NCBI GenBank assembly: GCA_020725925.1
Contig: DYTN01000001.1
Span: forward strand, 1 to 64,000
Reading direction: 5' to 3'
Length of the DNA: 64,000 nucleotides
DNA from: Methanobacteriota archaeon
GTDB lineage: Archaea > Thermoplasmatota > Thermoplasmata > UBA10834
The position numbers and the translations under genes were made by a program. Of this stretch, positions 1 to 64,000 are shown one piece after another (position 1 is the first letter of the stretch; each line of letters opens with the position of its first letter). The notes below the pieces were generated by a model. The model saw only the letters and a list, made by a program, of their open reading frames with translations, was not told where the DNA came from and ran no database searches.

Positions 1-162
1 GGCGAGATACTCGAGATCCTTTGGAGTGCACATGAGCGTGACAAGGTCCACATCGTTGAGGAAGATGGTGACCGGTCTCTCCTTGACCACAAGGTCTCGC
101 TTCCGCTCTTTCGATTTCCCGCTTATGCGCAGTATGTCCACGCGGCTCGTCTGGTCGCTCAT
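1..162 (-). CDS. fdhD: FdhD-like sulfurtransferase for Moco enzyme activation, N-terminal fragment cut by window edge
   Basis: Minus-strand reading from ATG at 162: MSDQTSRVDILRISGKSKERKRDLVVKERPVTIFLNDVDLVTLMCTPKDLEYLA; the 'xxLNxxxxxxxMCTPxDLExLA' pattern is typical of FdhD; sits beside a molybdopterin oxidoreductase. Confidence 0.8.
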   Translation of the reverse strand, partial: MSDQTSRVDILRISGKSKERKRDLVVKERPVTIFLNDVDLVTLMCTPKDLEYLA

Positions 163-196
163 GCAGTCCCTGCCCGTTGGCCCTCGACGGGCCGGC

Positions 197-1138
197 TCAC
201 GGCCCCTCGGAGAAGACAGGGGCGTGCAAGCCAGCCCTCAGGATGGAGTGCCTGACAGATAAATCCCCCGACAGCTCCAGGATGGCCGATGCTGCCAGGA
301 GGACCGTCGCCAGGGTCCCTGTGGCCGCGTGCTCATGATAGTATGTGAGCATCAGCGGCACAAGCAGGCCGGCTATGATCGCGAGACCGATGAACGCGAT
401 GGCCACCTTGGTAGTCGTCAGCTTCCTGAGGGACTCCCTCGCGGTAGCCGTCGACGCGAGCAGGTTCACGATGTATATGACCAGGAGCGCGAACATCGCG
501 GAAAGCAGGATCGCATCTATGTCCGTCAGCGTGCTCTCCTCGATGGTCTCGGCTCCCGTCGCGATCAACGTGAGGAAGGTCATCGCGGTCCCGCCCGCGA
601 CGGCGTAGGTGAAGAACAGCGGAGGCATGAGCGCCGTGGCCCATGCGGTTATGGACTTGCACGATGCCAGCACGAACCCGTCATAGACCATCACCAGGCA
701 GGCGCTCGCGAAAGCCGCAAGCCAGATGATCTCTCCCAGGGTCGAATCCGTAGTCCACGAGACCCAGTCGAAGCCCAGGTCGGGCGCGAGGTACGCCGCT
801 CCGAACATCACGAAGACGACCATGAATATCAGACCCCTGCTGACCCAGGAGGTCTTGGGCCTCAGGAAGAGTCTGTAGAACCTCCATGGCTGGCCGAGGT
901 AGACCAGGTGAGCCACGGTCTTGCCCACGCCGACGATCAGGAGTCCAACCAGGGCGCTCGTTGTGGAGTCGATGAGCCAGGTCGAGACGACGAACTGGCC
1001 TGCGCCTATGCCCCCCAGGAAGAGAGCCATCAGGAGCGCGCCGTCGCGCCACCTCCGCCTGCCGCCGAACCCCCATTCCATCTGCGCGCGGGCCCCGGGC
1101 TTGAAGTCCTCGTACTGAAGCACGCTCATCTCACGCAC
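197..1138 (-). CDS. NrfD/PsrC-family polytopic membrane anchor subunit
   Basis: Multi-TM protein, downstream of FeS and Mo subunits on the same strand; motifs GIGAGQF, HLVYLGQPWRFYRLF typical of NrfD. Confidence 0.85.
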   Translation of the reverse strand: MREMSVLQYEDFKPGARAQMEWGFGGRRRWRDGALLMALFLGGIGAGQFVVSTWLIDSTTSALVGLLIVGVGKTVAHLVYLGQPWRFYRLFLRPKTSWVSRGLIFMVVFVMFGAAYLAPDLGFDWVSWTTDSTLGEIIWLAAFASACLVMVYDGFVLASCKSITAWATALMPPLFFTYAVAGGTAMTFLTLIATGAETIEESTLTDIDAILLSAMFALLVIYIVNLLASTATARESLRKLTTTKVAIAFIGLAIIAGLLVPLMLTYYHEHAATGTLATVLLAASAILELSGDLSVRHSILRAGLHAPVFSEGP

Positions 1139-1176
1139 CTCTCTGTTCCGCTAATGAACAACAAGACATGTGTGCG

Positions 1177-1815
1177 TCACCTCGCGGGCAGGTAGTACAC
1201 GCTCGCATCCGTTCCGTATTCCGGATGCAGCTGCATCCCCCGCCTCTTCTTGATCAGCTGCGAGACCTCAGACTCGGGATCGTCGAGGTCTCCGAAGGTC
1301 CTGGCCTCGCAAGGGCACGCGTCCACGCATGCCGGATTCCTGCCCTTCTCCACCCTCTCGACGCAGAAGTTGCATTTGCTCACGACGCCCTTGTCGCTCT
1401 CCTCGAGCCACTTCTTCTTCGAGTATTCCGCGTATGGCGACGAGGGCTTGCGGTCTCCAGTGAAGTAGTCCTTCCAGTCGCTCGCGAAGTACCTCGCACC
1501 GTAAGGGCATGCGACCGCGCAGTACCTGCACCCGACGCACGCCTTCGAGTCCACAGTGACAATCCCCTCGAGCGACCTCTTTGTGGCTCCTGTCGGGCAG
1601 ACCTTCTCGCACTCGGGCTCCTTGCAGTGCATGCACAGCAGCGGGAGCGCCTGCCGGATCACGGTCGGGTACTTGCCCGACTCGATCCTCACGACCTTGG
1701 CCCAGAACACGCCAGGGGGCGTGTGGTGCTCCGCCTTGCAGGTGACGGTGCACGAGTTGCACCCGGCGCACCTCTTGAGGTCGATGACCATGCCCCACCT
1801 GACCATGTCAGGCAC
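1177..1815 (-). CDS. 4Fe-4S ferredoxin-type electron transfer subunit (DmsB/PsrB-like)
   Basis: Multiple CxxCxxCxxxC motifs: CAGCNSCTVTC, CMHCKEPECEKVC, CVGCRYCAVAC, CNFCVERVEKGRNPACVDAC. Confidence 0.9.
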   Translation of the reverse strand: MPDMVRWGMVIDLKRCAGCNSCTVTCKAEHHTPPGVFWAKVVRIESGKYPTVIRQALPLLCMHCKEPECEKVCPTGATKRSLEGIVTVDSKACVGCRYCAVACPYGARYFASDWKDYFTGDRKPSSPYAEYSKKKWLEESDKGVVSKCNFCVERVEKGRNPACVDACPCEARTFGDLDDPESEVSQLIKKRRGMQLHPEYGTDASVYYLPAR

Positions 1816-4402
1816 CCCCGTCCTTGTACAGCTTGACCTTGACGCAGATGTCCTGTCCGAGCGACACCGGGCACGTGTGCTCCTTGTCCACCTCGATCAG
1901 CTCGTTGAAGAACACTCCCTTGTCCTTCGCGATTGGCAACCCCTTGCCCCAGTGGCCTGCATTCGCAGCTATCGCCACATGGTCCGGCCTGATTCCGTCC
2001 GTCAGGTGCACGCGCCCCTTGGCCTTCGAGCCCTTCGGGTTCTCGAGCCAGACCATGTCCCCTTCCTTGACGCCCTTTCTGTTGGCCGTATCCGTGTTCA
2101 GCTGTATCGTGTACGTGTAAGGGTCGTTCTGCGAGACCTCGTTCAGCCACGGGTTCTGCATGGTCATGGAGTAGGTGTGCAGCGCTGAGCGCCAGTAGAA
2201 CGCCTCGAGGTCGTACTCCGGGTTCTTCTCCGAGTGCGTCGGGCACGGCCTCCATTCCGGAAGCGCGTTGTGCGCGCTCCAGTCCACCAGGTCGGGGACG
2301 CCGTACTTCTCGGCAATTGCCCTGCTCTTCCTCCCCGATCTGACGATCCATTCGAGGTAGACCGGCACTCTGACATCGTTGAACGCACGCCAGTAGACCT
2401 CCTCCACGCGCTTCGGCCACTTCAGGTAGCCGTGCTCCTTGAACCAGTCCAGGCCCTTGTCCTGGCCGAACCGGTCCTTCATGATGATGTCCAGCAGCCT
2501 TTCGAAGTTGAGCTTCTCCTTCGGGTCCATGACCTTCTTGAAGTCCAGGTCCCCGCCGTACGCCCGGTTGACCCATTCCCTGGCGGCTTCCAGGTACTTG
2601 TTCCTGAGCCCCAGCCGCTCGGAGAGCTCCAGGATGACATCGATCATCGCCCTCCTCTCGGCCATGGGCTTTATGACCGGCTGCCTGATTGACCACACCC
2701 ACTCCCCGAGCCCCGTCGCGTGGCACGACACTCCGACGGTGGGGAAAGTCGTCGCGCTCGAGTAGCGCTCCAGGAAGCACGCGTCCGGCAGGACCAGGTC
2801 CGCGGCAGCCTCCTCGAACTCGGTCGAGTATATGTTGAATGACGCGATGAACCTGAACTTCTTGAGGAAGTTCTCCAGCAGGGTCTTCGGGTTGCCCACG
2901 GACATGAGCTGGTTGGTCGCGAAGCTGATCATCACGTCCGGCCTGTAGGGTATCTTGAACTTCTGCCAGAGCTCCTCGTTGTTCTCCCAGGCCATGATGG
3001 TCGTGTATGTCGGTATGTAGAACATGTCCCGAAGGTCGAGCCTCTCTGGCGGGTCCTTCGGCTCGGGGGGCGGGTAGGGCAGGTGCGCGTACGGCCAGTT
3101 GCGCGCAACGAGCAGCCCGTCCTTGTCCGGCTCCACGGAGTATTTCAGGCGCCCAGTACCGGGGTAGCCGAGGTGCACGGGAGGGCCGAAAGCAAGCGCC
3201 CCGCCGGGGACGTCCGCAGACCCGACCAGGTGGTTCAGCAGCACCAGGGACATGCAGTCCCAGGCCTGGTTGTAGTGCCCCTGTGAGCCGCGGAAGTAGA
3301 TGGACGCAACGGGCCTGTAGGGGAGCGTCTTGCCCTCGATGTTGATCGTGCTGCCGATCCTTGCCTCCTCGCCGAAGTCCTTCGCGATGCGCCTGAGCGT
3401 GCTGGCCGAGACCCCGCAGATCCCGGACGCATGCTCAGGAGTGTACTTCTTGAGGTGGTCCTTCAGGAGCTGGAACGAGGGTGTGCATTTCACCCGGTCG
3501 ACCTCGAACTCGCCCGTGAGGGCGCAGTCCCTCACGTTGATGGAGTTGAACGGCTCCTGCTTGTTTGCGTTGGTGTTCCATACGAGCGGAGCTCCCGACT
3601 TCTTGTCCCGCAGGTACAATCCGTCAGGTCCGACGAGGTACGCCCCGTTTGTCTTCCACTTCAGATACTCTCTGTCGACGAGCCCGTAGTCGTTAACGAG
3701 CAAGTTGGCCATCGCGAGCGCAGCTGCGGCGTCCGTGCCCGCCTTGATGGGCACCCATTCCTCGGCGGTGGATGCCTGCGTGCTCAGGAAAGGGTCAAAC
3801 ACTATGAGCCTCATGCCTCTAGCCTTGGCGTCGGCCGCCTGCTTCGCCGCGACGTTGGCTGCGTGGCCGGCGCCGTGTCCCTTGGAGCAGCCCCAGTAGA
3901 CCGCGAGGTTGCAGTGCTTGAAGTCTGGTATGACGGACCAAGAGGCGTGGTAGATCCCGCCGATCATGTGGGCGCCGTTCCCGCAGTGCAGTCCCCCGCC
4001 CCCGGTGTAGTAGTTCGGGGTGCCGAAGGCCTTCCTGAAGCAGAGCACGTTGAAGGCCCTCTCAGCGGGGAAGGTCGGGCTGCCGACGGTGTAGAGCCCT
4101 CTCGGATCCCTCTGCATGCACTCCTTGAGCTTCGAGGTGAGGACGTCCATTGCCTCGTCCCAGCTGATGCGCTTCCAGCCAGGGTCGACGCCGATCCCCT
4201 TCTCGGGGTTTGTCCTGAGAAGGGGGTAGTTGAGTCGGCTGGGGTCGTAGAGCATCATTAGGGCGGAGACGCCCTTCGCGCAGATGTTCCCGTAGCCCTG
4301 AGGCGAGTCGGGAACACCCTCAATGCCAACGACAACGCCATCCTCCACCCGCACGTCGATTGTGCAGGTGCCGTAGCACATTCCACAGCTTGTCGTTACC
4401 AT
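1808..4402 (-). CDS. Molybdopterin oxidoreductase catalytic subunit (DMSO reductase superfamily, PsrA/PhsA/ArrA-like), no Tat leader
   Basis: N-terminal CGMCYGTC...NICAKG 4Fe-4S motif, long MopB-type protein with C-terminal molydopterin-dinucleotide domain (NTDTANRKGVKEGDMVWLENPKG); overlaps FeS gene. Confidence 0.9.
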   Translation of the reverse strand: MVTTSCGMCYGTCTIDVRVEDGVVVGIEGVPDSPQGYGNICAKGVSALMMLYDPSRLNYPLLRTNPEKGIGVDPGWKRISWDEAMDVLTSKLKECMQRDPRGLYTVGSPTFPAERAFNVLCFRKAFGTPNYYTGGGGLHCGNGAHMIGGIYHASWSVIPDFKHCNLAVYWGCSKGHGAGHAANVAAKQAADAKARGMRLIVFDPFLSTQASTAEEWVPIKAGTDAAAALAMANLLVNDYGLVDREYLKWKTNGAYLVGPDGLYLRDKKSGAPLVWNTNANKQEPFNSINVRDCALTGEFEVDRVKCTPSFQLLKDHLKKYTPEHASGICGVSASTLRRIAKDFGEEARIGSTINIEGKTLPYRPVASIYFRGSQGHYNQAWDCMSLVLLNHLVGSADVPGGALAFGPPVHLGYPGTGRLKYSVEPDKDGLLVARNWPYAHLPYPPPEPKDPPERLDLRDMFYIPTYTTIMAWENNEELWQKFKIPYRPDVMISFATNQLMSVGNPKTLLENFLKKFRFIASFNIYSTEFEEAAADLVLPDACFLERYSSATTFPTVGVSCHATGLGEWVWSIRQPVIKPMAERRAMIDVILELSERLGLRNKYLEAAREWVNRAYGGDLDFKKVMDPKEKLNFERLLDIIMKDRFGQDKGLDWFKEHGYLKWPKRVEEVYWRAFNDVRVPVYLEWIVRSGRKSRAIAEKYGVPDLVDWSAHNALPEWRPCPTHSEKNPEYDLEAFYWRSALHTYSMTMQNPWLNEVSQNDPYTYTIQLNTDTANRKGVKEGDMVWLENPKGSKAKGRVHLTDGIRPDHVAIAANAGHWGKGLPIAKDKGVFFNELIEVDKEHTCPVSLGQDICVKVKLYKDGGA

Positions 4403-5066
4403 GCTTCACCAGCTGTTTCGGGAGCACAGTGGCGACAACATACTTAACTGTGGTGTAACGCAGTTCGAAAGATGTACGAACCTGGTTTGATGGATGTGCA
4501 GGATTCCGGTATCCCTTCTTTCGCAAGAGGGTAGCCCTTCAGGATGTCAGGCATTCGACCGAAAGTCATCATCGATGACCAACGCCAGACACCAAGGATA
4601 TCAGCATCGGGAACCCTGGTTCCAGAAGAGGTGTGATGATGGCCTTGCGGTTGCTGGGGTCCACGTGCTGGATCGTTGCCAAATCGAAGACAGAGAAGAG
4701 CGGCCGAGTCTCTCACATGTTCTGTCAGAGCAAAATCAGAGGCATGAGCTGTCCGCTGAAGGACTTGCCGGGGAAGAAGGCGTTCGAGCTCTCGGGCGAG
4801 TGCTTTGAGCTCGTGGGTCGACCCAGTTTCGACAATGGATTCGCACATCATGCGAGGGACAAGCACTGATGAGCGTCACCAGTCGGACTCACCAACCGTG
4901 GGTTTCGCGCCTGCCGGCTCCTCCTGTCGTTCCATTGGGATTCTGCTGACGCTCTATCCAGGCGAAATAAGGGCAATGTTGATATATCACGGGGGCACAG
5001 GTAGTATGGCACTGTGGATAGCCGGGGTTGCCCCGGATTGCGCAGTGGCGCATAGGAGGGAGCAGA

Positions 5067-5444
5067 ATGGAGAGAGAGTTCAGCGTGAAGCTGCCGAACA
5101 GGCCGGGAGAACTCGCTCGGCTCACGGAGACCCTCCACAAGGACGGCATCAACATACGGACGGTCTCGACGGAGCCGAAGGCCGAGCTGGTCCGGCTGGT
5201 GACGTCCGAGCCGGACAAGACCAGGGAGTCTCTGAGCCAAGCAAAGATGGAGTTCTCCGAGAGGAACCTGCTGGTGGCCAAGCTGGAGGACAAGCCAGGG
5301 GAGCTTGCCAGGATCTCGAGGGAGCTGGCAAACGCCGGAGTGAACATAGACGCGTCCTACATGCTCGACAAGGACTCGAGGCACGTGCACGTGGCGCTTG
5401 CCGTGAGCGACGAGCAGAAGGCGAAGAACATCTTGAAGCTGTGA
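5067..5444 (+). CDS. Tandem ACT-domain protein
   Basis: Two ACT repeats (FSVKLPNRPGELARL..., LVAKLEDKPGELARI...); ATG at 5067 preceded by GGAGG; paralogue at 10883-11260. Confidence 0.85.
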   Translation: MEREFSVKLPNRPGELARLTETLHKDGINIRTVSTEPKAELVRLVTSEPDKTRESLSQAKMEFSERNLLVAKLEDKPGELARISRELANAGVNIDASYMLDKDSRHVHVALAVSDEQKAKNILKL

Positions 5445-5490
5445 TTGGCTACGAGTGTCCCCTCGAAAACCTTTTTCCTGTTTCTTGAGT

Positions 5491-6540
5491 CTAGCGCCTC
5501 CGCCTGAGAGCTATGGCGACTGCTGCCATGATTCCGAGGACGGGCACGAGCACGTTCGTGAACTCGGGTATCAGCGGGAAGGTGTCCACGAGGTAGATGT
5601 CCTGGACATCCGAGAGATTGACGTCGTTCAGCGGCTGCCAGTACGGGTCGAAAGTCCCTCCCGGCCCTAGCGTGCAGTTCGGCGGCAGAATGCTCATGAA
5701 GTTGTATTCCGGCCAGGGATCGAATATCAAGCAGAGGTCGTCCGATACGTTCAGCGCTGTGCCATTGTCGTCATATCCTGCAATGACCTTCGCGTGCCCT
5801 TGGTCTGTCAATCTGTACGCCGGGGGCGGGTTCGTGGGGGACTGGTTCGCCGGCCAGCCTCCGTGGTCCAGCCACAGGACGGGGGCCAGGCCACCGATGA
5901 ACTGTTGCAACAGGGCGGGCTTCATCGGCCCGTTCAGGTTTGCTGGGTTCCAATCGTATTGTATGATGGGCACTCCGAGCGCCCAGAACATGGCATTCTG
6001 CGTCTCAGCTGGCCAGCCCCCGGAGCCGTCGAACATCCCATCGCCATGGATGTCCAGTAAGTTGTTCCCCGGGATCTCCCCGTTCGTTGTCTTGGATGAG
6101 TCATAGATGGAGTCCTGGAAGAAGAAGGGAGGGCCCATGCCTCTGTAGGTCGCGATCATTGCGATACTTGCCGGTGCGCAGTACGCAGAGCAGTGGGGGC
6201 AATCGTCCGCGGTGCCATAAATCGAGTCTGGTCCCCACACATCGTTCGGCACGTGAGGTGGTGGCGGGAGCCCACCGGCAAGGCATGCTATGCATGGCAT
6301 GGCGGTGTCGTAGTGCTGATCCACCAGGATGATTGGCAGAACAGTCACAGCGAGAACCTGCGCGGATCTGTCGGTGCTTGGATTCAGACCCACAAATGCA
6401 ACGGCCACCATCATGATTGCCAGCGCGCATGACAAGGCGAACAGCAGCTTCCGCTTGGGCAACGGCGTCGACTGCCTTGGTATTGCTCGTCTCTCCACGC
6501 ATTCGATGCCCGGGCCAACACGCGAACTCCTCCCCTCCAT
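5491..6540 (-). CDS. Secreted C39-like (papain-fold) peptidase/domain protein with PEF-CTERM-like C-terminus
   Basis: N-terminal hydrophobic segment, CAPASIAMI (Cys), GHAKVIAGYDDNG (His), IFDPWPEYN (Asp); C-terminus IPEFTNVLVPVLGIMAAVAIALRRRR. Confidence 0.65.
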   Translation of the reverse strand: MEGRSSRVGPGIECVERRAIPRQSTPLPKRKLLFALSCALAIMMVAVAFVGLNPSTDRSAQVLAVTVLPIILVDQHYDTAMPCIACLAGGLPPPPHVPNDVWGPDSIYGTADDCPHCSAYCAPASIAMIATYRGMGPPFFFQDSIYDSSKTTNGEIPGNNLLDIHGDGMFDGSGGWPAETQNAMFWALGVPIIQYDWNPANLNGPMKPALLQQFIGGLAPVLWLDHGGWPANQSPTNPPPAYRLTDQGHAKVIAGYDDNGTALNVSDDLCLIFDPWPEYNFMSILPPNCTLGPGGTFDPYWQPLNDVNLSDVQDIYLVDTFPLIPEFTNVLVPVLGIMAAVAIALRRRR

Positions 6541-6660
6541 GATTGGAACCACCTGGTGCGGATGCAAATCGACCGACGGGGCTATAAGGCTTGCTAGCCC
6601 GGGCACCTATGGCGAACGAAGTCTCAGACAGTGCTCCTTCGGATGCCGAGCGCGGGTAGC

Positions 6661-7285
6661 TCAAGTCCTCTCGATCACGGTCGTCTTGGCTAGCTTGTCC
6701 ATGTACCTCTGATGCGCGTCGGTCGTGACGACGATCAGGCTCACGATGAACTCGATGAGGAGTACCAGCGCGTACACCTTCGTGATGTTCCTGACTAAGG
6801 TGTTGGCGAGTTCCAGTTTGCCCTGCGTCGAAACTACCTTCAGGCCCAGGATCGCCTTGCCCAGGGTGACGCCGGCCGAGTACTCGAGGAAGGCCGAGTA
6901 CAGGAAGAGGGCAATCCCCCCGACGCCTATGAACCAGAGGCCCCCGATCATCCAGCTCAGGAATACCGTAGCGGCGTAGACTGGTATCACGATGAATATG
7001 GCGTCGAGCACGAGCGCGACGAACCGCTTTGCCCAGTGGAACTGCAACCCCTGGTAGTGCCCCCGGGTAGTCTAGCAGGGTGGCGTTCTGGCCGGGCGGG
7101 GGCTGGGGCGGCATCGGTGGCTGCGGCTGAGGCTGCGCTGGCATAGGGTACTGTGTCGGCTGCTGGTATGGGGCCTGCTGTGGCGGTGGACCCATTGGCG
7201 CGGCCGCTACGAACGGCGCTCCGCAGTAACTGCAGAATCTCGCTCCTTCGGCATTCGGTGAGCCGCATCTTGAGCAATTTGCCAT
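6661..7285 (-). pseudogene. Zinc-ribbon + Pro/Gln linker + RDD-family membrane protein, split by apparent frameshift
   Basis: N-terminal MANCSRCGSPNAEGARFCSYCGAPF in one frame (ORF 6101-7312); RDD domain (QFHWAKRFVALVLDAIF...GVTLGKAILGLKVV) in another frame (ORF 6661-7047); frames join at GCCCCCGGG near 7058-7067. Confidence 0.75.
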
Positions 7286-7408
7286 GTTCCTACCCGATTC
7301 GGGATGCCCCAACCAGGATAAGCCCTTTCTGGTGTCATTCGCAGCTGGAGACTCCCTGCGGGTCGTCGACCGTGGCGCATCGCGGATCAGACCGCTCCGA
7401 AGCAGTTA

Positions 7409-8581
7409 TTGGCATCTAGTCCTAGTCTCGAACGTTTTGCGATGTTTCCGCTAGGGGGTCAATCTGGCCAACGTCAGTGTCTCCGAATTGTCGACAGCTA
7501 CATATGCCGAGAGTGTAATTCGCGGTCGGGGGAGGATTGCCTGAGCATCGAACAGAATTCAACGACGTCTCGGTCTTCTGGCAAGAAGGGGACCCAAGTC
7601 GTATCCCTGCTGATCGCATCAGTGGTCGTGTGTGTGGTCTTGGCGCCGATAGCGTCTGGCGCCGGGCCGGGAAAGCCCAGTGAGCGTGTGTACGTCGTTG
7701 GCGCTGTTGGCGATCCTGCGGGTACTCATCTGTCCATGAACAACCCTAACCGTCATCAGTACGACAACGTAGCTGACATGCTATACGACTGGAACCTCAA
7801 CAAGTTCCTCATGCTTGGGGACGGGCAGCACGAGAACGGTCTGCTGGAGGACTACTTGACCTACTACGACTCCGCGTTCGGCAAGCTCCTCGACATAACC
7901 GCTCCAGTTCCGGGCAATCATGACTACTACTGGGACTGGGAGCAGTTCCAGCTCCACGACCATCCATTCGCCGGCTCGAACGGATCAGGGTACTTCGGCT
8001 ACTTCGGGGAGATCGCCAACCCGCCCCTCGGGTACTACTCATTCGATCTGGGCTCGTGGCATCTCATCGCCCTCAACTCTGACCTCTTCTTGAACTTCGA
8101 CATCACGGAGGTCGGCAGCCCGGCGTACGAGCAGACGGAGTGGCTCAAGGCGGACCTCGCGTCTCATCCGGAGAAGAAGTTCCCGGGAACTCTGGTGTTC
8201 TTCCACCACCCGCTCTTCACGTGGGAGACGCCTGGCGCCCCAGGCTGGACGAGCCCAGAGCTCATCCCCGTATGGGAGATGCTCTACGAAGCCGGCGCCG
8301 ACATCGTGCTGAACGGCCATTCGCACAACTACCAGCGCTGGGCGCCGCAGGACCCGTATGGCAACTACGATGCCGGCGGGATTACGCAGTTCATAGTCGG
8401 CACTGGAGGATACTACCTGAACGAGCTGGGACACCCGCCAGTCCCGGGCAGCTTCGTCTGGGGACAGGACAGCGACTTCGGCGCTCTGAAGCTGATGCTG
8501 TCCAATGACTCGTACAGCTTCGAGTTCTGGTCGATCTCTGGTGACGTATTGGATTCGGGGTACAACATCGCCTGCAACTGA
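7409..8581 (+). CDS. Secreted metallophosphoesterase / purple acid phosphatase-like protein
   Basis: Signal-like hydrophobic stretch; GDGQHENG, GNHDYYWD, FHHPLF, NGHSHNYQRW motifs of calcineurin-like phosphoesterases. Confidence 0.85.
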   Translation: MASSPSLERFAMFPLGGQSGQRQCLRIVDSYICRECNSRSGEDCLSIEQNSTTSRSSGKKGTQVVSLLIASVVVCVVLAPIASGAGPGKPSERVYVVGAVGDPAGTHLSMNNPNRHQYDNVADMLYDWNLNKFLMLGDGQHENGLLEDYLTYYDSAFGKLLDITAPVPGNHDYYWDWEQFQLHDHPFAGSNGSGYFGYFGEIANPPLGYYSFDLGSWHLIALNSDLFLNFDITEVGSPAYEQTEWLKADLASHPEKKFPGTLVFFHHPLFTWETPGAPGWTSPELIPVWEMLYEAGADIVLNGHSHNYQRWAPQDPYGNYDAGGITQFIVGTGGYYLNELGHPPVPGSFVWGQDSDFGALKLMLSNDSYSFEFWSISGDVLDSGYNIACN

Positions 8582-8657
8582 GTACTGGCGATACGCATCC
8601 CGGAGCGCGTCTTGGCCTAGGGTCAGGCCGGTCGAAGCGGACGCACGTGCTCTTTAA

Positions 8658-9347
8658 TCACTTCCTGTCTCGCTCGATCATCCCCATCAGCAGCATGCAG
8701 GAGAGCAGGGTCCGCCTGTCGAAGAAGGCCGGCACGCGGGAGCAGTCGACCTCCCAGATGTCCCCGACTATCTTGAACTGCTGCTTGATTTCCGCCACCG
8801 GCTGGCCGTAGAACTCCACCACCAGCTGCTCAGGCACGAGCGAACCGCCTGGAAGGTACTTCCTCGCCAGGCCTCTGCCCCCGCGCTCGGCCACCCTGCC
8901 GACGGTCTGCCCGTTGGCGTCCAGGAGCAGGTACTCGTCGACGTAGAAGCCGGATGAGATGGCCTGCCTGCGCAACTTCAACACGACTGTGTCCGTGGCT
9001 GAGTCGACGACGGCGAACGTGCCCCACATGTCCATGATCTGCTCCTGCTGTATCCGGAAGAGTTCGTTCGTCATGCTGTCGTCGGCGAAGATCTTGATGT
9101 TCTCCTTGATCCTGATGATCTTCTGCCTGGAGTAGCCAAGCATGGACCCCTTTGCGTCCTCGATCCTGTACTGGTTGGCGATCGCCAGGACCTTCTTCCT
9201 GATGCGGTAGTAGTTCTGGAACCAGAGCGGAGAATGCGCGGTTCCGGGAGGACGTGGAATCCCCTGGGAATCCACCCTCGCTCCACACTTGCTGCAGAAT
9301 GTCGCACCCTCGACCGTCTGAGCTCCACAGGAAGAACATCTTGGCAT
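8658..9347 (-). CDS. Zinc-ribbon fused to LURP-one/scramblase-like (tubby-fold) domain
   Basis: CSSCGAQTVEGATFCSKCGAR zinc ribbon followed by a LURP-one-like pattern (RIRKKVLAIANQYRIEDAKG...VFFYG...). Confidence 0.6.
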   Translation of the reverse strand: MPRCSSCGAQTVEGATFCSKCGARVDSQGIPRPPGTAHSPLWFQNYYRIRKKVLAIANQYRIEDAKGSMLGYSRQKIIRIKENIKIFADDSMTNELFRIQQEQIMDMWGTFAVVDSATDTVVLKLRRQAISSGFYVDEYLLLDANGQTVGRVAERGGRGLARKYLPGGSLVPEQLVVEFYGQPVAEIKQQFKIVGDIWEVDCSRVPAFFDRRTLLSCMLLMGMIERDRK

Positions 9348-9578
9348 GATTCAGACCGTCATGGCATGCTCTGGACCTCGCATAAAGCCTTTGGGAGGAT
9401 ATCGAAGGCTCGGAGATGCCCTGACCCGGGTGGGACGATGCCCTCACCCAGGATTGAGGCCGCTGGATGTCCGCTCTCTCGATTCTGGGGTTGCATGCAT
9501 CATTACTTGTAGTCGGTCTGGTTAGACTCAGGTGCGGCGAGCGCAATCGATGCTCTCGCTAGAAAGGAGAAATAAGCA

Positions 9579-9764
9579 ATGAGTTTCGGCACCTATGGAG
9601 GCGGCAGCCGTAGATATGACTCAGGCCCCAGGGAGATGCACAAGATAAAGTGCTCCGACTGTGGATCTGACTCAGAGGTCCCCTTCAAGCCAACAGAGGG
9701 AAGACCTGTCTACTGCCAAACCTGCTTCCAGAAGCACAGACCCCCACGAAGAAATACGTTCTGA
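9579..9764 (+). CDS. CxxC-x17-CxxC-type small zinc-ribbon protein
   Basis: MHKIKCSDCGSDSEVPFKPTEGRPVYCQTCFQKHRPPRR; matches the CxxC-x(17)-CxxC pattern. Confidence 0.8.
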   Translation: MSFGTYGGGSRRYDSGPREMHKIKCSDCGSDSEVPFKPTEGRPVYCQTCFQKHRPPRRNTF

Positions 9765-9908
9765 TCGTTCAGTTCATTTTCATGGATTATGCGTTCAATT
9801 CGTACAGACTCGCAAACCACTTCACGATTCTTTTGACGCCTTGCTCAGCAGATTCAATCTCAGTCAATCAGAGGATTGTTGTCTCGAGACGAATCCCTTG
9901 CGTGTTCT

Positions 9909-10196
9909 TCATGCTCCATACACCATCTCATTGTCCGAGTACGCCTCAAAATGATTCCAGAATGCCCCTCTTGTGCGGATATTGACCTTGTGTTTCTCTT
10001 TCTCCCCGATGTTGAAAGCAACTGTGATCGAATCGATTGTATGACTGAGAGATCTCAGCCCTCTGCCATTGACAACAACTATCGATTTTCCGTTGACGAT
10101 GATTGAAGCTTTCCCCCTCGTCGCGCTGTAATTGATCCGAATGGTTTGTTTCTCTTCTCTGCCGACTACGAACCTGTGCTCTACCATTGTCTCCAC
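9909..10196 (-). CDS. Hypothetical beta-rich protein (possible FAIM-like fold)
   Basis: ORF with clear lower-GC codon use, 13 nt upstream of a zinc-ribbon gene end/start junction; 'SATRGKASIIVNGKSI' and 'EKHKVNIRTRGAF' resemble repeated beta-hairpin units. Confidence 0.5.
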   Translation of the reverse strand: METMVEHRFVVGREEKQTIRINYSATRGKASIIVNGKSIVVVNGRGLRSLSHTIDSITVAFNIGEKEKHKVNIRTRGAFWNHFEAYSDNEMVYGA

Positions 10197-10209
10197 CTGA
10201 TAGAATCGG

Positions 10210-10476
10210 CTATGCTTCCGTATTGGACTCTTTCGGATGAGGCTCAGGCCCCTGTCTTCTTTTCTGAGCGGGCTTGACTGTTCGTGAAGTCCGAGGTATC
10301 ATGCTGCCACAGTCGGTGCAGAATCTTCTGCCCTCTGGATTGGCAAATCCGCAATTCGGACATTTCACTAGACCCAGTCTTGCTTCGGGTGGTCCGTCCA
10401 TTCTGCCGCCGCATTTGCCGCAGAACTTGTTGCCCTCAGGATTCTCGGAGCCACAGTTCGGGCATTTGACTAGCAT
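10210..10476 (-). CDS. Double zinc-ribbon protein
   Basis: MLVKCPNCGSENPEGNKFCGKCGG...LVKCPNCGFANPEGRRFCTDCGSM; alternative upstream start at 10500. Confidence 0.75.
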   Translation of the reverse strand: MLVKCPNCGSENPEGNKFCGKCGGRMDGPPEARLGLVKCPNCGFANPEGRRFCTDCGSMIPRTSRTVKPAQKRRQGPEPHPKESNTEA

Positions 10477-10882
10477 TTCCTCAGTCTCCAGTGGCACCAC
10501 CTATGGCTTCTTGCTCAGCCTTCCCTTCCGATGCCTACTGACTCGCTCCTTGATCTTGCGGTTCTTGCTTCTTGGTAGCTTGAGATATGAGATACTCTCA
10601 ACCCCGTTCTACCAATGTTCTTTCTCCCCTATGCCCTTTTCTGAGACGCAGCCCGATTTGAACTGATGATAGTGGCTGTGACTCGCGATGCCTATCAGAT
10701 TTTCAGGCTTGTGGGTGGGCTCCATGTTCACGATTCCCCTGATCCCAGGGGACCAGAGGAGATCCATGGAAAGACTGCTCGTGCGTTCCTCTCACAGTAT
10801 CGGGATTAGACCACATTTCGCGAAAGCCTGGAACGCCACAGATATGTGGGAAGGGGTTTTGTCGGCAAGTTGGCAGTCCTGA

Positions 10883-11260
10883 TCACAGCTTCAGGATGTT
10901 CCTTGCCTTGCTCTCGTCGCTGACCGCCAGCGCCACGTGCACATGTTTCGAGTCCTTGTCAATCATGTACGCGGCATCGATGTTGATGCCTTCTTTGGCG
11001 AGAGCACTCGAGACTCGGGCCAGCTCTCCAGGTCTGTCCTCGAGTTTGGCTACCAGCAGGTTCCTCTCGGAGAACTGCATGTTCGATCCGGTGAGGCTCT
11101 GCCTGGTCTTCTCGGGGTCGGAAGTGACGATTCTCACGACCTCGGCATGAGGTTCTGTCGCGATTGTGCGTATGTTCACGCCATTCTTCTGCAGGACCTC
11201 TGTCACCCGCGCAAGCTCTCCCGGCCTGTTCGCTAATTTCACGCTGAACTCTTTTTCCAT
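10883..11260 (-). CDS. Tandem ACT-domain protein (paralogue of 5067-5444)
   Basis: MEKEFSVKLANRPGELARVTEVLQKNGVNIRTIATEP... near co-linear with the 5067-5444 product. Confidence 0.85.
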   Translation of the reverse strand: MEKEFSVKLANRPGELARVTEVLQKNGVNIRTIATEPHAEVVRIVTSDPEKTRQSLTGSNMQFSERNLLVAKLEDRPGELARVSSALAKEGINIDAAYMIDKDSKHVHVALAVSDESKARNILKL

Positions 11261-11497
11261 ATGCTTTTCCTCCTTTCACGAGAACAAGTGCGCAAGAGAT
11301 CTCCACCGTGTAGAGACAGAGAAGAATCACGTCTTGACTCAGTGCTATTGGATGTCACGTGTTTCATCGTCTAACCATGTGTCGTTGCTACATGATAAGA
11401 CGGTACCTGGTAAGCATGGCATAGGGTAGACCCATGAGAACGGAGGACAAGGCGGGCGCCCTCCTGCGGTATTCTTGGACGACTATGACCCGAAGAG

Positions 11498-11582
11498 TGC
11501 AGGGAGCCGGATTTGAACCGGCGGACGCCTGCGCGACCAGACCCTGAATCTGGCGCCGTTGGCCATGCTTGGCTATCCCTGC
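11498..11582 (-). tRNA. tRNA-Leu (CAG)
   Basis: Reverse complement GCAGGGA...CCAGA TTCAGGG TCTGG...long variable arm...GCCGGTTCAAATCCGGC TCCCTGC A; class II tRNA, anticodon CAG. Confidence 0.93.
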
Positions 11583-11651
11583 ATCCGGTAGGCGAAGATT
11601 ATGGTAACGATATAGATAACTCTGCCGGAAGGGCAGGCAGACTGTCTAGGT

Positions 11652-12791
11652 TTAGTCCTTGACCCCCGAGGTCTCTTGAATCCTGATCCCCCTGTCCCTG
11701 AGTTCAGAAACGAGCCTCTTGAACATCCTCAGGACTGCTATCTCCGGGGGAACCACGCCTCTCTCCTCGATCTCTCCTCGCGCGGCCATCCTGGCAACGA
11801 TGGCAGCGGTGTACCCAGTCGTGCGCGCCATCGAAGTCATCCTTCGCTCCTCATCGAAGTAGTCGATCATCTCGAAGGAGCGCTTCACGCGCCTTCCATC
11901 CTTCCTGCCGACGACATCAACCCTGAGCACTGTGACATCTTCCTCATCCCCGAATCTGAGGGCCTTGTCCAGGACAGCAACAGCGACTTCTCTTGGGACC
12001 ACTCTCCTTCCGTCGACCTCCACCGGCTCCGTGGACAGGAGCCCCGCATCCCTCATCGCCAGGATCTTCTCAGCATGGCCAGGATACCGCGCAGTCTTCT
12101 CGACCATGTTCTTGACCCTCCCCTTCAACGTCACGAGCAACGTCGAGAGCCCGTCCGTGACGAACGCCTCCAGCTCTCCTATCCCCGGGAACTCGATCCT
12201 CTCCAGATCAGACATCGCGTCGACCTCGACGGTCTCACCGTTTCTCACGATCCTGGCCTTCCCGCAATACATGTTGATGAGCCCTCTAGTAGACCATACG
12301 ATTCTGTACCCGAGGGGAGGGACGGGCTTCTGAGGTAGCCCCCCGCACACGATGCGTATGTCGTCCACTTCGTCCATGAGGCTCGCACCGTGGGCGGCGA
12401 GGATGTTCGTGATGCCAGGCGCCACGCCGCAGTCAGGGATGATCGTGACGCCGGCCTTCTTTGCGGGGCCGTCGAGCGTCAGCAGCTTGTTTCCGTATGC
12501 CAAGTCCACCATGTGCGTGCCGACGCTCACTGCCGCCCTGCCCGCGAAGGCATTCAGCCCTTCCGGGAGAGCGCTGATAGCCGCATCGACATCCTTCATG
12601 AGCTTCTTGGTCGCTTCGACGTCCTTCACGTCGACCTTGCGCGCCGTGAGCTTGTCACTCCCGACCCTGGCGATGAGCCTCTCCGCCTGCTTCCTGCCGT
12701 AGTCCGCACATACGATTTCGGATACGCGCCCGTCCAGCACAAGGTCCGTGGCTATCGCCGTGCCCATCATTCCGCACCCGAGCACCAGCAT
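11652..12791 (-). CDS. Saccharopine dehydrogenase-like / lysine-6-dehydrogenase-like NAD(P)-binding protein
   Basis: MLVLGCGMMGTAIATDLVLDG Rossmann motif; AISALPEGLN; DCGVAPGITNILAAHG typical of the family. Upstream in-frame start at 12851 possible. Confidence 0.8.
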   Translation of the reverse strand: MLVLGCGMMGTAIATDLVLDGRVSEIVCADYGRKQAERLIARVGSDKLTARKVDVKDVEATKKLMKDVDAAISALPEGLNAFAGRAAVSVGTHMVDLAYGNKLLTLDGPAKKAGVTIIPDCGVAPGITNILAAHGASLMDEVDDIRIVCGGLPQKPVPPLGYRIVWSTRGLINMYCGKARIVRNGETVEVDAMSDLERIEFPGIGELEAFVTDGLSTLLVTLKGRVKNMVEKTARYPGHAEKILAMRDAGLLSTEPVEVDGRRVVPREVAVAVLDKALRFGDEEDVTVLRVDVVGRKDGRRVKRSFEMIDYFDEERRMTSMARTTGYTAAIVARMAARGEIEERGVVPPEIAVLRMFKRLVSELRDRGIRIQETSGVKD

Positions 12792-13113
12792 CTTCAATTC
12801 TAAGACCACCTCGCCCCCTAACCCTCGACTGTGATACCCTCGGGATCTCATCTTTCTTCCGTCGGACCCGCTCAGACGCCGCGCCGAGCGACCACCCTCG
12901 GAGAAGAGACGACAAGCACTATGGCCCCGCTGCCCTGGGGTCCCCCGAGGACGAGAGGCTCGAGTACGGCAGGGAGTTGGGGAAGCGCGTGGCTACTCTG
13001 GCAAAGAAGCTCAGGGATTGACCGCAAGCGCATATCGACGTCTCTGGTCCTCCGACAACCGCTAAATATCCGGACCTGAATACGCCGCTCGGCCCAGGGA
13101 GGAGGGTTCCGAC

Positions 13114-13629
13114 ATGGGGGAAACAAGGGTAGGGCTCATACCGTACGCGACCACTATCATGCGCACTGGTCAGCTCGAGACGTGTGCGATTCTTGTTTCC
13201 GATAGGCGGACCATACTCGCCTTTGATTCGCGTCGCCCTCTTGGTCCCCGAGCCGCCTTCAAGGAGTTCTTCAGAAAGGAGCCAGACCCGGCATCGGAAG
13301 CTCCCCAGCCCGTGGACTTCAGAACCGTCGACCTGGATGTCCTCGCGGTGATGAACGACAACATCTCGGTCCAGCACTCTGCAATCGAGAAGCTCGAGTA
13401 CAAGAAGGGCCTGTCAGGGTACTCACTCTTCATCGAGTCGCGGAATCTCGAGGGGAAGAAGGAGATAGTCCTCGCTACGATTGCAGCACCGTCTGACCTG
13501 GTCAAGAAGCAGAAGTCCGAGGGCGTCCCCGCGAAGGAGGCCAAGAGGCAGTACGCCCTCAAGGCCCAGGAGCTGTTCAAGAGGGCCATGCCCTCGGTCG
13601 TGGCGCACAAGGCCCGGTGGGTCGAATGA
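13114..13629 (+). CDS. Hypothetical protein
   Basis: Good archaeal codon usage, overlaps start of following membrane-protein gene (ATGA-type). Confidence 0.65.
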   Translation: MGETRVGLIPYATTIMRTGQLETCAILVSDRRTILAFDSRRPLGPRAAFKEFFRKEPDPASEAPQPVDFRTVDLDVLAVMNDNISVQHSAIEKLEYKKGLSGYSLFIESRNLEGKKEIVLATIAAPSDLVKKQKSEGVPAKEAKRQYALKAQELFKRAMPSVVAHKARWVE

Positions 13630-14189
13630 AATCGGGTTGGTGGGTGACCGTAGTCTGGATCGCCATGCTTGCCGTGGCCATGCCCATCGGGTGGTTCTAC
13701 AGCAGCGACGCGATCGAGGGGAGCGCTCACCTGACGGTGCCAGAGGGTGCGAGCACGTTCGCGTCGTACAGGGTGGACGATGTCGAGGGCTTCTCATTGT
13801 CAGGCGAGTTCTCATCTAGCACGGACTCCCCAGTCGAGCTCATGATCCTCGACGAGGGCGAGTACCTCAAGTTCCTGGCCAACTCCTCCTACGTTGCCGA
13901 GTTCAGGGCAGTCGCCATCTCAGGCGAGTTCTCGGTTGACAAGCCGAGCATGGAAACGTGCCACATAGTCGTGAGGCATGGGGCTGGCCTCATCGTCCCC
14001 CAGGAGGTCGAAGTGTCGTACACCATCAGCGCAGTCAACCCAGTAGGAATGCTGAGTGCGTATGGGTTCGCCTTCGGCGGGGGGCTGCTCATCGTCTACG
14101 ACGGCTGGAAGAGGCACAAGAAGCACGAGGAGATCGTGCGCGAGTCGAAGCCTTTGGACGTCATCTTCTTTGATTCGGAGTCTAGGTAG
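13626..14189 (+). CDS. Hypothetical membrane protein, two TM segments flanking an extracytoplasmic beta-rich domain
   Basis: N-terminal TM (WWVTVVWIAMLAVAMPIGWFY), C-terminal TM (MLSAYGFAFGGGLLIVYDGW) and basic tail. Confidence 0.7.
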   Translation: MKSGWWVTVVWIAMLAVAMPIGWFYSSDAIEGSAHLTVPEGASTFASYRVDDVEGFSLSGEFSSSTDSPVELMILDEGEYLKFLANSSYVAEFRAVAISGEFSVDKPSMETCHIVVRHGAGLIVPQEVEVSYTISAVNPVGMLSAYGFAFGGGLLIVYDGWKRHKKHEEIVRESKPLDVIFFDSESR

Positions 14190-14391
14190 ACCCGCATGCG
14201 CTGCCTCTTCGGCATTGCCCGACCGATCCTGCCTGCTGCTAATCACGGTTCCGATGCTAGTGTTCTCATCAATCGCTAGTTGCGGGCCATGTTTTACGAG
14301 GAGTCCTCTCAATTGAATCGACCGTCCCCCATCCGGAAGGCATCGCAAGCAGGGCCTTCTGCCACCACAAACGAGACACGAAGTGACATCG

Positions 14392-15321
14392 ATGAGAACG
14401 ACTTTTGCGAAACTGGTATCGACCGCATTGCTAGCCATTGGATCGCTTCTCCTCCTGGCCTCCCTGGTGCCGGCCAACGCATCGGCCGCGGACATCGCCG
14501 GGACCTGGGTCTCCGCCGTTGCTGGCGAAGGATACGTCATGGAGGGGGCCATCACCACCGGCCCCCACACCTGGCACCACGATGTCCGGATGACACTCGA
14601 GCAGTCAGGGACTTTCATCTGGGGCAGCGAGACCATCACCGTCAGGACCGTGGACAACCACCCCGGGTACCGCGGGTGGCCGCCTTACCCGTACCCGATG
14701 GGCGAGTCGTTCACCTACGAAGTGGACGGGTACTTCGACGGCACGACCTTTGAGATGTCCCTCTACGCCTCCGGCTTCGTGTATGACTTCACCCTCACCG
14801 TGAGCGGGAACAGCATGTACGGCAGCGGGACGTTCGACAGCGCGGGCGTGCTCATGGAGGGCGTGTACGACCTCCAGAAGGAGAGCGGGTTCGGGCTCAC
14901 GGGCCTCTCGGGCATGACCCCTGTCGTCTCCGCAGGCGCCATCGTTGTCGCCATCGTTACATTGGTGGTCGTTTCCGCACCGGTCAGGTTGCCCCAGGGC
15001 ACGGTGCCCGGCGTCACGACCGTCACATCGCCACAGGCCTATCAGCCATCCACTGAGGGCACGCTTGAGCTCCCAGCGTCCCCCATATCCGCAGAGGGGG
15101 CAATGGCCGTCGGGGGCGTGGGACTGCACTATCCGGCTCCGCCGCCGTCAGGTAGGCCCCTGCCGCCGAGAGACCATTTCTCCAGAACCTCCCAGGAGCC
15201 ACCCACGTGCCCGTTCCATGGTGACGTCGCCCTGGCGGCTCACTATGGTAGGACCGACGGGTCGGACCCAGGGTCGTGGTTCTGCCCGCGCTGCAACAGC
15301 TACCCGTGGGGCAGGAGTTGA
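14392..15321 (+). CDS. Secreted/membrane protein with C-terminal cytoplasmic zinc-binding motif
   Basis: Signal peptide, central TM, C-terminal CPFHGDVALAAHYGRTDGSDPGSWFCPRC. Confidence 0.6.
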   Translation: MRTTFAKLVSTALLAIGSLLLLASLVPANASAADIAGTWVSAVAGEGYVMEGAITTGPHTWHHDVRMTLEQSGTFIWGSETITVRTVDNHPGYRGWPPYPYPMGESFTYEVDGYFDGTTFEMSLYASGFVYDFTLTVSGNSMYGSGTFDSAGVLMEGVYDLQKESGFGLTGLSGMTPVVSAGAIVVAIVTLVVVSAPVRLPQGTVPGVTTVTSPQAYQPSTEGTLELPASPISAEGAMAVGGVGLHYPAPPPSGRPLPPRDHFSRTSQEPPTCPFHGDVALAAHYGRTDGSDPGSWFCPRCNSYPWGRS

Positions 15322-15387
15322 CAAGAGGCGAATGACACGACTCTCCAAGGATACCAGGCATTTCCGTACACACTATCCGCGCGACCG

Positions 15388-16038
15388 TTGAGCGATGTCG
15401 AGCGCAAGGCGGCTGTGGACTCCCTCAAGCCCCTCTGGTACAATGCGATCGCCATGTCCTTCGTGGCAATCGCAACATCGATCATGGTCAACTTCGCATA
15501 CGATGCGATAGTCATCCTCGTGCCTCTCATATTCGCCGCGGCCTGCATCGGCCTGACTGCGCAGTACAGGAGGAGCCTCCGCGCGGTCAAGAAGACCCTC
15601 ACGGATGGCAGCATACCAGAGCTCAAGGCCGTGCCCGCCAAGAAAAGCATGGGCCGCGGCTGGACCGTTGGGCCTATCACATTCGCCCGCTCGGGAGAGC
15701 TCTCCGGGATGTTCTCCGAAGGCACGCAAGCAGCAGTGGCGTTCCTCCCGGAGACGAAGGCTGCGCTATCGGTGAACGGCGTACCGCTCAGGAAGCCGAT
15801 GCCGATGGTCGCTCCCATAGGGTTCGGAGTGGGGCTCGCATCTCAGGTACCGGCAATGCAGCCACAGATACCGGTCTACTCCCCCACGTCTGCGCCTCAG
15901 CAGAGCCCTCAAGCCGCTGAGGAAGAACTCCCTCCACCGCCTGAGGACTGGGCCGAGAGGGCCTGTCCGCAGTGTGGGCTGAGCCTTCCGAAGTACGCGA
16001 TGTTCTGCTCCAAGTGCGGTTTCAGGATCAGCAGGTAG
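15388..16038 (+). CDS. Two-TM protein with C-terminal zinc ribbon
   Basis: TM pair near N-terminus; C-terminal CPQCGLSLPKYAMFCSKCGFRISR; TTG start. Confidence 0.65.
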   Translation: MSDVERKAAVDSLKPLWYNAIAMSFVAIATSIMVNFAYDAIVILVPLIFAAACIGLTAQYRRSLRAVKKTLTDGSIPELKAVPAKKSMGRGWTVGPITFARSGELSGMFSEGTQAAVAFLPETKAALSVNGVPLRKPMPMVAPIGFGVGLASQVPAMQPQIPVYSPTSAPQQSPQAAEEELPPPPEDWAERACPQCGLSLPKYAMFCSKCGFRISR

Positions 16039-16186
16039 CGCGCGCTATACGTCAGGTTCGGCCGTAGTGTCTACTGCAGAGGTCCCGCATCGAGACTGAA
16101 AACCGGACGTCGATACCGGAGTCCGGAGAGAAAAGGGATCAGAAGAAGGGTTTCATCAAGGGTTTCTGAAGAAGCGAGGCCTGGCC

Positions 16187-16399
16187 TCACTTCTTCATGA
16201 TCTTCATCCAGCCGCCGCTCTCGAAGACCGCAAGTCTCCTCTTGGACAGGGTGGCCTTGAAGGTGTCCCAGTCGATTACCTCGAGGCGGGGATTCCTGCC
16301 CTTCGTGAATTGGATCCCGTTCGTGCCCTTCACGCGGCCGGGCTTGATGCCCTTCTTCCTCGCGATTTCCATCGCCTTCTCCACGCTTATTGGCTCCAT
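16187..16399 (-). CDS. Small conserved-looking basic protein of unknown function
   Basis: MEPISVEKAMEIARKKGIKPGRVKGTNGIQFTKGRNPRLEVIDWDTFKATLSKRRLAVFESGGWMKIMKK; compact ORF in an intergenic gap. Confidence 0.6.
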   Translation of the reverse strand: MEPISVEKAMEIARKKGIKPGRVKGTNGIQFTKGRNPRLEVIDWDTFKATLSKRRLAVFESGGWMKIMKK

Positions 16400-16759
16400 G
16401 ACCATCTTTCATCCCTCCGACTGTTTCTGGCCATGTCGTCCAGACATAGGCCAGCAAGTGTATCAGATTGGCTGGTATTTAATGATTTTCGTATGCTGGC
16501 TCGATTTTCCGAGATATCTGGCTATTGGAGCCCCATGTGAGAATGCTGTCTGAGCCAGCTTAGCTGGCCCCCTCAGTCCTCCAATCTGGCTCGGGCACAA
16601 GTCCTCGGTCCGGGCGCTTCGAACGAACGCCTGGCTCGATGTTCGGATGGGACAAGACATCCGCCGATGGCATGTATGTGTGAATGATGCCGTCGAGGAT
16701 GCTTCCCGCGAAACATAGAATATCCCCTTGTCCCATCAGAGTTGCCGGTGCGCCGAGCG

Positions 16760-18064
16760 ATGTCGTATTTCGGGTCGTCTGGTATCAGAGGTGTGGTCAA
16801 CAAGGATTTCACCCCTGAATTGGCGGCTCTTGTCGGCCTCGCCGTGGGCAGCGCATCCAAGACAGCAGTCGTCGGCATGGACTCAAGGACCTCTGGTCCG
16901 ATGATCTCCTCTGCCGTCTCGAGCGGGCTCATGGCCACGGGATGCGACGTGTACCAGGCGGGCATAGTCGCAACTCCGACCCTCGCAGAGGCCGCCCGGT
17001 GCCTCGACTGCGGAATCATGGTGACCGCGAGCCACAACCCTCCGGAGTACGGCGGGATCAAGCTCTGGAACCCGGACGGCTCTGGGTTCGGCGCAAGGCA
17101 ATCCAAGTCGATCGAGAAGCTGCTTGAGACCAGGAAGTTCAAGCTCAAGCCCTGGGACCATGTCGGGAAGACCATCCCTCTCACGGGCGCTGCTGAGACG
17201 CACGCCAGCAGGATCCTCTCGGGCGTGGGCAAGGCGAAGCTCAAGGTAGTCGTCGACTGCGCGAACGGCCCGGCATACACGGTCACCCCGATCGTCCTGC
17301 AGAGGATGGGCTGCAGGGTCGTCACCATCAACTCGAACCCAGACGGGCACTTCCCTGGAAGGCCGCCGGAGCCAGCGGACGAGAACCTGTCCGATCTCAA
17401 GAACGCGGTGGTCTCCATGAAGGCAGACCTCGGCATCGCGCACGACGGGGACGCCGACAGGGTGGTCGCCGTGGACGACAAGGGCATGTTCCTGGGCGGG
17501 GACGAGCTCCTCGCCATCCTGGCCAAGCGGTACGCAAAGAAGAAGCTCGTCGTCACCGTGGACGCGTCCATGGCCATCGATGGCTTCGTAGACGCCAAGA
17601 TCTTGCGCACGCGCGTGGGCGACGTGTTCGTTAGCGAGGAGGTCAAGCGGAGCAAAGCAGAGTTCGGTGGCGAGCCTTCGGGGACTTTCATCTTCCCAGA
17701 TCAGACTTACTGCCCCGACGGCATCCTCGCTGCTGCGAGGCTCGTCGAGCTCGCCAGCAGGAAGAAGCTCTCGGAGATTCGCAAGGCCGTCCCCAAGTAC
17801 CCGATACTCCGAGACGCCGTCAGGTTCAAGCAGGAGGACAAGGCCAGAGTGCTCAGAGCCCTCGACAGGGAGATGAGAGCTGTAGAGTGCGACGAGCTCC
17901 TCACGCTCGACGGCTACAGGCTGCAGTTCGAGGACGGGTGGGCATTGGTGAGAGCTTCGGGCACGGAGCCGAAGCTTCGGTTCTTGGCAGAGGCAAGGAA
18001 TTCGAAGAGGGCTGGAGAGATTATGGCCCTCATCACAAAGGCAGTCAGGAGGAGCGTGAAGTGA
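16760..18064 (+). CDS. glmM: Phosphoglucosamine/phosphomannomutase (alpha-D-phosphohexomutase)
   Basis: FGSSGIRGVVN, TASHNPPEYGGIKLW (active Ser), DGDADRVVAVD metal loop, GGEPSGTFIF. Confidence 0.85.
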   Translation: MSYFGSSGIRGVVNKDFTPELAALVGLAVGSASKTAVVGMDSRTSGPMISSAVSSGLMATGCDVYQAGIVATPTLAEAARCLDCGIMVTASHNPPEYGGIKLWNPDGSGFGARQSKSIEKLLETRKFKLKPWDHVGKTIPLTGAAETHASRILSGVGKAKLKVVVDCANGPAYTVTPIVLQRMGCRVVTINSNPDGHFPGRPPEPADENLSDLKNAVVSMKADLGIAHDGDADRVVAVDDKGMFLGGDELLAILAKRYAKKKLVVTVDASMAIDGFVDAKILRTRVGDVFVSEEVKRSKAEFGGEPSGTFIFPDQTYCPDGILAAARLVELASRKKLSEIRKAVPKYPILRDAVRFKQEDKARVLRALDREMRAVECDELLTLDGYRLQFEDGWALVRASGTEPKLRFLAEARNSKRAGEIMALITKAVRRSVK

Positions 18065-19287
18065 AGGGTTACATACTCGCTGCGGGCGAGGGCGTGCGCA
18101 TGCGTCCCTTGACGTCGAACATACCCAAACCCCTCCTTCCGGTCGCCGGGAGGCCCTTCCTTGAGCACAACATCGAGGCCCTCAAGGAGGCGGGCGTCAA
18201 GGACCTCATACTCCTGGTCGGGTGGAGGGCCCCGCGCATCAGGGAGCACTTCGGGGACGGGAAAGCGTTCGGGGTCAAGATTGAGTACGTCGAGCAGAAG
18301 GAGCGCCTCGGGACGGCCCATGCCATAGGCATGATCAAGGGGATGGTCGACTCCGCGTTCTTCTGCCTGTACGGGGACGTCGTGGTCACGAAGGAGAGCG
18401 TCAAGGGCATCGTCGAGCACCACAGGAAGGTCAAGGGGAGCGTGATGGCATTGACGACAGTTCCTGACCCCAAGAGGTACGGTACGATCGTGGTCGATGC
18501 TGGTGTCGTCAAGGACATCATCGAGAAGCCCGAGGTGCCGGAGACCAACACGGTCAACGCGGGCGCCTACGTGCTCATGCCAACGATCTTCGACGCTATC
18601 GCAGAGACGAAGAAGTCCCCGAGGGGGGAGTACGAGGTCACCGACTCTCTCAAGATCATGATGAAGAAGGAACACCTGTACACGCACCTGCTAAAGGGCG
18701 AGTGGATAGATGTCGCGAGGCCCTGGGACCTGCTAGAAGCGAACAGGATCCTAATGCAGGACCTGGAAGCGCGCATCGAAGGCGATGTATCTGATGGGGC
18801 CACCATCATAGGGCCTGTCCAGATAGGCAAGGGGACCAGAGTCCTCCCGGGCAGCTACGTTTCCGGTCCCGCAATCATAGGCCCGGACTGCGAGATAGGC
18901 CCGAACGCGTACATCCGCCCGTCAACATCGATAGGCGAGCACTGCAAGATCGGCGCTGCCGTCGAGATCAAGAACTCCATCATCATGAACAGGACCAACG
19001 TTCCGCATCTGAGTTATGTCGGAGACAGCGTGATCGGGGAGCGGTGCAACTTCGGAGCGGGGACCAAGGTGGCCAACCTGCGCCTGGACGAGAAGGAGGT
19101 CCAGGTGATAGTGGACGGGAAGAAGACAGGCTCTGGCAGAAGGAAGCTCGGCGTCATCATGGGGGATGACGTCAAGACGGGCATCAATGCCACGATTGAT
19201 GTCGGTACCGTCATAGGCGAGGGCACGATGATTGGCATGGGGGCCATTGTCCGAGGAACGATAGCACCTAAGAGCCGCATCTTCTGA
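18061..19287 (+). CDS. glmU: Bifunctional sugar-1-phosphate nucleotidylyltransferase/acetyltransferase (archaeal GlmU-like)
   Basis: GYILAAGEGVRMRPLTSNIPKPLLPV nucleotidylyltransferase motif plus C-terminal left-handed beta-helix hexapeptides; GTG start overlaps previous stop. Confidence 0.85.
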   Translation: MKGYILAAGEGVRMRPLTSNIPKPLLPVAGRPFLEHNIEALKEAGVKDLILLVGWRAPRIREHFGDGKAFGVKIEYVEQKERLGTAHAIGMIKGMVDSAFFCLYGDVVVTKESVKGIVEHHRKVKGSVMALTTVPDPKRYGTIVVDAGVVKDIIEKPEVPETNTVNAGAYVLMPTIFDAIAETKKSPRGEYEVTDSLKIMMKKEHLYTHLLKGEWIDVARPWDLLEANRILMQDLEARIEGDVSDGATIIGPVQIGKGTRVLPGSYVSGPAIIGPDCEIGPNAYIRPSTSIGEHCKIGAAVEIKNSIIMNRTNVPHLSYVGDSVIGERCNFGAGTKVANLRLDEKEVQVIVDGKKTGSGRRKLGVIMGDDVKTGINATIDVGTVIGEGTMIGMGAIVRGTIAPKSRIF

Positions 19288-19424
19288 TGGATTGGCTGCT
19301 CGAGGTGGCTACGCCATCTTGCCACGTCCCCGTATTGAGCGTTCTGGACCGGGCGTTGCGCACGGATAAATAGCGCCTCTGCGATTCGGGTACTGGCCTA
19401 GCCGGTCAAGGGGGAGTTTGGGAT

Positions 19425-20633
19425 TTGAGAGCCAAGGCGTTAGTGGTGTCTCTGCTTATGATCATGTTCGCTGCGAGCGCGTTCGTTCCGATGGTCGGAG
19501 CCGCTCCTCCGTCGAAGGCTCAGTGGCGCTACCTGCTATATTTGGACGCTGACAACAACCTCGACATATCCACCGGACAGTGGCACGAACCGCTCGTCGA
19601 GGACGACTTCGGCGAGCTGATGTCCGTCGGATCGACTGATGAAGTCGTCTGCTACGTGTTCGTGGACAGATGGACCGGTCCCGCAAACCTGTTCAAGGTC
19701 CACAAGGGTTGGATGGAGGAGATGACGGGTTTCGCCCTGAACGGAAAGGAGGCCAACATGGGCGATCCTGCGACGTTCAGGAGCTTCGTCCAGTACACCT
19801 TCAAGGCGACGTCGGCCGAGCACACTGTGCTCATGTTCTGGAATCATGGCAGCCCGGTCTACGTCGCATGGGATGACAATGGTCCCGCGCCTGGCGTTTC
19901 GGACATATTGACCCACTGGGAGGTCTTCGAAGCCCTCAAGGGGTACAGGGTCGATGTGATAGGCACGGACGAGTGCCTCGTGTGTCAGGTGGAGGTCGCC
20001 TACGAATACGCAACGAGCGGGCTCGATTGCGATTACCTACTCGCGAGTGAGACCTGGACTGGCTGGAGGGGGTACCCGTACGACCAGACTTTGGGCGCTC
20101 TCGTGGGCAATCCCACCATGACCCCGCGCGAGGCTGCCATTATGTTCATCGAGGAGGTCGACGCCCTGCTAAGGCAACCGCCGCACATGGGCGAGGAGGT
20201 CAACTGCCACGCCGCCGTTGACCTGGCTATGATGCGACCGCTGGCATCATCCTTCGGCGACCTCTGCAGTGTCGTTGCATCGGACATGAAAGCCAATGCA
20301 GCTCTCGTCTCGAAGGCGCGAGGTCAGGCGTCCTATGCGTACGCTGCGGGTTCGATCAACCGCGTGGACATGCGGCAGTTCGTGACGAGCCTTGGGGAGA
20401 TGACCAAGTCAAAGGACATCAAGCGCGAATGCGCCGAGGCGCTCGCCGCGTTCGATGCGGCGGTGATTGCGCTGCAGGCAACGAACGCGCTCGATCATCA
20501 GGTGGGCGGGCTTGGGCTGTGCTTCCCGAACCACGCGTGGGAGATCCCGAGCTACTACGCGGACTATGCGTTCCCGGAGCTGAGCTGGATGGCCTTCCTC
20601 GAGGCGTACTGGTACGCTTGCGGGGCCGCGTAG
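19425..20633 (+). CDS. Secreted clostripain-family (C11) cysteine peptidase-like protein
   Basis: Signal peptide; YLLYLDADNNLD, MFWNHGSP, GTDECLVCQVEVAYEY. Confidence 0.75.
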   Translation: MRAKALVVSLLMIMFAASAFVPMVGAAPPSKAQWRYLLYLDADNNLDISTGQWHEPLVEDDFGELMSVGSTDEVVCYVFVDRWTGPANLFKVHKGWMEEMTGFALNGKEANMGDPATFRSFVQYTFKATSAEHTVLMFWNHGSPVYVAWDDNGPAPGVSDILTHWEVFEALKGYRVDVIGTDECLVCQVEVAYEYATSGLDCDYLLASETWTGWRGYPYDQTLGALVGNPTMTPREAAIMFIEEVDALLRQPPHMGEEVNCHAAVDLAMMRPLASSFGDLCSVVASDMKANAALVSKARGQASYAYAAGSINRVDMRQFVTSLGEMTKSKDIKRECAEALAAFDAAVIALQATNALDHQVGGLGLCFPNHAWEIPSYYADYAFPELSWMAFLEAYWYACGAA

Positions 20634-20718
20634 GCGGCGAGCGGGCTTCTGGTCATCGTGTCGATGGGGGTCCCGAGCTTAGTTCTGGATTCGCCGGGGA
20701 CCGCAGCTGAAGTGGTCG

Positions 20719-21531
20719 TCATCGCGCGCCGTGCCAGAGCTCTCTCACGCTAGTGGCCTCCTCCTCCCTGAACTGGTTGGAGGCGATGCGGACTATTGTC
20801 TCCTCGTCCATGCCGTCCTTGTAGAGCTTGGCGTAGTTCAACAGGTTGCCCGTCGTCAGAACCGTCGACAATCTCCCCGATCTGTAAGCCTCCCTGGTCC
20901 TGTTGGCGAACTCGACGACAGCCCTCGCGAACCCGAAGCTCACGCCCGTCCTGTCGACGAGCAGGCTGGTCTCCGCGGCAGGGTCGAGCCATCCCATCCT
21001 GATGGTCTCAAACCTGCGCCTCAGGGCGGCGTTCATCTGGAACGTGCCTCCGTACGCGCTCTTCTCCGATGGATTCATCGATATGACGAGGTAGTGTCTG
21101 TCGGTCCTTCTCCGAACCTCACCTGTCTCCGATATTCTGACCATGCCCCGGAAATCCGCGAGGGATTCCAGCAGGGCCGTTATGCCTGGCGAGGCGTAGT
21201 TGAAGCCGTCCCAGTAGCACAGGACGCCGTCGTACAATCTGCCGTCTTCGTTCGCAACTCGTGCCGGATTCGTGTCCAGCCACTGCATGACGATTCCTTG
21301 TCTGAGTTCGCCGCTGTCCCCTGTGGGAGAGGGAGATGCGAGAAGCTCCGCCCTGGTCGTTTCTGCCGTAAGGCTGATTTCAAAGAGGAGGATGTTGTTG
21401 GTCTTGCAGTAGTGATGAACCAGCTGGGTCTTGCCGCACCCGGACTCGCCGATGAGGCACACATTGCCGACGTTCCTCAGCAGCTTGCCGAAGAGCTCGG
21501 CGTATCCCTTCTCGTCTAGATATGACATCAT
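20719..21531 (-). CDS. AAA+ ATPase (AAA_5/dynein-related, MoxR-like)
   Basis: Walker A GESGCGKTQ; Walker B region VLCYWDGFNYA; sensor ISMNPSEK; RRRF arginine finger region. Confidence 0.8.
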   Translation of the reverse strand: MMSYLDEKGYAELFGKLLRNVGNVCLIGESGCGKTQLVHHYCKTNNILLFEISLTAETTRAELLASPSPTGDSGELRQGIVMQWLDTNPARVANEDGRLYDGVLCYWDGFNYASPGITALLESLADFRGMVRISETGEVRRRTDRHYLVISMNPSEKSAYGGTFQMNAALRRRFETIRMGWLDPAAETSLLVDRTGVSFGFARAVVEFANRTREAYRSGRLSTVLTTGNLLNYAKLYKDGMDEETIVRIASNQFREEEATSVRELWHGAR

Positions 21532-21616
21532 CTTTTCTCCTGCGGTCGGTTCTGGGCGACGCGGAAAACTCCGCCCTTATAAGAACATGTCGCAAGCTGG
21601 ATTCGACACACGCCGG

Positions 21617-22030
21617 TCAGTCGATGACCCTAAGAGGCCTCTCGTTCCCCGCTCCGTCGAACGCCGCCCAGCTATCCCTGTCGAATGGGTTGCAGACGAT
21701 GATGTGTATCCAGCCGTATCTCCTGAACAGATCCAGGTCGGCGTCGGACGGGTAGCACTCACCAGACGGATGCGAGTGCACCGTGCCCACGACGGTGAAG
21801 TCAATCGGCAGGTTGTGGAGCCTGAAGATAGCGTGCCTCTCGCCAAGGATGGTGCCAGGGAGCAGGATCAGCTCGCGGATCACACCCTTCTCCGCCCTCA
21901 GGAAGGCCCCGAACTCCTCGGGGTACTGGGACTTGGACGCCTCCAGGATCATCCTCAGCGTTTTACGTTTGATACTCTTGATGTTCGCGCGCTCGTCCTT
22001 TGAGAAGTCGAACAGGGGCAATTCAGACAC
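21617..22030 (-). CDS. JAB/JAMM (Mov34/MPN) metallopeptidase
   Basis: HSHPSGECYPSDADLD matches HxHx7Sx2D. Confidence 0.85.
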   Translation of the reverse strand: MSELPLFDFSKDERANIKSIKRKTLRMILEASKSQYPEEFGAFLRAEKGVIRELILLPGTILGERHAIFRLHNLPIDFTVVGTVHSHPSGECYPSDADLDLFRRYGWIHIIVCNPFDRDSWAAFDGAGNERPLRVID

Positions 22031-22559
22031 CCTTCTCCATTCCTGCCCTCTCGGCGATGACGTCGAGGAATCCTGGGACGTAGCTGACGCTCAGCACGAG
22101 GTCCTCGACGGGCCTCTTGAGAAGCCTGCCGACGCGCGGCTGCCCGTCGAGCTCCAGCTTCACGAGGTTCGTGAAGGCCGACGTGACGAACAGGGCCTTC
22201 GTGATTGGGAAGTACCTCACCCCAATCCCCACCCTGAGCCCTCCCTTGTGGACCGAGGTCTCCTTGGCGCTCTTGATGTTCGAGTAGGGTATCGTCGCGT
22301 TGATGAGCAGGCCCATCCTCAGCCTGAGGCCCTTCTCGCCCGCCAGGTGGTGCGTGAACATCGGGGGCACGAGGAACAGGAACAGCAATGTGCCTATCAC
22401 GGGGGCCAGGACAAGCCATGCGGTCCTGAAGGTGCTCTCAGGGGACGAGTACGCGGCGTAGAAGACCCATGCGACTATCATCTCGAGCACGAGCGCCAGG
22501 ATGACGAACCAATGCTTCTGGTAGTCTATCCTCACGGGCTCTCTCTTCTTCGCGGGCAT
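22023..22559 (-). CDS. Hypothetical two-TM membrane protein
   Basis: TM pair; overlaps JAMM gene by 8 nt on the same strand. Confidence 0.65.
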   Translation of the reverse strand: MPAKKREPVRIDYQKHWFVILALVLEMIVAWVFYAAYSSPESTFRTAWLVLAPVIGTLLFLFLVPPMFTHHLAGEKGLRLRMGLLINATIPYSNIKSAKETSVHKGGLRVGIGVRYFPITKALFVTSAFTNLVKLELDGQPRVGRLLKRPVEDLVLSVSYVPGFLDVIAERAGMEKGV

Positions 22560-22572
22560 CGTGCTCCTCTGG

Positions 22573-23352
22573 TCAGTGCCTGTGCGCTGCGAAGGGCGCA
22601 GAGGCTATGAGCTTCTCCTCGAGGTTCCTGTAGAAGTCGTCCTTGAAGCTGACGAACTTGGCCTTCTTCTCCGATGCAGTGAACACGAGCTTCTCGTCGC
22701 CCCGGATCCTGAACTCAACCTGGCCGTCTATGACCATCGTGCACTCCTTGGGCTCTTTGATTGTGACGCTGATTTTGCTCTTCGCGGCGACGACGAGGGG
22801 CCTGGCGGCGAGCCTGAACGGCGCGATCGGAGCTATGACGAATGCCTCGACCCGCGGGTCTATGATGGACGAGCCGACGCTCATGGCGTAGCTGGTCGAG
22901 CCAGTGGGTGTGGCGAGGATTATGCCATCGGCCCTGATCTCGGTCGCCGGGGTGCCGTCAATGGATATCGCGAAGTCGCGCATCTTGGCTATGTGCGCCG
23001 TGTGGACCACTGCCTCGTTGGTCGCGTCCTCGAGCCTCCTGCCGTCCAGCACGGTCTTGAGCTTGAGGCGCTCGTCCACATGGTACTTGCCCTCAGAGAG
23101 CCTCTTGATTGCCCCTTTGACCTCGTCCGACTGTACCTCTGTGAGGAATCCGAGCACGCCCGCGTTGACCCCCATGACTGGCGCATCGTTCGCCTGGAGC
23201 GTGCGAAGGATGGTTCCGTCCCCGCCGACGGTTATCAGCACGTCGACCTTCATCTCGGAGATGGGGACGCCCTTCATGCCCATCGACTCCGCCATGTGGC
23301 TCTCGACGATGAAGTCCATCCCCTTGAGCGCCTCGAGCACCTTCTTCGCCAC
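22573..23352 (-). CDS. nadK: NAD kinase (ATP-NAD/polyphosphate-NAD kinase)
   Basis: VGGDGTILRTL, GFLTEV, TPTGSTSYAMSVG motifs; start may lie further upstream (VTGTPSLKNFKPV). Confidence 0.85.
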   Translation of the reverse strand: MAKKVLEALKGMDFIVESHMAESMGMKGVPISEMKVDVLITVGGDGTILRTLQANDAPVMGVNAGVLGFLTEVQSDEVKGAIKRLSEGKYHVDERLKLKTVLDGRRLEDATNEAVVHTAHIAKMRDFAISIDGTPATEIRADGIILATPTGSTSYAMSVGSSIIDPRVEAFVIAPIAPFRLAARPLVVAAKSKISVTIKEPKECTMVIDGQVEFRIRGDEKLVFTASEKKAKFVSFKDDFYRNLEEKLIASAPFAAHRH

Positions 23353-23390
23353 GGGCTTGAAGTTCTTCAGCGACGGGGTCCCAGTGACTC

Positions 23391-24170
23391 CTATCTTCGT
23401 AGTACCAACTCCTTGACCTTGGGGTCGCCGTAGGCCAGGAAGTTCTTCCTGTCCTGCAGGTCGAACCCCATATCGAGTTTGTTACCTTCAAGGTCTACTA
23501 TCTCGCCGCCCGCCTCGCGCAGGATGAGGCAGCTCGCGGCGATGTCAACGACCCTGATCATCCTGTTGAAGTTCGTGCAGTTCATGTAGTGCGCCTGGAC
23601 GGCCCCCTGCGCCACCAGGCACATCTCGAGGGAGGCGCAGCCCATCGTCCGAACCCGGCTCGCCAGCAGCTTGACCCTCTCGGACTCCGGGGCTGCGTCC
23701 ACACCGTCGAACATGATGAAGACCGCATCGTCCCTGATGTACTTCGAGACCGCAATCCTGTGGCCGTTGAGCTCACTTCCGCCTCCCCTCCGGGCATAGT
23801 ACGCATCTCCAGTGAATAGGTTCTTCACGAGTGCGTGCTCGCAGTCCGAGAGCCTGCTCTTGCCGATTGCTAGCGATACGGAGAAGAACGGGATGCCGCG
23901 TGTGCAGTTCAGCGTGCCGTCGATCGGGTCTATCACGAGGACCCTCTTGCTCCCTCTGTCGACGAAGCCCGCCTCCTCGCTGAGGACGTTGAGCTCGATC
24001 CCTTCCTCGTCGAGGTATCGGAGGACGACATCCTCGGCGTACTTGTCGACTTGCGAGGTCGCTGAGCCGCTCGCACCCCTTCCTACGGGCACATGCTTGT
24101 CGAAGCCCTTGGGTAGGTCTCTATATGCCGTGTAGACTGCGTTGGCTATCTTGGTCAGCTCGGCCTTCAC
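23391..24170 (-). CDS. Inositol monophosphatase/archaeal fructose-1,6-bisphosphatase family
   Basis: SEEAGF, VIDPIDGTLNCTRGIPFFSVSLA; paired with NAD kinase. Confidence 0.85.
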   Translation of the reverse strand: MKAELTKIANAVYTAYRDLPKGFDKHVPVGRGASGSATSQVDKYAEDVVLRYLDEEGIELNVLSEEAGFVDRGSKRVLVIDPIDGTLNCTRGIPFFSVSLAIGKSRLSDCEHALVKNLFTGDAYYARRGGGSELNGHRIAVSKYIRDDAVFIMFDGVDAAPESERVKLLASRVRTMGCASLEMCLVAQGAVQAHYMNCTNFNRMIRVVDIAASCLILREAGGEIVDLEGNKLDMGFDLQDRKNFLAYGDPKVKELVLRR

Positions 24171-24266
24171 GGCTCGAGTATCAGACGGTCCGTGTTATAT
24201 TACTTTGCCGCTGGCTTTCGACATCTTTTCAGTAAGGAACTAGGTCTCAGACCCAGGGGAACGCCC

Positions 24267-24536
24267 TCACTTCCTCCAGGCCGTCGTGCCTCCGATCGAT
24301 CTTGCGATGTTGCGGATGCTCCACTCGGTCTCTATCTCGAGGGCCAAGCGTCGGGCGAATTCGGGAGGCAGCCCGTTGTTGACCATCTCCCTCTCCGCCG
24401 TCGCAGACATCCGCTGAGCGCGCTTCTTCATCTTCAGGAAGGCCCAGCCGGTCCTGAATGTGACCCGGGGCATCATCAGCGTGATGGATGCGACCAGCTT
24501 TGGGATATCCTCCTTGGTCTCACTCCTCTCCGGCAT
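24267..24536 (-). CDS. Hypothetical protein
   Basis: Overlapping start with upstream ORF on same strand; reasonable codon usage. Confidence 0.5.
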   Translation of the reverse strand: MPERSETKEDIPKLVASITLMMPRVTFRTGWAFLKMKKRAQRMSATAEREMVNNGLPPEFARRLALEIETEWSIRNIARSIGGTTAWRK

Positions 24537-24807
24537 TCCTGCTGACACCGCCCGCGATGGCCGATGAGATTATCCCGCCCAGGCTGAAGCTCTTCATGTA
24601 TTGCTGGGTCATCTCGAAAGCCTGTTTGTCGTCCATTCCCGCCGCCTTCATCTGCTTGTAGAATTCCGATATCGATTTGGCGAGCGCCTCTGCGTTCTCT
24701 GTCTTGTACAGCATGTTGCTGATTGATTCAAGCAACTTCGGAATCTCGGTCGAGACGACCTGCAAGATCTCCTTCACCTCTTGCGCATCGTGCTTCTCCT
24801 CTGCCAT
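24520..24807 (-). CDS. Hypothetical helical protein
   Basis: MAEEKHDAQEVKEILQVVSTEIPKLLESISNMLYKTENAEALAKSISEFYKQMK... Confidence 0.55.
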   Translation of the reverse strand: MAEEKHDAQEVKEILQVVSTEIPKLLESISNMLYKTENAEALAKSISEFYKQMKAAGMDDKQAFEMTQQYMKSFSLGGIISSAIAGGVSRNAGEE

Positions 24808-24902
24808 TCTTGTTCACCTCTTCGCCCTGTCCGGGCTTTCTGTGAGAGACCATGCGCGGTGCCAGTACTTAAGCGAAGTGAGCATTTGTGACCACATCAG
24901 GG

Positions 24903-25373
24903 TCACTCCTGCCTCTTGGCCGGACCGAGACCCAGCAGTTCGTACCACGTGTCGACGTACTGCTCCGTCAACCAGTAGTCCTTCGACTTCGGGGAACCTT
25001 TGGCCCTCACAACTCCCTTCGCCTCCAGCTCCTTCAATCGCTCTCTGACTATGCGCCTCGAGGAGGTCCCGCGGAGCTCCTTGAGCTTCTCGGCTATCTG
25101 GGATATGTTCTGTCCGTCGCGCTCGAAGAGCACCTTGACTATGTCTCTCGAGATGGAGTCCTTGACCCCTGGGATGAGGAGGTCGGGCGAGATGGCGCCG
25201 TAGCGCTGGTACAGCCCGAGCATTCGGAAGTAGCTCGATGATATCTTCTGGAACCTCTCGATGTAATCGAGGAGCTGCGAGTACGGCTCCGAGACCTTGC
25301 TCACGGCCTCTTCGACGCTCTCCATCTTCTCGGAGAGCGCCTTGATCTGCTTCTCCAGCCCCTCGTCCGCCAT
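24903..25373 (-). CDS. Winged-helix transcriptional regulator
   Basis: ISQIAEKLKELRGTSSRRIVRERLKELEAKGVVRAKG wHTH pattern. Confidence 0.6.
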   Translation of the reverse strand: MADEGLEKQIKALSEKMESVEEAVSKVSEPYSQLLDYIERFQKISSSYFRMLGLYQRYGAISPDLLIPGVKDSISRDIVKVLFERDGQNISQIAEKLKELRGTSSRRIVRERLKELEAKGVVRAKGSPKSKDYWLTEQYVDTWYELLGLGPAKRQE

Positions 25374-25433
25374 GAGGTGCTCAATGGCCTCGGACGTATA
25401 GTTCTTTATTCTGGTGAGCGTTCGGCCTGTTGC

Positions 25434-26099
25434 ATGTTGCCTGACATAGCGGCCGTCAAGGGGCTGCGGAGCGTCTACTCAGACGGGCACACGTTGTACA
25501 CCATCAACGCGTCGCCGGGCAGGACCGTCTACGGCGAGCGGCTCGAGCGAGGCGAGGGCGTGGAGTTCAGAGCGTGGAACCCCACGAGATCGAAGCTGGC
25601 TGCACTGATACTCCTTGGCTGCAGGGACCTACGCCTTGACGACAGCACGAAGGTGCTCTATCTCGGGGCAGCCTCGGGGACGACCGCTTCACACGTTTCC
25701 GACATTGTCGTCAACGGGTGCGTGTTCTGCGTCGAGGTGTCCGAGAGGTCCTTCAGGGACCTCGTGGCCGTGTGCGAGTCGAGGAAGAACATGATACCGA
25801 TTCTCGCGGACGCAAACCAGCCGGAGGAGTACGCGCACATGATCGAGGGCGTGGAGTTCGTGTATCAGGACATCGCCCAGAGGAACCAGGTGGACATATT
25901 CGTAAGGAACATGGCAGCGTTCGAGGCCGAACACGGGATACTCATGCTCAAGTCCAGGAGCATCGACGTCAACCGGAGGCCGAGGGACGTGTACTCCGAC
26001 GTGAAGCGCTCGCTCTCGTCGAAGCTCCTCAAGGTCAGAGAGGTCGTCGAGCTCGACAGGTTCGCCAAGGACCACGCGGCGTTCGTCGTGGAGGCGTAG
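25434..26099 (+). CDS. flpA: Fibrillarin-like rRNA/tRNA 2'-O-methyltransferase
   Basis: TLYTINASPGRTVYGERL, WNPTRSKLAA, VLYLGAASGTTASHVSDIV, VYQDIAQRNQVDIF, MLKSRSID. Confidence 0.92.
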   Translation: MLPDIAAVKGLRSVYSDGHTLYTINASPGRTVYGERLERGEGVEFRAWNPTRSKLAALILLGCRDLRLDDSTKVLYLGAASGTTASHVSDIVVNGCVFCVEVSERSFRDLVAVCESRKNMIPILADANQPEEYAHMIEGVEFVYQDIAQRNQVDIFVRNMAAFEAEHGILMLKSRSIDVNRRPRDVYSDVKRSLSSKLLKVREVVELDRFAKDHAAFVVEA

Positions 26100-26101
26100 G
26101 T

Positions 26102-26530
26102 TTGCCGGAACGGTTCGTCTACGTCATCGCCTTCAGGGGCGACGAGTTCGTAATGGTCCGGCACAGGGACAGGGCGTGGGAGATGCCCGGGGGAAGGGTG
26201 CTCGAGGGCGAGGTGCACGAGGACGCTGCGCGCAGGGAGTTCCTCGAGGAGACGGGCATGCGCGTGCGCATCATCGGGGAGGTCAGAAATGATGTCGAGG
26301 GGGGAAAGGTCTTCGCAGGCATTGCGGAGGGTTCAGGATCGGGCAGTCCGTCGGAGGAGAGCATAGTCGAGGTGCGAGGATTCTCCGAGCTTCCGGACGC
26401 TCTTTCCTTCCCTCTGGTCGAGTACGAGTCCATGCTGGAGCAGGCAAAACGCATGGTGGAAACCTTTAAAAGGGCGGAGCATATAGACGCCACTGCCTCG
26501 CCACTGACCAGAACGAATCGGAGTAGATAG
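26102..26530 (+). CDS. Nudix hydrolase
   Basis: Nudix box GGRVLEGEVHEDAARREFLEETGM; TTG start at 26102. Confidence 0.85.
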   Translation: MPERFVYVIAFRGDEFVMVRHRDRAWEMPGGRVLEGEVHEDAARREFLEETGMRVRIIGEVRNDVEGGKVFAGIAEGSGSGSPSEESIVEVRGFSELPDALSFPLVEYESMLEQAKRMVETFKRAEHIDATASPLTRTNRSR

Positions 26531-26533
26531 GCA

Positions 26534-26989
26534 ATGTCAAGGATGCATTCGAAGAGGAAGGGATCCTCGGGATCGAGGAGGCCGATGGTGACGGAGAACC
26601 CCAAGTGGGTCCCGCTCTCGGCAGAGGAGGTCAAGGACCTCGTGGCGAAGCTCGCGGGCGATGGCATGTCGCCGGCGAAGATAGGCCTGGTCCTGAGGGA
26701 CCAATACGCCGTGCCGGACGTCAGGCTCGCGGCCGGCAAGAACATGAAGGATATTCTGGCGGAAAAGGGTGTCAAGTTCGAGCTGCCCGAGGACCTGCAG
26801 GCGCTGATGAAGCGCGCGGTCATGATGAGCACGCATGTGGGCAAGAACCCAAAGGACTTCCACAACCTCAGGGGGAGGCACCTCCTGGAGTCCAAGATCA
26901 GGCGCCTCGTGAAGTACTACAAGCGGGAAGGCGTAATCCCAGAGTCGTGGACTTACGCTCTGGACACCGCCGCACTGCAGGTCGAGTGA
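26534..26989 (+). CDS. rps15: 30S ribosomal protein S15
   Basis: MSRMHSKRKGSSGSRRP...NLRGRHLLESKIRRLVKYYKREGVIPESWTY. Confidence 0.95.
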   Translation: MSRMHSKRKGSSGSRRPMVTENPKWVPLSAEEVKDLVAKLAGDGMSPAKIGLVLRDQYAVPDVRLAAGKNMKDILAEKGVKFELPEDLQALMKRAVMMSTHVGKNPKDFHNLRGRHLLESKIRRLVKYYKREGVIPESWTYALDTAALQVE

Positions 26990-26996
26990 TGCGGCT

Positions 26997-28340
26997 ATGG
27001 TCGGGAGCATAGCCCTCCCGGACGAGTTCTCGAGCAGTCTGAAGCACGCGCTCAAGGTCGTCACTTCTGCGGAGCACGTCAGAATCGTGTCGCACTACGA
27101 TGCTGACGGGCTCGCGGCCGCCTCCATCATTTCTGGCGCGCTCGCGCGGGCGAAGAAGCGGTACCACCTCACGATCAGCAGGAGCCTCGACAACGCGATG
27201 ATCGAGTCGCTGGCGAAAGAGGGCAACGAGGCCATCTTGTTCCTAGACATGGGCTCCGGCCAGATTGACGGCCTCGAGACCCTGGACGCGAAGGTGGCCG
27301 CTCTGGACCACCACAAGCCAATCAGGAAGTCTAGGAAGGTCGTGCAGGCGAACCCGCACTTCTTCGGCATCGACGGCATGGGCGAGGCCTGCGCTTCTAG
27401 CCTGAGCCTCCTGACGGCCATCATGCTGGACCCGTGCAACTGGGACCTCTCCCCTATCGCCATCGCTGGTATCATCGGCGACAGGCAGCACATGGGTGGC
27501 ATGAAGGGCGTGAACCAGCAGATACTGGACTACGCCAGGGAGAAGGGGTTCGTGGAGACGCAGAAGGGCCTCAATCTGAAAGGGGCCTCGGTTGCCGACT
27601 CTATTGCGGACTCCGTCGACCCGTACTTCATTGGCCTTTCGGGAAGGCGCGAGAACGTGCTTGCGTTCCTCGAATCGATCCGGCTCAACCCTGACACGCC
27701 CATTGGCGCTCTGGACGAGCTGTACAGGCGGAAGCTCACGTCGATGCTCTCGCTCAGGCTCATGGGCCAGGGGTGCAGGCCGGAGACCGTCGAGGAGCTG
27801 GTGACGGAGATCCACTGGATCCCGACCATGAGCCTCAGCGCCGCAGATCTGGCCGATCTGCTAAACGCGTGCGGGAGGATGGAGCACGAGGGCCTCGGGG
27901 TTGCACTGTGCCTCGGCGACAAGGAGGCTCTCGAGATCGCGGGTGAGCTCCGGAGGGACTACAACCGCAGGATACTAGAGCGGCTCATGGCCATCGAGAG
28001 CGACGGCGTGAACCACATGAACCACATCCAGTATTTCGAAGCGCCAGACCCATCTCTGGCAGGCGCACAGTGCGGCCTCGCGATGCAATACATCCTAGAC
28101 CAGTCGAAGCCCACGCTCGCTCTCTCGAGGGTGAAGGGGAGCGTGAGGGTCTCGAGCAGGGGCACGAAGCACCTTGTCTCAAAGGGCCTCGACCTCTCCG
28201 CGGCCCTGAAGAAGGCCTCCGAGGGGGTCGGGGGCTCCGGGGGAGGCCATGCGGTCGCTGCTGGCGCGACGATTCCTGAGGGTAGGGAACAGGAGTTCCT
28301 GAACGCGGCGGACGAGCTGGTCGCACTCCAGCTCAGGTGA
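26997..28340 (+). CDS. DHH/DHHA1 family phosphoesterase (RecJ-like)
   Basis: SHYDADGLAAASI, DMGSG, LDHHKP, GSGGGHAVAAG. Confidence 0.88.
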   Translation: MVGSIALPDEFSSSLKHALKVVTSAEHVRIVSHYDADGLAAASIISGALARAKKRYHLTISRSLDNAMIESLAKEGNEAILFLDMGSGQIDGLETLDAKVAALDHHKPIRKSRKVVQANPHFFGIDGMGEACASSLSLLTAIMLDPCNWDLSPIAIAGIIGDRQHMGGMKGVNQQILDYAREKGFVETQKGLNLKGASVADSIADSVDPYFIGLSGRRENVLAFLESIRLNPDTPIGALDELYRRKLTSMLSLRLMGQGCRPETVEELVTEIHWIPTMSLSAADLADLLNACGRMEHEGLGVALCLGDKEALEIAGELRRDYNRRILERLMAIESDGVNHMNHIQYFEAPDPSLAGAQCGLAMQYILDQSKPTLALSRVKGSVRVSSRGTKHLVSKGLDLSAALKKASEGVGGSGGGHAVAAGATIPEGREQEFLNAADELVALQLR

Positions 28341-28426
28341 ACCACAGGGGCCATTCATTCTGTGTGCGCCTATGGCCCCAAATTGAATAGCCCACAGCAC
28401 GATTACCTGAATGCAGCGGAAGTGGG

Positions 28427-29727
<1,301 letters not shown>

Positions 29728-29772
29728 TTACCACTCCCTTGTCATCCGGGGTGTCAAGGACGGTGGTCTCAA

Positions 29773-29985
29773 TTGTCCTCGGAGACTCAGTCGGAGCGGA
29801 AGAAGATGGAGGTCCTGCGCTGGGCGTCACTGATCGGTGACTTTGTGGTCGCAATCGTCTTCGTCCTGTTCGCAGGAAGCATAGGTGACATCGCGTACGT
29901 CGTGGCGATCATCGTCGTGGCCCTGGGGTTCGCATACTTCATCCTGTGGCCGCGGCTGTTCCGCGTGACCTACGGGGGCGCTTGA
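29773..29985 (+). CDS. Small two-TM membrane protein
   Basis: LSSETQSERKKMEVLRWASLIGDFVVAIVFVLFAGSIGDIAYVVAIIVVALGFAYFILWPRLFRVTYGGA; alternative ATG at 29806. Confidence 0.55.
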   Translation: MSSETQSERKKMEVLRWASLIGDFVVAIVFVLFAGSIGDIAYVVAIIVVALGFAYFILWPRLFRVTYGGA

Positions 29986-30018
29986 AATCGCCTGCGCGAA
30001 CGAGCTTCGTTCGCGGTC

Positions 30019-31044
30019 CTACAGCACGATTTGCATCGACCTGCCGACCTTCTGTTGCACCGCGAGGTCGTAGACGATCTTGGCCGTGAGGCAGTCCTGG
30101 ATCGCAAGGCCCGTGGAGCAGAAGACGGTTATCTGGTCGTCGTTCTCCCTTCCAGGTTTGAGGCCTGCCACGATCTCTCCTATCTCGGCGTTGACGTCTT
30201 CCTCGGTCAGAAGGCCCTTGGAGAGGGGCACGTTGATCTCGCCCGAGTGGCTGGCCTGCTCCCAGTCGTCTATCACGAGCCTCGCGCGCTTCAGTATCTT
30301 CGGGTCCATCTCCTGCTTTCCAGGCGCGTCAGCCCCGATGCAGTTGATGTGCGTCCCAGCTCTGACCCACTCGTCCATGACTATCGGCGCCCTGGACGAT
30401 GTCGCGGTGACCAGGATGTCCGACTCGGTTGTGGCGTCCTTCGCGGACGAGACACCCTTGAACTTGCCGACCTGCTCCTTGTACTTCCGCCTGAACTCCC
30501 TGATCAGTGCCTTGGTCTTCTCGGGGTACAAGTCGTACACCCGTACCTCGTCGAAGTGCCCGAACTGCGTGATCAGAGCGAGCATCTGGGTCCTCGCCTG
30601 GTTGCCGGCGCCAATGATCCCGAGCACCTTCGGGTTCGGCCTCGCTAGGTACTTGGAGGCCACCGCGCTAGCCCCGCCCGTGCGCATGTCCGTGATGTGA
30701 GTGGCATCCATGAAGGCCAGGGGCTGACCCGTGTGGGGGTTGATGAGTACGAGGACCGCCATGACCGTCCGCATGCCGTAGTTCTTGGCGTTCTGCGGGT
30801 GGACGTTGACTATCTTGACCGCGGACACGTCCATGTCCTCGACGTACGAGGGCATGGTCCGGAGGTCGCCGTCGTATTTCTCATAGAACAGGTACATCTT
30901 TGGCGGCATCTGGGCCTTCCCGAGGCCCTTGTGCCTAAATGCGTCCTCGACCGCGCCGAGGACTTCCTTCATCCCGAGGAGCTTCCTGACCTGCTTTCCG
31001 GTCAGTATCAAGGTCCTCACCGAAGCGTGTTGTGGTGCCATCAC
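30019..31044 (-). CDS. Ornithine cyclodeaminase/mu-crystallin (alanine dehydrogenase-like) family
   Basis: TDMRTGGASAVASKYLARPNPKVLGIIGAGNQARTQ. Confidence 0.88.
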   Translation of the reverse strand: MMAPQHASVRTLILTGKQVRKLLGMKEVLGAVEDAFRHKGLGKAQMPPKMYLFYEKYDGDLRTMPSYVEDMDVSAVKIVNVHPQNAKNYGMRTVMAVLVLINPHTGQPLAFMDATHITDMRTGGASAVASKYLARPNPKVLGIIGAGNQARTQMLALITQFGHFDEVRVYDLYPEKTKALIREFRRKYKEQVGKFKGVSSAKDATTESDILVTATSSRAPIVMDEWVRAGTHINCIGADAPGKQEMDPKILKRARLVIDDWEQASHSGEINVPLSKGLLTEEDVNAEIGEIVAGLKPGRENDDQITVFCSTGLAIQDCLTAKIVYDLAVQQKVGRSMQIVL

Positions 31045-31179
31045 AATGCACTACTCCGACTCGAAGCAATCTGATGCGGCGATATAAGAGTTGGCGACCT
31101 AAACAATATTGCGCCCGCTGGCGAACTGTGGCTCCGACAGCGCTATTTATCTACCACACCCCACCGAGCGAAACCTGAG

Positions 31180-33405
31180 TTGGAAAAGCGATTTAAGCTC
31201 GTACCTCCATCAGACAGTCAATACCCCCCAACTGCCGAGCTGGAGGAGACACGCAGACTCATGGAACGCAAGTTGACGGCCAGCTCCACCAACGACTACA
31301 GGGCGATCTTCGATGTCCTCAAGGCCAACTCGGGAAGGATCGTCGAGAGCTGGGCGGCAAGCACGCAGAAGTCTCAGCTGCTCAAGGGCATGGAGTTCAA
31401 CGTGCCCGAGGATGTCAGGGTCGACAAGATGCGCCACTTCTTCGACGCGCTCGTCGATAGGGCGGTCGACCCGGACAACAAGAGGGCACATGAGGTCCTC
31501 AAAGCGGCCATAAGAGGGGAGCACGCGCGCGCCCTGGGCATCGCCGCGATGGTGAAGAAGCAGAACCTGCTGAGGGACGTGATGCTCTACGTGGTCGAGC
31601 ACGACATGCCCGACCTGCCGAGGCACACCGCGAAGCTCGCGTTGGACTCCATGATCGACAAGAGCATCGAGGGCACGGTCATGATGCTCGAGGAGTACGG
31701 ACTAATGCGCGAGTCCCTGACGAAGTGCATGCCCGGGACGCCGTACGCACAGTTCTCTCTGGACCAGGGTCTCTCCCGGTTCTGCAGGTCTGCGATGGAC
31801 TACTTCGAGGTGGACTTCGTCGCTGCGTTCAAGTACGACGGCCAGGGGAACGATGTCGTGTGCCAGGCCTGCTCGGCGAAGGGCGTGGCGCTCACGAAGG
31901 ATTCGACCATACTCCTCGATTCCTTCCCGATGGCGGCCCAGGCAATCAGGGATCGGAAGACCGTCGTCTCGGAGGAGGAGCCGGCGCCTCAGCCGAAGAA
32001 GAAGGTGCTGGGCAGGCTCTCGTTCAAGCACACGGTCGCGGTGCCCTTGGTCAAGGACGAGAATGTCATAGGCCTTTTCCTCCTAGGGGACAGCTCGAGG
32101 GCCCTCCAGTTCACCCCCGACGAGGTCAGCCTCGCGGAGGACCTCGCCATGCAGCTCACGCACGTCCTCGAGAACACAAGGCTATTCAATCAGCTGAGCA
32201 TACGCACGAGGGCCCAGAAGGCCCTCATAGAGACCGCCGCCACCCTGCAGCAGGAGATCGAGTCGGACGAGATATACAGGGTCGTCGCCACGAAGTTGTC
32301 GGAGATCCTGCCGTGCAACGAACTCGCGTTCTACGTATACGACTGGACGAGGCGCGTCGGGACCCCTGTGTACGCCACTGGCCCGTACGCCACGGAGATC
32401 ATGGCCGACCGGGACTTCCCCGCGGACGACGGAATAGCGGGTTACGTGGCGCGGTCCCGGAAGGCGGAGATAGTGTTCGACACGGAGAACGACCCGCGCG
32501 GGGTGCAGATCCCTGGGACGCCTAAGATGCACACCCGCATGCTCATGGTGCCCGTCCTGGGCCAAAGGGACGTCCTGGGAGTCATAGAGGTCCAGAGGTA
32601 CCCGCCTGAGACCTTCACCCAGGAGGACCTCGAGATCGCCATCCTGTTCGCGAACCACGCCTCCGTCGCGCTTGAGAACGCCAAGCTGCTGACGGAGATC
32701 AGGCGCGTGAGGGACCAGATAGAGATGCACATGGACCTCCTCACACACGACATAGCCAACTACTCCACACCAATCATGGCCTACTTCGAGTCCCTCAGGT
32801 CCAGGAGCGACCTGGACCCCGAGGTGCTAGCGGCAGTCGAGAGAACCGCGAGGCAGGTCGAGAGCATCATGCACCTGGTCGAGATGGTCAGGACGATCGC
32901 GGTGCTCCGGGAGAGCCCAGCCAGGGCCCTCAGGAGCATGGACCTCAGGAAGGCGATCGAAGCCGCCATCTCAGAGGTCAAGACGAGGCCGCGCAGGGAG
33001 GACCTGGAGCTCGAGGTCGACCTGCCGAACGAGGCGATCATGGTGCTCGCAGACGAGATGCTGAAGAGCATCTTCACGAACCTGTTCCACAGCGCCTCCA
33101 TGCCCGAGCGGCAGGGGATCACGAAGCTCTCCATCACGGCCCAGGTCAGGAAGGACCGGAAGCTGGAATCCTGGTGGGTCAAGGTCGCACAGCCCAACAG
33201 ACCCATACCCAACCAGATGAAGGGCGAGGTCCTGAGGATGACCAAGACCTCGAAGTCGCAGCTCACGGGCGGGTTCGGGATTGGGCTCGCGGCCGCGAAG
33301 GGCATCGTGGACCGCTACGGGGGCAACATGTGGGTCTCTGACATCGTCCAAGGAGACTATTCCAAGGGGTGCGTGTTCAACATAGTGCTCCCGAGGGTGA
33401 AGTGA
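31180..33405 (+). CDS. Soluble sensor histidine kinase-like protein with two GAF domains
   Basis: GAF repeats, H box LLTHDIANYSTP, G2 GGFGIGLAAAKGIVDRYGG; N and G1 boxes degenerate. Confidence 0.75.
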   Translation: MEKRFKLVPPSDSQYPPTAELEETRRLMERKLTASSTNDYRAIFDVLKANSGRIVESWAASTQKSQLLKGMEFNVPEDVRVDKMRHFFDALVDRAVDPDNKRAHEVLKAAIRGEHARALGIAAMVKKQNLLRDVMLYVVEHDMPDLPRHTAKLALDSMIDKSIEGTVMMLEEYGLMRESLTKCMPGTPYAQFSLDQGLSRFCRSAMDYFEVDFVAAFKYDGQGNDVVCQACSAKGVALTKDSTILLDSFPMAAQAIRDRKTVVSEEEPAPQPKKKVLGRLSFKHTVAVPLVKDENVIGLFLLGDSSRALQFTPDEVSLAEDLAMQLTHVLENTRLFNQLSIRTRAQKALIETAATLQQEIESDEIYRVVATKLSEILPCNELAFYVYDWTRRVGTPVYATGPYATEIMADRDFPADDGIAGYVARSRKAEIVFDTENDPRGVQIPGTPKMHTRMLMVPVLGQRDVLGVIEVQRYPPETFTQEDLEIAILFANHASVALENAKLLTEIRRVRDQIEMHMDLLTHDIANYSTPIMAYFESLRSRSDLDPEVLAAVERTARQVESIMHLVEMVRTIAVLRESPARALRSMDLRKAIEAAISEVKTRPRREDLELEVDLPNEAIMVLADEMLKSIFTNLFHSASMPERQGITKLSITAQVRKDRKLESWWVKVAQPNRPIPNQMKGEVLRMTKTSKSQLTGGFGIGLAAAKGIVDRYGGNMWVSDIVQGDYSKGCVFNIVLPRVK

Positions 33406-33464
33406 CCGTCTCTCGAGTAAGGCATTATCTAAGGCCTACGCGTTGAAGATGTGCGGTTCTTCGG

Positions 33465-33578
33465 ATGCCGAGGCGCAAGTACGGGCGGATGGTCAAGGCC
33501 ATCATGCCAGTGCCAGAAGATAAGTGCAGGTACTGCAGGCTCGGCAGGCCGTGCCCTGTGCACAAGAAGCGGGCGTAG
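33465..33578 (+). CDS. 37-aa zinc-finger-like microprotein (absent from ORF track)
   Basis: ATG at 33465 translates MPRRKYGRMVKAIMPVPEDKCRYCRLGRPCPVHKKRA*. Confidence 0.5.
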   Translation: MPRRKYGRMVKAIMPVPEDKCRYCRLGRPCPVHKKRA

Positions 33579-33594
33579 CCTGAACCTGGGCCTA

Positions 33595-33849
33595 TCAGGG
33601 CTCGATCCGCTCTTCGCGCTTTCCGCCGACCGGGTACTCCATCGCCATGTACACGTAGTTCTCCGCCTTGTCATCGTACTCGATCAGGAGGCCGGTCTTC
33701 CCAGACCTCTCGAAAGCGGTGACCCTTATTGAGTCCCTCAAGTCCGGCGGTGTCTGGGCGCGGATCTTGGCCTGCATGTCCCTTGCGGACGCCTTCATCG
33801 ATGTCTTCCCCTCGCCGAGCTCCGGCAGGGGCAGCTCCAACCTTCCCAC
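33595..33849 (-). CDS. Hypothetical protein
   Basis: 84-aa ORF with plausible archaeal composition; start may be internal. Confidence 0.5.
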   Translation of the reverse strand: MGRLELPLPELGEGKTSMKASARDMQAKIRAQTPPDLRDSIRVTAFERSGKTGLLIEYDDKAENYVYMAMEYPVGGKREERIEP

Positions 33850-33965
33850 GTGATCACCGTCTCGAGCACGGTGTCCCAGCGTATTGAAATGTGCGGCGAA
33901 CAGGCTCGGCTCCGTTCGGTGAAACCGTAAATACGAGGGTGGCTCATCGCCGTAGTCGTAATCAG

Positions 33966-34319
33966 ATGTCTCAGCAAGTGTTGATAGTCATCAACGACGC
34001 GCCATACGGGAGCGAGAAGGCCTACAACGCCCTCAGGCTCGCGATAGCCATGCAGGCCCGGGAGAACAAGATCAACGTGTTCCTGTTGGCCGACGCGGTG
34101 TTCTGCGCAGTGCCGAAGCAGGAGACCCCGCAGGGATACTACAACATCAACGAGATGCTCGGCAGAGTGCTCTCCAAGGGAGGGCGCGTGGCCGCTTGCG
34201 GGAGCTGCATGAAGGCGCGAGGCCTCTCACTCGACGGCCTGCTCAAGGGCGTCGAGCAGGGCTCGATGGCACTGCTGTCCGAATGGACCGAGAAGTGCGA
34301 CAAGGTGCACTCGTTCTAG
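33966..34319 (+). CDS. DsrE/DsrF-like family protein
   Basis: VLIVINDAPYGSEKAYNALRLA...VAACGSCMKARGL; paralogue at 42454-42816. Confidence 0.8.
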   Translation: MSQQVLIVINDAPYGSEKAYNALRLAIAMQARENKINVFLLADAVFCAVPKQETPQGYYNINEMLGRVLSKGGRVAACGSCMKARGLSLDGLLKGVEQGSMALLSEWTEKCDKVHSF

Positions 34320-34326
34320 GCCAGTG

Positions 34327-35787
34327 TCACCTGGCCCTCCCAGAGTTCACGAACCCTGAGGCGACCGCCCTGACGGAGCTGAGGAACGGGTGCTTCGGGG
34401 GGTTCGCGACGTCGAGGCTCTCCAGCCGCTGGATCCTGAAGTAGAGCGGGGGGTGCGGGTCGAACCTCATCCACTCGCCAAACCTGCTACCTCCGGGCTC
34501 GAGGAACCGCTCTTCCAGGACGAGCCTCCGGAAACCGATCTTCTTGAGCGATTCGGCCATAACTTTCGGCCTGCCCAACACAATCCCCGCCTCCAGGTCC
34601 GCGCGCGATTCGAGGAACTTCCCGAAGAAGAATATGCCCCAGAAGACCAGGAGCAGGTAGGGCAGCCAGAAGACGCCGATGTACTCCAGATACAGGTAGA
34701 CCCTGGCGAGGTACTCGGCTATCACGAGCGAGAACAGCGCCACGGGGTCCCCCGAGCGCAGGTGGCTCAGCTCGTGCCCCACCACGAGCTCCACCTCGTC
34801 CTCCTCGAGCTGTACCAGCAACCCGATCGTGATGATCATGGTGGCGAGGCTCTTCGTGAAGCCGGTCGCCGCCGCGTTGGGCCTCGGGTCCTGGCTGATC
34901 ACTATCGCGGGCACGGAGAGCCGGAACTTCGCCGCCACCCTCTCCACGATCGAATAGACGTCCGTCCTCCTGACCAGGAAGTCCTTCTTGTCCCCCGGCA
35001 GCCCGGCTCCCGCGAACACCTCCGCCATCTTGTCAGCGCATATGTCCTCGGGCGGGCAGCCGGCGTACAGGGCGTATGCCCTCTCCTTGGCCACCCTCAC
35101 CCTGTCCCTGTACTCCTCAACGTAGTGCTTGAGCATCCCCTCGGGCACGTTCTGCTGGACGATGACGACCTCTCTCGAGCTCGGTGTGATTCGCCAGGGG
35201 CTCCTCCAGGAGGATATCCTGCCTGCAGAGAGCACGAGCCCGAGCATGATGCCTATCATCGCGATGGGCGCGTAGTCCCTGAGCCCGATCGAGTTCATGA
35301 TCGAGAGCACGACCACGCCGATGAGTATCGAGAGCAAGAACAGGTTGACCATGTTGCCCGAGAAGAGCGCCCTGAAGAGCGACTTCGACCTTCTCAGCTC
35401 GGCCGTCTTCGGGCTCCCGGGCACGAAGGCCATGTAGAGCGTGGACTTCCTGGCCTCCTCCTCGAAGAACTGGGTGACCATCAGGAGCACGTTGCCCAGC
35501 TGCTTCTCGAACCCCTCGTCCCTACCCATGGTCGAGCGCACCTCGACCCTGATCGGTCGCTCCAGGTACAGTCTGACCGTGCCCTCGTACGTGCCTCTCT
35601 CGGGGCCGGAGGTGAACTCCATGTAATGCCCCTGAGGGCTCGCGACGGCGGAGAGCTCACCCATCTTTATTCCTGGGATGCGGCCGAATGCCAGATGCTC
35701 CCTGATGAACTTCGGATATGCCAGCAGCTGCGCGTGAGCCAGCTCAGTATCGATGTTGAACCTGTGCACAAGCGGCGCGTCGGCCAT
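34327..35787 (-). CDS. M48-family (HtpX-like) membrane metallopeptidase with N-terminal extension
   Basis: VVGHELSHLRSGDP zinc motif, TM segments, ESRADLEAG third ligand region. Confidence 0.82.
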   Translation of the reverse strand: MADAPLVHRFNIDTELAHAQLLAYPKFIREHLAFGRIPGIKMGELSAVASPQGHYMEFTSGPERGTYEGTVRLYLERPIRVEVRSTMGRDEGFEKQLGNVLLMVTQFFEEEARKSTLYMAFVPGSPKTAELRRSKSLFRALFSGNMVNLFLLSILIGVVVLSIMNSIGLRDYAPIAMIGIMLGLVLSAGRISSWRSPWRITPSSREVVIVQQNVPEGMLKHYVEEYRDRVRVAKERAYALYAGCPPEDICADKMAEVFAGAGLPGDKKDFLVRRTDVYSIVERVAAKFRLSVPAIVISQDPRPNAAATGFTKSLATMIITIGLLVQLEEDEVELVVGHELSHLRSGDPVALFSLVIAEYLARVYLYLEYIGVFWLPYLLLVFWGIFFFGKFLESRADLEAGIVLGRPKVMAESLKKIGFRRLVLEERFLEPGGSRFGEWMRFDPHPPLYFRIQRLESLDVANPPKHPFLSSVRAVASGFVNSGRAR

Positions 35788-35899
35788 CTGTTCTCCCGAC
35801 GGACATGTGCTCATGCGTATAGAGCTTTTCACCGCCCGAGCTATCACGTTCGCCTGAACGCTTTTGACGCGGCAGGGGAATCCCGGTCCGGGTCTTGAG

Positions 35900-37309
35900 A
35901 TGAGGGAATACGGGCTCATCGTGGTCGGCTCGGGGGCTGGGATGAATGTCGTCGATGCCGCGATTGAGCGCGGCCTCAGGGTCGCCATAGTCGAAGAGGG
36001 CCCTCTGGGGGGCACGTGCCTCAACAGGGGCTGCATACCGTCCAAGGTGCTGGTGCACGCTGCGGACGCCATCCGCGAGGCTCAGGACGCCGAGGCGATC
36101 GGCGTTCACCTGCGGCTAGAGAGCGTGGATTTCAGGCGCATCAAGGAGCGCATGTGGGACATTGTTCTCACAGGCAGGAGGGAGCTCGAGGAGGGCGTGA
36201 AGCACGCCAAGGAGGTGGACCACTACGCGCTCATCGGGTCGTTCGTCTCGGAATATAGCATGTGGGTGGGGGACGAGACCATCAGGGCACCCAGGATAAT
36301 CATAGCCTCCGGGGCGAGAGCGCAGATACCTCCTATCTCCGGCCTCGAAGCCGTCAAGTACCACACCTACAGGACCGTGTTCAACATCGAAGAGCAGCCG
36401 GAGAGCATAGTGATCCTCGGCGGCGGCTACATCGGGTGCGAGTTCGCGCACTTCTTCTCGGCCATAGGAACAAAGGTAGTCCTCGTGGGCAGGAACCCTG
36501 TTCTCCTCCCTCATGAGGAGCCCGAGACGAGCCTGCTGGTCAAGAAGAGCCTCTCGCGACACGTGGAGGTCCACACGGGCACTGCAACGAAGAAGGTCGA
36601 GGGCAGGGAGGGGAAGATCGCAGTCACAGTCGACGATCCGACGGCGGGCGGGGAGCGCGTGGTGGAGGCCCAGCACCTGCTCGTCGCGACGGGCGTGAGG
36701 TCGAACTCGGACTGGCTGATGCCGGAGAAGACAGGCGTCAAGACGGATGACAAGGGCTGGATCCAGACGAACCAGTTCCTCGAGACCTCTAAGGCCAACA
36801 TCTACGCTCTCGGCGACGCGCTGGGCAGGAACATGTACAGGCACACCGCTAACTACGAGGCCAGCGTGGTCAGGAACAACCTGTTCGGCGAGAGGAAGGT
36901 CGCCATCGACCTGCACGCCGTACCTCATGCGGTCTTCACGAACCCGCAGGTCGGCCAGGTCGGCATGACGGAGGAGGAAGCGAAGGTGGGGAGGAAAGTC
37001 ATGGTGGGCGTCGCGAAGTACTTGGACACGGCCATGGGCTTCGCATATGGCGATGAGGAGGCGTTCGTGAAGGTGGTGGTCGAGTATCCTTCGAGAAAGA
37101 TATTGGGTGCGACCGTCGTCGGCCCTCAGGCCTCCATCTTGGTCCAACAGGTCGTGAACCTGATGAACTCAGAGGCGCAGACATATGCCCCCCTCGCGCG
37201 CGCGCAGATCATACATCCCACGCTGTCTGAGGCGCTTGCGGCTGCGTTCGGCAGGATGCGTCCTGTGAACTTCGAGCCTGAGCACCATCATCACGAGCCC
37301 TCTCACTGA
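35900..37309 (+). CDS. Class I pyridine nucleotide-disulfide oxidoreductase (dihydrolipoamide dehydrogenase/mercuric reductase-like)
   Basis: VVGSGAGMNV, GGTCLNRGCIPSK redox motif, IVILGGGYIGCEFAHFF, HPTLSEAL; His-rich tail HHHHEPSH. Confidence 0.88.
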   Translation: MREYGLIVVGSGAGMNVVDAAIERGLRVAIVEEGPLGGTCLNRGCIPSKVLVHAADAIREAQDAEAIGVHLRLESVDFRRIKERMWDIVLTGRRELEEGVKHAKEVDHYALIGSFVSEYSMWVGDETIRAPRIIIASGARAQIPPISGLEAVKYHTYRTVFNIEEQPESIVILGGGYIGCEFAHFFSAIGTKVVLVGRNPVLLPHEEPETSLLVKKSLSRHVEVHTGTATKKVEGREGKIAVTVDDPTAGGERVVEAQHLLVATGVRSNSDWLMPEKTGVKTDDKGWIQTNQFLETSKANIYALGDALGRNMYRHTANYEASVVRNNLFGERKVAIDLHAVPHAVFTNPQVGQVGMTEEEAKVGRKVMVGVAKYLDTAMGFAYGDEEAFVKVVVEYPSRKILGATVVGPQASILVQQVVNLMNSEAQTYAPLARAQIIHPTLSEALAAAFGRMRPVNFEPEHHHHEPSH

Positions 37310-37340
37310 GGCGAGGTGTGAGGGCGGGACCACAAGGGCA

Positions 37341-37822
37341 GTGAAGGGCAGGGGGCACGTGGTGGACGACCCAGAAAGGACCGTCAGCTACGAGCTGACC
37401 TCCCCCCTCCTGTCAGCAGAGGAGGATGGAGCCGGCAGGGTAGGCATGATTGTGAGCAGGCAGAATCCGAATGTGGAGAAGGTGAAGATCGCCCCCAAGC
37501 TCCAACGGCGCTGTGGATATCGACTACCGCGGGCGAGGGCGTGATCGACCCGACGAAACCCTGCCTGTTGACGCAGTCAATCATGGAGTTCCTTGCCGGC
37601 ACGAAGAACGGCGTCGTCCTCCTCGACGGTATCGAGTCCCTCGTCGTCTACAACGACTTCAACCGCGCGCTCAAGGTGCTGAACCAGATCAACGACTTCG
37701 TCATGCAGTATGGCGGCTACCTCATCGTGCCCATCAATCCGGAGGCCTTCGGGGAGAGGGAGAGGGCGATGATTGAGCGCAACTTCGAGACGATATCGGT
37801 CCTGAGCGTCCTGGAGAGCTAG
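37341..37822 (+). pseudogene. DUF835-like protein split by an apparent frameshift
   Basis: N-part GMIVSRQNPNVEKVKIAPKL in one frame; continuation APTALWISTTAGEGVIDPTKPCLLTQSIMEFLAGTKNGVVLLDGIESLVVYNDFNRAL in another; junction beside GCCCCC at about 37491-37497. Confidence 0.7.
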
Positions 37823-38052
37823 CATCCCGGGCCCGGTCAGGGGGGATCGAGACCGACCCCACGACCGATATCCGTAATCACATCTGATAGACCATCGGCG
37901 CCTCCACCTAGGTTCGCTGGACGGGTAGGTACGAGCAGTCTCTCTGCCCTCGAATCAGACCCGGAACGCCAATCGAATCTGATAATCAAACTGAATAACC
38001 GCCGCGGACCCCTTATGAACCCGCCCAGCCAATCCCAAGAGCAGGTATCAGG

Positions 38053-38385
38053 ATGAACCGCTCATCTTCTTCGCTTGACCGCCCCTTCGCGACACGCAGA
38101 CGGACGGTCTCGGGCAGGGTGGTATTCTATGTCGGGCTCGCCCAGGCCGTGCTGTTCATGGTGGGCTCGTTCGCAGTCGGGCTAGGCGTGGTCGAGTTCG
38201 ACCACGAGCAGACGTTCAAATCGGCCTCCCCGCAGAGCGGCACGGTCATCGAGGAGAACCCGGACGCCGAAATGGCTCCGGAGTGGTCCGAGTTGCACAA
38301 CGCCTTCAGCGAGCACGAGGTCGACGCCTCCCAGGTCGATCAGAAGGGCAATGGTAACGACGGGAACCATGGTCGGTCAGGATAG
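38053..38385 (+). CDS. Small single-TM hypothetical protein
   Basis: GRVVFYVGLAQAVLFMVGSFAVGLGVVEF TM; acidic C-terminus. Confidence 0.5.
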   Translation: MNRSSSSLDRPFATRRRTVSGRVVFYVGLAQAVLFMVGSFAVGLGVVEFDHEQTFKSASPQSGTVIEENPDAEMAPEWSELHNAFSEHEVDASQVDQKGNGNDGNHGRSG

Positions 38386-38445
38386 AGCTAGGACCGTCGG
38401 GAGCACGCACGAGCACCGATCATTGGATGCACGAGAGCAGCATTG

Positions 38446-38476
38446 AGTGGGCCCAACCGGGCCAGAACCCGTAAAC
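38446..38476 (+). repeat. Degenerate partial copy of the tRNA-Val 3' end (att-like or relict tRNA)
   Basis: AGTGGGCCCAACCGG identical over 15 nt to 43021-43035, then further partial match (GCCAGAACCCGTAAAC vs ATTCGAACCGGTGAAC, 10/16). Confidence 0.6.
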
Positions 38477-38754
38477 AGCCAGATAGTTAGGACTAGACTC
38501 CAATCCAGTTGCGAATGCGTGAGGCCAGCTCGACAAACCCTTTGACTTCCTTTCTCAAACCCGGATTATGGCCTGAAATTTGATGGCGTTTGACGCTGGG
38601 AGCTTGAGAAGTCATATCCAGATGCGAACCGGAATCCCCGGAATTCTTCGCCGGTAGAAATATCGGTGAGGAGGAATTCAGCTCGGTGCAATAACCCTCT
38701 GATTGAATAAGATCAGGTGATCGGGCTCACACACAGCTCTGTGCACTCACCAGC

Positions 38755-39057
38755 CTATCTCTTTCCGAACTCGGCCCTCATCCTAAGATACTCATCACGA
38801 CCGATCTCGCCGCGTGCGTAACGCTGGTCAAGGATGTCGAGGGGGCGAGGCTGCGGAGGGACATAGACCGGATAGGTATTGTAGACGGGCTTTTCGTCAA
38901 GTCCGCCTATCACAACTATCAGAATCAGGATCAAGATGATGACCGGGATGGCCATAAAAGCCATGCCCGCGCTCCAACCGCCCATCATTCCGTAGTCACC
39001 ACCCGTTCGCGAGAAGCCGCTTGATGCTGCGATGACAATCAGCACCACAGCGATCAC
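38755..39057 (-). CDS. SHOCT-domain small membrane protein
   Basis: TM segments followed by PLDILDQRYARGEIGRDEYLRMRAEFGKR. Confidence 0.75.
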   Translation of the reverse strand: MIAVVLIVIAASSGFSRTGGDYGMMGGWSAGMAFMAIPVIILILILIVVIGGLDEKPVYNTYPVYVPPQPRPLDILDQRYARGEIGRDEYLRMRAEFGKR

Positions 39058-39436
39058 GAGTCCGACTACAAGCCATACTAGAACGCTCGTCTTCCTTTCG
39101 GTCGTTGTGTCACCTCTTGAGATTGCTTACCCGCGCATCCTTTCAATACGCAGTTCTCGAGCGTCTGCCGGAGATGAAGTCGCATCTGGCAACCGCTTCG
39201 AACTTGCTTGCACTTCCCCACCTCTTAACAGTGCTTTATAGGATGCCCCTAACGCCCGTGAGGTGTTATGTTCATCACGTCCTACTAGTCCATTGGATCA
39301 GGACGATCATAGCCTGGGTTCAGCCAGCTTCAACCTGTCAGCCTCCCAAGGGGGTCGAATCTGACACCACGTAGGTCACAGACCATCTGTCAATCCTCGG
39401 AGGAAGCACATTCGTTTGGTGTCAGCCTTAAATATC

Positions 39437-39477
39437 GAGTCGAATATGCAATTATTCGAATATCCGCACGATTCGAC
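39437..39477. promoter_or_regulatory. Putative ArsR operator: inverted repeat TCGAATA-N6-TATTCGA plus a third ATTCGA half-site, beside a TATA-like TTAAATATC
   Basis: TCGAATA at 39440-39446, TATTCGA at 39453-39459, ATTCGA at 39471-39476, directly upstream of ATG 39492. Confidence 0.6.
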
Positions 39478-39491
39478 AAGGTGATGGTAGG

Positions 39492-39836
39492 ATGAATGAC
39501 GTCATCTCTAAGATGCATGCCGAGATGTGTAAGGTGTTCTCAAACCAGTATCGAATTCAGATTTTGAATCAGCTGCGACACGGTGGCTTGAGCGTTGGCA
39601 TGCTGGCAAGGAAACTCGATCTCCCTCAACCGCTAGTTTCTCAGCATCTGGCAATACTCAGGCATAAGGGAGTGATTACACCTCATCCCGAAGGAACCAG
39701 CACGATCTATGAGATCTCCGATCCGAGAATCATCAAAGCATGCGACCTCATGAGAGAAGTGATGATGGAAGAGCTTGAAAAGGCAACCAAGCTAGCCAAG
39801 CTGGCCAAAAAGAGACGAAAAGAGACCGAGAGATGA
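39492..39836 (+). CDS. ArsR-family winged-helix regulator
   Basis: MCKVFSNQYRIQILNQLRHGGLSVGMLARKLDLPQPLVSQHLAILRHKGVI. Confidence 0.85.
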   Translation: MNDVISKMHAEMCKVFSNQYRIQILNQLRHGGLSVGMLARKLDLPQPLVSQHLAILRHKGVITPHPEGTSTIYEISDPRIIKACDLMREVMMEELEKATKLAKLAKKRRKETER

Positions 39837-39896
39837 GAGGGGACTTGCAGGAAGTTGGAACTGTCACAAGCATGTTGTGAACCGAGGGGGAGTTAG

Positions 39897-40436
39897 ATGG
39901 AAGACGAAATCAAGAACGGAGTGAATCTGACGAAATATCGCGAATTCATAGAAACTGTCAAGCAAGAACCTGCCTTGGGCATCAAGAGGTTGCAGGTCGA
40001 AGGGGAATGGAATTCTGCCGGACCTGCTCCTCATTTCGCTGCTTTTCTTGATGCCGAGAGCGGAAAGGTGAGGGTGGAGTTCGATGAGCCCCAGTTCCTT
40101 GGTGGAGGGTTCACAGCGCCCAATCCCAACCAATACTGCATCGCGGGAGCAATAGCCTGCTATGCCTCGAGCCTTTCGAAATGGGCCGCTATGACCGGAG
40201 TCAGTATCCGCAAGTTGGCGATCAACGCCGCCACGAACATCGACATGAGCAAGAGCCTTGGTGTGTCCGAGAATCCTCCGGTCGAGGCGATAGAGTTTGA
40301 AGTGATGGTCGATTCTGACGCCACATTCGAGGAACTGTTGAAAGTCAAGAAGCTGGCGGATGAGCGATGTCCGGGCGTGTACTGTCTAACTCACGCACTC
40401 AAGTTGGACATCCGGCTCAGACGAATCGAGAAGTGA
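39897..40436 (+). CDS. OsmC-like protein
   Basis: FLGGGFTAPNPNQYCIAGAIACYASS...ERCPGVYCLTHAL; two-Cys OsmC pattern. Confidence 0.75.
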   Translation: MEDEIKNGVNLTKYREFIETVKQEPALGIKRLQVEGEWNSAGPAPHFAAFLDAESGKVRVEFDEPQFLGGGFTAPNPNQYCIAGAIACYASSLSKWAAMTGVSIRKLAINAATNIDMSKSLGVSENPPVEAIEFEVMVDSDATFEELLKVKKLADERCPGVYCLTHALKLDIRLRRIEK

Positions 40437-40440
40437 GAAT

Positions 40441-41193
40441 GTGAGCATTAATGCCAAGCCGCAGATTGACCCCGAGAGATACGAGTCCTGGAGATCTCAA
40501 GAAGACCTAGACGTGCAATTCGCGCTGGGCCGGATTGACACAAAGGAGTATCGACGCCGGCGCGACGAGGCTGCTTCACGCCTTCAGGCAAAGGGAAGAC
40601 CCCCTTCCAAGGAGAGAGACGATCCCTTGAGGTGGCTTCCAATCATCGCGGTTGCGCTGGTCGTGCTGATAGTCGTGACCGGCTCTATCTTTGTTGCTCG
40701 TCCATCGCCCTCGCTCTCAGTCTCGGTGTCCTCACCACAGAGGATCTCTCAGACAGACCTCGATAGCATGGTGTCGGGGGCCAATGCGACGACATACGCC
40801 TCCAACAATACTATCTGGGTCGGTGCTGGTGTGTCCAGGCTGGTTTTCCTGGCAGCCCCACCCGGACACGATGAGATATTCGTCATCAACGGCCTGCTCA
40901 ATCCAACGATATACGTCTCCAAAGGCTCGCAGTTGACCGTGACACTGGCAAACGCAGACCTTGACATGTACCACAATCTCGCAGTGACCACGAGGGACCC
41001 GCCGTACTCCTCGATGCCAATGATGAGTCATATGGGCGGCCCTAGGACCAGCATGCTGTCGCACTCCGAGACCGGTTACTACTGGGTTCAGGACATGCGT
41101 ATTGCGGCGAATTCCCCCGGCCAATACTGGTATATGTGTGAATACCCAGATCATGCGGCAATCGGGATGTACGGGAGTCTCGTCATATCTTGA
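40441..41193 (+). CDS. Membrane-anchored cupredoxin (sulfocyanin-like) with N-terminal SHOCT-like segment
   Basis: DLDVQFALGRIDTKEYRRRRDEA, one TM, then MYHNL...YMCEYPDHAAIGMYG (His; C-x4-H-x4-M) typical type-1 copper ligands. Confidence 0.8.
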   Translation: MSINAKPQIDPERYESWRSQEDLDVQFALGRIDTKEYRRRRDEAASRLQAKGRPPSKERDDPLRWLPIIAVALVVLIVVTGSIFVARPSPSLSVSVSSPQRISQTDLDSMVSGANATTYASNNTIWVGAGVSRLVFLAAPPGHDEIFVINGLLNPTIYVSKGSQLTVTLANADLDMYHNLAVTTRDPPYSSMPMMSHMGGPRTSMLSHSETGYYWVQDMRIAANSPGQYWYMCEYPDHAAIGMYGSLVIS

Positions 41194-41204
41194 GTTGATA
41201 GCGG

Positions 41205-42335
41205 ATGAAACCAATCTATCTGGATTACAATGCAAGCACTCCGATCGACCCTGAAGTGATTAAGGAGATGCTGCCCTACCTTCGGGACCGCTTTGGCAAT
41301 CCCTCGAGCAGCCACCTCTATGGCCGCCAGGCGAAAGGCGGCATTGAAGAGGCAAGAAGGCAGATGGCAGAGCTGATCAATGCCAAGGCCAATGAGATGG
41401 TGTTCACCAGCGGAGGGACAGAATCAAACAACATCGCCCTGTGCGGCGTTGCATTCGCGAACCGCAAGAAAGGCAGACGAATCGTGACGAGCGTCACGGA
41501 GCATCCGGCGGTTCTGAACCCGTGCCGATGGCTGCAGACGCAGGGCTTTGATGTCAAGTACATTGGCGTTGACCAATTCGGCGCAGTGGACCTAGAGCAA
41601 CTCGAGACGCTAGTGGACGATTCCACGATCCTGGTCTCCGTGATGCACGCCAACAACGAGACCGGCACCGTCCAGCCAATCCGCGAGATTACCGAGATTG
41701 CTCATCGACGAGGAGCGCTCTTTCACACGGATGCCGCTCAGACGATAGGCAAGTTGAAAGTCGACGTGAAGAGGTTGGGCGTCGACCTTCTGTCGGTGGC
41801 TGGGCACAAGTTCTACGCCCCGAAAGGGATCGGCGCGCTGTTCGTCAGGGATGGAACGGACGTCGAACCGTTTCTGAGGGGAGCTGGCCATGAGCATGGA
41901 CTCAGGCCTGGCACGGAAAACACACTCAGCATTGTCGGGTTGGGTAAGGCGGCGGATATCGCCATGAGAACGATGAGTGAGTATGTTCCCAAGATGCAGA
42001 GCCTCAGGGATCGCCTCCACGGAGCGCTCCTCAAGAGCATAACCGATCTCAGGCTAAATGGACATCCCAAGAAGAGGCTTCCGAACACTCTCAACGTCTC
42101 TGTGCCTGGAATCGACTCTGAGGCACTCCTTGCAGGCACTCCGGAACTGGCCGCATCGACGGGATCAGCGTGTCACGCCAATCGAAGGGAGCCGTCCTCC
42201 GTGCTGACGGCCATGGGCGTACCCGAAGAAGCGGCTCTCGGAGCCCTCAGGTTGAGTCTTGGGAAATGGTCGACCGAGAGGGAGATAACCAGGGCTTCGA
42301 GGATAATCGCAGACAAGGCCGCCGGACTCGCCTGA
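41205..42335 (+). CDS. NifS/IscS-like cysteine desulfurase
   Basis: YLDYNASTP, SGGTESNN, HTDAAQTIGK, SVAGHKFYAPKGIG (PLP Lys), STGSACHANRREPS (active Cys). Confidence 0.92.
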   Translation: MKPIYLDYNASTPIDPEVIKEMLPYLRDRFGNPSSSHLYGRQAKGGIEEARRQMAELINAKANEMVFTSGGTESNNIALCGVAFANRKKGRRIVTSVTEHPAVLNPCRWLQTQGFDVKYIGVDQFGAVDLEQLETLVDDSTILVSVMHANNETGTVQPIREITEIAHRRGALFHTDAAQTIGKLKVDVKRLGVDLLSVAGHKFYAPKGIGALFVRDGTDVEPFLRGAGHEHGLRPGTENTLSIVGLGKAADIAMRTMSEYVPKMQSLRDRLHGALLKSITDLRLNGHPKKRLPNTLNVSVPGIDSEALLAGTPELAASTGSACHANRREPSSVLTAMGVPEEAALGALRLSLGKWSTEREITRASRIIADKAAGLA

Positions 42336-42453
42336 TCCTCTCTGAGACCTTGTGAACAAGCCATACCAGGAATAGTTGCTGTTTTCTTCTCGGGTCGAAT
42401 CACTTCGCGTCCGCCAAAAGGCTATTATTGTCCGACCGTGTGCTCGGCCATCG

Positions 42454-42816
42454 GTGTTGAATGTGGGAGAAAATGTCCTTATCGTGTTGAACGATGCCCC
42501 GTATGGGTCGGAGAAAGCTTACAATGGGCTGCGACTCGCTATTGCGCTCCAGGCTAGAAGCAACAATGTGAATGTGTTCCTGATGGCAGATGCCGTTTTC
42601 TGTGGCGTCCCCAAGCAGGAGACTCCGCCAGGATACTACAACATAGATGAAATGCTCGGAAGAGTCCTGGCAAAGGGCGGACGGGTGGCAGCATGCGGAA
42701 GCTGCATGAAAGCAAGGGGTCTGAGCGTCGAAGGCCTTATCAAAGGCGTTGAGCAAGGTTCCATGGCGCTTCTTTCAGAATGGACCGAGAAGCAAGCGAG
42801 GATCCATTCATTCTGA
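42454..42816 (+). CDS. DsrE/DsrF-like family protein (paralogue of 33966-34319)
   Basis: VLIVLNDAPYGSEKAYNGLRLAIALQ...VAACGSCMKARGLSVEGLIKGVEQGSMALLSEWTEK; start assigned to GTG. Confidence 0.8.
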   Translation: MLNVGENVLIVLNDAPYGSEKAYNGLRLAIALQARSNNVNVFLMADAVFCGVPKQETPPGYYNIDEMLGRVLAKGGRVAACGSCMKARGLSVEGLIKGVEQGSMALLSEWTEKQARIHSF

Positions 42817-43022
42817 TGAGCGCACTTGACAGCGCATCAGCTGTGCAATAACCTCGAGTCTTTCGACATTCATCCATTGTGCGATTTCTCGAGGATGCTT
42901 CTACTCGATGCCTCGAAGAGACTCGAATGTAGGTTCAGCCAGTGACTGTTCTTGGGAATTCAATGACCCCAGAAACCCGATGCTCTGGAATCTGAGGATG
43001 ATTGTCTAGCTGCAACATGAAG

Positions 43023-43095
43023 TGGGCCCAACCGGATTCGAACCGGTGAACTTCTGCGTGTCAAGCAGACGTCATAACCACTAGACCATGGGCCC
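43023..43095 (-). tRNA. tRNA-Val (GAC)
   Basis: GGGCCCA TGGTCTAGTGGTTATGACG TCTGC TTGACAC GCAGA AGTTC ACCGGTTCGAATCCGGT TGGGCCC A; anticodon GAC. Confidence 0.93.
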
Positions 43096-43209
43096 TTGCG
43101 CGGCGACATAAGCCGAGGGCGTCTATAACACTTTCTGTGCGCGAATGGACGAGCCAGATGCGGCAGCATCGGGTTTTATTGCCGCGCTCGTCCGTCCCTG
43201 GTCCGTCCC

Positions 43210-44304
43210 ATGGCAGACGGAATCATCGCAGTGTACGCCGGGAGGGGATCCTCTCATTCGTGGACTTGGCTTGCGGACCTGTTCGAGTCCCGCGGTCTCA
43301 CGAGCGCGAGGTTCCTGGACGGCCCGCACTTCATCGGCTCGCTCGAGGCTGAGCCGTCCTTGGCCGTGATATCCGGAGGCGACGGATTCGCGATGGCCTC
43401 CTCCTTGTCAGGAGGAGGCTTTTCTCAGCTGAGCTCGTACATCGGGAGGGGCGGGGTGTACCTCGGGATCTGTGCGGGAGCCTACCTCCCCTTGCATTCG
43501 TCGGTCGCGCCATTCAGCGAATTCAACCTGTCATCTACGAGGATTGAGAACATCGAGCGCGCCCCCGGCCCGCTCGACGAAGTCCCGCCTCGCATGGCGG
43601 TGAGGTACGGTACCTGCGCAATCGTCCATCCTGTCAGGGGCGAGGTCGAGCTCGACGCTGGCCCGGACCCGCTCCTTGCCCCCATCTACGGCGGGCCCGT
43701 GTTCCGAGAGCCGTCTGTTGACGAGGTCATACTGAGGTACCGGTCGTTCACGGATCGAACCGAGTTCCAGCTCGCAGAGCCCCTCGCGTCGAGGATGATG
43801 CTCGGGAAGGCCGCCGGGGTCTCCGCTCGCCAAGGGCGCGGGAGGATGCTCCTGTTAGGTCCTCACCTCGAGCACCCAGGTTATCCCAGGGCCAACGCGC
43901 ACCTGCTCGGGCTCCTGGGGATCCGGTCCGATAGGAGGAGTCCGGGGCCGACAGTAGCGATTGAGGCGGAGAAGCTGCGACGAGCCGTCGCTGATCTCAA
44001 GGTGGCAATCGTCGGTCTCGAGAACAGGTCCTTCGTGGTTGGGAAGAAGCTCTGGGATGGGAGCAGATACCTCGAACTGGTCGATGCAATCGAGAAGCGC
44101 CTCTGCACGGCTGGCCCTGGCCTCGCAGACCACCTATCGAGCCACCTGCTTGAGGTCCGCGAGAGACTGTTGCAGATGAAGTGCGGCATCGAGACGGATG
44201 CAGACGAGACCACTGGGCTCCTTGTGGAAACGGCCAGGAAATGCGTCGACAACCACTTCCAGGTGCTCGCAGGAAAGAGATGGGTATATACAGCTCCAGC
44301 CTGA
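43210..44304 (+). CDS. Class I glutamine amidotransferase-like (BPL_N-type) protein with helical C-terminal extension
   Basis: VYLGICAGAYLPL nucleophile elbow; GPHLEHPGYPRAN; C-terminal coiled region. Confidence 0.65.
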   Translation: MADGIIAVYAGRGSSHSWTWLADLFESRGLTSARFLDGPHFIGSLEAEPSLAVISGGDGFAMASSLSGGGFSQLSSYIGRGGVYLGICAGAYLPLHSSVAPFSEFNLSSTRIENIERAPGPLDEVPPRMAVRYGTCAIVHPVRGEVELDAGPDPLLAPIYGGPVFREPSVDEVILRYRSFTDRTEFQLAEPLASRMMLGKAAGVSARQGRGRMLLLGPHLEHPGYPRANAHLLGLLGIRSDRRSPGPTVAIEAEKLRRAVADLKVAIVGLENRSFVVGKKLWDGSRYLELVDAIEKRLCTAGPGLADHLSSHLLEVRERLLQMKCGIETDADETTGLLVETARKCVDNHFQVLAGKRWVYTAPA

Positions 44305-44315
44305 TTCAAGCGCGG

Positions 44316-45227
44316 ATGTCAGGCCGGTACCTCAAGGACAGGCTCGCGCTCTACCTCCTCTTCCTCGCGGCCGTGGTGGCCTTCTCCGCAATCGTGCTCC
44401 TGCTCCCGTACGAGACGGTCTATGTCTCGGAGAGGTCCTACTTGGAGCTCTTCCTTGCGGTGGTCATCGCATGCGTGGCTGTGTTCGTCCTGGGGACGAT
44501 GTACAACATGCTCGTCTGGATGAGCGGCAAGGGCCTGCACGGGTCGCCCGAGGGGAGGTTGCTGCGGTTGCTCCCGAGAGCGTTCAGGTTCCTTGTGCGC
44601 GGGAGGCTTTGGAAAGCTACCGCAGTGTTTGCCAAGGACGCACTCTACCTGAGCAAACTGAAGGAGAGGAGCGCATCGAGGTGGTCGATGCACCTGCTGA
44701 TACTCGGCGGGTTCATCTCGATGTTCGTGCTCGACATCATCTCCACGATATCGCTGGACATACTGCACTACGCACCTATGATTGAGGAGGACGGTTGGGC
44801 GAAGCTCTGGATAAGGGACTTCGGGTTCGATTTCGCTGGGACCATGATGCTTGCTGGGCTGCTGATCGCGGCGGGGAGGAGATTCGTCCTGAAGCCGAAG
44901 ATCGTCAGGACCGAGCTCCCGGACGCCGTCTCCCTTCTCTTTCTGCTCGCGGTCGTCGTAGGCGGGTTCGTGCTCGAAGGCATCGGGATTGCGGGCGGGA
45001 TATCCGGGCACGAAGCCAACCACGAGTACTCGTTCCTCGGCTACGCCCTCTCTCTGGCGATGCCCGGGTCCTGGGGCGCGTACTACGACCAGATATGGCT
45101 AGTCCACGGTCTCATGAGCGCTCTGCTGATCGCCTACATACCGTTCAGCAAGCTGTTCCACATGGTGGCGACTCCCATCGCGATCGAGGCAGACCGGACG
45201 TCTCCGAAGGCGGTGGGTTCTCCATGA
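44316..45227 (+). CDS. HdrE/DsrM/NarI-like cytochrome b-type membrane subunit
   Basis: Multi-TM with conserved His residues, overlaps start of HdrD-like gene. Confidence 0.75.
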   Translation: MSGRYLKDRLALYLLFLAAVVAFSAIVLLLPYETVYVSERSYLELFLAVVIACVAVFVLGTMYNMLVWMSGKGLHGSPEGRLLRLLPRAFRFLVRGRLWKATAVFAKDALYLSKLKERSASRWSMHLLILGGFISMFVLDIISTISLDILHYAPMIEEDGWAKLWIRDFGFDFAGTMMLAGLLIAAGRRFVLKPKIVRTELPDAVSLLFLLAVVVGGFVLEGIGIAGGISGHEANHEYSFLGYALSLAMPGSWGAYYDQIWLVHGLMSALLIAYIPFSKLFHMVATPIAIEADRTSPKAVGSP

Positions 45228-46447
45228 GGAAGCTGGACATCTCCGGTCTCGACGTGCTCTCGCTCATGCGGTTCGATGCATGCACTCGCTGCGGCGAGTG
45301 CACGTCGACGTGTCCGACAGGCGGCGAGGCCCAGGACATCGAACTCGTCACACCGAGAGGAAAGATACTCAAGCTCAAGGAGTTCTGCAGGATGCAGTAT
45401 GGTCTGAGGGCGAAATTGCTCGGGCCGAAGGACATCCCCGAGGCGCAACTGAGGGAGCTCGCGAGCAGATCCTACGAGTGCACGATATGCGGGCAGTGCA
45501 AGACCGTTTGCCCAGCGCACCTCGACACCATCTCTATGTGGGAGAACATGCGCGAGTTCCTGGTGGCCAATGGCCTCGGCCCGATGGAAGCGCACGCGCA
45601 GATAGTCAAGAGCATCGAGAACTACGGCAACCCTTGGATGCAGCCCAGGACTCAGAGGTCCAGGTGGGCCAAGCGGATCGAGACGGAAGTCAAGACCAAG
45701 GACGTGCTCAAGGAGAAGTGCGAGGTGCTCTACTTCGTCGGGTGCACGGCCGCCTACGACCCGAACATCAGGGACATGGCGGAGAACACTGCCCGAGTAC
45801 TGGTCAACGCGGGGGTCGATTTCGGCACCCTTGGGAACGACGAGGGCTGCTGCGGGTCCACGCTCCTGAGGACCGGCCTTCAGGAATCAGCCAAGAAGAT
45901 GGTCGAAAAGAACATCGAGCTGTTCGAACGCGCATCGCCCTCATTGATTGTCACGAGCTGCGCAGGGTGCTTCAAGACCATCAAGCAGGACTATCCAAAG
46001 ATGGGCGTCGTCCGTCCGAAGGTCGTTCATGTCACGCAGCTCGTGAACGAGCTCCTCGATTCGGGCAGGCTGAGACTGGACAAGCGCGTCGAAGGCACAG
46101 CAACCTTCCACGACCCATGCCATCTCGGCCGGCATAACGGTCTCTACGATGAGCCGAGGAGGATCCTTGAGGCCGTCCCGGGGCTCAGGTTGGTCGAGAT
46201 GGAGCGCAACAGGGCAGAGGCGAGGTGTTGTGGCGCCGGTGGCGGGGTGAAGACGGCCTTCCCGGATCTCGCCCAGAAGGTCTCAGCGCTCAGAGTCGAG
46301 GACGCCGAGCGCTCGGGGGCGGACATGCTCGTTACCTCGTGCCCGTTCTGCTACCAGAGCCTCAAGGCGGGGCTCGAGGCGAAACCATCCAGGGTGAGCA
46401 TGCACGACCTAATGGAGCTGGTCAGCATGGCCTGCTCCCACGGGTAG
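45224..46447 (+). CDS. HdrD/DsrK-like iron-sulfur heterodisulfide reductase-type subunit
   Basis: CTRCGECTSTCPTG, CTICGQCKTVCP, two CCG domains (CCGSTLL...CAGC; CCGAGGGVK...CPFC). Confidence 0.88.
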   Translation: MRKLDISGLDVLSLMRFDACTRCGECTSTCPTGGEAQDIELVTPRGKILKLKEFCRMQYGLRAKLLGPKDIPEAQLRELASRSYECTICGQCKTVCPAHLDTISMWENMREFLVANGLGPMEAHAQIVKSIENYGNPWMQPRTQRSRWAKRIETEVKTKDVLKEKCEVLYFVGCTAAYDPNIRDMAENTARVLVNAGVDFGTLGNDEGCCGSTLLRTGLQESAKKMVEKNIELFERASPSLIVTSCAGCFKTIKQDYPKMGVVRPKVVHVTQLVNELLDSGRLRLDKRVEGTATFHDPCHLGRHNGLYDEPRRILEAVPGLRLVEMERNRAEARCCGAGGGVKTAFPDLAQKVSALRVEDAERSGADMLVTSCPFCYQSLKAGLEAKPSRVSMHDLMELVSMACSHG

Positions 46448-47572
46448 CCGCACGGCCTGCTTCCTCAGTTCGTGCGCGACGGCGCCCATCCCGAGGAACG
46501 GAATCGCCAGCAGAAACACCTCCTGCGGCGTCATGCCCATGTACAGGAGTAGCATCAGAAGGGCGATCGCCCCCACGCGCCCGATGTCGAGCAGGAACTC
46601 GCGCGTGAGGACGGAGTCGTTCTTCGTCTCCTCCAGCTTGTCAGTGAGGATCGCGAAGAGGAACACCGGGAACACGAACGACGCGAACTCGAGCAGCCCG
46701 TTCCCAATCGCATATTCCTCGAGAGACGACGCCAGGAAAATGGCCACGATGCAGGGCATCGAGGCGAACACGCTGATCCGCAGGAACAGGTTCCTGTTCT
46801 GAATCTTGTCCGAGACCTTCCCCAGGATGATGCCCATGGCTCCTGCAGCGAGCCCGAACAGCGAGAAGAGCGCGCCCAGGGACACCTCGTCCTGGTTGAA
46901 GGTCCACGCGACGAGCACGACATCCACCCAGAAAATCCCCTCGAACCCTCCCTCTCCAAGGGTGGCTATCACGTTCCTCCTGCCTATGGCCTCCAGCCTG
47001 ATGCGCATGACCTGGTCCTTCGGGATGTATCTCCTGTACGCAGCCACCGTGACCGCGGTCAGGACGATTATGGACATGCCGAGCCCGAACAGAACCGTGT
47101 AGCTGACGTATCCTATGACGAGCCCTCCGAGGAGGGGCGCGATGAACGTCACTGCCGGCCAGACGAAGAAGAATGCCCCGTAGGTCACGCCCCTGTCGGT
47201 CTTCTGGGTCATCTGCGCCATCAGTATGTTGAACGGCGTCCAGAAGAGCGGGTAGAACAATCCGAACGCGAGCCCGACCGAGAGGGAGATGATCCAGCCG
47301 TCCTTGACCACGATGAGCATGATGTATTCGACGCAGAGCCACGCGAGGCCGGCAATCATCGCGTTCCTCGGGTCGAGGTGAGGCTTCCAGGACATCCAGA
47401 GGCTCACGATGATTGATATGGCGAAGCCCATGATGAGGTATGTTGGCACGGACCAGAGGGGCATGTCCAGCTCGTTGAGCAAGTAGACCATGTTGAAGGA
47501 TGCCGCGAAGGTGTTGCCGAAGGCGAGCAGGGTCTCGATTATCATCAGCCCTGCGAAGGCTCGCCTGTCCAT
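46409..47572 (-). CDS. Major facilitator superfamily transporter
   Basis: About 12 TM segments; MFS-like loop patterns. Confidence 0.75.
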   Translation of the reverse strand: MDRRAFAGLMIIETLLAFGNTFAASFNMVYLLNELDMPLWSVPTYLIMGFAISIIVSLWMSWKPHLDPRNAMIAGLAWLCVEYIMLIVVKDGWIISLSVGLAFGLFYPLFWTPFNILMAQMTQKTDRGVTYGAFFFVWPAVTFIAPLLGGLVIGYVSYTVLFGLGMSIIVLTAVTVAAYRRYIPKDQVMRIRLEAIGRRNVIATLGEGGFEGIFWVDVVLVAWTFNQDEVSLGALFSLFGLAAGAMGIILGKVSDKIQNRNLFLRISVFASMPCIVAIFLASSLEEYAIGNGLLEFASFVFPVFLFAILTDKLEETKNDSVLTREFLLDIGRVGAIALLMLLLYMGMTPQEVFLLAIPFLGMGAVAHELRKQAVRLPVGAGHADQLH

Positions 47573-47620
47573 GGAAGACGAAATCAGGGAGCTCGGCTTA
47601 AGCCTTGCCTGGGGGAAGCG

Positions 47621-47791
47621 CTACTTCTCGACGCTCAACTTCGAAAACAGCTTCTGCTTCTGATGCCCGCCAGGACCCCCTCTGCGTTCCCTGGCAGTCT
47701 GAACGCAGTCCTCGGAATCGCACACGAACGCTGCGAACAGGAACCTGGTCGCGGGCTTGCCGCACACCTCGCACTTCTCGTCTGTCTTCAT
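47621..47791 (-). CDS. 56-aa zinc-ribbon-like microprotein (absent from ORF track)
   Basis: Minus-strand MKTDEKCEVCGKPATRFLFAAFVCDSEDCVQTARERRGGPGGHQKQKLFSKLSVEK*. Confidence 0.55.
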   Translation of the reverse strand: MKTDEKCEVCGKPATRFLFAAFVCDSEDCVQTARERRGGPGGHQKQKLFSKLSVEK

Positions 47792-48492
47792 CTAGAACTC
47801 CTCAAGTGAGGTACATCGTATCTAAGCTTGCGCCTCACGGCAGAGGCCTTTCGGGCCAGAACGCGCTTGCCGATCCTGGTTTCCTGGAGGACGGCGTAGA
47901 ACTCCAGGTCCGCACCACACTCGGTGCAGACCGCTCCCGACCTCGGCGGACCCGCCTCACAGATCGGGCAAGCGGTCAAGCCCGAGAGCCTGGCGCTGGA
48001 GCGGGCCTTGCCGCCTAGGAGACCTCTCGAACCTGCTGCCGGAGAAGCATCTGCGGCTGCCAAGCCAATCGGAAGTCCGAGTGCCTTTCCAGTCGTCTGT
48101 CGGGGAGTCGAGGTGGGTTGTATTTCCAGCGCGGACCCGAATGAGACCACCGCCTTGGGTGCCACCCATGTGAATGCCCTCTGGCTATTCGCTCTGGCGA
48201 ACTTGAGCAGCCTCTGCCTCAGGGCCCCTGTCTCTCCCGAGTCGTCCAGGCCGTAGATCCTGCAGAGTATCCGCAGATCGTCCCGGTCTTCGAAGAGCAT
48301 GATGTCGTTCTCCGGCACGACCTCAACATGGTACCTCTTGTATAGCACGTACGCGTACACGATTGCGATGACCGTCGCTCCGGAGAGGGTTGGGGCCGTC
48401 TCGTACCCGAGGTCTATCAGAATGGCGGCTGCGGCAAAGTCGACCAGGACGAAGACAATCGACAGCGCCCCCCAAGCCTGCCTGGGCCCCAT
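47788..48492 (-). CDS. Two-TM protein with SAP-like segment and C-terminal zinc ribbon
   Basis: TM pair; LRILCRIYGLDDSGETGALRQRLLKFA; CPICEAGPPRSGAVCTECGAD. Confidence 0.65.
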   Translation of the reverse strand: MGPRQAWGALSIVFVLVDFAAAAILIDLGYETAPTLSGATVIAIVYAYVLYKRYHVEVVPENDIMLFEDRDDLRILCRIYGLDDSGETGALRQRLLKFARANSQRAFTWVAPKAVVSFGSALEIQPTSTPRQTTGKALGLPIGLAAADASPAAGSRGLLGGKARSSARLSGLTACPICEAGPPRSGAVCTECGADLEFYAVLQETRIGKRVLARKASAVRRKLRYDVPHLRSSR

Positions 48493-48543
48493 CTTATCGG
48501 ACCTAGAGGGTCAGGGCGCTAGAATAACCTGTGGTCAGGCGAG

Positions 48544-49368
48544 CTAGATTCTCTCTATCTTCATCGAGAAGTCCTTCGATTTGCAGGAGTGCGTGAGCCA
48601 GCCCAAGGATATGATGTCCACGGCGGAAGCGTAGTCCTCGATGTTGTCCGGGCTGATGCCCCCGGAGACCTCGATGAGCACATTGCGCCTAATTCGCCTC
48701 AACTCGGCCGCTATCTTCCTGGCCGCGGCGGGCGTGAAGTTGTCAAGCATGATGATGTCAGCGCCTCCATCAAGCGCGGCCATTGCCTCCTCGGCGTCTT
48801 CGACCTCTATCTCGATCTTCTTGGTGAAGCTCCCGCGTTTCGCCCTCTTCAGTGCCTCCCGCACGCCCCCTGCCAGCCTTATGTGGTTGTTCTTTATGAG
48901 GACAGCATCGTCCAGGCCGTATCTGTGCGGGTCGCCCCCGCCGAGGATGACCGCTCGCTTTTCGAACTCCCTGAAGCCCGGAGTCGTCTTTCTGGTGGCT
49001 GCGACCCTGACCTTCGGGTTCACCCTTCTGCATTTGCGCACCAGGTCGTCGGTAAGTGTGGCAATCCCGCTCATCCGCATGATCAAGTTCAACGCGAGCC
49101 TTTCGCCAGCGAGCAGGCTTCTGGCGCTCCCGGTGACCTCGAGGACGACCTGGCCCTTCCTCACGCGGGTGCCGTCCTCCAGACGCTTGATCGCCTTCGC
49201 CCCGAGCTCCTTGAAGACCTCGGCCGCATCCTGCGCACCTGCAAGAACGCACGGCTCCTTGCAAGTGATCCTCCCGACGGCGCGGAGGTCCACGGGTATT
49301 ACCAATTCCGAGGTGATGTCCCCGGAGCCGATGTCCTCTCGCAGGAACTCCTGGTACTTCGACCTCAT
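48544..49368 (-). CDS. nadC: Nicotinate-nucleotide pyrophosphorylase (carboxylating)
   Basis: EDIGSGDITSE, ATRKTTPGFREFEKRAVILGGGDPHRYGLDDAVLIKNNH, EVSGGIS. Confidence 0.95.
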   Translation of the reverse strand: MRSKYQEFLREDIGSGDITSELVIPVDLRAVGRITCKEPCVLAGAQDAAEVFKELGAKAIKRLEDGTRVRKGQVVLEVTGSARSLLAGERLALNLIMRMSGIATLTDDLVRKCRRVNPKVRVAATRKTTPGFREFEKRAVILGGGDPHRYGLDDAVLIKNNHIRLAGGVREALKRAKRGSFTKKIEIEVEDAEEAMAALDGGADIIMLDNFTPAAARKIAAELRRIRRNVLIEVSGGISPDNIEDYASAVDIISLGWLTHSCKSKDFSMKIERI

Positions 49369-49425
49369 TCATCGGGAGTGAGGGATTCGGAACATAACTA
49401 TGTTTTGCCCGCAAGGCCGGCCGCT

Positions 49426-50661
49426 TTATAGGGCCCACTTGTCGCCGTTCCTCGGCAGGAGCACCTCGAAGCCCTCGGACCTGAGGTCGCCTGCGAGCAG
49501 CTCCCGCTGGTCGCCATGCATGAGCACTATCTTCTCGGGCTCGCACCCCTTGGCGAAGGCCATGAGCTCGTCGTGGCCCGCATGCGCTGAGAAGTCGAAC
49601 TTGAGCACCTCGCAGTTCACCCTCTCTGTGACGCCCTGGAAGTCCATCGTGCCGGTCTCCAGCAGCTTCCTGCCATTGCTCCCCTCGACCTGGTAGCCCG
49701 TGAGGAGGATGGCGCTCTTCGGGTCGTCCCTGACGGCGTCGACGTAGTTGAGCACGGGCCCGCCGTCGAGCATCCCGCTGGTCGTGAGTATGGCATCGCC
49801 CTTCAGCGCCCGCGCCCTCCCCTGGGAGGTCCTGACCTCGTGCGTCCTCGAGGCAGCGTTTCTGAGGCGCTTGGCCGAGCGAAGGAACTCCGGGTACCGG
49901 AGGTAGATCTTGTTCACCTTCTTGCCCATGCCGTCCAGCCAGAACTCGAACCTGCTGTCCTTGAGCAGGAGCATCAGCTCCTGGCACCTGCCCACGGCGA
50001 AGCTCGGGATGATCGCCATCCCTCCCCTGTTCGTGACCTCCTCGATCTTCTTGAGCAAGGCGTACTCCGTCTTAAGCCTGGCGGGGTGGTTCCTGCCGGA
50101 GTATGTGGATTCCATTATGAGGTTGTCGCACTTCACTGGCTTCGCGCCCGCCACGAGGCGCGTGTCCAGCGTGTGTATGTCCCCGGTCACGAGCGTGGTC
50201 CGCTTGCCCCTGAGCTCGTACATCGTTGCGCCTGGTATGTGCCCCGCGGAATGCGCTGCCACCTGCAGGCCGCCCGCGGATGTGGTGTCGCCGAACATGA
50301 TCTCGTCGAACCTCCTGCGGGCGATCTTCACATCGGAGGATGTGTAGAACTCGGGGTACCCCTCGGCCTCCCCTATCTTGATGCTGTCCTCCATGAGCAG
50401 GATGCCTATCTCCCTGGAGACGCTCGTCGAGATGACATCGATGTCGTACCTGGATGTGAGCCACGGAATCATTCCGGAGTGGTCCAGGTGCGAATGAGTG
50501 AGGAACATGATGTCCACTGGCGGGCACGGTGCGGGGTATTGGGGCGGGTCAGTGGCGGTCATGCCGTAGTCGAACAGCATGCGCGCGCCCGGGCACTTGA
50601 GCAGTATGCCCAGCCTGCCGACTTCGTGCCCTCCCCCGAGAAACTCGCCTTCGATTGGCAT
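49426..50661 (-). CDS. Metallo-beta-lactamase/beta-CASP ribonuclease (archaeal CPSF-like)
   Basis: LTHSHLDHSGMIPWL, SAGHIPGATMYEL, TGDIHT, SFAVGRCQELML, DFSAHAGHDELMAF. Confidence 0.9.
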   Translation of the reverse strand: MPIEGEFLGGGHEVGRLGILLKCPGARMLFDYGMTATDPPQYPAPCPPVDIMFLTHSHLDHSGMIPWLTSRYDIDVISTSVSREIGILLMEDSIKIGEAEGYPEFYTSSDVKIARRRFDEIMFGDTTSAGGLQVAAHSAGHIPGATMYELRGKRTTLVTGDIHTLDTRLVAGAKPVKCDNLIMESTYSGRNHPARLKTEYALLKKIEEVTNRGGMAIIPSFAVGRCQELMLLLKDSRFEFWLDGMGKKVNKIYLRYPEFLRSAKRLRNAASRTHEVRTSQGRARALKGDAILTTSGMLDGGPVLNYVDAVRDDPKSAILLTGYQVEGSNGRKLLETGTMDFQGVTERVNCEVLKFDFSAHAGHDELMAFAKGCEPEKIVLMHGDQRELLAGDLRSEGFEVLLPRNGDKWAL

Positions 50662-50718
50662 TTCGACCAGGCCAAGGGCTCACGGTATAATATGATTGCG
50701 CCCGGCACTTCGAGCGCG

Positions 50719-51141
50719 CTACTTGTCGCCAACGACCTGGACGACCAGCTCCCTGGACCTCGGCTTGTTGTCGAACTCCATGAAGACTATCTGCTGCCAG
50801 GTCCCGAGCAGCGGGCTGCCGCCGACGACAGGCACGGTGAGCGAGGGCCCGACGAACGACGCCCGTATGTGGGAGTGCCCGTTCCCGTCTCCCCAGCGGG
50901 CGTGGTGCCCATAGTCGATGTCCTTCGGGTAGAGCCTGTCCATCGCCTCGCGCATGTCCGATACGAGCCCGGGCTCGTGTTCGACCGTCGTCACTGCCGC
51001 CGTCGAGCCGGCCACGAACACGCACGCGAGGCCCTCCCTGATGCCGGATTTCGAAACAACGTCCTGCACCTTTGCCGTCACATCGATTATCTCGTCCTTC
51101 GCGCCGGTCTTGAGGGCTATCGTGCCGCGGAATGAAGCCAT
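50719..51141 (-). CDS. YjbQ-family protein
   Basis: VTTVEHEPGLVSDM, HARWGDGNGHSHIRASFVGPSLTVPVVGG, GTWQQIVFMEFD. Confidence 0.9.
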   Translation of the reverse strand: MASFRGTIALKTGAKDEIIDVTAKVQDVVSKSGIREGLACVFVAGSTAAVTTVEHEPGLVSDMREAMDRLYPKDIDYGHHARWGDGNGHSHIRASFVGPSLTVPVVGGSPLLGTWQQIVFMEFDNKPRSRELVVQVVGDK

Positions 51142-51304
51142 GGGATCCCCTTTTCCACGGCCAATCATTCTCATGGCCGATAACATTTTTGACCGTTCGA
51201 AAGGTGTCCTTGTCTTTCGGCCATTGGCGATGGTACGTACCATCGCCGCGCGACGGAATGGAGCAAGAGATATATATCCACGTTTCACAATCTTCGCTAG
51301 GCAA

Positions 51305-51682
51305 ATGAGCTCCGGACACGAGTACTACGGAAGGCCCTTCAAGGCCTACAACTCAGGCAGACGGGTCTGGTTGGCATCGACATTCCGCGTGGAGCTTATC
51401 AAGAACGGCATCGAAAAGGCGGGGAGCATAAACCGGCTTGCCCGGGAGATGGGCTACCGGTCGCGCATCCACCCGGGATGGAGCGTCAGGCAGATCCTAG
51501 TGGGCGAGCAGCCGTTCCCCTACGAGAAGCTCGTGAAGTTGTCAGACTTCGTGGGCTTCCCCATCGAAGACATCCTCCGGTACAGGACGGAGCCGGACAG
51601 GGTCACGCTCGAGAACACCAACGACGCCCTGAAGAAGTACGGCCTCTGGTGCTACCACGTGCAGAGGATCCGGCTGCGGTAG
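51305..51682 (+). CDS. HTH-like hypothetical protein
   Basis: GSINRLAREMGYRSRIHPGWSVRQILVGEQPFPYEKLVKLSDFVGFPIEDIL. Confidence 0.6.
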   Translation: MSSGHEYYGRPFKAYNSGRRVWLASTFRVELIKNGIEKAGSINRLAREMGYRSRIHPGWSVRQILVGEQPFPYEKLVKLSDFVGFPIEDILRYRTEPDRVTLENTNDALKKYGLWCYHVQRIRLR

Positions 51683-51799
51683 GCGAAATCCGGTCTCATT
51701 CCGCATCCGCTTTGGTTCTTTCTGTCTTTCGTGCCAGCAGAACGCTCGCCCGGCCTTCCGCAACAAACCATATATACGCCCAAGCTTGTTGTGGCAATC

Positions 51800-52258
51800 A
51801 TGGCACTTGGGGGTTTCGAACTCGGTCTGGCGTTCGTGGTCTTGGGCATACTCATGCTCCTAGCGGAGGTGTCCTCCCCAGGAGCGTTCATCCTCGTCCC
51901 CGCGACGGTGCTGATCGTCCTCGGAAGCATGGGCATGCTCGCACCTAACCTGCTGCTAAGCTGGTGGTCGCCCGTTATCGCAGGCGCAATCACCATTCCG
52001 CTCACATACGCGACCTTCAAGATGTACCAGAAGCTCGCGCCGCCCGCCCCACCTGAGACGACTGTCGCCACATCGTTGATCGGCAAGGTCGGCGTCGTGG
52101 AGACGGAGGTTGTCCCGAACAGCCTCAAGGGGAAGGTCAGGATTGAGCACGACACTTGGAGCGCCACATCCGCGAGGCCCATCCCGCCCGGCAAGAGGAT
52201 CGTGGTCCGGGCGAGCGAGGGCGTGCATGTCACTGTAGAGGAGGCTCCGGAGACCTAG
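51800..52258 (+). CDS. NfeD-like membrane protein
   Basis: TM-rich N-terminus, LIGKVGVVETEV...GKVRIEHDTWSATS OB-like C-terminal domain; next to SPFH gene. Confidence 0.85.
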   Translation: MALGGFELGLAFVVLGILMLLAEVSSPGAFILVPATVLIVLGSMGMLAPNLLLSWWSPVIAGAITIPLTYATFKMYQKLAPPAPPETTVATSLIGKVGVVETEVVPNSLKGKVRIEHDTWSATSARPIPPGKRIVVRASEGVHVTVEEAPET

Positions 52259-52300
52259 TCCCGGTCACCGACATCATACGGAGGAGAAGGGGGAATTGGA

Positions 52301-53410
52301 ATGGCAATAGGTGCTGAGGTCGTTGCGCTTCTCATACTCGCCCTGATAGCCGTCCTGGCGATAATGAGCAGCGGGATCAAGATCGTGAGGCCCTACGAGC
52401 AGGGCATATACATGAGGCTCGGGCGGTACGTGCGAGTGCTCAATCAGGGTGTGAACTGGGTCGCCCCCCTGATCAACGTGGTCGTCAAGATAGACCTGAG
52501 GACCCAGGTTCTGGACGTCCCGAGGCAGGAGGTCATCACGAAGGACAACTCCCCGACCAACGTGGACGCGATCATCTACATCAAGGTCATCGACCCCACG
52601 AAGGCGTTCTTCCAGGTGACGAACTACCGCACCGCGACGATATACCTCGCGCAGACCACGCTCAGGTCCATCATCGGTGACATGGAGCTCGACGAGATCC
52701 TGTCCAACAGGCAGAAGATCAACCTGCACCTGAGGGACGTGCTCGACGAGGCGACGGACAAGTGGGGCGTCAAGGTCGAGGGGGTCGAGATCAGGGAGGT
52801 CGACCCCGCGGGCAAGGTCAAGGACTCGATGGAGGAGCAGACCTCGGCCGAGAGGCTGAGGAGGGCCGCGATCCTGAAGGCCGACGGGTCGAAGCGCGCG
52901 GCCATCCTGAACGCCGAGGGCGAGAAGAGGGCGAGGATCCTGCAGGCTGAGGGCCTGAGGCAGGCCAAGATCCTCGAGGCCGAGGGCGAGAGGCTAGCGA
53001 TCATACTGAGGAGCCAAGGCGAGGCGCAGAAGCTGCGCATACTGTCCGTGGGCGCGAGCCCTCTGGACTCGAAGGCCCTGACGGTCCTGTCGCTTGACAC
53101 GATGAGGTCCATAGGCAACGGCCAGGCGACCAAGATCATCTTCCCGTTCGAGCTCACCAAACTCGTGGAGGGCGCGAGCGAGTACCTCGGCATCGGCAGG
53201 CAGACGCCCGCGCGGGAAATCACGAGGCCCGAGGACGTCGAGCGCGTGGTCGGCAAGGCGGAAGAGATACTCGGTCCGATCCCCACGCCCGACGAACTCC
53301 ACGCGGAACTGAAGGCGCTCGAGAAGGCCATGGAGGCAGAGAAGATCGAGGCGGAGGAGATCGCCGACATCAGGGAGCGGATGGCCAAGAAGACCGAGAA
53401 GAAGGAGTAG
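52301..53410 (+). CDS. SPFH/band-7 stomatin-like protein
   Basis: N-terminal TM, IVRPYEQGIYMRLGRYVR, DLRTQVLDVPRQEVITKDN, repeated AEGEKRA heptads. Confidence 0.93.
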   Translation: MAIGAEVVALLILALIAVLAIMSSGIKIVRPYEQGIYMRLGRYVRVLNQGVNWVAPLINVVVKIDLRTQVLDVPRQEVITKDNSPTNVDAIIYIKVIDPTKAFFQVTNYRTATIYLAQTTLRSIIGDMELDEILSNRQKINLHLRDVLDEATDKWGVKVEGVEIREVDPAGKVKDSMEEQTSAERLRRAAILKADGSKRAAILNAEGEKRARILQAEGLRQAKILEAEGERLAIILRSQGEAQKLRILSVGASPLDSKALTVLSLDTMRSIGNGQATKIIFPFELTKLVEGASEYLGIGRQTPAREITRPEDVERVVGKAEEILGPIPTPDELHAELKALEKAMEAEKIEAEEIADIRERMAKKTEKKE

Positions 53411-53461
53411 CTCTCCCTTCCGAAGACGTGAGGCCTTTTCGGAAAACCCCTTCAGCTCTTC

Positions 53462-54754
53462 TCATTTCGCTCTCTGCAACAGCGCGTGCGCGGCCGCATC
53501 GGCCTTCGCGAGCACGTCTGCCTCGTCCACGGTCGCGATCTTCCTGTTTCTGAGGACGACCTTGCCGTTCACGATTGTGTCCCTGACCGCCTGGCTCGGA
53601 CCCGCATAGACCAGGTTCGCCACGACGTTGTCGGGGCGCATCGGGACCATCGCCGGGAGCCTACAGTCGAGGACCACCAGGTCGGCCTTCTTGCCCGGCT
53701 CTATCGATCCCAGATCCTTCTCCGCCCCGAGGCACCTGGCGGCGTCTATCGTTGCCATGTCGAGACACTTCTGGGCAGGCAGTACCTCTGAATCCCACCT
53801 GTGGGCCTTGTGCAGGAGCGAGGCGAACTTCATCTCGAGGAACATGTCGAGGCCGTTGTTGGACGAGCAGCCGTCCGTTCCCAGGGAGACGGGTACGCCC
53901 TCGGCGAACATCTCCGGGAGAGGTGCCACACCCCCGCTCGCGAGCTTCATGTTGGAAGTCGGGCAGTGCGCCACACCAACCCCCGCCTTGGCGAGCGCGC
54001 GAACCTCGTTGATCGTGAGCCAGACGCCGTGCGCCCCCAGCTGGCCCTTGCCAAGGAATCCGATTTCCGCCAAGTGCTCCACGGGCCTCCTGCCCTTCTT
54101 CCTCTGGAACTCGTAGACCTCGTACCTGGTCTCCGAGATGTGGTAATGGCACAGCGCCTTCTCGCGCTCTGCGAGCTCCTTTGCCTCGAGAAGCGTCTCG
54201 TCCGAGCACACGTACACTCCCTGGGGCGCCACGACAGGTCTGATGAGCGGCCTGTCCGCGTGGGACTTGATGAAGTTCTCGCAGTTCTTGATCGGCTTCC
54301 CCTTCTGCGTCGTGAGCTGCTCGTCGAGCACAACCCAACCGAGGTACGCCCTCAGCCCGACCTGCTCGACGCTCTTGGCTATCGCGTCCTGGGCATAGTA
54401 GATGTCCGCGAATGTGGTCGTGCCCGACCTGGCCATCTCGAGGCAGCCGAGCATCGCCCCGATGCCAACGTCCTCCGGAGTGCGCTTGGCGTCAATCGCG
54501 AAGGTCCGTTCCAGGAACCTCTCGAGCTTGACATCGTCGACGACGCTCCTCATGAGTGCCATCGCGACATGCGTGTGGCAGTTGATCAGCCCGGGCATGA
54601 CGACGCATCCGGTGGCGTCCACGACCTCGTCCGGCCTCGCCTTCGCGTGGCCGACTGCGGTGATCCTGTCGCCCTCGACGAGGACGTCCCCTTTGAGCAC
54701 CTCCCGTTTCCAGTTCTGGGTGACCACGAGTCCGCCCTTGACCAGTATGCTCAA
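53462..54754 (-). CDS. Amidohydrolase (S-adenosylhomocysteine/MTA/5'-deoxyadenosine deaminase-like)
   Basis: VMPGLINCHTHVAMALMR, HYHISET, GAHGVWL, SLGTDGCSSNNGLDMF. Confidence 0.88.
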   Translation of the reverse strand: MSILVKGGLVVTQNWKREVLKGDVLVEGDRITAVGHAKARPDEVVDATGCVVMPGLINCHTHVAMALMRSVVDDVKLERFLERTFAIDAKRTPEDVGIGAMLGCLEMARSGTTTFADIYYAQDAIAKSVEQVGLRAYLGWVVLDEQLTTQKGKPIKNCENFIKSHADRPLIRPVVAPQGVYVCSDETLLEAKELAEREKALCHYHISETRYEVYEFQRKKGRRPVEHLAEIGFLGKGQLGAHGVWLTINEVRALAKAGVGVAHCPTSNMKLASGGVAPLPEMFAEGVPVSLGTDGCSSNNGLDMFLEMKFASLLHKAHRWDSEVLPAQKCLDMATIDAARCLGAEKDLGSIEPGKKADLVVLDCRLPAMVPMRPDNVVANLVYAGPSQAVRDTIVNGKVVLRNRKIATVDEADVLAKADAAAHALLQRAK

Positions 54755-54814
54755 ACCGACGCGCCTCCGGGCCCGGAAGGGTATTAAGGGAACCGGTCAT
54801 TAAGGTTTGGCAAC

Positions 54815-55627
54815 ATGGCTCGCATCACTTTCCTGGGGACTGGCGGCGGGAGGTTCGCCACCATATATCAGGCCCGGGCGACGGGCGGGATATATGTCGA
54901 GGACGGCAGGAACCTGCACATTGACCCGGGTCCGGGCGCGCTCGTGAGGATGCGCTCCGTCGGCATAGACCCGCTCACGACGGACGCGATACTGGTGTCC
55001 CACTGCCATCCCGACCACTACCTCGACGTGGAGATACTGATTGAGGCTATGACGGAGGGCGGCACTCGGAAGCAGGGCGCGCTCCTCGCCAGCCAGAGCG
55101 TCATCGAGGGGAACGGGGACTTCGGCCCCGCGATCTCGAAGTACCACCTGGCCAAGCCGAAGATAGTCAAGGTGATGCAGCCCTTCAACAAGGTGAGCCT
55201 CAAGCCCTTCGAAATAGGCGCCACCCCATCGGCCCACAGCGACACAAGCTCCGTCGGCTTCAGGATACAGACCTCTGCCGGGATGGTGTCTTATGTCGCG
55301 GACACGCAGCTGGTCGAGCAGGTCATCAAGGCGCACAAGCACTGCCGGCTCATGATAGCCTGCGTCACTCGGCCCCTCGGCCAACGCATACCACACCACC
55401 TCAGCACTGAGGACGCAGGCTACCTGATAGAGAAAGTCAAGCCCGAGCTCGCGGTCATAACTCACTTCGGCATGCGAGTCATTCAGGAGAACCCAGAGAC
55501 GCAGGCGAAGTGGATAGAGGACAGATCCGGGGTCAAGACGGTCGCAGCGAGGGACTTCATGATGCTCGAGCTGAAGAAGGATGCGATAGCCGTCTCGGAC
55601 AGGATTCGGTCTGCAGGCGAGAAATGA
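54815..55627 (+). CDS. MBL-fold metallohydrolase
   Basis: FLGTGGGRF, VSHCHPDHYLD, THFGM. Confidence 0.8.
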   Translation: MARITFLGTGGGRFATIYQARATGGIYVEDGRNLHIDPGPGALVRMRSVGIDPLTTDAILVSHCHPDHYLDVEILIEAMTEGGTRKQGALLASQSVIEGNGDFGPAISKYHLAKPKIVKVMQPFNKVSLKPFEIGATPSAHSDTSSVGFRIQTSAGMVSYVADTQLVEQVIKAHKHCRLMIACVTRPLGQRIPHHLSTEDAGYLIEKVKPELAVITHFGMRVIQENPETQAKWIEDRSGVKTVAARDFMMLELKKDAIAVSDRIRSAGEK

Positions 55628-55795
55628 TCAGAGATGAGGGGGCGGGCCTGGCGCAATGCCAGGCATCGCAGGCATCGTACTCTGGACCTTGATCTTCTCG
55701 CAACTGTCGCACACGATGAGCTTCCCTCTGAATATACTGCAATCCTTCTCAGAACACATCTGTTCCCATCCCCGGCTCCGCACTCGCATCTGCAT
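55628..55795 (-). CDS. Possible small zinc-binding protein
   Basis: MQMRVRSRGWEQMCSEKDCSIFRGKLIVCDSCEKIKV...; C-terminal part of ORF 55628-55963. Confidence 0.4.
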   Translation of the reverse strand: MQMRVRSRGWEQMCSEKDCSIFRGKLIVCDSCEKIKVQSTMPAMPGIAPGPPPHL

Positions 55796-55900
55796 GCGGC
55801 ATATTAAACGTTCACGGCTGCATGCAGTCGAAGCATTGCTTCGCGTAGAGCTCTCCTGTCCGTCGCAAGCGTTATGTAACGCCCTTTGGTTGAGGCACCA

Positions 55901-56260
55901 ATGACAGTCGTGAGTCTGCCCGAGGAGGACATCGAGAGGATCAAAGCGCATGTCGCGAAGCACCGCATGACGCTCGCGGTAATCAGGACAGACATGGCGC
56001 CGCCCGAGCTCATGTCCGTGTTCGACGCGCTCGCGAGTGCCTGCTCGCTCGCCTTCAGGAATGCCCTCTCGTCGCCCCTTTCAGAATTCGGAATCGCAGA
56101 ATTAAATTCGAAGGACAAGATGTTAATAGTGCTCCACGTCGGCGGCCCGATGACGGAGCTACTCAGCGTCTCGGAGACCGACGAACTGGCCATCAGGGAA
56201 CTTGAGGAGAACATACACTCTTCGAACTTCCATTCCGAAATCATACGCATGGGGCTATGA
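55901..56260 (+). CDS. Hypothetical protein
   Basis: MTVVSLPEEDIERIKAHVAKHRMTLAVIRTD...; plausible codon usage. Confidence 0.55.
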   Translation: MTVVSLPEEDIERIKAHVAKHRMTLAVIRTDMAPPELMSVFDALASACSLAFRNALSSPLSEFGIAELNSKDKMLIVLHVGGPMTELLSVSETDELAIRELEENIHSSNFHSEIIRMGL

Positions 56261-56485
56261 ATATAGCCGGCCCGGACCCAGATTGTAGGTACACGGCCGA
56301 ATGTTGACGGGAAACGCTCTTATATCACGTGCAGGTAAGGTAGTACTCGGTGTCTCAGGCTGGTGGCTCAACTTTCCTCCTAAGCAAACACGATTTCTAA
56401 CAATCCCCACCACACCGGCCTTCCAGACACCATATCGATTTCTTCTCTGACGGCTCCATGCTGTGTTTTATTACCACTGTGAGTC

Positions 56486-57829
56486 ATGACATCACGAAAT
56501 GTGATGACGCTCGAATCTGAGGTCCTGAAGGAGATCAAGCCCGCGGCCGCGCAGGACAGGAAGGTGATCTCGGCGGTCGATGAACTCTCCGAGAAGGTGC
56601 TCAAGCAGGCGAGGCGGCTCGACGTTTTCGTCGAGCCGATGCTCGTCGGTTCAGTTGCGAAGGGCACGCACCTTAAGGACCCCGACATAGACCTGTTCAT
56701 GCTCTTCACCGAGAGCACCACGCTCGAGACGATGAAGGAGGCCGGCCTTGCCATAGGCAAGGCCGTCATCGACGGCAGGGAGCACTACGCGCAGCACCCA
56801 TACGTTCGGGGCGAGTTCAAGGGCTTTCAGGTGGACCTCGTGCCTGCGTTCAGGATCAGGGACACGCGCATGAAGATGAGCGCAGTGGACCGCACACCGT
56901 TCCACACGGATTTCGTGAAGAAGAACCTCAAGAAGGGGATGGCCGACGAGGTGCGCCTGGTGAAGCGCTTCATGAAGGGCATCGAGTGCTATGGCGCAGA
57001 GGCCAAGGTCCAGGGCTTCTCGGGCTATCTGTGCGAGCTGCTGGTAATGCGGTTCGGCTCCTTCAGGGCTGTTCTCGAGTCGGCCGCCGAGTGGAAGGTC
57101 GGGCAGGCGCTCGAGCTGCCTGGCTACCCGGGTAGCGAGTTCCCGGAGCCGCTGACATTCGTCGACCCTGTCGATTCCTCCAGGAATGTCGCGTCGGCGG
57201 TGGCGCCAGAGACGCTGCTCAGATTCATCCATGCGGCCAGGGAGTACCTGACCTCTCCCAGCAGGAAGTTCTTCTTCCCGGTCGCGCGCAGGACCTGGTC
57301 CCCAGAGAGAATCAAAGAGGTCGCGGGCGAACGGCTGGCGAACATCATGTCAATGAGCTTCCCGAGGCTCAACCTGATCGACGATGTGGTCTACCCTCAG
57401 CTGAGGAAGTCCCTTGCCGCGGTGACAGCGTTGTTGGAGCGCTCGGACTTCGGGGTCGAGAAGACGACCATCCATGTCGATGACTCCACCCATCTGCTGG
57501 TGGAGCTTGCCTCGATCGCCCTTCCGAAGCCCAGGAGGCACAGGGGCCCGCCCGTCAACTCGGAGAACGTCGACGAGTTCCTGGCGAAATGGAAGACCCT
57601 GGGCGTCTCTGCCCCGTACGTCGAGTCGGGGAGATGGTACGTCATGGCCGAGAGACAGTACACCCGCGCTGACGACCTCCTGAAGGCTCAGCTCAAGGCG
57701 CTGCCATTAGGGAAGGACGTGAAGAAGCAGGGGGATATCGCGCTCTCGTCCGGACAGGCGGTCCTCGTCGAAGAGCACCTGGCGGCCCTGACGCACCATT
57801 TCGACGAGAGGATGCCCTGGCAGAGGTAG
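56486..57829 (+). CDS. cca: CCA-adding enzyme (archaeal class I tRNA nucleotidyltransferase)
   Basis: VGSVAKGTHLKDPDIDLFMLF; YAQHPYVRGEFKGFQVDLVPAF. Confidence 0.93.
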   Translation: MTSRNVMTLESEVLKEIKPAAAQDRKVISAVDELSEKVLKQARRLDVFVEPMLVGSVAKGTHLKDPDIDLFMLFTESTTLETMKEAGLAIGKAVIDGREHYAQHPYVRGEFKGFQVDLVPAFRIRDTRMKMSAVDRTPFHTDFVKKNLKKGMADEVRLVKRFMKGIECYGAEAKVQGFSGYLCELLVMRFGSFRAVLESAAEWKVGQALELPGYPGSEFPEPLTFVDPVDSSRNVASAVAPETLLRFIHAAREYLTSPSRKFFFPVARRTWSPERIKEVAGERLANIMSMSFPRLNLIDDVVYPQLRKSLAAVTALLERSDFGVEKTTIHVDDSTHLLVELASIALPKPRRHRGPPVNSENVDEFLAKWKTLGVSAPYVESGRWYVMAERQYTRADDLLKAQLKALPLGKDVKKQGDIALSSGQAVLVEEHLAALTHHFDERMPWQR

Positions 57830-57846
57830 GCTGCCGGCATCCGGCT

Positions 57847-58605
57847 TCAAGGCACGATGGGAATCGACCTTGCTGGGAAGAACAGCACCTCGTTCCCGGC
57901 CTTGTCGAGCGCCGTGACATAGAACATGAGTCCCGTGCTGCCCGCGGCGGAGGCGTTCATCAGGTATCCGTACCTGTGTTCGCCCTCGTATGTCATCGCG
58001 TGCGGGGGGCTATCCTGGGACCCGATGGCAATCGTGACCGAGCTCAGTTTTCCGTTGTCCGCGATCTTCGCGGTGATGTTGAGCTTGTAGCTCGCCCTGA
58101 CCATCGTGTCGAGCGTGTAGTTCACGTCCATCGGGATCCACGCATACACGCCCTGGGCCTCCACGTACATGTACTCGATGCCCGTCACGTTCGATCCGTT
58201 GTCGACCCAGACGATGACCTCGTCAACGGTAGGGTCCGCGTGATCGGAGAGGGGCATGTTCAGCAGGAGGACCCATACGGCAAGGAACGTGAAGAAGAAC
58301 GACCCGATGTTCCCCACCCAATGCTTCTTCTGAAAGGCCGATGTGTCCACCTTGATGAGGGGATAGACGTACCTCAGTGAGAAGATGCCCGCGATGCCCA
58401 CTATGAAGGCGATCCCCACGAGATTCTCGTTGAAGATGGAGATGGCACCAGAAATGACCCCGAAGAGCCCAGCGTACGCAATCGTGAGCAGCGCGGTCCT
58501 CGTGTCCTTGATCTCTTTCTTCAGGAACTCCTTCTCGTCGAACTCGGGAGGCCGGAACTCGTACTCCTCTTTCTCGACCTTCTCCTTCTTCCTCTTCTTG
58601 GCCAT
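57847..58605 (-). CDS. Multi-TM membrane protein with extracytoplasmic beta-domain
   Basis: Charged N-terminus, four TM segments, C-terminal Ig-like sequence. Confidence 0.65.
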   Translation of the reverse strand: MAKKRKKEKVEKEEYEFRPPEFDEKEFLKKEIKDTRTALLTIAYAGLFGVISGAISIFNENLVGIAFIVGIAGIFSLRYVYPLIKVDTSAFQKKHWVGNIGSFFFTFLAVWVLLLNMPLSDHADPTVDEVIVWVDNGSNVTGIEYMYVEAQGVYAWIPMDVNYTLDTMVRASYKLNITAKIADNGKLSSVTIAIGSQDSPPHAMTYEGEHRYGYLMNASAAGSTGLMFYVTALDKAGNEVLFFPARSIPIVP

Positions 58606-58797
58606 TACGCCCCTCGAACGGCTAGGCCTATTTAATATCTTTTGCCGGCTGGCTCGAGGCCCCTGGCCCGCTCGAAGCGTCCCTTGCCCGCAACATATCG
58701 TCCGCCGCGAGACCGTATCAGATATTACTTTCGGCTACCTCCAATCAATATGCTTATATGCTGTCCTGGAAGTGTACAGAAGGAAGGTTGATTCGCT

Positions 58798-59739
58798 ATG
58801 TCCGAGGAGGATATCGAGAAGCTCCCGGGTGTCGGACCTGCGATACTTGAGAAGCTTAGGGAGGCGGGCTACACCGACCTCATGATGATCGCTGTCGATT
58901 CGCCCAGGAACCTCGCGGAGCTGGCCGAGATAGGCGAGCCGACGGCCGCCAAGATCATCGCGGCCGCGAAGAAGGCTGCCGATGTCGGGGGCTTCGAGAC
59001 GGGCGATGTAGTGATGGAGCGCAGGAAGACCATCGCGAAGCTCACCTCCGGTTCCAAGGCCCTGAACGAGCTCATGGGCGGGGGATTCGAGACCCGAGCC
59101 ATCGTTGAGTTCTTCGGCGAGTTCGGGTCTGGCAAGACGCAACTGTGCCACCAGCTGGCCGTGAACGTCACGAAGCCTCTGGACGAGGGCGGGCTCGAGG
59201 GGCATACCATCATGATCGACACAGAACAGACATTCCGGCCGGAGAGGATCACGCAGATGGCCGAGGCTGCAGAGCTCGACCCCGACGAGGTACTGAAGAA
59301 GATCCATGTCGCGAGGGCGTTCAACAGCCACCACCAGACCCTGTTGGTCGACAAGGCAATGGAGATGGCCAGGGAGTTCCCTGTCAGGCTCATGGTCGTG
59401 GACTCATTGACCGCCCACTTCAGGGCCGAGTACATTGGCCGGGGCGCTCTGGCCGAGAGGCAGCAGATGCTCAACAAGCACATGCACGACCTGCTGAGGT
59501 TCGGCGACCTGAACAACGCGGTCATCGCGGTGACGAACCAGGTGGCCGCGAAGCCGGACGCATTCTTCGGCGACCCAACGAGACCGATCGGAGGGCATAT
59601 TGTCGGCCACACGGCGACCTTCAGGATCTACCTGCGGAAGAGCAAGGGGGGGAAGAGGATCGCGAGGCTGATCGACTCCCCGAACCTGCCAGAGGCCGAG
59701 GCCGTATTCCAGGTGTCCGAGGCAGGCATATCCGATTGA
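58798..59739 (+). CDS. radA: DNA repair and recombination protein RadA
   Basis: HhH region, [16 protein letters not shown] Walker [38 protein letters not shown]. Confidence 0.97.
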
Positions 59740-59777
59740 CGAAGGGTTAAAGCGCGCGGCCGCCTCTCGCTTGCCTC

Positions 59778-60761
59778 GTGAAGCTCCTGCTAGAGATCTC
59801 GATGGAGTGTGAGTCGCTCGCTCGCGCGGAGGCGATGTCAGCCGCAACGGCCCTCGGGGGAAGGCCGAGGGCTGTGCGCGAGGAGCCCGGCGTCCTTGTC
59901 ATGGAGACGAGTGCTGACCCTGTGACCCTCGCGTCGAGGCTTGGCCTCTGCCACTTTGTGGATGAATGGCTCGCGTCATGCAAGCCCTCGGAGCTGGATG
60001 CATGCGCAGAGGAGATCGATGTCGCGGGGCCGATCAGGGTGAGGTCGACCAAGGTCGGGAAGTGCTCGGTCGACCTCGCTGCCGCATCGAGGCGCGTCGG
60101 GACAATCATGGGCAATTCGAGGGGCGTGGACCTGCACAATCCAACGAGCGACATCCGGGTCGTGTGCTCGAGGGGCGTCACGGTTGGGAGAGCTATCTCT
60201 CGAATCGACCGCTCCTCCTTCGAGAAGAGGAAGAACAGGTACATGCCGTTCTTCTACCCTGCCTCCCTTCACCCCAAATACGCCCGGGCGCTCGTCAATC
60301 TGGCCCGCGTCAGGCCCGGTGGGAGACTGCTGGACCCGTTTTGCGGGACCGGTGCGATCCTGGCGGAGGCGCATCTCTCGGGGCTGAGGGCGGTCGGCAC
60401 CGACCTGTCGGAGAAGATGATCGAGGGTTCGCGGAGGAACCTCGCTCATGTCGGGGCAGAGGCGGAGCTGCTCGTATGCGACGTCGGTGACATCAAACGC
60501 GTCGTCGGCCAGGTGGATGGCATCGCCACTGATCCTCCGTACGGCAGGGCGACGAGCACGAAAGGCGAGAAGATACCGGAGCTGTTCTCGAGGTCGCTGC
60601 GGGCCTTCTCCGCGGCGCTCGGCAAGAACGCAAGGGCTTCAGTTGTGACTCCTGATCTTTCCCTCGTGAAGAATGCCGATGGCTTCAAGCTAGTCGACAG
60701 CCATGCGCTCTGGGTACATCGCTCTCTTACCAGGCACTTCTGCGTGCTGGAGCGAACCTAG
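59778..60761 (+). CDS. tRNA (guanine(10)-N2)-methyltransferase-like (TrmG10/Trm11 family) with THUMP-like N-terminus
   Basis: LLDPFCGTGAILAEA, TDPPYGRATS (N4/N2 MTase motif). Confidence 0.85.
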   Translation: MKLLLEISMECESLARAEAMSAATALGGRPRAVREEPGVLVMETSADPVTLASRLGLCHFVDEWLASCKPSELDACAEEIDVAGPIRVRSTKVGKCSVDLAAASRRVGTIMGNSRGVDLHNPTSDIRVVCSRGVTVGRAISRIDRSSFEKRKNRYMPFFYPASLHPKYARALVNLARVRPGGRLLDPFCGTGAILAEAHLSGLRAVGTDLSEKMIEGSRRNLAHVGAEAELLVCDVGDIKRVVGQVDGIATDPPYGRATSTKGEKIPELFSRSLRAFSAALGKNARASVVTPDLSLVKNADGFKLVDSHALWVHRSLTRHFCVLERT

Positions 60762-62578
60762 ACTATGTCGAAGCTGACGGTGATCATGCTCGTCAGCGAT
60801 TCGTTGTAGTAGACGTATATAGGTATCACGGCCGGGCCTGTGGCCGCGAGCCCCCTCACTGAGATGTTGACGTTGAACGATCTGCTACTTTCCCCTGGCA
60901 CGAGGATGGTGATGTATCTAGTGACGCCAGGGTCGCTCGGGCTCGTTGTGAACAGCACGACGTCCACGAACGGCGGCAGCTCGACGGATGCGTCGAAGGT
61001 CAGGTTCGCCTCAGAGGGGTTCGTGTTGTTGACGTTCACTGTCACGTTCGCTTCGGTGTCCCTCGGGATCACGAGGCCTTCGTCCTCGACCCAGAAGCTG
61101 AAAGTGGGGCTCGTGGCAGTAAGGTTGTAGTACAGGTGCCTGACCTCGGTCGAGTTCCTCGACGAGCCTTTGATGATCACCGTGTAGTTCTGTCCGGACA
61201 GTGCCTCCGAGTGCGAGGTGATCGCAAGGTCCACGAGCGAGGTCTCGCTCGCGTTCAGCTGCAGGGAGTGTGAGGAGGCGTAGTAGCTGTCGTTGAGCGA
61301 GTGGTTCTTGAACGATGCTGTCCACCCGAACGGGGAGGACTCCGTCACGAGGTCTATCTTGTTCCAGGCGTTGCCCACGTTGTCGACCAGAATCGAGAAG
61401 ACCAGCGCCTCGCCCTGCGCGATGGTCGCGTTCGTGCTCTCCTGCGGGACCAGATCGAACGAGTAGTCCGCGCTGATGGGGGTCATCGGGATCGGGACGA
61501 AAGCGAGCACCAGCACCACGAAGGCGAATATCCCCACCCCCTTCCTCTTCGCGTCCAGCCTGCTGATGTCGTTCAGGGGCGGGGGGTGTCTGGCACCGAG
61601 GAACAGGATCAGCAGCGCGAACAGAAGCCAGCCGAAGTAGAAGAAGCCGATCCCAACCATCGCGGCTATGGTCGCCCATGTGAGCCACTTCGCCTTCGAG
61701 CCGAGCAGTGCCCTCGCGATGTGCCCGCCGTCGAGCTGTCCCACGGGTAGAAGGTTCAGGGCAGTCACGAGGAACCCGACCCAAGCTGCGAACGCCGTCG
61801 GGTGCAAGAGGTAGTCCCCCTGAATTGGCACCAGCCGCTCGATCCAGAGGTAGATCAATGGGAACGAGACCGACATGACGCCTTCGGAACCCACATTCAA
61901 GGGCACAGGCTTCGCCCCGTCGTTCGTGAGCATGAGCCCGAGAACACCGAGCGGGAGCGCCATTAGCAGCCCCGCCAGTGGTCCTGCGACCCCGATCTCC
62001 AGCAGGCTCTTCTTGTTCGGGATGGGGTCCCTAAGCGAGATGAACGCCCCGAAGGTCCCTAGTGGCGGGATGGAAGGGATGAAGAAAGGCAGGGAGGCAG
62101 CGACCTTGCGTCTCCGGGCCATGAAGAAGTGGCCCAGCTCGTGCACGCCGAGTATGGCCATGAGCGGGAGCGTGAAGGTGAGCATGCCCATGACCAGGTT
62201 CTCCGCGGAGAACACAGAGGTCCCGTCGACGCCAGCGTAGCCTCCCCAGTCGAGCGCACCGGCAACGAGCATCGTCAGAAAAGTAACCACGAGCATCGCG
62301 CCGTTCACGAATATGCTCCTATACCGAACGGTGGGCTTCTTGGCCACGGTGACGATGTGCTCTCCCTTGTCGTACGCTATCATCGGGATGTAGCCTTGCT
62401 GCCCCATCTCCTCCCTTAGCCTCTCGAAGTTCTCCTCCAAGGTGGCCTCATCTACCCTGACGAAGAACTCGACGACGTCGTAGCTCACGCGGACGTCGTA
62501 GACGGGGAACTGCCTCGCCACGAGCGCCTTGACGTGCTCTATCTCCTTCGAGGCCTCTGGCGGTATCGGCGGTGCCAT
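60758..62578 (-). CDS. Site-2 protease-like (M50) membrane metallopeptidase with C-terminal NEW3/CARDB-like domains
   Basis: GVHELGHFFMARR, LNLLPVGQLDGGHIARAL, multiple TM; C-terminal Ig-like repeats. Confidence 0.85.
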   Translation of the reverse strand: MAPPIPPEASKEIEHVKALVARQFPVYDVRVSYDVVEFFVRVDEATLEENFERLREEMGQQGYIPMIAYDKGEHIVTVAKKPTVRYRSIFVNGAMLVVTFLTMLVAGALDWGGYAGVDGTSVFSAENLVMGMLTFTLPLMAILGVHELGHFFMARRRKVAASLPFFIPSIPPLGTFGAFISLRDPIPNKKSLLEIGVAGPLAGLLMALPLGVLGLMLTNDGAKPVPLNVGSEGVMSVSFPLIYLWIERLVPIQGDYLLHPTAFAAWVGFLVTALNLLPVGQLDGGHIARALLGSKAKWLTWATIAAMVGIGFFYFGWLLFALLILFLGARHPPPLNDISRLDAKRKGVGIFAFVVLVLAFVPIPMTPISADYSFDLVPQESTNATIAQGEALVFSILVDNVGNAWNKIDLVTESSPFGWTASFKNHSLNDSYYASSHSLQLNASETSLVDLAITSHSEALSGQNYTVIIKGSSRNSTEVRHLYYNLTATSPTFSFWVEDEGLVIPRDTEANVTVNVNNTNPSEANLTFDASVELPPFVDVVLFTTSPSDPGVTRYITILVPGESSRSFNVNISVRGLAATGPAVIPIYVYYNESLTSMITVSFDIV

Positions 62579-62676
62579 TGCGCTCTCGACCAACTAGGCG
62601 CCGCTACATAACCCTATCGGCTAATCTGGCCCGGCCGCAAAAATGCTTATATTGCCGCATAAGCTGACGAGAGCCA

Positions 62677-63525
62677 ATGCGAACGGGTACTGGGAAAGGG
62701 GGCGCCGCAGCATACCTCAGCATGTTCCGGCTGGGGAACTGCATCATGGGTGCCTTTGGCACGCTCCTCGCTGCCATCATATGCGGGGGCATAGAGGGCG
62801 TCGAGGACTTCGTCCTTGAGATCGCCCTGTCCATGCTCATTGTGTTCGTCTTCACCGCAGCCGGCAACACGCTCAATGACTACTACGACCGCGATGTTGA
62901 CAAGGTGGCGCATCCCGCGAGGCCAATCCCCTCGGGGCTGGTCTCACCGCGCGCTGCCAGAACCATGTCCGCGACGCTCTTCGCTGTCGCCCTCGGCGCG
63001 AGCGTGTTCGTCAACATCTGGGCCGTTTCGATCGTGGTCACCTCGGCCGCAGTCATGGTCGGCTACGAGGTATTCCTTAAGGCCGAGGGACTGGCAGGCA
63101 ACCTGGCGATCGGCTGGTTGACCGGGGCGCTCTTCCTGTTTGGTGGGGCCGCAGTCGAGAGCCTTGAGCTTGCGTGGATCCTCGCAGCCCTTGCATTCCT
63201 CGCCACTCTGGGCCGGGAGATCGTGAAGGACGTCCAGGATATCGCAGGCGACAAGGGCGTGAGGCGGACCTTGCCGTTGAGGGTCGGGTCGAGGAGGGCG
63301 GGCGCGGCAGCCTCGGTCGCCTTCGTCGCCGCTGTCGCGCTGAGCCCCGCGCCGTACCTGCTGGACCTGCTGTCCGCCTGGTACCTGCCCGTCGTCCTGG
63401 CCGCCGATGCAATCTTTATATATTGTGCCCTGATTCACTTCAGGAGTCCAGAGCAGGGGCAGAAAGCCGCCAAGCTGGCCATGCTCGTGGCTCTCGTGGC
63501 CTTTCTTGTTGGAGGGGTCTTTTGA
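62677..63525 (+). CDS. UbiA-family prenyltransferase (digeranylgeranylglyceryl phosphate synthase-like)
   Basis: NTLNDYYDRDVDKVAHPARPIPSG; DVQDIAGDKGVRRTLPL; next to GGGP synthase. Confidence 0.9.
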   Translation: MRTGTGKGGAAAYLSMFRLGNCIMGAFGTLLAAIICGGIEGVEDFVLEIALSMLIVFVFTAAGNTLNDYYDRDVDKVAHPARPIPSGLVSPRAARTMSATLFAVALGASVFVNIWAVSIVVTSAAVMVGYEVFLKAEGLAGNLAIGWLTGALFLFGGAAVESLELAWILAALAFLATLGREIVKDVQDIAGDKGVRRTLPLRVGSRRAGAAASVAFVAAVALSPAPYLLDLLSAWYLPVVLAADAIFIYCALIHFRSPEQGQKAAKLAMLVALVAFLVGGVF

Positions 63526-64000
63526 AGGTCCGGGAATACATCCTCGACACGATCCAGAAGCACAAGATGCACATGACGCTCATAGACCCTGCGAAACAGC
63601 CGCCTGAGGTCTCGGGGCAAATCGCAAGGGCTGCCTGCGATGCGAGCACTGACGCCATAATGGTGGGGGGCTCGACAGGGGTCACGCAGGAGAACCTCGA
63701 CGGGACGGTGGAGGAGATCAAGCGGGGCTGCAGGCTGCCCGTGATCTACTTCCCTTCAGGGGCGCACGCAATCTCCAGAAAGTGCGACGCGATATACTTC
63801 ATGAGCATGCTCAACTCGAGGAACGTGAGGAACATAACGGGGGAGCACGCGAAGGGCGCGCCTATCATCAAGAAGCTCGGCATCGAGCCGATCTCGATGG
63901 GCTACGTGATCGTGGAGCCCGGGATGAAGGTCGGCGAGGTCGGGGAGGCGGAGCTCGTCAGGAGGGGCGATGTCAACACCGTCATCGGGTATGCCATCGC
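63522..64000 (+). CDS. Geranylgeranylglyceryl phosphate synthase, cut by window end
   Basis: MTLIDPAKQPPE, MVGGSTGVTQENLD, PVIYFPSGAHAISRKCDAIYFMSMLNSRN; TTG start overlaps UbiA stop. Confidence 0.92.
   Translation, partial: MKVREYILDTIQKHKMHMTLIDPAKQPPEVSGQIARAACDASTDAIMVGGSTGVTQENLDGTVEEIKRGCRLPVIYFPSGAHAISRKCDAIYFMSMLNSRNVRNITGEHAKGAPIIKKLGIEPISMGYVIVEPGMKVGEVGEAELVRRGDVNTVIGYAI

Follow-up and report, generated by a model that had tools for sequence, protein, structure and literature searches.

A five-gene ArsR, OsmC, cupredoxin, NifS and DsrE set in a Thermoplasmata archaeon: a candidate operon for sulfane sulfur and thiol-redox stress

The window analysed here comprises the first 64,000 nucleotides of contig DYTN01000001.1 from an archaeal genome assembly of 2.04 Mb that is 93% complete. 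On its + strand, between 39492 and 42816, five genes for an ArsR regulator, an OsmC protein, a membrane-anchored cupredoxin, a NifS-like desulfurase and a DsrE protein follow each other. All five ORFs are present and match models of the families named in a preliminary description of this DNA, which was thus confirmed on this point. Pfam and NCBIfam names are used throughout as annotations, i.e. as predicted functions. The features of the locus are:

33969 to 34319, + strand: DsrE paralogue, 82% identical to the cluster DsrE
38755 to ~39110, - strand: gene for a SHOCT-domain membrane protein, divergent; PF09851 above cut-off
39428 to 39477, + strand: putative arsR promoter/operator, TATA-like CTTAAATA followed by four TCGAAT boxes with palindrome TATTCGAATA
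39492 to 39836, + strand: ArsR/SmtB-type regulator; HTH_5 43 bits, NCBIfam HTH_metalloreg above cut-off
39897 to 40436, + strand: OsmC-like protein; PF02566 above cut-off
40441 to 41193, + strand: membrane-anchored rusticyanin-like cupredoxin with N-terminal SHOCT-like helices
41205 to 42335, + strand: NifS-like (SACH-loop) cysteine desulfurase with K202 and C323
42463 to 42816, + strand: DsrE/YchN-like sulfur carrier; PF02635, CxxC at 78/81
43022 to 43095, - strand: tRNA-Val (gac), border of the variable slot holding the cluster

The intergenic gaps from arsR to the DsrE gene measure 60, 4, 11 and 127 nt. The preliminary description gave the same first three values and put the last at about 118 nt; this last gap could leave room for a separate DsrE promoter. 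DsrE probably starts at GTG 42463, because a sister genome (G005) has an ATG there in an otherwise alignable leader. The divergent SHOCT gene just upstream of arsR was absent from the preliminary description; neither ATG, GTG nor TTG occurs at its expected start, which is doubtful, and its homologues adjoin ArsR-DsrE-SQR genes, and also cupredoxins, in related archaea. Elsewhere the window encodes genes of archaeal type, with archaeal CCA-adding enzyme domains and EMC6_arch.

The regulator contains Cys13 and Cys84 as its sole cysteines. It scored 72.5 bits against the ArsR/SmtB metalloregulator model NF033788 (cut-off 55), and its predicted structure (pLDDT 92.6) shows the expected helices and wing. 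Cys13 was invariant when the protein was aligned with 12 homologues of the class; Cys84, present in 6 of 14 aligned ArsR sequences, is not conserved. Membership of the SqrR/BigR group, defined by two conserved cysteines in helix 2 (RLxILC) and helix 5, was rejected since the first sensor cysteine is replaced by N26 (RLQILC of HlyU aligns with RIQILN here), and the NCBIfam BigR model gave 40 bits (cut-off 155). The known sulfane-sulfur repressors of the ArsR type form a bridge between two conserved cysteines (PMC12423496), so that sensing through Cys13 would follow a different design.

Directly 3' of the TATA-like CTTAAATA, the putative arsR promoter/operator region carries inverted repeats, and the hexamer TCGAAT occurs four times, on either strand, within 40 bases from 39440. 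No second cluster of four such boxes was found anywhere else in the window, and in 200 simulated 64-kb sequences of matching nearest-neighbour statistics, four TCGAAT within 40 bases never occurred. The central palindrome TATTCGAATA (39453-39462) occurs a single time in the whole 2.04-Mb assembly. Among related arsR genes, two (L226 and L224) are preceded by an identical or similar palindrome and two (L232 and L233) by other palindromes. By its anatomy, the predicted operator is a dyad lying over the promoter of arsR itself, as in an autoregulated operon, and ArsR would be expected to repress its own transcription.

At most of the related loci that were read, this ArsR subgroup has a gene for DsrE, SQR or thioredoxin beside it. 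SHOCT, DsrE and SQR genes are found together in L235 and L236, DsrE and SQR in L226, SQR in L228 and L229, and DsrE with two methyltransferases in L186; thioredoxin is the neighbour in L224 and L225, and SHOCT/DUF302/thioredoxin-like genes in L227. These neighbours speak for sulfur and thiol redox rather than for metal pumps.

The OsmC-like protein had been described as a two-Cys protein. It does carry two cysteines, C88 and C158, at the usual OsmC-type positions, as read from an alignment in which most archaeal relatives share them, but it contains four in total (81, 88, 158, 163). The pair corresponds to the two catalytic cysteines of OsmC/Ohr proteins, and a peroxidase or persulfide reductase activity is predicted.

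The cupredoxin consists of two N-terminal SHOCT-like helices, one transmembrane helix (62-85) and, at the C-terminus, a blue-copper domain, all of them present in a model with a mean pLDDT of 87.7. The ligands H178, C233, H238 and M243 together with the cupredoxin fold point to a type 1 copper site; among 15 homologues H178, C233 and M243 are invariant and H238 nearly so. Rusticyanin was the best match to the blue-copper domain in a fold search, while the NCBIfam rusticyanin model (TIGR03095) gave 92.9 bits, below its cut-off of 146.7. The membrane anchor and the C-x4-H-x4-M motif of the preliminary description were recovered, whereas its SHOCT-like N-terminus stayed below the Pfam cut-off (DUF1707 SHOCT-like, 13 bits); we keep the label because of the model and because a SHOCT-cupredoxin pair recurs. 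A role as donor to a terminal oxidase was discarded, since no COX1/heme-copper oxidase was found in this genome (93% complete) or in G005, which leaves the cupredoxin without an obvious oxidase to serve.

The NifS-like protein, which was aligned with 4r5f and IscS, keeps H100 as well as the PLP lysine K202 and the mobile-loop catalytic Cys323; the last two place it among the group I cysteine desulfurases (NifS/IscS). None of the NCBIfam equivalogs reached its cut-off (NifS 477/531, IscS 405/643, DndA 404/480 bits). In a phylogenetic tree the protein fell outside 18 archaeal IscS proteins, with a support of 100, and among bacterial proteins often encoded in sulfur islands. The genome has two more genes for NifS/IscS-like desulfurases at other loci. 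The last protein of the set belongs to the DsrE/YchN family (PF02635, 74.9 bits, above cut-off) and has a C-terminal CxxC formed by C78 and C81.

The set differs from its surroundings in composition. It has a GC content of 54.7%, the window one of 60.3%, and all five genes share a low GC3 of 57-69%, compared with 76-88% in the neighbouring genes measured. Seven congeners were searched: ArsR, OsmC and the cupredoxin had no match, and NifS was present in one, with 86% identity. The DsrE paralogue at 33969, 8 kb away, has a conserved gene neighbourhood (kinase, M48, Lpd) that it shares with G003 and G007. Its 82% identity to the cluster copy and its genus-wide synteny suggest that the cluster DsrE probably derives from a local copy or from that of a congener, the paralogue being its probable source or sister. 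This tRNA-Val and the genes downstream are neighbours in six relatives as well, and in G007 and G009 Lpd on one side and tRNA-Val with a biotin-ligase-like gene on the other enclose different genes, which makes the cluster the cargo of a variable slot. The relatives' biotin-ligase-like gene has an internal TGA, which is just an earlier stop near the C-terminus, as read in G007. A downstream NarI-like/HdrD-like pair was considered as a functional partner and set aside, since the family has it ancestrally and it persists when the slot cargo changes. Taken as a whole, the five-gene set looks recently assembled; it was probably acquired horizontally, sits in a swappable genomic spot and probably regulates itself.

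We searched for the same combination in 390 genomes of the phylum for OsmC, 200 of the class for the cupredoxin and DsrE, 80 for ArsR and 60 for NifS, as well as at the best 80 bacterial NifS loci. In these samples, many genomes of which are incomplete, the complete set was found in no genome besides that of the window. The co-occurrence check set by the preliminary description therefore failed for the five families together, but pairs of them do recur. NifS and DsrE are adjacent in G005, on a contig that breaks off within NifS and has a CDF transporter gene after the pair, and on plasmids of Methylocystis rosea, Rhizobium sullae and Chelativorans; bacterial plasmids, whose annotation is incomplete, have DsrE-NifS accompanied by ArsR, SHOCT and methyltransferases. 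NifS and DsrE are separated by an SQR gene in L026, and by SQR plus two methyltransferases in L024. The order OsmC-X-SHOCT-NifS exists on the Leptospirillum plasmid p49879.2. SHOCT-cupredoxin pairs were seen in ten other genomes of the class, ArsR-DsrE pairs in four archaeal loci and on several plasmids, and SHOCT-ArsR-DsrE-SQR operons in related archaea. We consider the arrangement to be more than chance because pairs recur in other genomes and because the operator cluster was absent from simulated sequence.

The reading that we favour, and hold with about even confidence, is that the five genes form a recently assembled operon which ArsR represses and which deals with sulfane sulfur and thiol-redox stress. 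ArsR bound to the TCGAAT boxes over its own promoter would block transcription, as the anatomy suggests, until reactive sulfur or another thiol-reactive signal modified Cys13, perhaps together with Cys84, and released it. The desulfurase, whose required residues are in place, would then transfer cysteine sulfur to a persulfide on Cys323, as its family does, and pass it to the CxxC of DsrE, a step suggested by the adjacency of the two genes here, in G005 and on plasmids. OsmC may reduce organic persulfides or peroxides. In the weakest step of the scheme, the cupredoxin would bind copper outside the cell and either buffer it or hand electrons to a partner. No SQR was found in this 93% complete assembly, so the desulfurase may replace SQR as the source of sulfur.

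In favour of this operon we count the tight spacing, the four-box operator, a Cys13 ArsR of the kind found near DsrE, SQR and thioredoxin, the NifS-DsrE adjacency elsewhere, the OsmC-X-SHOCT-NifS order on p49879.2, the intact catalytic residues, the coherent foreign composition within a variable slot and the lack of a detected SQR. Against it we count that the full set is unique, that ArsR does not have the characterised persulfide-sensor cysteine pair and that its Cys84 is not conserved, as well as the 127-nt gap and a divergent SHOCT gene with a doubtful start. The preliminary description had thought it plausible that a regulated route links persulfide generation and transfer with membrane redox of peroxide or copper. 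The persulfide part is supported by the ArsR neighbours, the NifS-DsrE adjacency, the catalytic residues and the operator candidate. The link to peroxide or copper redox stays a suggestion, as neither OsmC nor the cupredoxin regularly accompanies NifS or DsrE, and as no heme-copper oxidase that could take the cupredoxin's electrons was found in the genome.

The main rival is resistance to copper or another thiophilic metal: ArsR would sense the metal, the cupredoxin would sequester or oxidise copper outside, and NifS and DsrE would repair Fe-S clusters or supply metal-binding sulfide. The score above cut-off of the ArsR/SmtB metalloregulator model is in line with such a role, as are a copper P-type ATPase near a related cupredoxin in G160 (L177; read from sequence), the CDF cation exporter after NifS-DsrE in G005 and multicopper-oxidase-domain genes near DsrE on a Thioclava plasmid. 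The cluster itself, however, holds neither a metal pump nor a copper chaperone, its ArsR has only two cysteines and no CxC-type metal motif, and the closest relatives of this ArsR adjoin DsrE, SQR and thioredoxin instead of pumps, which makes the metal reading somewhat unlikely to us. It is also unlikely that there is no single unit at all and that unrelated cargo (NifS-DsrE; OsmC; SHOCT-cupredoxin) came to lie side by side in an insertion hotspot. This would account for a set that is unique in our samples and for the different genes held by the Lpd/tRNA-Val slot in G007 and G009, but it fits poorly with the 4- and 11-nt gaps joining OsmC, cupredoxin and NifS, with the independent parallels for every type of pair and with the low GC3 common to the five genes.

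Other roles for the desulfurase were also weighed. Its membership of the NifS/IscS family would allow a housekeeping function in a second Fe-S assembly or tRNA-thiolation system, which we judge very unlikely: the genome has its two other desulfurases, no scaffold or thiolation gene adjoins this one, and the protein is linked to a regulator and DsrE and lies outside the archaeal IscS clade. The SelD-fused bacterial relatives of NifS (about 30 of the 80 closest bacterial genes are SelD fusions, 14 of them with MnmH (SelU) upstream) prompted a reading as selenocysteine lyase, with OsmC and DsrE handling selenium; OsmC resembles the seleno-related model NF041052 (OsmC_like_Se), below its cut-off. 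We dropped this highly improbable reading because no SelD above cut-off was found in this genome (93% complete; best 81.5 bits, cut-off 125) or in eight others searched, and because NifS falls outside the SelD-fused clade. Both the selenium and the Fe-S readings are unsupported. A sulfur donor for DNA phosphorothioation (DndA/SspA) is hardly credible. The PADLOC models score high (DndA 505 bits, SspA 498 bits), yet they fail to tell DndA apart from NifS proteins of other kinds, the score against the NCBIfam DndA model falls short (404 vs 480 bits), and the reading was rejected as no DndBCDE or SspBCD protein was seen among the annotated neighbouring genes.

The more general and more interesting point concerns the recurring core of ArsR, SHOCT and DsrE with either SQR or NifS, which looks like an undescribed module. 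As a tentative extension, which we put forward as possible, the cluster may be part of a mobile sulfane-sulfur stress module common to archaea and bacteria, with a Cys13-type ArsR, DsrE and a SHOCT membrane protein as its hallmarks and either SQR or NifS as an interchangeable sulfur source; here it would be coupled to a SHOCT-fused blue-copper protein. If so, a new class of ArsR thiol sensor with a helix-1 cysteine would govern archaeal sulfur-relay genes, and SQR and cysteine desulfurases would be swappable sulfur inputs to one DsrE carrier; small soluble proteins suffice to test either claim. SHOCT membrane proteins, which recur beside sulfur genes and copper proteins, would also gain a functional setting.

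All five proteins belong to known families, and their combination appears new. The preliminary description knew of no named system with these genes, and neither did we find one: the literature searched contained nothing naming the combination and nothing relevant on SHOCT with DsrE or with cupredoxin/copper, on OsmC with persulfide, on YchN/DsrE or on p49879.2. The regulators SqrR, BigR, YgaV, HlyU and sHdrR (PMC12423496, PMC9774250) share with the window ArsR the fold, an operator with GAAT/ATTC half-sites at their own operon and nearby sulfur genes, so that thiol sensing is plausible here, but the window protein has Asn26 at the first sensor position and its Cys13 in helix 1. RexT likewise is a cysteine-based ArsR over a thiol-redox gene, trxA2, and some relatives of the window ArsR lie beside thioredoxin; its vicinal Cys40-Cys41 in helix 3 (PMC8960804), however, are missing here. 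The cupredoxin shares with rusticyanin its fold (TM-score 0.88 on target) and C-x4-H-x4-M motif and differs by a membrane anchor with SHOCT-like cytoplasmic helices. The nearest solved structure to DsrE is E. coli YchN (1jx7), of the same length and fold region and with a CxxC-like spacing in KLCKTC; we know of no established function for it. On the plasmids of Methylocystis rosea (pGW6_1), Rhizobium sullae (pWSM1592_1) and Chelativorans sp. AA-79, DsrE also adjoins a SACH-loop NifS, and close to them lies an ArsR-type gene, a SHOCT protein gene or both, but DsrE precedes NifS, OsmC and cupredoxin are missing, ArsR is fused to rhodanese, and methyltransferase, MBL and MFS genes are found. Plasmid p49879.2 of Leptospirillum ferrooxidans, finally, has a methyltransferase after NifS, no ArsR or DsrE was seen on it, its OsmC is 25% identical and without the second cysteine, and its membrane protein is not a cupredoxin; like the set described here, it has OsmC, a membrane protein, a SHOCT segment and NifS in one direction.

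The interval from Lpd to tRNA-Val, which holds the cluster (window 37309-43022; compared at loci L269 and L273), is a variable slot: in the sister genomes G007 and G009 it spans about 10.5 kb and about 7.5 kb, respectively, and carries different genes. The tRNA-Val is adjoined by a pair of genes for a NarI-like membrane subunit and an HdrD/DsrK-like iron-sulfur protein (window 44181-46447), an arrangement conserved across the family. Within the cluster, one TCGAAT box lies at 42393-42399, inside the 127-nt gap ahead of DsrE. This box might be an additional ArsR half-site, or else be due to chance.

Parts of the gene set were also seen in other settings. In ten genomes of the class, a rusticyanin-like cupredoxin gene had a SHOCT membrane protein gene immediately upstream, at the following loci:
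L127, L129, L131-L134, L136, L138, L139, L144

Relatives of the NifS-like desulfurase occurred as NifS-SelD fusion proteins in Bacteroidota and other phyla (at L034, L087 and some 30 loci like them); in many cases an MnmH (SelU) gene stands immediately upstream. On a Thermomicrobium roseum plasmid (L221), a gene from the wider NifS group follows a PglZ-domain gene, overlaps brxL at the latter's end and lies beside Cmr genes.

Sulfur islands carrying an ArsR-rhodanese fusion were found on plasmids and chromosomes (L213, L215, L222, L095). All four contained DsrE; which of the MBL, MFS, TauE, rhodanese and methyltransferase genes accompanied it differed from island to island. In related archaea, SHOCT, ArsR, DsrE and SQR genes form a compact operon in G092 (L235) and G136 (L236), as do ArsR, DsrE and SQR in G048 (L226), where no SHOCT gene was seen. 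We know of no name for these operons.

At two further loci, L224 and L225, arsR was paired with a thioredoxin gene and a palindromic element, in L224 a perfect one of 20 bp, lay close to the arsR start. These pairs recall RexT-TrxA2, a cysteine-based ArsR regulator and the thiol-redox gene it governs.
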